From positions 1 through 21,693 of the IMG/VR virus record IMGVR_UViG_3300032092_000297: a stretch of DNA of 21,693 nt. The stretch is one strand, 5' to 3'. Below the pieces are notes generated by a model. The model ran no database searches. It saw only the letters and a program-made list of their open reading frames with translations, and was not told the DNA's origin. Shown one piece after another: positions 1-21,693 of this stretch. The position numbers were made by a program, and so were the translations under genes. Position 1 is the stretch's first letter; every line of letters starts with the position of its first letter. The stretch is from a virus.

Positions 1-1893
1 GCGCCCGGAATTAGGGCTGTCGGGCTGATGCCAAGCAAGGTTGTGGAGCCCGCTAAGGCAGAAGGATCTGGCGCGCTGCCCACAGCCACAGCAGCAGACT
101 TGGCGCGAATTGGCACTAGCCCATCAGCGCCTACCTCCGGGCTTGCAGTAACCAATGGTGCTATTGGACGCAGCACCAACCTTGCGGGCACACCTTCTAT
201 CGCACCGGGCCTTGTTGGCACAAAGCCAAGTCTGCAATCAACAAATGGCGCTTTTGGCTCGGCCTCAGACGTTGCTGGCACACGAGACGCAACACAAAAA
301 ACAGCGGGATTGAACCTTCCTACTGCCACCCCGGAAGCCGTGAACCGGCTTGTTGAAGGTAAGCCAGCCGCCGCGCCAGTTACTCCCAAGAGAGGCAATG
401 TTTTTGATCGCATCTTCGGGTACGACAAGAGCAAGCCAGCTTACGACCCCAAAACAAACAACAGTTTCTTCCAGCGCCTTGGGCATGGTGAAACTGATGC
501 TGTCCTTGCTGCCCTCAAGGGTATCGCTGCTATGGGCACTGCGCCTACACGCGACCTTGGTGTAGCACTTGCTGCTGGTATTGGATCTGGCGCTGGGGCA
601 TTCCAAGAACAACGTGAGTTTGGTCGCAAGGAGCGTGAAACCGCCGCTGTGGAACGCGAAGCACAATCTGGGGAAATGAAAGCCTTGTCTGATTTGGCGG
701 TCGCAGAACAGAACATTAAAGATCTTCCGCCAAGAATTGCAGCTTTACGCGCAATGGCAGCAAGGAATGGGCCAGATGCTGCTGAATTTTTGCAAGCCGC
801 CAATGACCTCCAAAATATTCTTAATAGGTCACAGGAAACTTTAAACAAAGCCGGAAAAGCTGTGGTGGGCGCAGCAACTCCTTATGTCGCACCAGTAGCT
901 ACCAATGCGCCTACACCTACCGCAAATGGCGCTAATGCACCAGCAGAGGGCGCTCCTGCGTCAAATGTTCCCGCACCTGTGCGCCCCAAAGCAGGATCGG
1001 TTGGCGACATTTTGGGTAGGCAGGACTTGTATGGGATTGCTGGCCTCAATACACCGGGGACAACAGGCTTGGCGGAATTGGCCAAAGAGGGGCTTGTGGT
1101 AAACCCCGATGGCAGTTTCTCTTATGACCCATCCTTGGCTAGTGCAAAAATCAATATTGCCAACCCGCAAATCATAGCTGAAACTAAAGCCCGGAACGAA
1201 GCTAATTTTAGTTCTGAATATATTCAGGGGCTTATCGAAAGGGCTCCGGACGTTAGCGCCGCTTTGGTCAACCTTAATACGTTTGACCGCTCCCTTGCTG
1301 GCCTGAAAAACCGTGCCGCTTGGCAGGGGCAATTGGGGACGGCTCTTGTTCCTGTTTTTAACCTTTTTAACAACATTTCCAACGCATTTCGTAATGGAAA
1401 TATTTTTGACACAAGCAATATAGGCGCGATTGAATCTGCCTTAAAAGATCAAAACAGGCTCCGCGACAGCATGGCTCAAGCCTTCAATGGCACTGCTGGC
1501 GCTCAAGTTATGGCAAATTACGTTGAGTCAAACCCAAGTGTATTTAACTCACCAGAGGGTACAAGGCGGATGATTGCCACTGTGCGCCAAGCCAATCGTG
1601 CCGTGAATAAGCAGATGGAATTTGCAATTGAAAATAGGAATAAGTTTAGCCCCTATGACCTTGATATCCAATTCCGGAAGCAATACCCGTCTGAATACTG
1701 GTTAAAGCGCGGCGAAGTTGATTATGAACTTTCTCGCCCTGAGAAACAGAATATAGTTGAAATGATTCGCAAGCAGCCGGATATGAATTTTAACTTCCCC
1801 GGCACAAATATAAATGTCCGTAAATTTTACGAGAAAAGTTTAAAGGGCTTTGGTGGTGCTCAAACTGTTCTCGACGTTTTGAACAACAGGTAG
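1..1893 (+). CDS. Large virion-associated protein, 5'-partial
   Basis: This reading frame is open to the left edge of the window. The first in-frame ATG (28) has no convincing ribosome binding site, so the gene most likely begins outside the window; at least 621 residues are seen from that ATG. The first ~110 residues are rich in Ala, Thr, Pro and Gly and carry imperfect repeats: TNGA(I/F)G followed by AGT recurs about 30 residues apart (residues 42-55 and 72-85 from the ATG), and LPTAT occurs near residues 17 and 97. A Gly/Ala-rich, mildly hydrophobic stretch (about 160-195) precedes a charged, probably helical region. I do not recognise the family. Its size and its place before another large structural-looking gene and tail fibres suggest an internal virion or tail protein. 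The next gene starts 9 bp after the stop. Confidence 0.75.
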   Translation, partial: APGIRAVGLMPSKVVEPAKAEGSGALPTATAADLARIGTSPSAPTSGLAVTNGAIGRSTNLAGTPSIAPGLVGTKPSLQSTNGAFGSASDVAGTRDATQKTAGLNLPTATPEAVNRLVEGKPAAAPVTPKRGNVFDRIFGYDKSKPAYDPKTNNSFFQRLGHGETDAVLAALKGIAAMGTAPTRDLGVALAAGIGSGAGAFQEQREFGRKERETAAVEREAQSGEMKALSDLAVAEQNIKDLPPRIAALRAMAARNGPDAAEFLQAANDLQNILNRSQETLNKAGKAVVGAATPYVAPVATNAPTPTANGANAPAEGAPASNVPAPVRPKAGSVGDILGRQDLYGIAGLNTPGTTGLAELAKEGLVVNPDGSFSYDPSLASAKINIANPQIIAETKARNEANFSSEYIQGLIERAPDVSAALVNLNTFDRSLAGLKNRAAWQGQLGTALVPVFNLFNNISNAFRNGNIFDTSNIGAIESALKDQNRLRDSMAQAFNGTAGAQVMANYVESNPSVFNSPEGTRRMIATVRQANRAVNKQMEFAIENRNKFSPYDLDIQFRKQYPSEYWLKRGEVDYELSRPEKQNIVEMIRKQPDMNFNFPGTNINVRKFYEKSLKGFGGAQTVLDVLNNR

Positions 1894-1902
1894 GGTTTAA
1901 CA

Positions 1903-3699
1903 ATGGAAGAGATATTCTCGCTCACACCTACTGGTAATGAAAAAGGCGTGTCGCAGGTTGGCCCGTCAGACCCACGCTATGTGCCGAAGGAAAGCCCTGA
2001 TCAGGCTATCAGTGACGAGCGTTTTTCTCTTACGCCCAGTGCGGCTGCTGCTAAGCCTCCTCCAAGAATAGATTACAACGCTGCGCTTGCAGAGAATGAG
2101 CGTAAGTATAGGGCGAATAGGCAAAGTTTGCCGGGTTACCTCACCTCAATTGCATCGTTTGGCGATGTTATGGGTGGGATAGCACCATATCTGGCTGCTG
2201 CCCCTAAAATGCTTACTAACGACAAAACATACGCGCAAAACGTTGGTGACGCAAAAAGGATTCTGCAAAATAGCCAAGAGGCGCACCCCGAATATTATTA
2301 CGGAGGAACAGGCGCTGGCATTGTCGCCTCATTACCGTTGGGTGGCGCGACAACCCTTGCAAAGTCTTTGGGCTTGGGCGGCACATTTGGGTTAACGCAA
2401 GGGGGCACTGGCCTTGAGGATCTAATATCCGGAAAGGGTGGTATCGTTGATCCAGCCCTTCAGGCGGCTATAGGCGCTGCATACAGCTTGCCAGCACACT
2501 ATATTGGTCAAAAAATCAACCCGACTGCTATCAAAGATGCCACAAAATACGCAAGAGAGCTTGGCGTAAGCCTACCCGCTGGGATCATGAACGCTGGCCA
2601 AAAGGGCTATGGGCATTTGGCTGACGCAGCGTCTGAAACCGCAACTGGCATTAGTAAAATGTTTCAAGATCTTACAGCGCCAATAAGCAGGCTTAGTACT
2701 GTCCAAACAGCAAAAAATGCAATTAACGAATATGCGAAATATGCCGGTCGGAACTTACCTCCTTCCTTAGCCAAAACAGTTAATGACCCACACCTAGCAT
2801 TTAATAACATCATAAATTTGGGCGCAGATGGCTTGGATGATATGCGGGAGACCTTGTTGCGAAACGGAGGAGATGTGGCTTGGGAAAACCTTCAAAACGG
2901 CTTTATAAGGCACCTTGCTGGCAAAGGTAAATTCAGCTTTGGAGATTTTTCCAAGCGCCTTGGAGAAATCCCAGAAGAAACCACAGAAGCCATTCTAAGG
3001 GGTTATGATAAAGGAAATAAGCTACTTGGTGATGTCAGTAATCTTGGCAGAAGCACAATGCGCGAGGGGGTAAACTTAATTGATGCCGCCGCTCACGGCG
3101 TGGCCGTTGCACAAAAAAAGAGCAGTAAGGCTTATAATTATGTCAAAGGCGCCATTGAAAACCCATTGAATCAGGCGATTGCGTATGCAAATTTTCCGCT
3201 AGGTATGACCCTTGCCGCAAAAGCTTCGGCTGCGATTCCTCTTTTAGTTGCTGGATACGGGGTTAAAAAGGGAGCGCAGGCTACAGGAAAGGCGCTTGAT
3301 AAACGCAATGTCGCCAGCCCCACATTATCCAAAATAGTTAATAATGCCGCCCTAGCAGGCGAACGCTACGTCACATCGAAAGCAGGCGATGTGGTTGAAG
3401 GCATTACTAGCTACACGCAGCCCGCAATTAAGGCCGCTGTCAACACCGCTGGGGGCGATAAAGCTTCAAAATGGTGGTCCAAGAACATGCCAGCCATTCT
3501 TGGCGGGAAGGCTGAGGGCGGTCGGATTGCATACAAGAAGGGTGGCGCGGTTCACTCCAATGTCGAGCCTTTGGTCCAAGATCTGATGAAACGCTACAAG
3601 GCCGTCAAGAAGTCGCAGGACAACGGTACAAAGCCTTTGCTGGAACAGCCTGACCAAGCTATTGTGAAGGCATTAGAAGTGGCTCAGAAAGCGATTTAA
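1903..3699 (+). CDS. Putative internal virion protein with GGRIAYKKGG-type C-terminal tail
   Basis: A 598-residue protein of unrecognised fold, starting at an ATG preceded by an AGGGT motif. It has Gly/Ala-rich hydrophobic stretches at roughly residues 130-200 and 420-460 that could interact with membrane, a property of some internal (ejected) virion proteins. The C-terminal ~65 residues are distinctive: a GGRIAYKKGG element, then a short helical tail ending in ...PDQAIVKALEVAQKAI. From memory, tails of this kind recur at the ends of otherwise unrelated alphaproteobacterial phage and prophage virion proteins. The position between another large virion protein and tail-fibre genes supports a structural role. 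The exact function is unknown. Confidence 0.75.
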   Translation: MEEIFSLTPTGNEKGVSQVGPSDPRYVPKESPDQAISDERFSLTPSAAAAKPPPRIDYNAALAENERKYRANRQSLPGYLTSIASFGDVMGGIAPYLAAAPKMLTNDKTYAQNVGDAKRILQNSQEAHPEYYYGGTGAGIVASLPLGGATTLAKSLGLGGTFGLTQGGTGLEDLISGKGGIVDPALQAAIGAAYSLPAHYIGQKINPTAIKDATKYARELGVSLPAGIMNAGQKGYGHLADAASETATGISKMFQDLTAPISRLSTVQTAKNAINEYAKYAGRNLPPSLAKTVNDPHLAFNNIINLGADGLDDMRETLLRNGGDVAWENLQNGFIRHLAGKGKFSFGDFSKRLGEIPEETTEAILRGYDKGNKLLGDVSNLGRSTMREGVNLIDAAAHGVAVAQKKSSKAYNYVKGAIENPLNQAIAYANFPLGMTLAAKASAAIPLLVAGYGVKKGAQATGKALDKRNVASPTLSKIVNNAALAGERYVTSKAGDVVEGITSYTQPAIKAAVNTAGGDKASKWWSKNMPAILGGKAEGGRIAYKKGGAVHSNVEPLVQDLMKRYKAVKKSQDNGTKPLLEQPDQAIVKALEVAQKAI

Positions 3700-3710
3700 G
3701 GGATTTAGAA

Positions 3711-4481
3711 ATGGCAACGACAAACAAAGACCTTGCTCTTCCAGCATACAATTCCGCAGGATGGGATGTCCCGCTCAATGCCAACTTTACGGACATTGAC
3801 GATGCTTTTGGTGGCCGGACCATTAAAAACCCAACGGGCCTTTCCGGCACTTTCGTTCTGACAGCCTCTGAGTACACGACACCAATCCTGATTATCGGGA
3901 CAAGCTTGACGGGCACCGCAACACTGACGGGGAACGTTACATATCAGATCCCATCTGGCGTTGGCGGCTTTTGGTATGTCTATAATAACACAACGGGCAA
4001 CTATACGGTTTCGATCTCCTCAGGTGGTGGCGGGACAAGCATTGCCCTTGGCCAAGGCGTCACGACAATCATCATTTCCGATGGCACGAATATTGGCATT
4101 GGGAATACAAACACGGTAGCAAAGGCTGTTTCTGCAAGCACTGTAACAGGCACCGCCTTTGCCATAGGTTATTTGCAGATCCCGCAAAGCACGAATACGA
4201 CCGCTGCGGCATCTGACGTTGGCAAGCACATTTACGTTTCAACGTCTGTCACAATAAACGCCAGCATCTTCAGCGCGGGCGATAGCTTTGTCATCGTCAA
4301 CAGCAACACAGCCACAACATCGATCAGCATAATTGGTGGATCTGGCGTCACGCTTCGCATTGCTGGCACCACAACATCAGGTACGCCGCGCTCACTTACG
4401 CCAAATGGCATGGTGTCTGTCCTGTGCGTTGTTGGTGGCGCTACGCCCACCTTCCTGATCTCTGGCGCGGGACTGAGCTAA
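3711..4481 (+). CDS. Tail fibre-like / receptor-binding structural protein
   Basis: A 256-residue protein dominated by Thr, Ser, Gly, Ile and Val, the composition of beta-rich phage fibre and spike proteins. The N-terminus (MATTNKDLALPAYNSAGWD, then VPLNANFTDIDDAF) resembles the segment that opens many phage tail-fibre proteins, with a W...LN.NF..ID pattern. The remainder is repetitive beta-strand-like sequence with Gly-rich turns and only one Cys. It starts 11 bp after the preceding stop with a GGGATTTAGAA leader. Its stop overlaps the next start by one base (TAATG), implying coupled translation of two tail-tip or fibre components. I cannot tell fibre from adhesin or head decoration by sequence alone. 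Confidence 0.65.
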   Translation: MATTNKDLALPAYNSAGWDVPLNANFTDIDDAFGGRTIKNPTGLSGTFVLTASEYTTPILIIGTSLTGTATLTGNVTYQIPSGVGGFWYVYNNTTGNYTVSISSGGGGTSIALGQGVTTIIISDGTNIGIGNTNTVAKAVSASTVTGTAFAIGYLQIPQSTNTTAAASDVGKHIYVSTSVTINASIFSAGDSFVIVNSNTATTSISIIGGSGVTLRIAGTTTSGTPRSLTPNGMVSVLCVVGGATPTFLISGAGLS

Positions 4482-4963
4482 TGACTGGCATCATGTGTAC
4501 CACATTAGGGATGGGGTCCAATTTCACGGCGGTGTTTAACAACGCTGAGAATATTAACATCGTTAGTCAGGGTGGCTCTGGGTACACCTATGTGGCAACC
4601 TATACCATCAACACAAACGCCACTTGCAGTAAAAACGGCTCTCCCTTTGGGCTCTCCTTTAGCGGCGGTCCTACAGCTTGGGGTAACCCAACAGGCGGCG
4701 TACCGGGCAATGATTACGAAGCGCGACTGAATGTCACAAATATTTACCTTGATACACCCGCGCTTTCGTATGTTAGATTTGCGGGCGTAAACGTTGCCAC
4801 AACGGGATACACACCTTGGTATGACCTTTCATCCAATCGCGCCATTGAGGCTTCATCCAGTGACCAAGTTGCCCAAATAGATGGCACGTTGTACATTCGT
4901 AACAAATATTCTTTAGTAGAAATCAGCAGGGCATTTGCTGTTGCTGCCGACCCAACATATTAA
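4481..4963 (+). CDS. Putative tail fibre-associated protein
   Basis: A 160-residue protein. I place the start at the ATG that overlaps the stop of the fibre-like gene (TAATG); an in-frame ATG 57 bp upstream lies inside that gene and is less likely. The composition is rich in Asn, Thr, Gly, Ser and aromatics, suggesting beta structure, and two Cys lie within the first 50 residues. No known motif is recognised. The overlap with the fibre-like gene and the position before the lysis cassette suggest a tail-tip, fibre-tip or fibre-assembly component. This is inferred from context. Confidence 0.6.
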   Translation: MTGIMCTTLGMGSNFTAVFNNAENINIVSQGGSGYTYVATYTINTNATCSKNGSPFGLSFSGGPTAWGNPTGGVPGNDYEARLNVTNIYLDTPALSYVRFAGVNVATTGYTPWYDLSSNRAIEASSSDQVAQIDGTLYIRNKYSLVEISRAFAVAADPTY

Positions 4964-4973
4964 GAGGATCTAA

Positions 4974-5201
4974 ATGGATACCAACACCATTTTTACCATC
5001 CTTGGTTTTGTCATGACTGCCCTTACCTTTGTTGGGGCATTGATAACCGTTTGGGTCAATCTCACCAACAAGCTAACGCTGCTTGAAGCGCGACTTGGCT
5101 TTGGCGATGAAAAATTCAACGCCATCGACAAAAAGTTTGACGAAGTGATGATACACCTTCGTCGGATTGAAGATAAACTGGACAACAAAGCGGATAGGTG
5201 A
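4974..5201 (+). CDS. Small membrane protein, holin candidate (TM plus coiled coil)
   Basis: A 75-residue protein with one hydrophobic segment (about residues 6-29), then an amphipathic, charged, probably coiled-coil region (about 32-70: LLEARLGFGDEKF, then IDKKFDEV). An AGAGGA ribosome binding site sits just upstream of the ATG. A single membrane helix followed by a coiled coil is typical of small phage lysis accessory proteins and XhlA-like proteins. It opens a run of three membrane proteins before the endolysin gene. It could be a holin, an antiholin or an endolysin-export partner; sequence alone cannot decide. Confidence 0.65.
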   Translation: MDTNTIFTILGFVMTALTFVGALITVWVNLTNKLTLLEARLGFGDEKFNAIDKKFDEVMIHLRRIEDKLDNKADR

Positions 5202-5204
5202 ACC

Positions 5205-5759
5205 ATGAGCTTCCTGAATGATTTTGAAAGCAAGCAAGACGGCGTAAACGACACTGTTGAGTTCGTTATTCGCGTGGCCATCGTCACGCTGTCGGCTGTC
5301 ATTCTCGTTGTCGTGCTGGCGCTCACCGTTGGCCTTTTCGTATCAAACGATATTGTAAATAGCGCCGCTATTCTTGAGACAGTCAATCCGGCGTTCCAGA
5401 CCATCATTGGAGCCTTTGTGGGGCTGCTTGGTGGCCTGAGCCTCAACGCCAATGCGCGTGACAAGGCAGTGCCAGAAGAGCCATCGCCACTGCCGCCAGC
5501 ACATGAACCAGATGACCTTTACCGGCCAGATCCAAGCACAATTAAAGTCTACGACGATCCGCAAGGCACCGTCTTCATAGACACCCCTGTCGACGCACCT
5601 GTCGACACCCCTATCGACGCACCTGTCGACACCCCTGAAGATGATGACGATGACATGGCCCCTTGGGAGAAATACCGCCATGATCTGCGCTGGGATGCTA
5701 ATGGCGATGGCGTAGTTGATGAAAATGATTTCCCTGATTGGCGTAATCCGGAGGCGTAA
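5205..5759 (+). CDS. Membrane protein with two TM helices, repeat linker and EF-hand-like loop
   Basis: A 184-residue protein with two hydrophobic segments (about 20-46 and 60-81), so a plausible holin core. A long hydrophilic C-terminal extension follows. It contains a Pro/acidic linker, five tandem (I/V)D(T/A)P units (125-144), an Asp run (146-150) and a loop at 164-175 (DANGDGVVDEND) matching the EF-hand or dockerin calcium-binding pattern with ligand positions D164, N166, D168, D172 and D175. Holins are usually much shorter, so the extension is unusual. It starts 3 bp after the preceding stop with AGGTGA upstream, and its stop abuts the next ATG. The role in lysis is inferred from position. 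Calcium binding is a motif-level prediction. Confidence 0.65.
   Translation: MSFLNDFESKQDGVNDTVEFVIRVAIVTLSAVILVVVLALTVGLFVSNDIVNSAAILETVNPAFQTIIGAFVGLLGGLSLNANARDKAVPEEPSPLPPAHEPDDLYRPDPSTIKVYDDPQGTVFIDTPVDAPVDTPIDAPVDTPEDDDDDMAPWEKYRHDLRWDANGDGVVDENDFPDWRNPEA
5577..5636 (+). repeat. Five 12-bp tandem units encoding (I/V)D(T/A)P
   Basis: Five consecutive 12-bp units, close variants of gtcgacacccct and gtcgacgcacct, lie in frame inside the membrane-protein gene. T and A versions alternate, so the array also reads as a 24-bp period. The near identity at DNA level, not only at protein level, suggests recent expansion by slippage or recombination, so copy number may vary between relatives. Confidence 0.9.
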
Positions 5760-5927
5760 ATGGCAGGTGATTTATCTACAGTTGAATTGATTGGGCAGCT
5801 TTGGCCAATCGTATTGGCGTTTATTTCGCTGACCATCATCCTTGCCAAAATGGATGTGCGCCTTGGCGTTGTGGAAGAGAAAATCAAAACGCTATTTGAA
5901 CTCTGGAATAAGGGACGTGACAAGTGA
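5760..5927 (+). CDS. Small TM/coiled-coil protein, holin candidate (55 aa)
   Basis: This 55-codon gene begins at the ATG directly after the preceding TAA and has a strong GGAGG ribosome binding site 5 bp before the start. The product has one hydrophobic segment (about residues 12-28: LWPIVLAFISLTIILA), then a short charged amphipathic helix (MDVRLGVVEEKIKTLFEL). That is the same layout as the 75-residue protein two genes upstream. Its stop overlaps the GTG start of the endolysin by four bases (GTGA), tying it to lysis. It is probably a holin, antiholin or holin-like accessory; no family was assigned. Confidence 0.7.
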   Translation: MAGDLSTVELIGQLWPIVLAFISLTIILAKMDVRLGVVEEKIKTLFELWNKGRDK

Positions 5928-6535
5928 GCATGATCGAACTTCAGAAAAAGATAGGAGTAACGGCAGATGGAGCATTTGGTCCGGGAACATTTAAAAAAGC
6001 TGCGGCCTTTTATAAGCTATCGCCTGATCGGGCTGCTCACTTCTTTGCTCAAACGGCACATGAAAGCGGCGGATTCAAAACATTTAGCGAAAACCTCAAC
6101 TACGGTGCAAAAGGGCTTCGCGGCATCTTTGGTAAATATTTCCCGACTGACGCGCTGGCTCGATCATACGAACGTCAACCGCAAAAAATAGCCAATCGGG
6201 TCTACGCTAACCGCATGGGCAATGGCCCTGAAGCCAGCGGTGACGGGTGGAAGTACCGTGGCCGGGGCGCGCTCCAACTTACGGGCAAAGACAATTACCA
6301 AGCCTTTGCAAACTACATTGGACGCCCTGAGGTCGTATCAAATCCAGATCTGGTAGCTGGTGAGCTTTGCTTTGAAAGCGCCTTGTGGTTCTTCGACAAG
6401 AACAAGCTATGGTCGATCTGCGATAAGGGCACGGGCGAAGGCGCAATCCTCGCGCTAACAAAACGCATCAATGGCGGAACGCATGGCCTTGATGACCGCC
6501 GCCTAAAGACAAAGAAATACGCAGCGTGGCTTTAA
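5924..6535 (+). CDS. Endolysin, glycoside hydrolase family 19 (chitinase/lysozyme-like)
   Basis: A 203-residue muralytic enzyme predicted to cleave the glycan strands of peptidoglycan at the end of infection. The HESGG motif holds E47, the expected catalytic acid, and SENLNY holds E56, the expected second acid. The segment GDGWKYRGRGALQLTG (107-121) and the later TKRINGG are characteristic of phage GH19 endolysins. I choose the GTG at 5924 because AAGGGA lies 8 bp upstream and the codon forms a GTGA overlap with the preceding stop; an ATG two codons later is the alternative. There is no signal peptide, consistent with release through a holin. The N-terminus (GVTADGAFGPGT) resembles a short peptidoglycan-binding motif. 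Confidence 0.9.
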   Translation: MSMIELQKKIGVTADGAFGPGTFKKAAAFYKLSPDRAAHFFAQTAHESGGFKTFSENLNYGAKGLRGIFGKYFPTDALARSYERQPQKIANRVYANRMGNGPEASGDGWKYRGRGALQLTGKDNYQAFANYIGRPEVVSNPDLVAGELCFESALWFFDKNKLWSICDKGTGEGAILALTKRINGGTHGLDDRRLKTKKYAAWL

Positions 6536-6933
6536 TCCCTAATCCAATGGTGCTGTATGTGGTGGCAGGCTCTCTTATTGTTGGCGCAGCCTCCGGATAC
6601 AAAGTCCGTGACTGGCAGTGCGATGCAGCTTATGCAAAGGCTCTGGAAAAGGCTGAAAAGCTGCGCGTTAAGAAACAGGAGATAGTAGATGATGTTTCGC
6701 AAGCATACGAGGCCCAACGAGATCAAGCCAATGGGGTGGCAACCGAAAGAACCTATACCATACGCGAGATATATAAAACGGTTCCTGCCGCTTCTCCTGA
6801 TTGCGCTGCTCCTGACGCTGTGCGCGGGTTGCTCGAAAGCAGTGTCCGTGACGCCAATGCCGCTTCCTCCGGCAAACCTAGCGTCGAATTGCCCGACTCT
6901 CCCCGCCCCTCCATTGGTACTGATCGACCCTGA
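6526..6933 (+). CDS. Inner-membrane spanin, Rz-like
   Basis: A 135-residue protein with an N-terminal membrane segment (about residues 7-23, LYVVAGSLIVGAASGY), then a long charged helix rich in Ala, Glu, Lys and Gln (about 30-80), the layout of inner-membrane spanins. I use the GTG start, which overlaps the endolysin stop by 10 bp; an ATG at 6547 is an alternative. The outer-membrane spanin gene lies in the +1 frame across its 3' half, a classic Rz/Rz1 arrangement. Together the pair would disrupt the outer membrane in the last step of lysis of a Gram-negative host. There is little sequence identity to known Rz, as is usual for these fast-changing proteins. Confidence 0.75.
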   Translation: MALIPNPMVLYVVAGSLIVGAASGYKVRDWQCDAAYAKALEKAEKLRVKKQEIVDDVSQAYEAQRDQANGVATERTYTIREIYKTVPAASPDCAAPDAVRGLLESSVRDANAASSGKPSVELPDSPRPSIGTDRP

Positions 6934-7036
6934 GCGGGCGCTTTGGGAAGCTGACATAATTACGAAATATTCGGATTGTAGTATAAAGCACCGATTAGCT
7001 ATTGAGGCGTGGGAAAAATCAGCGCGCTTAAAATGA
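6689..7036 (+). CDS. Outer-membrane spanin lipoprotein, Rz1-like
   Basis: A 115-residue predicted lipoprotein in an alternative frame inside the Rz-like gene, extending about 100 bp beyond it. An AGGAGA site (6677-6682) serves an ATG at 6689 or the adjacent ATG at 6692. A hydrophobic segment (FLPLLLIALLLTL) ends in CAGC, a lipobox-like site, although Cys at -3 is unusual. A Pro-rich region follows (PMPLPPANLASNCPTLPAPP), as in Rz1. The C-terminal part (ERALWEADIITKYSDC and RLAIEAWEKS) resembles tails of longer phage spanin lipoproteins. The partner is the inner spanin encoded by the overlapping frame. Confidence 0.8.
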   Translation: MMFRKHTRPNEIKPMGWQPKEPIPYARYIKRFLPLLLIALLLTLCAGCSKAVSVTPMPLPPANLASNCPTLPAPPLVLIDPERALWEADIITKYSDCSIKHRLAIEAWEKSARLK

Positions 7037-7054
7037 CTTCCAAAGGAAAGCAGA

Positions 7055-8035
7055 ATGAAAACGCCCATCTTTACAGATGAAGAATTTATTCACGCATGGT
7101 CGTCAGGGGGCGGAAGCCCCAAGTTAGTTTCCCAAATCCTTAATTGTCGTGAACGATTGGTTTACGACAGGCGAGTTAAGCTTGCAAGTCGCGGGGTATT
7201 TTTAAAAACAATTCCAATCAAGGGGCCACCTAAGTGGAATGCAGACGATGCTGGGCGCGCCTACCAACGCCAGATAGATCTGGAAATTGACACAGGATGC
7301 GCGATTGCCTTTTCTGACGCGCACTGGTGGCCAAACCAGCAGCGCACAGTTGCCAATGAGGCTTTGCTGATTTTAATCAAGGCACTGAAGCCTCGCGTGA
7401 TGTTCGCCAATGGTGACCTTTTTGACGGCGCTGGTGTAAGCCGACACGCCCCATTGGGCTGGGCAGAGCTTCCGTCTGTTAAAGAGGAGCTTGAGGCCTG
7501 TCAGGACCGTCTAGGAGAGATTGAAGATGTTTTACCAAAGGGTTGCCGCAAGATCTGGAACGTAGGCAACCATGATGCCCGTTTCGACCGCGCCCTTTGC
7601 GCTAATGCAAGAGAATTTGAAGGCGTTGTTAGTCGCTTGGACGATAAGTTTGACCGCTGGGATTTCGCATGGTCCACGATGGTCAATAATAATTTAATGG
7701 TCAAGCACCGCTATCACAACGGAATCCACGCAACGTACAACAACGCGCTAAAGTCCGGACGCTCAATTGTCACTGGACACCTTCACCGCCTCGCCGTGAC
7801 GCCGTGGGCTGATTACAATGGCCGAAGATACGGGGTAGATACGGGCACATTGGCCAACCCCCACGGTCCGCAATTTGATTACGCAGAAAATAATCCATCA
7901 CCGCATACCTCAGGGTTTGCGGTTTTGTCATTTAAAGATGGGTTGCTTTTGCCGCCTGAGCTTGTGGAGGTTATTAACGAAAAGGCGTATTTTCGTGGAC
8001 AGTGCGTTTTTGACGGAACGGATGCTACGGGTTAA
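7055..8035 (+). CDS. Calcineurin-like metallophosphoesterase with N-terminal HTH-like region
   Basis: A 326-residue protein with the metal-binding motifs of the superfamily in order: SDAH (D88, H90), NGDLFD (D121), GNHD (171-174), a His-containing stretch KHRYHNG (217-223) and GHLH (241-244). It should be a two-metal phosphohydrolase; the substrate is unknown and could be nucleotides, nucleic acid ends or cyclic nucleotides. The first ~50 residues (EEFIHAWSSGGGSPKLVSQIL and following) look like a helix-turn-helix or winged-helix segment, suggesting nucleic-acid contact. An AAAGGAAAG site precedes the ATG. It follows the spanins and its stop overlaps the stop of the convergent DUF3310 gene by 11 bp. 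Similar genes occur in many phages; I infer DNA metabolism or repair. Confidence 0.85.
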   Translation: MKTPIFTDEEFIHAWSSGGGSPKLVSQILNCRERLVYDRRVKLASRGVFLKTIPIKGPPKWNADDAGRAYQRQIDLEIDTGCAIAFSDAHWWPNQQRTVANEALLILIKALKPRVMFANGDLFDGAGVSRHAPLGWAELPSVKEELEACQDRLGEIEDVLPKGCRKIWNVGNHDARFDRALCANAREFEGVVSRLDDKFDRWDFAWSTMVNNNLMVKHRYHNGIHATYNNALKSGRSIVTGHLHRLAVTPWADYNGRRYGVDTGTLANPHGPQFDYAENNPSPHTSGFAVLSFKDGLLLPPELVEVINEKAYFRGQCVFDGTDATG

Positions 8036-8348
8036 TAATCCGGTTTAGATACCAAATCGCTTTACGCAAATCTTCAATCGCGTCTTTCTTATGGGGGGCG
8101 CGACTGATGTATTTTAGGGCATTGCCTTTGCAATATCCGGCAAACTCTTCGGCAGTCAGCTTGGCCTGAATATAGTCGATGGTTTCAATTCCGCCCACTT
8201 TATAGTGCGCGGGGTGGTTCACCATGTCCGACTTTTTTTCATTCATCCTTGTGATGATCTCTTTCATGCTCAGACCCTCAAATTGATCGGAGCATGCGGG
8301 GCAATCTTCATATGACGGGAAGCCGTGTCCGCAGAACTTATTCTTCAT
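8025..8348 (-). CDS. DUF3310 family phage protein
   Basis: A 107-residue protein. The C-terminal half carries the DUF3310 signature: NHPAHYKVGGIETIDYI (44-60), then GNALKYISRAPHKKDAIEDL and KAIWYLNRII. The family is common in phages of many hosts, is sometimes annotated as nucleotide-kinase-like, and has no firm function. The N-terminus adds a Cys/His cluster (C6, H8, C16, C19: CGHGFPSYEDCPAC) that could bind zinc. The start forms an ATGA overlap with the stop of the upstream gene. It is the last gene of the leftward operon and meets the phosphoesterase gene tail to tail. Confidence 0.85.
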   Translation of the reverse strand: MKNKFCGHGFPSYEDCPACSDQFEGLSMKEIITRMNEKKSDMVNHPAHYKVGGIETIDYIQAKLTAEEFAGYCKGNALKYISRAPHKKDAIEDLRKAIWYLNRIINP

Positions 8349-8596
8349 GGCGTAAAAACCTTAACCTTACCGATGTGCATGCAGTTGAGGCTGACCTCAC
8401 CCTTTTGAAAATAATCAGGGTTCGCCACCTTGGTCCTGTTTCCATCATCTTTGTAAATTTCGCTGATGATAATGAAGTCTGAATTGCCGATTTCCTCAAC
8501 CAGATCCTCTAAGGATCTTGCAGGGTGGTCACCGATAATCTGATGGACAGGATGGCCACCAAAGCTTGGCATGTGCATCGTAAAAAGAAATCGCAT
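8345..8596 (-). CDS. Small conserved-looking phage protein of unknown function
   Basis: An 83-residue protein starting MRFLFTMHMPSFGGHPVHQI, with a central helix (ARSLEDLVEEIGNSDFIIIS) and a C-terminal strand-like MHIGKVKVF. I recall similar small proteins in other phages but cannot assign a function. A GGAGA site 6 bp before the start follows directly after the hairpin that ends the upstream gene. Its stop overlaps the DUF3310 start (ATGA), implying coupled translation. Confidence 0.7.
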   Translation of the reverse strand: MRFLFTMHMPSFGGHPVHQIIGDHPARSLEDLVEEIGNSDFIIISEIYKDDGNRTKVANPDYFQKGEVSLNCMHIGKVKVFTP

Positions 8597-8605
8597 AATA
8601 AATCT

Positions 8606-8633
8606 CCAAAAAGAAGCGGGGCCTCAGCCCCGC
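8606..8633 (-). terminator. Intercistronic rho-independent terminator/attenuator
   Basis: A perfect 7-bp GC stem (gcggggc / gccccgc) with a 4-nt loop is followed on the minus strand by ttcttttt. It lies 15 bp after the stop of the 220-aa gene, and the next gene's ribosome binding site comes immediately after the T-run. It should reduce, not necessarily stop, transcription into the 83-aa and DUF3310 genes. Confidence 0.8.
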
Positions 8634-8647
8634 CTCCCCTTGGTCAC

Positions 8648-9310
8648 TTAGCCAAAATCATCGTCGCCGTCAAAGCCGGGAACGTAATCATCTGAAGGTG
8701 CGCTCACTTTTGTACCACCAGTGGATGGCGGAGAGCCAGCAGACGGTGCTGCGGCGCTACGCGACTTGGGGATGTATACAAGGTCAGCAGGACGATCCAC
8801 CCAAGATGCAATCTTGAAAACAGGCGAGTAATTGGTGGACTTGCGCGCACCTTCGCCAGAGGTGATCGGGGTTGTATCGACCAATTCCACGACAGGAAGC
8901 TTGCCCCTGTTCGCGGACGCGCCGGAAAGGTATTCATCATGCAGGGCGTTTAAGCCGCGCAGGAACGCTTTCGCGGTTGAGGCCAATTCGCGGAGGTCGC
9001 CGCCATTTTCCTTCGACAGCTTAACGAGGATACGGGCTCCGGGACGGTGATCTGGCGATGGGGGCTGTGGGATTGGGTCCCCAATGCGGACAACCGCAAA
9101 GTCAGGCGCGCTGCCAGTGTTAAAGTTAATTGTCCCTGTTTCGATATTCTCGAAATCAAAGATCGCCTTAAACGTGCGCGTGATATCGATCTGATCATTT
9201 TCGCCGTTAACACGGTCACGGCGGAACATGCGTCCAGCCTTCGCGTCAAACTTGATGATCGGGATGATTTCGCCGCTGTCGGCGCTTTCAAAATTAAGAC
9301 CTAATGCCAT
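8648..9310 (-). CDS. Putative phage single-stranded-DNA-binding protein
   Basis: A 220-residue protein with a beta-rich body (about 1-170), then a low-complexity Ser/Ala/Pro/Gly linker (about 184-206) and a strongly acidic end (GFDGDDDFG). A flexible linker plus acidic tail with a near-terminal aromatic is the layout of ssDNA-binding proteins such as T7 gp2.5 and bacterial SSB. I recall related alphaproteobacterial phage proteins with the segment KLPVVELVDTTPI and then a WVDRP motif. The OB fold cannot be confirmed by eye. It is encoded between the nuclease gene and the small DUF3310 pair, which fits a replication or recombination role. An AAAAGG site precedes the start. Confidence 0.55.
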   Translation of the reverse strand: MALGLNFESADSGEIIPIIKFDAKAGRMFRRDRVNGENDQIDITRTFKAIFDFENIETGTINFNTGSAPDFAVVRIGDPIPQPPSPDHRPGARILVKLSKENGGDLRELASTAKAFLRGLNALHDEYLSGASANRGKLPVVELVDTTPITSGEGARKSTNYSPVFKIASWVDRPADLVYIPKSRSAAAPSAGSPPSTGGTKVSAPSDDYVPGFDGDDDFG

Positions 9311-9383
9311 TGTACATTTTACCTTTTACCATTTTGCAGCCATTTGGCCGACTGCATGCCTTACCGCCTCATGCGGAAACTTG

Positions 9384-10136
9384 TTACAGACCCCACGTCT
9401 CAAACACGGCTTGCCGTGTGATAGGGTCGTTGAAATAGAAGCTGTCCACGTCAGGGATCACAAGGGAGGCAAGCTCCAAAGGATCATCACTGATGGACAG
9501 GAAACGTTGAATTGTGAGCGCCACAGTCTCAAGGGCCTTGAGGTGTTCACGATAATTCTCAAGCTCATATGTCGCCGTCTTCTTTGGCGTCACATAGCTG
9601 ATGCGCGCAGAAAGGTTATCGCCACGCGCAGCCTTGTACAGGGAAACCTGCCGTGCGTGTGGCTGCTTGATCTTGCTGGGAAGCTGGTGCGATGTCTTCA
9701 AGTCGATCAGGATGCCCTTATGCTCCCACTCAAAGTCATAATAACCAATGAGCGGTACGCCAAGGCCCTCGACCTCGACCGAAACGTGACCCTGAGCGGA
9801 TGACGGGATGCCATATGGCCGCAATTCAGCCAGACCCATACGCACAAAGTCGCCAAGAGAATTGCGCTCTTTGTCGACGCTGCCGTCAAAGATCAGGGCC
9901 GTCAACGTATTGTACTCATCCTTGGCAACGGCAATGCATTCATCGACGCTTGCATCAGGGTTCATGAGGCCAAATGCCACGCCAGATTCGGCAGACGTTC
10001 CACGGTGCGCCGCTGGGCCAACGGGAGAGTTTTTCTTCATGCACTTCTGTAAAATGAAAGCTGCCGGAGCAGCCGTGAAGGTGTTGCACGACGATGGCGA
10101 TAGATGTGCGATGCCGTACTTTTCAAAGGGTGTCAT
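9384..10136 (-). CDS. PD-(D/E)XK nuclease, RecB/Cas4-like exonuclease
   Basis: A 250-residue predicted nuclease. The opening HLSPSSCNTF resembles the start of RecB-family nuclease domains. RGTSAE (R45 to E50) supplies a conserved Arg and Glu. The active site is D134 in GYYDFEW with ILIDLKTSH (D145, K147), and Q163-x3-Y167 gives the RecB motif QxxxY. No helicase domain or clear Cys cluster is present. Phages use such enzymes for DNA end resection in recombination and packaging. It is the first gene of the leftward operon, followed by the possible SSB, which would make a sensible exonuclease/SSB pair. The divergent regulatory region lies immediately upstream. Confidence 0.8.
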   Translation of the reverse strand: MTPFEKYGIAHLSPSSCNTFTAAPAAFILQKCMKKNSPVGPAAHRGTSAESGVAFGLMNPDASVDECIAVAKDEYNTLTALIFDGSVDKERNSLGDFVRMGLAELRPYGIPSSAQGHVSVEVEGLGVPLIGYYDFEWEHKGILIDLKTSHQLPSKIKQPHARQVSLYKAARGDNLSARISYVTPKKTATYELENYREHLKALETVALTIQRFLSISDDPLELASLVIPDVDSFYFNDPITRQAVFETWGL

Positions 10137-10301
10137 AAAGTTCCTAACGTTTCGTATGGGCTGTATACTCTCTCAACCGGAAACCTTTGTCAAGCACAAT
10201 GAGGGTAAAAAACCTCTTGCAATTATAAAATTGTTATGAGAGTAAAAGGGTGCGTCAAAAATGGCGCTTACGATAATATATGAATTTGAGGTAATTTAAT
10301 T
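10137..10301. promoter_or_regulatory. Divergent intergenic region with candidate promoters
   Basis: This 165-bp AT-rich region separates the leftward nuclease operon from the rightward early block and should hold both promoters. On the minus strand TTGACA (10193-10188) and TATACA (10167-10162) are good boxes, but they are 20 bp apart, longer than ideal. No convincing rightward promoter was found. A short inverted repeat, caatt-ataa-aattg (10221-10234 area), could be an operator. The inverted-repeat promoter module seen further right is absent here. Confidence 0.4.
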
Positions 10302-10559
10302 ATGTTCAAGATTATAAAAAATGCGGATCTTCCGATTGGAAAGATTCGCCCTGTTTACCCTATTGAGCATTTGGAAGTCGGTGACGGCTTTGACGCCGTC
10401 GACAACCTTGGCCACACCAAGATGGGTCACTCGCGCCGCAAGACGGGTATCAAAAACAGCATCGCAAGGTTTCGCAGATTAGTCAATTCAGATGCGAAGT
10501 TTGTTGTTGGGTTGCATCCAAAGGACCCTGAGATCCTGCGCTGCGTCCGCACACGTTAA
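10302..10559 (+). CDS. Small basic phage protein
   Basis: An 85-residue protein, basic towards the C-terminus (MGHSRRKTGIKNSIARFRRL). A YPIEHLEVGDGFDA segment near residue 23 resembles the (Y/F)PFE.LEVGDSF opening of a widespread family of small phage proteins that then carry a basic SxxxFxxR helix and end in a short strand with R/W. The function of that family is unknown to me; the charge pattern suggests nucleic-acid binding. A TGAGGTAA leader precedes the ATG. It is the first gene of the rightward early block. Confidence 0.7.
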   Translation: MFKIIKNADLPIGKIRPVYPIEHLEVGDGFDAVDNLGHTKMGHSRRKTGIKNSIARFRRLVNSDAKFVVGLHPKDPEILRCVRTR

Positions 10560-10580
10560 TTATAGCCTTGGGAGAATGGC

Positions 10581-10778
10581 ATGGCCAGAAGCACGATTAC
10601 GCCTATTGAGCGGGAATGGCTCAAACTTAATGCAAAAGTCCTGAAAAAGGAAAGTGAGCTTTCCAGTTTGAAAAACGAGTTGCGTTCTATCAAGCCGGAC
10701 GTTCTTAAGGTCTTGGGTTATTGCTACGGCATCCGCGATGAAACAGTCACGGGTCGCATTCATGCAAAAACAATGTAA
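10581..10778 (+). CDS. Small coiled-coil protein of unknown function
   Basis: A 65-residue protein with a central charged helix (about 8-45: EWLKLNAKVLKKESELSSLK) likely to form a coiled coil. A GGGAGA site sits 7 bp before the ATG. No family is recognised. It lies in the rightward early operon, 21 bp after the preceding gene. Confidence 0.65.
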   Translation: MARSTITPIEREWLKLNAKVLKKESELSSLKNELRSIKPDVLKVLGYCYGIRDETVTGRIHAKTM

Positions 10779-10791
10779 TGATGGAGATGTT

Positions 10792-11070
10792 ATGACTGAT
10801 ATTTCAGAAGATTTTATTGATGGGCATTACCAAGTGGCAAAACAGGAGCATACTGAAAAGTATGTTTTTCCAAAGCTTGAAAGCGAAGTGCATCCGGGAT
10901 TGGAGTTGCGGGATTATTTTGCCGCCCAAGTTTTGAGCCAAATCTGTACAACAAGAAGCAAGTTGCCGGCGGCGTTTCAGGCTTATGAATATGCTGACGC
11001 AATGATTTTTGCACGGCAGTTGGTACCACATTCGATACCACATCAGGAACCGAAGAAAGTTGAGGAATAA
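10792..11070 (+). CDS. Small phage protein with LRDYFAAQ / AYEYADAM motif
   Basis: A 92-residue protein. The start is placed at the ATG at 10792, preceded by GGAG; an in-frame ATG at 10738 lies inside the upstream gene and is less likely. The body carries LELRDYFAAQVL and YEYADAMIFAR, which I recognise as a recurrent small phage and prophage protein pattern without known function. The C-terminus is a charged tail (PHQEPKKVEE). The stop region supplies the GAGGAA ribosome binding site of the next gene. Confidence 0.75.
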   Translation: MTDISEDFIDGHYQVAKQEHTEKYVFPKLESEVHPGLELRDYFAAQVLSQICTTRSKLPAAFQAYEYADAMIFARQLVPHSIPHQEPKKVEE

Positions 11071-11073
11071 ATT

Positions 11074-11364
11074 ATGTCTGATATCGAATTTGTTTACGGA
11101 GAAGCTGGTTCTGGGAAATCCATTACTCAGGCCTATCAAATCACAGCGGCGGAACTGCGCCAGTACATCGAACGCATTGAGCGTTTGGAAGAAGAGAAAA
11201 AGGGCACGGCTGATGACATTAAGGATGTTTACAGCGAGGCCAAGGGGCAGGGTTATGAAACCAAGATCGTGAAGCAGATCATTCGTCTGCGCCGCATGGA
11301 GAAAGATGCGCGTGACGAAGAAGAGGCGCTTCTCGACACATATAAGGCTGCTTTAGGCCTGTGA
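11074..11364 (+). CDS. GapR-like (DUF2312) DNA-binding protein with P-loop-like N-terminus
   Basis: A 96-residue protein. Residues 23-96 match the GapR/DUF2312 family closely: ITAAELRQYIERIERLEEEK, then DIKDVYSEAKGQGY and later LLDTYKAALGL. GapR is an alphaproteobacterial nucleoid-associated protein that binds overtwisted DNA ahead of polymerases and helps topoisomerases. A phage copy beside replication genes may manage supercoiling of phage DNA. The first 22 residues are unusual: IEFVYGEAGSGKS forms a strand plus a textbook Walker A (GEAGSGKS, 9-16) where GapR normally has a short disordered end. There is no Walker B, so ATP use is doubtful. The stop overlaps the resolvase start (GTGA). Confidence 0.85.
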   Translation: MSDIEFVYGEAGSGKSITQAYQITAAELRQYIERIERLEEEKKGTADDIKDVYSEAKGQGYETKIVKQIIRLRRMEKDARDEEEALLDTYKAALGL

Positions 11365-11828
11365 TTGTGCTTGGTATTGATCCGGGACTTAGCGGCGCAA
11401 TTGCGTTCTATGACACAAAGACGGGTGACGTGACGGTGGTCGATATGCCCACCGTCGAGGTCACGCGCAGTGGCAAAAAGAAGAACGAAGTTAGCCCCCA
11501 ACTTCTTTCGGATGAGATTGCAAAGGGCTTTGCCGACAAGGCATTTGTCGAACGGGTCGGAGCAATGCCGGGACAGGGTGTTACAAGCGTTTTCTCGTTT
11601 GGACGCTCAGTGGGGATTGTGGAGGGCATCCTAGCAGCCTTAAACATCCCCACAACCATTGTGCCACCTCAGACGTGGCAGAAGGGTGTGAACCTGCGTG
11701 GAGGCAAGGATGGATCGCGAGAGCGCGCCATGCAGCTATTCCCACGTCAGGCTTCGCTCTTCGGACGCAAGAAAGATGATGGTCGCTCTGATGCTTCCCT
11801 AATCGCGCATTACGGCGCTAACCAATAA
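11361..11828 (+). CDS. RuvC-like Holliday junction resolvase
   Basis: A 155-residue protein with the RuvC/RNase H-like fold signature. LGIDPGLSGA supplies D7, FVERVGAMPGQG supplies E64, and RKKDDGRSDASLIAHYG supplies the paired C-terminal acids (D139/D140 and D144). It would cut branched DNA during phage replication, recombination or before packaging. The start is a GTG forming a four-base overlap with the stop of the GapR-like gene. The SFGRSVGIVEG and VPPQTWQKG segments are also typical of phage RuvC-like proteins. The length matches the family. Confidence 0.88.
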   Translation: MIVLGIDPGLSGAIAFYDTKTGDVTVVDMPTVEVTRSGKKKNEVSPQLLSDEIAKGFADKAFVERVGAMPGQGVTSVFSFGRSVGIVEGILAALNIPTTIVPPQTWQKGVNLRGGKDGSRERAMQLFPRQASLFGRKKDDGRSDASLIAHYGANQ

Positions 11829-11948
11829 CCAAAAAGGGCTGGTAGTGATTTAGACTACCAACCCTTCTAGTGCAGCCTTGGGAACAGCACGTCACATGGA
11901 CGTGACGCTTGTACACCAATTCTGCTCTAAAAAGCAAGAGAGCAAAAT
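11829..11948. promoter_or_regulatory. Leader region upstream of primase-helicase with two inverted repeats
   Basis: This 120-bp gap holds a 13-bp hairpin with one mismatch (11834-11846 / 11854-11866, loop of 7). Its flanking T-run (ctttttgg) is on the minus strand; the plus-strand side ends only in cttct, so it is a poor rightward terminator. Further on, cacgtc-acatg-gacgtg (11888-11904) is an inverted repeat that can also pair in a shifted register, cgtcac / gtgacg. These may be an attenuator plus an operator controlling the primase-helicase gene. No clear promoter was found. Confidence 0.5.
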
Positions 11949-14069
11949 ATGGCCCAAATATCATTCGATGAAGATTTTGCGGGACCATCTGATTATGCGC
12001 TGCTGTACCGTCAGCTTCGCCTTCAGGTTGTCCCCTCACTGCCGCCATCCAATACAGGATCGTGGAAGCGCCCTGCCATCAAGTGGCGGGAGCATGAAGA
12101 TGTTTTAACAGCGCAGGATGTGTTCGACCAATGGTATGGCCATCAGGGTGAGTACCGCACACGTCAGAACATGGGCCTGATAACAGGCAAGGCATCCGGC
12201 AATGTCTGGGTGCTGGATCTCGACACGCACAAAAACCCACAGGCAAACGAGTGGCTGAAGGGCCTGCTCGACCTTTGGAACGATGGCGCGCCTCTTGTCT
12301 CACCGACACAGCGCACAGGCGGTGGCGGCATCCAAATCCTTTTCCGTTCGCCTGAGGGTTGGATACCACCGACGATCAAGACATCGATTGGCGTGGACAT
12401 TCGGGGTCAGGGTGGCTTTGCTGTCCTGCCGCCAAGCATGCACGAAAGCGGCGTCAATTATGCTTGGATCAAAGGCTATGAACCTTGGCTGGTCGATATT
12501 AAGACAGCGCCGTCATGGCTGACTGATGCGATTGACGATCTTGCAAGCCATTTCACGTCTGTCGGGCCAAGTGAGCGCACGGGCTCACCCGACACCGCGA
12601 TAAACCCATTTGGGCAGATCGTGGATGGTCGCGAAGATTATATGCGGAACCTGATATGGGCGAAGGTTGTCGACCATCGACGCGAGATCCATGACGCGCC
12701 GTTCTTTAGCGAAGCTGAGGCGCAGCAATGGATGGAAGATGCGTTTGCCCAGTATGAGCAAACCGTCAAGTCGCGCCTTGTCGAGGCTGGCGTAAGCAAT
12801 GCCGAATTGCTTGAACGCGAAGGCAGGGGCATATCTGAATTCACTAAGAAATGGTTAATAGCCATGTCGAAGTGGCACACTGACGTAAAGATTGCGGCTG
12901 AAGTGCCAAAAAAAGTCCGTGGGGATGTCAAGACACCTGAGCCAGCACTGCAAATGGTTCAGGGTGATGATGGCGTTTGGCGTCCCCAGTTTGAAGCCTT
13001 CCCGCTTTTGAGCGTCACAATGATTCGCACCCTTCCAGATCCAAAGTACCTGATTGAAGGCCTTGTGATCGAAAATGGTCTGGGCTTTTTCTACGGCCCT
13101 CCGGGATGTGGTAAGTCCTTTATCACTATCGGCATGGCTCTTTCCATTGCCGCTGGCTTGGAAGAATGGTGGGGGTACAAGATCAATAAAAGCGGACCCA
13201 TGATCTATATTTCGTCTGAGGGCGTGAGCGACCTTAAATTTCGTATCGCTGCATGGGAGCAGGCAACGGGTATCAGTGCTGCGGACATTCCGTTTTACCT
13301 GATCCACGTCCCCATCAACTTTATGGATGACAAGGAAATTGAACGCCTGATCCTGACCATTCAGTATTCGGATATGCTGATGGGCGAAGTGCCTGTGGGC
13401 ATCGTTGTTGACACGGTAAGCCGCTCACTTCCCGGAGCAGACGAGAATTTGCAGAAGGATATGACGCTGTTCATCAAGGCCTGTGACAAGATCCGGCTTG
13501 CATTTGATTGCACCGTTATGGGCGTCCACCACACAAGTCGCGCAGGCAATTTGCGTGGATCGACCGTGTTTGATGGCGCTGCCGATTTTCTTTTCCGGAT
13601 CAGTCGCGAGGAGGGCGTCATGATTGGCGAATTCAACGCGAAGAAGATTAAGTCTGCAACTGACGGCTGGACGAAGGCCTTTAAGCTTCGCGAGGTCCTG
13701 TGCGGCGATATTGCAGGTAATTCTAGCCTGTACGCAGAGCCAGCGTTGCCTGAAGAGGTGGTTGTCGAAGATGAGTGGCCAAGTAAGCCAGTCTGCCAAG
13801 ATATTCTTAGCGCCATGTCGAAGGCGTGGGATGCAGGCAAGCCTTGGTCGACGCAGCCAAACACAAGGCGCGATGGTCGTTATGCTCCCATGCTGATGAC
13901 GCGATATGAGGTCGAGGAAAAGATGGCTGCAAAGATGATCGATACATGGCTGCGTAATGGCGTCATTGAAATTGATCTTTGCGATGCGCGCACCAAGACC
14001 AAGGGCATAAAAGTCATGAGCCACCTTCAGGACGCGCCGTCACGATATGGATCATATTATGCAAACTAA
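11949..14069 (+). CDS. Primase/polymerase (AEP) fused to RecA-like helicase/ATPase
   Basis: A 706-residue replication protein. The N-terminal ~200 residues form an archaeo-eukaryotic primase (prim-pol) domain: VLDLDTH gives metal ligands D90 and D92, TGGGGIQILF is the second motif, and GVDIRGQGGFAVLPPS gives D150. The usual His of the second motif is replaced by Q129. After a linker (about 205-350), a RepA/DnaB-like RecA-fold ATPase follows with Walker A GPPGCGKS (383-390), Walker B VGIVVDT (D488) and a VMGVHHTSR sensor (about 523-531). It should prime and unwind the phage DNA. The C-terminal ~110 residues may bind partners. The ATG has only a weak AGAGAG site. No DNA polymerase is seen in the window, so the partner is elsewhere or from the host. 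Confidence 0.88.
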   Translation: MAQISFDEDFAGPSDYALLYRQLRLQVVPSLPPSNTGSWKRPAIKWREHEDVLTAQDVFDQWYGHQGEYRTRQNMGLITGKASGNVWVLDLDTHKNPQANEWLKGLLDLWNDGAPLVSPTQRTGGGGIQILFRSPEGWIPPTIKTSIGVDIRGQGGFAVLPPSMHESGVNYAWIKGYEPWLVDIKTAPSWLTDAIDDLASHFTSVGPSERTGSPDTAINPFGQIVDGREDYMRNLIWAKVVDHRREIHDAPFFSEAEAQQWMEDAFAQYEQTVKSRLVEAGVSNAELLEREGRGISEFTKKWLIAMSKWHTDVKIAAEVPKKVRGDVKTPEPALQMVQGDDGVWRPQFEAFPLLSVTMIRTLPDPKYLIEGLVIENGLGFFYGPPGCGKSFITIGMALSIAAGLEEWWGYKINKSGPMIYISSEGVSDLKFRIAAWEQATGISAADIPFYLIHVPINFMDDKEIERLILTIQYSDMLMGEVPVGIVVDTVSRSLPGADENLQKDMTLFIKACDKIRLAFDCTVMGVHHTSRAGNLRGSTVFDGAADFLFRISREEGVMIGEFNAKKIKSATDGWTKAFKLREVLCGDIAGNSSLYAEPALPEEVVVEDEWPSKPVCQDILSAMSKAWDAGKPWSTQPNTRRDGRYAPMLMTRYEVEEKMAAKMIDTWLRNGVIEIDLCDARTKTKGIKVMSHLQDAPSRYGSYYAN

Positions 14070-14088
14070 ACCAAGAGGATTGAAGGCC

Positions 14089-14307
14089 ATGATGCCGAAG
14101 AAAATAAAGCTGAAGAAGCGTCTTTTTGGGACAGGTAAGTACCCAATTACAAAGCTGGGTGCTGGCGAGTCGGTCACAATATCGATTGAGTCGCCTGAAC
14201 ATGAAGCCTTGATCCGCAAGAGTGCGGGGAATTGGAATTCGCGCAACAAGGGCTTCATCAGTGCGCGCAAAAAGGGTTCAGAAATTACATTTACACGCAT
14301 ACGATAG
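14089..14307 (+). CDS. Small basic protein of unknown function
   Basis: A 72-residue protein starting at tandem ATGs (14089 and 14092), with AGAGGA 9 bp upstream of the first. Two in-frame ATGs further upstream (14047, 14059) overlap the primase gene and are less likely. The N-terminus is strongly basic (MMPKKIKLKKRLFGTGKY); the rest alternates short strands and a helix (ESVTISIESPEHEALIRKS). Nucleic-acid binding is possible but unproven. It opens the chain of tiny genes. Confidence 0.65.
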   Translation: MMPKKIKLKKRLFGTGKYPITKLGAGESVTISIESPEHEALIRKSAGNWNSRNKGFISARKKGSEITFTRIR

Positions 14308-14318
14308 AAAGGTTATTT

Positions 14319-14501
14319 ATGAAAAAGTTTTTAATTGGATTTGCTACTGGGATTTTGATGGGTGCAGCGGTGCCCGTGAGCGCAGCGGCGTTGGTCGGTA
14401 GCTCTGGGTACCTAATTGGCTGGTCTGTCACCAAGGACGGTGATGACATTTGCTACATGCCATTTGTCTGGACCGCGACACGCGAGATTGAATGTGACTG
14501 A
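14319..14501 (+). CDS. Small secreted or membrane-anchored protein
   Basis: A 60-residue protein with a signal-peptide-like N-terminus (MKKFLIGFATGILMGAAVPV, then SA-A as a plausible cleavage site), so the mature part may be about 37 residues. It carries two Cys (in DDICYMPFVW and EIECD) that could form a disulfide in the periplasm. I recognise the ending, VTKDGD.IC..PFVW..TREIECD, as a recurrent small phage protein. An AAAGG site precedes the ATG. A cell-envelope role such as superinfection exclusion is possible, but this is inference only. Confidence 0.75.
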   Translation: MKKFLIGFATGILMGAAVPVSAAALVGSSGYLIGWSVTKDGDDICYMPFVWTATREIECD

Positions 14502-14619
14502 TCGCGTCCTGTTTTGTGTGGTCGTTGGGATAGTGCTTCTCAGCATTTACCTGACGGCCACAGCGCCGGAGACAACGGCGCAGGAGCGCAAAGAGATGGA
14601 AGAGGATTGGTGGTCATGA
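14494..14619 (+). CDS. Tiny membrane protein (41 aa)
   Basis: A 41-codon gene with a GTG start overlapping the end of the preceding gene by 8 bp. The product has one membrane helix (about residues 5-24: VLFCVVVGIVLLSIYLTAT), then an acidic tail ending in DWW-S. Its stop forms an ATGA overlap with the next gene. The overlaps on both sides and the clear hydrophobic segment argue that it is real. The function is unknown; it could act with the secreted protein just upstream. Confidence 0.6.
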   Translation: MTDRVLFCVVVGIVLLSIYLTATAPETTAQERKEMEEDWWS

Positions 14620-14798
14620 CCAATGAAGACGATATGCTAATCACACACGCAGCACGGAAAATCTGCGCCGCGCAAGCGAAGAAGCAGGATAATGGCGAGA
14701 GCCAGCTTTACCTATCCGGCGGGTGGGACCACACGGTCTGGATGCGTTTGGTCGAGCAGGGTATCCGTAAAGGCATTGAGATTGGGAGGATGCTATGA
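14616..14798 (+). CDS. Small protein of unknown function (60 aa)
   Basis: A 60-residue protein starting at the ATG that overlaps the previous stop (ATGA), with AGAGGA upstream. It has a central GGWDHTVWMRLVEQGIRKGI segment, probably helical. No family is recognised. Its own stop overlaps the next start by four bases, and a GGGAGGA site for that gene lies within its last codons. Confidence 0.65.
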   Translation: MTNEDDMLITHAARKICAAQAKKQDNGESQLYLSGGWDHTVWMRLVEQGIRKGIEIGRML

Positions 14799-14962
14799 TC
14801 AAAGAACGTATTGAGGCGCTGCAAAAGCGCGAAGCCGTGTGCTGGGAAATGGCGGATGTGTTTCTACACGCCAAGGACGCGCACGGGCTGCATGACATGG
14901 GTGTCGAGATCCAAGGCATCCAGTGGGCCATCCGCGAACTTGAACATCTGTTACGCAAATAG
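14795..14962 (+). CDS. Small helical protein of unknown function (55 aa)
   Basis: A 55-codon gene with a strong GGGAGGA ribosome binding site and an ATGA overlap with the preceding stop. The product appears all-helical and amphipathic (MIKERIEALQKREAVCWEMA and IQWAIRELEHLLRK), perhaps a small helical hairpin. No known motif is recognised. Coupling and the good ribosome binding site make it a real gene. Confidence 0.65.
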   Translation: MIKERIEALQKREAVCWEMADVFLHAKDAHGLHDMGVEIQGIQWAIRELEHLLRK

Positions 14963-14977
14963 ACAAAGGTATTTGAG

Positions 14978-15166
14978 ATGACATTGATAGAGCTTAGAAG
15001 CGTGGTCGCGGACCATGTGCAGACAAAACATGGCAATGCAGAATTTATTCGCCAGATCCGCTCCGGTGAGCAGGACGATGGCCCATTTATGATGGGTGCC
15101 TTGGCAGTTTGGGCAAAATTCATGGAAGGCTTGCAGCCAGCGCCGGAGATATTGGCAGATGATTGA
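14978..15166 (+). CDS. Small protein of unknown function (62 aa)
   Basis: A 62-residue protein with an AAAGGT site before the ATG. It has two predicted helices (TLIELRSVVADHVQTKHG and GALAVWAKFMEGLQ) around a short acidic loop (GEQDDGP). No family is recognised. It is in the same rightward chain; the next gene begins 10 bp after its stop. Confidence 0.6.
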   Translation: MTLIELRSVVADHVQTKHGNAEFIRQIRSGEQDDGPFMMGALAVWAKFMEGLQPAPEILADD

Positions 15167-15176
15167 GGCAAAGAAA

Positions 15177-15347
15177 ATGACGGAGCATTTTCGCTTAATT
15201 CAGGATGGCATGCCTGTCGCATGGGTGTCCGGCGACAACCTCACCAATGAAGTCGAGCATTATGTTGCCGTCTATGAGCAGGACGGTCCAGTCACCGTCC
15301 AGAAAAAGATCAAAGGACGCTGGAAAGAATGGGATGAAAGCAAATGA
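15177..15347 (+). CDS. Small protein of unknown function (56 aa)
   Basis: A 56-residue protein. The ATG at 15177 is chosen because GAGG lies 8 bp upstream; an in-frame ATG at 15159 overlapping the previous gene is possible. The sequence looks like a small beta-sheet protein (MTEHFRLIQDGMPVAWVSG, with alternating strands) and ends in GRWKEWDESK. Its stop overlaps the next start (ATGA). The function is unknown. Confidence 0.65.
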   Translation: MTEHFRLIQDGMPVAWVSGDNLTNEVEHYVAVYEQDGPVTVQKKIKGRWKEWDESK

Positions 15348-15502
15348 CATGGGTAAAATTTATACGGCATCGTCTGGACACGCTTGATGAGGCGCGTGAT
15401 GAAGCGCGTGAGGCTGAACGCAACAAAATTGCGGATTGGTTTCTAAGGCACAACCAGCGCCAATTAGCGGACCGTATCAAGGCAAAGGAACATTATAAGT
15501 GA
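15344..15502 (+). CDS. Tiny charged helical protein (52 aa)
   Basis: A 52-codon gene starting in an ATGA overlap with the previous stop and ending in a GTGA overlap with the next start. The product is a long charged helix rich in Arg, Glu and Ala (LDTLDEARDEAREAERNKIA). The chain of overlaps supports it as a real, translationally coupled gene. The function is unknown. Confidence 0.6.
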   Translation: MTWVKFIRHRLDTLDEARDEAREAERNKIADWFLRHNQRQLADRIKAKEHYK

Positions 15503-15696
15503 GCGCAAAAATCCTAAAGGACCTCGACAAGGTGGATGAACCAATGGCCAAGGTCGCTGCAATGCGTATCAGGGTTCTGGAAAAGGGCATTAGAGACGGT
15601 CTGAGGCATCTTTCCACCCTGAATGACGAAGATGCCGTTGAGGCGCTCACAAAAGCCCTGAGGAGCGGATATGGCGTGGCCAGCGAAGATGAATGA
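15499..15696 (+). CDS. Small helical protein of unknown function (65 aa)
   Basis: A 65-residue protein with a GTG start overlapping the previous stop (GTGA) and AAAGGAA upstream. It appears helical throughout (MAKVAAMRIRVLEKGIRDGL and EDAVEALTKALRSGY) with an acidic end. No family is recognised. The next gene starts inside it in another frame. Confidence 0.6.
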   Translation: MSAKILKDLDKVDEPMAKVAAMRIRVLEKGIRDGLRHLSTLNDEDAVEALTKALRSGYGVASEDE

Positions 15697-15826
15697 GCAG
15701 GAACGTCTCGCAGCACTGGAAGCTGCGCTCAGAGAGATTGCCAACATCGTGAATGTTGACAACAACCCAACCTTGGCTGGGGCAATTACGATAGCGACCA
15801 AGGCAATTGAAAGGATATGCACATGA
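15671..15826 (+). CDS. Small helical protein of unknown function (51 aa)
   Basis: A 51-codon gene. The ATG at 15671, inside the preceding gene, has an AGGAG site 5 bp upstream and is preferred to the in-frame ATG at 15689. The product has a helix (ERLAALEAALREIANIVNV), a short turn (DNNPTLAGAIT) and a second helix (IATKAIERICT). I recall similar short ALEAALREI... proteins in other phages. Its stop overlaps the next start (ATGA). Confidence 0.6.
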   Translation: MAWPAKMNEQERLAALEAALREIANIVNVDNNPTLAGAITIATKAIERICT

Positions 15827-16176
15827 ACTGGAAAGACATACTGCTCCCTTGGGGCACACTTAAAGAAATCCAAAAGGAAATTACAAGCCACATTCAGCGC
15901 GGCGTTATGCAGGCAAAAAAGATTGCTGGTCTGGAGCAGGACATAGCCGTCCAGAAGGATCGCATCAAACATCTGCTGAAACAGAATAATGATTTGGACC
16001 TTCAGCTAAGGTCAGCGCGCCTTGCCAATACCATCTTGAAGGAAGATTTGAGGAAGCTATCTGAGGTTGTCGAAGCCCTTCCAAAGCGAAATGAGAAGGG
16101 TCGATTTACGCCCAAAAATCCTGCGGAAGCTCTGCGGAAGCTGAAGAAGAGCCTTCCGCAAAAAGAAGCTAAGTGA
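15823..16176 (+). CDS. Coiled-coil protein whose 3' end carries iteron-like repeats
   Basis: A 117-residue protein. The ATG at 15823 overlaps the previous stop (ATGA) and lies 8 bp after GAAAGGA; the ATG two codons earlier is too close to that site. Residues ~12-90 form a long coiled coil (KEIQKEITSHIQRGVMQAKK, then LEQDIAVQKDRIKHLL). A basic tail follows (LPKRNEKGRFTPK, AEALRKLKKSL). The tail is encoded by the first copies of the TGCGGAAG repeat that fills the non-coding region downstream. The protein could bind that DNA, as origin-binding proteins often bind sites in or beside their own gene, but this is speculation. Confidence 0.7.
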   Translation: MNWKDILLPWGTLKEIQKEITSHIQRGVMQAKKIAGLEQDIAVQKDRIKHLLKQNNDLDLQLRSARLANTILKEDLRKLSEVVEALPKRNEKGRFTPKNPAEALRKLKKSLPQKEAK

Positions 16177-16331
16177 TTGAAAAGCATTGCGGAGGCTAAT
16201 ATGCGGAAGTCTTGCGGAAGCTGCGGAAGCGACTTCCGTACATATTGAAAACAAAAGATAAATTTGCGGAAGCGTAATTTGCGGAAGTCCCCCATATTAC
16301 GTTAGTAATAATGGAAGTTTGCGCTTCCGCA
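16122..16331. repeat. Cluster of TGCGGAAG repeats on both strands (iteron-like)
   Basis: Perfect TGCGGAAG copies lie at 16122, 16133, 16202, 16213, 16222, 16265 and 16280, and its complement CTTCCGCA at 16153 and 16324. One-base variants lie at 16188, 16233 and 16371 (the last just outside the core). Several neighbours are spaced 9-11 bp apart, about one DNA turn, which fits a protein binding along one face. AT-rich DNA (aacaaaagataaattt, 16249-16265) and a tattac-gtta-gtaata inverted repeat (16295-16310) sit within the cluster. Iterons beside an AT-rich segment are the layout of many replication origins. Confidence 0.75.
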
Positions 16332-16507
16332 AAACTTCTGTTTTTAGATGTAGGCGCACTAAGCGGAAAGCCTCCGCATTCGCTGCGGCAGTCCGCAAGT
16401 GCAAAGGGATATGCTGGTGTGCTTGTGATGCTGGTTTGCCCGTGTGCTGATTGGATGGCCGGGTGGGTGCGTGGGCTGCGGATTGGCCGATTAGATATGG
16501 GGTAGTT
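16177..16507. other. 331-bp non-coding region, possible replication origin
   Basis: No gene with a credible ribosome binding site is found on either strand; the open frames here have no good start. The left two thirds hold the TGCGGAAG repeats. The right third has looser GCGGA/TCCGC variants (16363-16396), then a G- and T-rich run (ggatggccgggtgggtgcgt area, about 16454-16480) leading to the next gene. A weak promoter-like TTGCGG...TAGTAA pair (16279-16308) is not convincing. Confidence 0.55.
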
Positions 16508-16906
16508 ATGGCGAGAAGGAAACCAAGGGAAGGTGAGGTCGGTGTCCAGTATGGAGGTCGAAGGTACCTTCGCACTGATGGCCAGACACTGATTGCCCGA
16601 AAGGATAAGTGGCATCTCGTTATCGTGCCAAGCTGGTGCAAGGATGGGTGGTTAAGCTTTAAGCTTTACCTTGATCAGAAGGCGACCAAGAACCTGTTTC
16701 AGGTTGGGGTCTCTGTCGATGGCCCAGCAAGAAACAAAAGCACCGCTATTCTCAAAAAAGATTATCCAGATATTCTGGAATGGGTTGTGCATCAGGCTGA
16801 CCTTTATAGGCGCGAAATGCTGTCTCACCTTCCGGAAGCTGGTCAGGTAATTATTTATAAAAAAGGACGGTGGACTTATGGCGTACAAGCCAAAGACAAA
16901 GGGTAG
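16508..16906 (+). CDS. Protein of unknown function (132 aa)
   Basis: A 132-residue basic protein. The ATG at 16508 follows GGGGTAGTT; an in-frame ATG at 16451 lies in the repeat-region flank without a good site. The sequence begins MARRKPREGEVGVQYGGRRY and appears mixed alpha/beta with several Trp and many Lys. No family is recognised. It overlaps the next gene by 29 bp, so the two are probably co-translated. Its position just after the repeat region makes replication or regulation plausible, without direct evidence. Confidence 0.65.
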   Translation: MARRKPREGEVGVQYGGRRYLRTDGQTLIARKDKWHLVIVPSWCKDGWLSFKLYLDQKATKNLFQVGVSVDGPARNKSTAILKKDYPDILEWVVHQADLYRREMLSHLPEAGQVIIYKKGRWTYGVQAKDKG

Positions 16907-17531
16907 AGCAAAGCCAAAGGTCGACAAGACGGGTTGGCCACCTTCAGCAATAGGATCTGCGCCTTGGCAGACATCTTACGGCCTTGCATTATCAGGCATG
17001 GAACTGATCGACGAAATGAAGATGGTTGCCAGCGAGGTCGAAGATCGTTGGGGCGTTGGAAGGTTGCGGATGCTTGTGCCTGTCCCCCTGCGCGAGAAAT
17101 TTGATAGGCAAAGGTACCTGACCAATCAGGCTATCTGGCACGGGGATCTGGAACAGGTCAGGGAGCATACAGGCAAGATGATCTTGGCTTATAGGAAGCT
17201 GGATGAAGTTGCATGTGCCTCAGGAGCCTCTAGGAAGCCTGTAGAGCAATGGGAATGCGTTTTGGGTAGTGGGATGGTGCTTGTGCTTGTGAAGGACGCA
17301 CAGGACGCTCTAAACGTCCAGAAGGATGGTCGTAAGGTTGTTGTGTGGACGATGGAAGAAATTGCGATGATCGTCGAAGAGCATACGGCTGTCCTGCATG
17401 CCAAGCAGCTATTTGAAGGCGCTGAGGTCCTGAAGATCGAAAGGTCAATAAAAGACCCGCTAGATGCCTTTGCGACAAGTCTAGCGGGTCTGGATGATCG
17501 TATCGCTGATATTCCCATGCTTATGGGATAG
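16878..17531 (+). CDS. Protein of unknown function (217 aa)
   Basis: A 217-residue protein with a basic Pro/Lys-rich start (MAYKPKTKGRAKPKVDKTGW) and a mostly helical body (VASEVEDRWGVGRL; EKFDRQRYLTNQAIWHGDLE; WTMEEIAMIVEEHTAVLHAK). No catalytic motif is seen. AAGGACGGTGG precedes the ATG, which lies inside the upstream gene. The last ~11 bp overlap the stop of the convergent HTH gene. A perfect 12-bp inverted repeat that acts as a terminator for the opposite strand is embedded in its codons ~192-205. Confidence 0.7.
   Translation: MAYKPKTKGRAKPKVDKTGWPPSAIGSAPWQTSYGLALSGMELIDEMKMVASEVEDRWGVGRLRMLVPVPLREKFDRQRYLTNQAIWHGDLEQVREHTGKMILAYRKLDEVACASGASRKPVEQWECVLGSGMVLVLVKDAQDALNVQKDGRKVVVWTMEEIAMIVEEHTAVLHAKQLFEGAEVLKIERSIKDPLDAFATSLAGLDDRIADIPMLMG
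17444..17491 (-). terminator. Strong leftward terminator inside a convergent coding sequence
   Basis: A perfect 12-bp inverted repeat (agacccgctaga / tctagcgggtct, 17453-17464 and 17480-17491) with a 15-nt loop is followed on the minus strand by ttttatt. It begins about 30 bp after the stop of the leftward HTH gene, where an operon terminator is expected. It lies wholly within the coding sequence of the rightward 217-aa gene. The plus-strand side has no T-run. Confidence 0.8.
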
Positions 17532-17730
17532 GCTGGGATATCTTTCCCCTGAACCAAGTCAACGGGATGAGGCCATCGTCATATGCTTGAAGCAGGAGGG
17601 ATGCTGCCGGAGGCACTCCCTTTTCTGCCCAGTATCGACCCTGACGCTGGCTCTGGTTGCAAAGCCATGATGCGTCGACCTGACGCAATTCATGCTTTGC
17701 CAGAAATGCCTTGTACTCTTCAGCGGTCAT
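17521..17730 (-). CDS. Cro-like helix-turn-helix regulator, candidate operon repressor
   Basis: A 69-residue protein. Residues ~5-50 fit the small XRE/Cro-type pattern: an EEYKAFLAKHEL helix, QVDASWLCNQSQRQGRYWAEKG as the helix-turn-helix with the conserved Trp (W34), then VPPAASLLLQAY. It would bind a palindromic operator as a dimer. It is the last gene of the leftward series, just before the terminator, and starts in a TGATG overlap with the upstream gene. The palindrome-bearing promoters at 18954-18982 and 20375-20403 are natural candidate targets. An HTH gene closing an operon of small genes resembles anti-CRISPR/Aca organisation, but no Acr is recognised. Confidence 0.65.
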   Translation of the reverse strand: MTAEEYKAFLAKHELRQVDASWLCNQSQRQGRYWAEKGVPPAASLLLQAYDDGLIPLTWFRGKISQPIP

Positions 17731-18014
17731 CAGTGGATGCTCCCGTCAAATTGATATGGCGTACCATCAGCAGCGATGTTCGCTGCCTCCAAAATCTCCA
17801 TCAGTTTTGAGATGACAAGTTGGCTCCCGCACACAACGGATGCAACACGCACCTCAAGGCAGGATGCAACGCCTTCAATGTCGACGAAGATGTTCGACAC
17901 AGCAGACATTGTTGCCATTGTCAGCCTAACAACTTCTTGAGCATGATCCTCAGAAAATCCTTGAGCAATGTGTGCGCGATAGATCGTGATTTGGAGGCTT
18001 TCGTCATGGCTCAC
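17730..18014 (-). CDS. Protein of unknown function (94 aa)
   Basis: A 94-residue protein with a GTG start forming a GTGA overlap with the preceding gene, about 8 bp after an AGGGA site. It appears helical (ITIYRAHIAQGFSEDHAQE; VRLTMATMSAVSNIF; LVISKLMEILEAANIA) with two Cys. No family is recognised. Its stop overlaps the HTH gene's ATG by one base (TGATG), so translation of the two is coupled. Confidence 0.65.
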   Translation of the reverse strand: MSHDESLQITIYRAHIAQGFSEDHAQEVVRLTMATMSAVSNIFVDIEGVASCLEVRVASVVCGSQLVISKLMEILEAANIAADGTPYQFDGSIH

Positions 18015-18181
18015 ACAATTATCCCTTCTTCAAAAAGATGTTTTGCTGTTCGACCAAACCAACCCTGCAAGGTGTATGCAAGGCCAGTGTCATGCAGATG
18101 CTGCCAAGCTTGGATTAACTGTTCTTTGCTGTCAGCTTCGATGAAGCCTTCTGCAATGCCTACTGCGTCATAATTTGTCAT
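18011..18181 (-). CDS. Small conserved phage protein, AWQHLxDTGLA...QGWFGRTA type (56 aa)
   Basis: A 56-residue protein. The ATG at 18181 has a GGGAGA site 6 bp upstream; a longer in-frame opening to 18292 runs through the terminator and into the upstream gene and is rejected. The core (EEA-like helix, then AWQHLHDTGLAYTLQGWFGR followed by TAKHLFEEG) matches a small protein I have seen in many phages of varied hosts. No function is known to me. It is preceded by a terminator-like hairpin and overlaps the next gene by four bases. Confidence 0.8.
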   Translation of the reverse strand: MTNYDAVGIAEGFIEADSKEQLIQAWQHLHDTGLAYTLQGWFGRTAKHLFEEGIIV

Positions 18182-18192
18182 GTCTGTCTCCC

Positions 18193-18221
18193 GAAAAAGA
18201 GGGGGTGCATCGCGCACCCCC
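18193..18221 (-). terminator. Intercistronic terminator/attenuator
   Basis: A perfect 8-bp stem (gggggtgc / gcaccccc) with a 5-nt loop is followed on the minus strand by tcttttt. It lies just after the stop of the 102-aa gene and just before the GGGAGA site of the 56-aa gene. This is the same stop-hairpin-T-run-SD order as at 8606-8633. Confidence 0.8.
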
Positions 18222-18227
18222 GAATGA

Positions 18228-18536
18228 TTAAGCTTCAAAATGACCTTCGTGAACGACGATGACCTCAGGTTCCTTTTCAGGTGTGCGCTCATCGACGATG
18301 ATGGCTTTCACCACTTCAAGGCTGGCAATGGATGCAGTCTGTTCCTTGTAGAATTGCTCTGCACGATCTTCACGATTTGGAGCGTTGTAATCCCGTGAAA
18401 CAGGTGTGGCTGATGACACGCTGTCGATGAAGCGCGCAGCCAGATCGATAGTGTCAAAGGCATAACGCTGATACGCGACCTGAACGATGAAAACGGTCTT
18501 TGGGAAAACTGGCTTACCTGAAAGTGTCTTTGTCAT
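18228..18536 (-). CDS. Protein of unknown function (102 aa)
   Basis: A 102-residue protein starting at an ATG with CGGAGA upstream. The N-terminal half has strand-like segments (KTVFIVQVAYQRYAFDT), then a helix (DLAARFIDSVSSA), a charged loop and a helix/strand (SIASLEVVKAIIVDER). It ends in an acidic, hydrophobic tail (EVIVVHEGHFEA). No family is recognised. It lies between two hairpins, so its transcript level may be set independently of its neighbours. Confidence 0.65.
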   Translation of the reverse strand: MTKTLSGKPVFPKTVFIVQVAYQRYAFDTIDLAARFIDSVSSATPVSRDYNAPNREDRAEQFYKEQTASIASLEVVKAIIVDERTPEKEPEVIVVHEGHFEA

Positions 18537-18557
18537 TTTATATCTCCGAAAATAATC

Positions 18558-18583
18558 AAAAGGGTTGGGGGGACTGAGCCCCC
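18558..18583 (-). terminator. Weak intercistronic terminator-like hairpin
   Basis: A 5-bp G/C stem (ggggg / ccccc) with a 6-7 nt loop is followed on the minus strand by aaccctttt. It is placed between the 104-aa gene's stop and the 102-aa gene's start. The stem is short and the T-run is offset, so partial attenuation is more likely than full termination. Confidence 0.5.
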
Positions 18584-18587
18584 ATTA

Positions 18588-18902
18588 TTAGTTGGATGTC
18601 TTACGCGCATTGACACGCACGGTTGTGTAGCCGGATGTCCGCTTTTGGTTCTTGGCGAACCAGCGACCATCGACACCAAGCTCACGAAGCTTGGCTTCTG
18701 CTGCCTTGGCGTCAAGGCTGAAGCGTTCGTCGATCTGGATGACAGATGCAGCGAACCACTCGCCCTGATGAGTGCCAACGCCCTGCTCTTTGATGGCTTC
18801 AACAAGCTGCTTTTCGATGGCTTGCAAGTCAGCAATCTGGGCCTTGATTTCGCCAAGACGGTCAACGGTAGAAACATTGGTATTTGCGAATAATGTAGTC
18901 AT
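18588..18902 (-). CDS. Coiled-coil phage protein of unknown function (104 aa)
   Basis: A 104-residue protein. The ATG at 18902 follows GGGAGG; an in-frame ATG at 18935 lies within the leader hairpin and is rejected. An N-terminal coiled coil (LGEIKAQIADLQAIEKQLVE, about 16-40) is followed by a conserved-looking region (GTHQGEWFAASVIQIDERFSL) and ends in TTVRVNARKTSN. I recall the same layout in many phages without known function. It is the first gene after the 18954-18982 promoter, and its leader carries a 5' hairpin. Confidence 0.75.
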   Translation of the reverse strand: MTTLFANTNVSTVDRLGEIKAQIADLQAIEKQLVEAIKEQGVGTHQGEWFAASVIQIDERFSLDAKAAEAKLRELGVDGRWFAKNQKRTSGYTTVRVNARKTSN

Positions 18903-18925
18903 GTGGACCTCCCAAGGTCTTGATC

Positions 18926-18946
18926 GAAGCAGCACCGCGCTGCTTC
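18926..18946 (-). promoter_or_regulatory. 5'-leader stem-loop
   Basis: A perfect 8-bp inverted repeat (gaagcagc / gctgcttc, loop of 5) begins one base after the predicted transcription start of the promoter at 18954-18982. It has no T-run, so it is not a terminator. A hairpin at the very 5' end of an mRNA usually slows decay by blocking 5'-end recognition; it may serve that purpose here. Confidence 0.7.
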
Positions 18947-18953
18947 TGGATTG

Positions 18954-18982
18954 TCTATAGGCGAAGCTCGCCTATAAGTCAA
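18954..18982 (-). promoter_or_regulatory. Sigma70-type promoter with inverted-repeat operator in its spacer
   Basis: On the minus strand, TTGACT (18982-18977) and TATAGA (18959-18954) are separated by exactly 17 bp. The spacer is largely a perfect inverted repeat, tataggcga-agc-tcgcctata (18956-18976), which also covers part of the -10 box. A dimeric repressor bound there would block RNA polymerase. It drives the 104-aa gene and probably the genes down to the HTH gene. A second copy of the design lies at 20375-20403. Confidence 0.8.
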
Positions 18983-18987
18983 CAGTC

Positions 18988-19326
18988 TTAATCATTGTAA
19001 AGGCAAAGATCGAAACTGTAATGTGGTTCAGCGAAAATGCCGACTTGGCAGAGGGCTTCGCTTGCAACGATTGCCCATTCAAAGGGACCAGCCTCAAACG
19101 ATACGCGCCAGCCTCCCCGCTCAGGACGGATGTAGCATTCGATGTCCGGCTTCATGCCGTCCTTGATGGCTGCTGCACAAAGGACCTCATGGACAGCCTC
19201 AGCGCGTCTCTTTGTGCGCTTGTACCGACTTGCGGCCTTGGCGACAGCTTCAGCGAGATCCGCTGAACCATAACCGTAAATGTACCCCTCGTTCTTGCGG
19301 GCATATTCGACGTTAATCTGTGTCAT
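18988..19326 (-). CDS. Protein of unknown function (112 aa)
   Basis: A 112-residue protein. The ATG at 19326 follows GGAGG and sits one base after the stop of the 29-codon gene upstream. The sequence is mixed: a Tyr/Gly-rich start (NEGYIYGYGSAD), a basic helix (AAASRYKRTKRRAEAV), then strand-rich segments with three Cys. No family is recognised. It is the last gene before the 18954-18982 promoter. Confidence 0.65.
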   Translation of the reverse strand: MTQINVEYARKNEGYIYGYGSADLAEAVAKAASRYKRTKRRAEAVHEVLCAAAIKDGMKPDIECYIRPERGGWRVSFEAGPFEWAIVASEALCQVGIFAEPHYSFDLCLYND

Positions 19327-19327
19327 G

Positions 19328-19417
19328 TTATTTTTCCTCCAAAGTATGAAATATGGCGTAGATGCTGAAGCCAAAGACGCCCCAAAAGAAAATGGTTGAT
19401 GCGAGATGTAAAATCAT
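19328..19417 (-). CDS. Tiny membrane protein (29 aa)
   Basis: A 29-codon gene starting in an ATGA overlap with the stop of the 82-aa gene and ending one base before the next ATG (TAA-C-ATG). The product is almost entirely one membrane helix (MILHLASTIFFWGVFGFSIY, then a short charged end). The tight spacing on both sides and the good hydrophobic segment support a real gene despite its size. Its last codons also contain the GGAGG site of the next gene. Confidence 0.6.
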   Translation of the reverse strand: MILHLASTIFFWGVFGFSIYAIFHTLEEK

Positions 19418-19662
19418 TCGATCCAATCCACTTCAGGCGCTCCGTTGATCAACTCAACGACCTCATCAAGAGCCTTGCACTTGATGCCGTTTGCCAAGCA
19501 CACGTCGATCAATTCAAGCAGCGATGGTTCAAGCGCATCAAGGGCTTTGAGGCTCTGGATGCAGTCATCGTACACCTCGCCATGAATGTTAACCACATCG
19601 CCAACCAAAACGTCAGATCGGCTATCGATCAGGTCACGAACTACTTTAAAAATATCAGTCAT
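19414..19662 (-). CDS. Acidic helical protein of unknown function (82 aa)
   Basis: An 82-residue acidic protein with an AAAGGAA site before the ATG. It appears mostly helical (MTDIFKVVRDLIDSRSD; SLLELIDVCLANGIKCKAL), with a short strand pair (VLVGDVVNIHGEVYDD) and many Asp and Glu. No family is recognised. Its stop overlaps the next, 29-codon, gene (ATGA). Confidence 0.65.
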   Translation of the reverse strand: MTDIFKVVRDLIDSRSDVLVGDVVNIHGEVYDDCIQSLKALDALEPSLLELIDVCLANGIKCKALDEVVELINGAPEVDWIE

Positions 19663-19675
19663 TATCTAATTCCTT

Positions 19676-19927
19676 TCACCAAGTGTCCCCGCCATTGTCG
19701 GCGTAATTGTTGATGTCACTGAGCCATTCGGAATACTCTTCGCGCAGCGATGGATCGAAAAGCTTGTAGCTTACGCTGTTGCAGTATTTATAGCGATTGG
19801 CGTACTCGCGGAAGAACAGCGCGAACAGGCTGGCTTTGTCATCTGCCTTGATGATTTCGGACTGATCCGGAAGCGGTCTAAAGCTAAACTGGTCGTAGCT
19901 GCTCTTGATGATGGTTGCTTGTGCCAT
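19676..19927 (-). CDS. Protein of unknown function (83 aa)
   Basis: An 83-residue protein. The ATG at 19927 has GAGGAG upstream; the longer in-frame opening to 20173 would run through the upstream gene and is rejected. It is acidic overall, with an aromatic-rich helix (LFALFFREYANRYKYCNSVS) and a C-terminal EEYSEWLSDINNYAD segment. No family is recognised. Confidence 0.65.
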   Translation of the reverse strand: MAQATIIKSSYDQFSFRPLPDQSEIIKADDKASLFALFFREYANRYKYCNSVSYKLFDPSLREEYSEWLSDINNYADNGGDTW

Positions 19928-19955
19928 GCTGCTTCTCCTCAAGCTTGAATGATTA

Positions 19956-20324
19956 TTATTTACAGTTGGCATCGTAATCGGCGATGCAATCAAGTTCAGC
20001 AATTGCAAGGTCATCATCTGCGTTTTGCAGCGCAGCGCCATAACCAGCATTATAAGCATCAGACTTTGTAGAATTTCCGTAAGCTTGCAAACCGTCAACA
20101 AAGGCTTGATAACCTTCATTCCATTCTGCGTCATAAGTATCGGCGGGTTTGGGACCAAAGCCAAAAGTGACACGGCGACCTAAAATCTGGACAGCCTCAT
20201 AGCTGCGCGGTGTGTCGTAAATCTTGCATGGGTCCCAATCGGCAGGAGGGTTGTTACGCACCTCTTGAATGATCGAACGAAGGTCGGTGTCGGACAGGTA
20301 AGGAAGATCGTCAAAATTAGCCAT
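19956..20324 (-). CDS. Protein of unknown function (122 aa)
   Basis: A 122-residue acidic protein starting MANFDDLPYLSDTDLRSI. The ATG at 20324 follows GGGA and is the first good start after the promoter at 20375-20403; the in-frame opening to 20510 is rejected. The C-terminal half carries a repeated Tyr/Asn/Ala/Gly pattern (WNEGYQAFVDGLQAYG; YNAGYGAAL), suggesting short amphipathic repeats. No family is recognised. It is the first gene of the second operator-controlled transcription unit. Confidence 0.65.
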   Translation of the reverse strand: MANFDDLPYLSDTDLRSIIQEVRNNPPADWDPCKIYDTPRSYEAVQILGRRVTFGFGPKPADTYDAEWNEGYQAFVDGLQAYGNSTKSDAYNAGYGAALQNADDDLAIAELDCIADYDANCK

Positions 20325-20342
20325 GTGCGTAAATCCCAAGAT

Positions 20343-20370
20343 GCAGAGGGCGGACCATCCCGCCCCCTGC
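20343..20370 (-). promoter_or_regulatory. 5'-leader stem-loop of the 122-aa gene
   Basis: An 11-bp GC-rich stem with one G-U pair (20343-20353 / 20360-20370, loop of 6) starts within a few bases of the predicted transcription start of the promoter at 20375-20403. It has no T-run. The position mirrors the leader hairpin at 18926-18946. It could also act as a terminator-like barrier after the 143-aa gene, but the tail sequence does not favour this. Confidence 0.65.
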
Positions 20371-20374
20371 ACTG

Positions 20375-20403
20375 TTAGTAGGCGATTTCCGCCTATAAGT
20401 AAA
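20375..20403 (-). promoter_or_regulatory. Second promoter with inverted-repeat operator
   Basis: On the minus strand, TTTACT (20403-20398) and TACTAA (20380-20375) are 17 bp apart. The spacer starts with TATAGGCG, shared with the first module, and ends with CGCC. The inverted repeat is taggcg-atttc-cgccta. The boxes are weaker than at 18954-18982, but the layout, the shared cgcctataagt stretch (plus strand) and the following leader hairpin are the same. Confidence 0.7.
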
Positions 20404-20425
20404 GCAAATAATGAGGGTACGATAA

Positions 20426-20857
20426 TTAAAAGTTGAAGTCGTGAAACTTGCGCCGTCCGGCGTAAGCATTGCCGCCCTGTTGGAAGGTCTGATTGCCAAC
20501 CTTCTTCCACTTGCGGCGCTCGTTGCCATCTTCGTCGGTCCAGCGGCGCAACGTGATCTTGACCTCAAAGCCCTCTGGATCTGGCTCATAGGTGTAACGC
20601 TGGTCATGCTGGTTTTCGCAGTGTGCAGCAAAGCCACCTGCATGGAAGACAAGGTCTTCGCGGTTGACCAGCACTGCGTTGTCTGAGCGCAGCACTATCG
20701 TCTTGGGCGTCTTCCTGATGATGGTGTAAGCCTCAACGTCAGACCAGACTGATACGCTCACGCCATCGCCCACGTTAAGGGCGCTGATGGCGTCTGCGTC
20801 TGCATTGATCTGGGCGGTGCGCTCCGCAACCCAAGGTCGTGTGATGGTGGTGGTCAT
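20426..20857 (-). CDS. Conserved phage protein of unknown function (143 aa)
   Basis: A 143-residue protein. I recognise the layout from several phages and plasmids: an N-terminal AERTAQINADADAISALNVG helix, a VGDGVSVSVWSDV strand segment, then HAGGFAAHCENQHDQRY in the middle and RRKFHDFNF at the end. The His/Cys cluster (GGFAAHCENQHDQ) might bind a metal. No function is known to me. It starts in an ATGA overlap with the stop of the preceding 65-aa gene. Confidence 0.75.
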   Translation of the reverse strand: MTTTITRPWVAERTAQINADADAISALNVGDGVSVSVWSDVEAYTIIRKTPKTIVLRSDNAVLVNREDLVFHAGGFAAHCENQHDQRYTYEPDPEGFEVKITLRRWTDEDGNERRKWKKVGNQTFQQGGNAYAGRRKFHDFNF

Positions 20858-21051
20858 TCTACTATCTCCCCATTGAAGAAAAATATTATCTCATCGCCGT
20901 CATCAAACCAGCGTTTGTCAACGATGCGATACTTGCATTCGTCGAGCTTGCTCAAGAGCTTGGCGCAAGCCTGTGCGTCATGAAAGTAAAGGAAGTCGGC
21001 CACAGTATCCCACTTGTGGGCGGCGATTTTGCGCTGCAAAAGTATTTTCAT
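20854..21051 (-). CDS. Small protein, paralogue of the 66-aa protein (65 aa)
   Basis: A 65-residue protein. Residues ~12-65 align without gaps to the 66-aa protein encoded two genes upstream, with about 20 of 54 positions identical (shared: H.W..VA.F, YR.VD.RW and GE.V). It is probably a small alpha/beta fold. The function is unknown. It overlaps both neighbours by four bases (ATGA). Confidence 0.65.
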   Translation of the reverse strand: MKILLQRKIAAHKWDTVADFLYFHDAQACAKLLSKLDECKYRIVDKRWFDDGDEIIFFFNGEIVE

Positions 21052-21479
21052 TTGCCTTTACCTCTCGCTTTGCTGATTGCTGCCCGCGCTTCAAACACGC
21101 TGCCGGACACTGTGCTGTCGCTCAAGCCTGCGACCAAGGCGTCCTCAAGCAGGTTCTGAAGCGCAACCAGAAGGTCAGGCGCTGCCTCACGCACCCTGCG
21201 GTCAGTTGCGCGCTTGGCGTCACGCTCTGCGCGCTCTGCTGCCTTGCGCTGCTCCTCCTGCTCCTCAAAGCCAATGCCATGCTTGGCAAGGTGATACTCA
21301 TAACGCTTGATGTATCGCGCAGCCTGAAGGTGAGCAGCGCGCTTCTCTTCATAGAATTTGGTGCGGTATGCGACCTTGCCAGTATCGACGCGAACAATCT
21401 CGCCGACAAAGCAGTCGAAGCGTGTCATGTCGAGGCTGTAAGCCACGGCGTCGCGGACGTGAACCTTGTAATTGCTCAT
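21048..21479 (-). CDS. Phage protein with C-terminal APDLLxAL helix motif (143 aa)
   Basis: A 143-residue protein. The N-terminal part is strand-rich (KVHVRDAVAYSLDMTRFDCF), followed by a long charged coiled coil (about 43-95: EEQEEQRKAAERAERDAKRA). The C-terminal segment (VREAAPDLLVALQNLLEDAL, then ARAAISKARGKGK) is a recurring module I associate with small phage proteins of unknown function. It is in an ATGA-overlapping chain with the two paralogous genes. Confidence 0.7.
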   Translation of the reverse strand: MSNYKVHVRDAVAYSLDMTRFDCFVGEIVRVDTGKVAYRTKFYEEKRAAHLQAARYIKRYEYHLAKHGIGFEEQEEQRKAAERAERDAKRATDRRVREAAPDLLVALQNLLEDALVAGLSDSTVSGSVFEARAAISKARGKGK

Positions 21480-21676
21480 GCTACTAACTCCCCTTTGGTG
21501 TAGACGGTGACGTTGACACCTTCTTCCGGCCAGCGGTAATCGACGGTGCGATAAGAGCCGTTGACCTCCTTGCTCAGTGCGGAAGCTGCCCAGCCAGCTT
21601 CGGTGGCGGTAAAGAATTTAGCTACCCTGTGCCATTCATGGGTGGTTGGGCATTTGGCTTCGAGTTCTACGTTCAT
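21476..21676 (-). CDS. Small protein, paralogue of the 65-aa protein (66 aa)
   Basis: A 66-residue protein starting MNVELEAKCPTTHEWHRVAK. It aligns without gaps over ~54 residues to the 65-aa protein two genes downstream, sharing H.W..VA.F, YR.VD.RW and a GE.V ending. The ATG follows GGGGATAT. It is the most upstream leftward gene in the window; its promoter lies outside. The function is unknown. Confidence 0.65.
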   Translation of the reverse strand: MNVELEAKCPTTHEWHRVAKFFTATEAGWAASALSKEVNGSYRTVDYRWPEEGVNVTVYTKGELVA

Positions 21677-21693
21677 GTGATATCCCCAAGATA

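Follow-up and report, generated by a model that had tools for sequence, protein, structure and literature searches.

In phage lambda the iterons lie within the initiator gene, and the initiator O is not a helicase. In phage P4 (ori/crr), primase, helicase and C-terminal iteron binding are combined in one protein, alpha, and in the RSF1010 system (RepA/RepB'/RepC, oriV) a RepA-type helicase and a dedicated primase act at iterons and hairpins. The helicases SaPI Rep and SCCmec Cch2 of Staphylococcus recognise, by means of their C-terminal domain, a short-repeat origin located downstream of their own gene (PMC7581432). For the archaeo-eukaryotic primases of the PrimQH type, which are associated with a P-loop ATPase (the RepA type included), a C-terminal winged helix has been suggested to recognise origins (PMC5862659).

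The window analysed here, that is, the whole stretch of 21,693 nucleotides of viral DNA, contains a cluster of short repeats that, as judged from sequence comparison, is very probably the replication start of a virus whose hosts are bacteria from soil and water. In the reading preferred here, to which a probability of about 0.84 is given, the array would be the origin and the helicase-primase would be its self-recruiting initiator, binding the iterons and, with IHF-bent spacers, opening the DNA and priming synthesis. An origin was also the leading reading of an earlier note on this DNA, and most of the comparative tests support it, namely the linkage to the helicase, the covariation of the repeated word, the phased iterons, the IHF-like spacers and the 3' palindromes. 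The features considered are the following:

11074-11364, + strand: GapR-like DNA-binding protein (Pfam GapR_DNA-bd, E 7.8e-33), in the same gene block as the helicase
11361-11828, + strand: RuvC-like Holliday junction resolvase (PHROG 1770), adjoining the helicase gene
11949-14069, + strand: Prim-Pol and AAA_25 (RepA-like) helicase, 706 aa (Pfam Prim-Pol, AAA_25)
about 13713-14066, + strand: predicted C-terminal winged-helix domain (CTD) of the helicase (AlphaFold2 model)
15817-16176, + strand: 119-aa coiled-coil ORF, its 3' end overlapping the first iterons
16122-16331, both strands: iteron array, candidate replication origin core, with nine exact copies of TGCGGAAG plus one-base variants
16170-16188, + strand: first conserved AT-rich spacer, TAAGTGATTGAAAAGCATT, with an IHF consensus (one mismatch) on the minus strand at 16170
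16240-16259, + strand: second AT-rich spacer, ACATATTGAAAACAAAAGAT, separating iteron groups two and three and at the same place in relatives
16295-16310, both strands: palindrome TATTAC-GTTA-GTAATA, 3' of the last direct iteron
16314-16338, both strands: second stem-loop, including the last inverted iteron (16324-16331)
16508-16906, + strand: Y132, with longer homologues whose C-terminal domain resembles that of the helicase
16878-17531, + strand: X217, a conserved protein encoded immediately downstream, many members of which have an SSB-like acidic tail

The window system would resemble P4 alpha in the union of primase, helicase and C-terminal iteron binding in one protein, although the helicase family is different. 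With lambda and other phage iteron origins it shares iterons and AT-rich DNA, but not the non-helicase initiator of lambda. In RSF1010 the iteron binder is a separate protein, RepC, whereas in the window the proposed iteron-binding domain seems to be part of the helicase itself. The likeness to SaPI Rep/Cch2 would comprise a helicase initiator, recognition by the CTD, a repeat origin downstream and a primase that is fused or encoded nearby (PMC7581432). However, those helicases are of the DUF927 or Primase_Cterm/D5 type and that of the window is an AAA_25 protein with Prim-Pol; the window system also differs in its IHF-like spacers and its occurrence in tailed phages whose links are mostly to alphaproteobacteria. 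PrimQH proteins are similar in domain layout (primase, P-loop ATPase, C-terminal winged helix), but their function at origins is a suggestion (PMC5862659), whereas cognate, covarying arrays were found here. The window system has not been filed under the SaPI Rep/Cch2 or PrimQH families because the helicase type differs. The array family is widespread, of a known kind of origin and apparently undescribed; no description of these arrays was found in the open-access literature.

Exact copies of TGCGGAAG start at 16122, 16133, 16153 (minus strand), 16202, 16213, 16222, 16265, 16280 and 16324 (minus strand), seven on the plus strand and two on the minus strand. The earlier note had described at least nine perfect copies of an 8-bp word on both strands within about 210 bp, and the exact matches at 16122-16331 agree with it. 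Its one-base variants are present at 16188 (TGCGGAGG) and 16233-16240 (CTTCCGTA), its spacing of 9-11 bp is found as spacings of 11, 11 and 9 bp, and the palindrome that it placed among the repeats is the one at 16295-16310. It was also right that the array starts inside the 3' end of the coiled-coil gene; from there the array runs on into the gap ending at Y132 (16508). The count of the word, proposed there as a check, gave 10 copies in the window versus 1.06 expected, nine of them in the array and a sole copy outside it at 21578. None of 100 shuffles reached 10 copies, and no 8-mer formed a cluster of more than 4 copies per 350 bp when the window was dinucleotide-shuffled 200 times. The array consists, as in iteron-type origins, of multiple short direct repeats in helical phase.

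In a 55-kb sister contig, TGCGGAAG occurs 12 times, with 9 of the 12 copies inside the equivalent array. All iteron bases are identical between the window and the sister phage (72/72), against 74% identity for the coiled-coil coding sequence immediately 5' of them. That the array serves for recombination or attachment, or is a functionless degenerate repeat, is extremely improbable, even though short palindromes and repeats are present, since the iterons are unchanged between sister phages and the array is strongly conserved across diverse phages; in addition, no integrase gene was identified beside the array in the window. An Rfam search yielded no match, and no near DNA matches to the window were found among phage records.

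Searches with X217 and the helicase recovered about 110 phage contigs, and X217 also recovered 32 bacterial genome contigs, mostly alphaproteobacterial. Comparison of these loci established the conserved place of the array: as the earlier note had asked of related phages, it lies at the same position, between the Prim-Pol/AAA_25 helicase gene and X217, in most of about 100 phage and prophage loci. Non-redundant X217 loci of 6 kb or more numbered 62; in 50 of them the densest cluster of any 8-mer was located 1.3 kb or less upstream of X217, versus 5.8 expected from length, and 27 of the 32 bacterial genome contigs gave the same picture. About one in five X217 loci had no clear exact-word array as its densest cluster, which counts against the origin reading. 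The array is linked across relatives to the gene of the proposed replication initiator, as iteron-type origins are. The architecture is conserved as well. In most arrays of the main group it comprises about three phased iterons, the AT-rich spacer TAAGTCATTGAAATCATT, about three iterons, this spacer again, two iterons and a palindrome. Runs of C and G frequently border the palindrome, and in many cases a second hairpin with an inverted iteron comes after it. Adjacent iterons on the same strand show a spacing peak at 9-11 bp across the family. The commonest word is GCGGAAGT/GCGGAGGT, and other groups have CGATACGA, GCACAGAA, CTGTCCCC, GCGAAAGT, GTGGCGCA and others.

The family form of the spacer is TAAGTCATTGAAATCATT. 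One of its 8-mers is found in 19 of 42 non-redundant arrays; the maximum was 5 in shuffles and 7 in control stretches. IHF-consensus matches with at most one mismatch number 48 across the family arrays, versus 9 expected; in the window, the second spacer, ACATATTGAAAACAAAAGAT, has no such match. Arrays with different iteron words have the spacer in common, so the protein that binds it is probably other than the iteron binder. When the spacer was used as bait in viral contigs, arrays were found around 28 of 119 hits, versus 1.3% of control stretches, and 24 of the 28 were accompanied by the helicase or X217; the modules recovered in this way carry several different iteron words. The 18-bp bait also matches unrelated AT-rich phages, probably by chance. 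It occurs in very large phage contigs (L158 and L191, a viral contig of 328 kb; L153, 201 kb), and its surroundings there showed neither a helicase hit nor an array; these matches are probably chance in AT-rich DNA too.

Different palindromes occupy the place of the window palindrome in many relatives. Folding of 16286-16345 as single-stranded DNA, which includes the two window hairpins, gave a z of -4.9, and across the family a hairpin at the 3' end has only moderate support (p ≤0.05 in 45% of arrays). The second stem-loop is also terminator-like because of the T-rich tail that follows it, and it could be a transcription terminator, which would count against the origin reading.

The word that is repeated changes together with one half of the helicase. 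Among 48 loci, word similarity correlated with the similarity of the AAA domain (r 0.70) and of the CTD (r 0.68), versus r 0.30 for X217. In a joint regression of the same loci, CTD and AAA contributed and the X217 coefficient was -0.14 (p 0.85). Mosaic loci show the same more clearly. The helicases of L115 and L118 agree at 98-100% in most of their first 300 residues (the Prim-Pol part), their AAA and CTD parts are about 20% identical, their X217 proteins are 87% identical, and their words, AATGGCGC and CGTTCCAC, are unrelated. The recombination boundary in this pair is sharp and falls within the helicase coding sequence, 3' of the Prim-Pol part. In L117, L030 and L036, most of Prim-Pol is common at about 75-90%, and the AAA domain, the CTD and the word are not. 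These comparisons show the word changing with the AAA and winged-helix half and not with X217 or Prim-Pol, which indicates that the repeats would be read by the C-terminal docking domain of the virus's own primase-helicase.

X217 was considered as the determinant of iteron specificity and rejected, because X217 proteins about 87% identical adjoin unrelated words (L010/L031; L115/L118/L027). From the proteins that the earlier note had listed as possible binders, the primase-helicase was consistent with these comparisons, and the 217-aa protein was not.

The part of the helicase that decides iteron specificity would be the CTD, as favoured by the covariation, the mosaics and the predicted fold; since AAA and CTD similarities are correlated, the two are told apart by few cases, namely L117, with a window-type CTD, a divergent AAA domain and a word of the GCGGAG type, and L036 with L121, which have the AAA domain in common and different CTDs and words. 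The AlphaFold2 model of the window CTD is a winged helix with a mean pLDDT of 69, and the structural neighbours listed are mostly winged-helix proteins, the best one being 6lui (Z 8.0, rmsd 2.5 over 70 residues); the MCM C-terminus 2ma3 is also among them (Z 6.9, rmsd 2.7 over 65).

The Prim-Pol/AAA_25 protein would bind the TGCGGAAG iterons through this winged helix, and several copies of it would align along one face of the DNA, since successive iterons are separated by roughly a helical turn. The conserved spacers would be bound by a DNA-bending protein of the host, probably IHF or similar, which would fold the array. The strands may then open at the adjacent AT-rich DNA or at the 3' palindromes, where the helicase ring would load before its own Prim-Pol domain primes synthesis. 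The place and architecture of the array, the covariation and the winged-helix model come from computation; we infer the four steps of iteron binding, bending by IHF, opening and priming.

In the window the helicase and the array are about 2 kb apart, a distance that counts against the proposal. The genes of the replication block upstream of the array (GapR-like protein, RuvC-like resolvase and helicase-primase) are on the same strand. In alphaproteobacteria GapR organises the chromosome; a phage-encoded protein resembling it is found here beside RuvC and the helicase.

The array was also found directly 3' of the helicase gene in phages without an X217 gene, with 12 copies in Rhizobium phage RHph_N65, 9 in EBPR siphovirus 5 and 13 in Rhizobium phage 16-3, which implies that the array belongs to the helicase. 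The first two, in whose examined stretch X217 was not seen, were the only INPHARED matches to the window CTD and their arrays are of the GCGGA type. Phage 16-3 has a different CTD; its copies, of GCGTGACA, and a perfect IHF-consensus match at the same place were read by eye. The origin position downstream of the helicase gene is accordingly direct in these three phages and in the Caenibius plasmid p1 described below.

These phages bear on the most serious rival, an operator in which the repeats would be repressor or activator sites (possibly for X217, Y132 or the helicase) controlling the Y132-X217 operon. The position of the array just upstream of Y132-X217 or of X217, together with the helicase-like C-terminal domain of some Y homologues, would suit such a role. 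It is nevertheless unlikely, because loci lacking X217 still have the array 3' of the helicase, the genes after the RHph_N65 array point the opposite way and leave it without a co-directed downstream gene, nearly identical X217 proteins adjoin unrelated words, and the array region has no sigma-70-type promoter match.

Packaging has also been considered, the array then being a pac/cos site to which the small terminase binds together with IHF, since the cosB of lambda likewise joins repeats with an IHF site and several relatives have terminase genes a few kb 3' of X217. The word, however, tracks the helicase, and the array is not adjacent to a small terminase gene: separate Sf6-type small terminase genes are kilobases away in relatives and terL is about 8.7 kb from the array in RHph_N65, these distances resting on comparisons other than the PHROG 2 large-terminase search, which found 1 of 10 records. 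A packaging site is consequently very unlikely.

Plasmid p1 of Caenibius sp. WL (NZ_CP081845.1) is a circular 38-kb phage-plasmid with 12 copies of TGCGGAAG between the helicase and X217. Its genes include those for capsid, terminase, integrase and a HicA/HicB pair along with the same replication module; on account of the integrase gene it could be a prophage that has excised. Its annotation includes no replication or partition gene of plasmid type. This one circular relative is what would favour reading the array as a site for partition (parS-like) or incompatibility in a phage-plasmid, but partition genes were not identified in the window either, the array is tied to the helicase, and incompatibility may be a secondary effect of helicase-associated iterons, so that such a site is highly improbable.

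GC skew, another check named in the earlier note, was indecisive. The Caenibius p1 array is about 1 kb from the GC-skew minimum, in agreement with an origin, but the array is not marked by GC skew in RHph_N65, and in the window the skew follows gene direction, which confounds it.

Returning to the origin reading, it may be proposed tentatively that the AAA and winged-helix half and the iteron array together make up an exchangeable cassette for origin specificity, which is exchanged as a unit between a constant Prim-Pol and a constant X217, the latter, with its SSB-like tail, being a new replication accessory protein at these origins. Such swapping would cause related phages to fall into replication-compatibility groups. 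Origins are known for only a minority of tailed phages, and this one array suggests a rule for its whole family: find the Prim-Pol/AAA_25 helicase and read the origin just downstream. The natural swaps turn the winged-helix suggestion (PMC5862659) into a testable code from domain to DNA word. Candidate minimal replicons for alphaproteobacteria are also defined, plus the undescribed associated protein X217, in a large group of uncharacterised phages mostly linked to these bacteria.

The X217 family matched no Pfam, PHROGs or PDB family, and comparison of its fold with the PDB, in effect a test of the helical part only, gave no meaningful match. Its identification as a small terminase was rejected because separate Sf6-type terminases are present, yet one structural relative is so named; a role as replication accessory protein is a guess. 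Among 53 distinct tails of the family, 29 have a terminal PF or PY, preceded by acidic residues in nearly all cases, and so resemble the SSB tip DDDIPF; the X217 of the window itself lacks such an ending. In the window, the genes 3' of X217 have the opposite direction.

Long forms of Y132 (about 200 aa; L096, L088, L077, L098 and others) have a C-terminal domain that resembles the helicase winged helix, and in several loci the helicase profile matched the Y homologue itself. A 220-aa protein encoded at 8648-9310 (minus strand) has an acidic tail ending in DGDDDFG and is possibly an ssDNA-binding protein.
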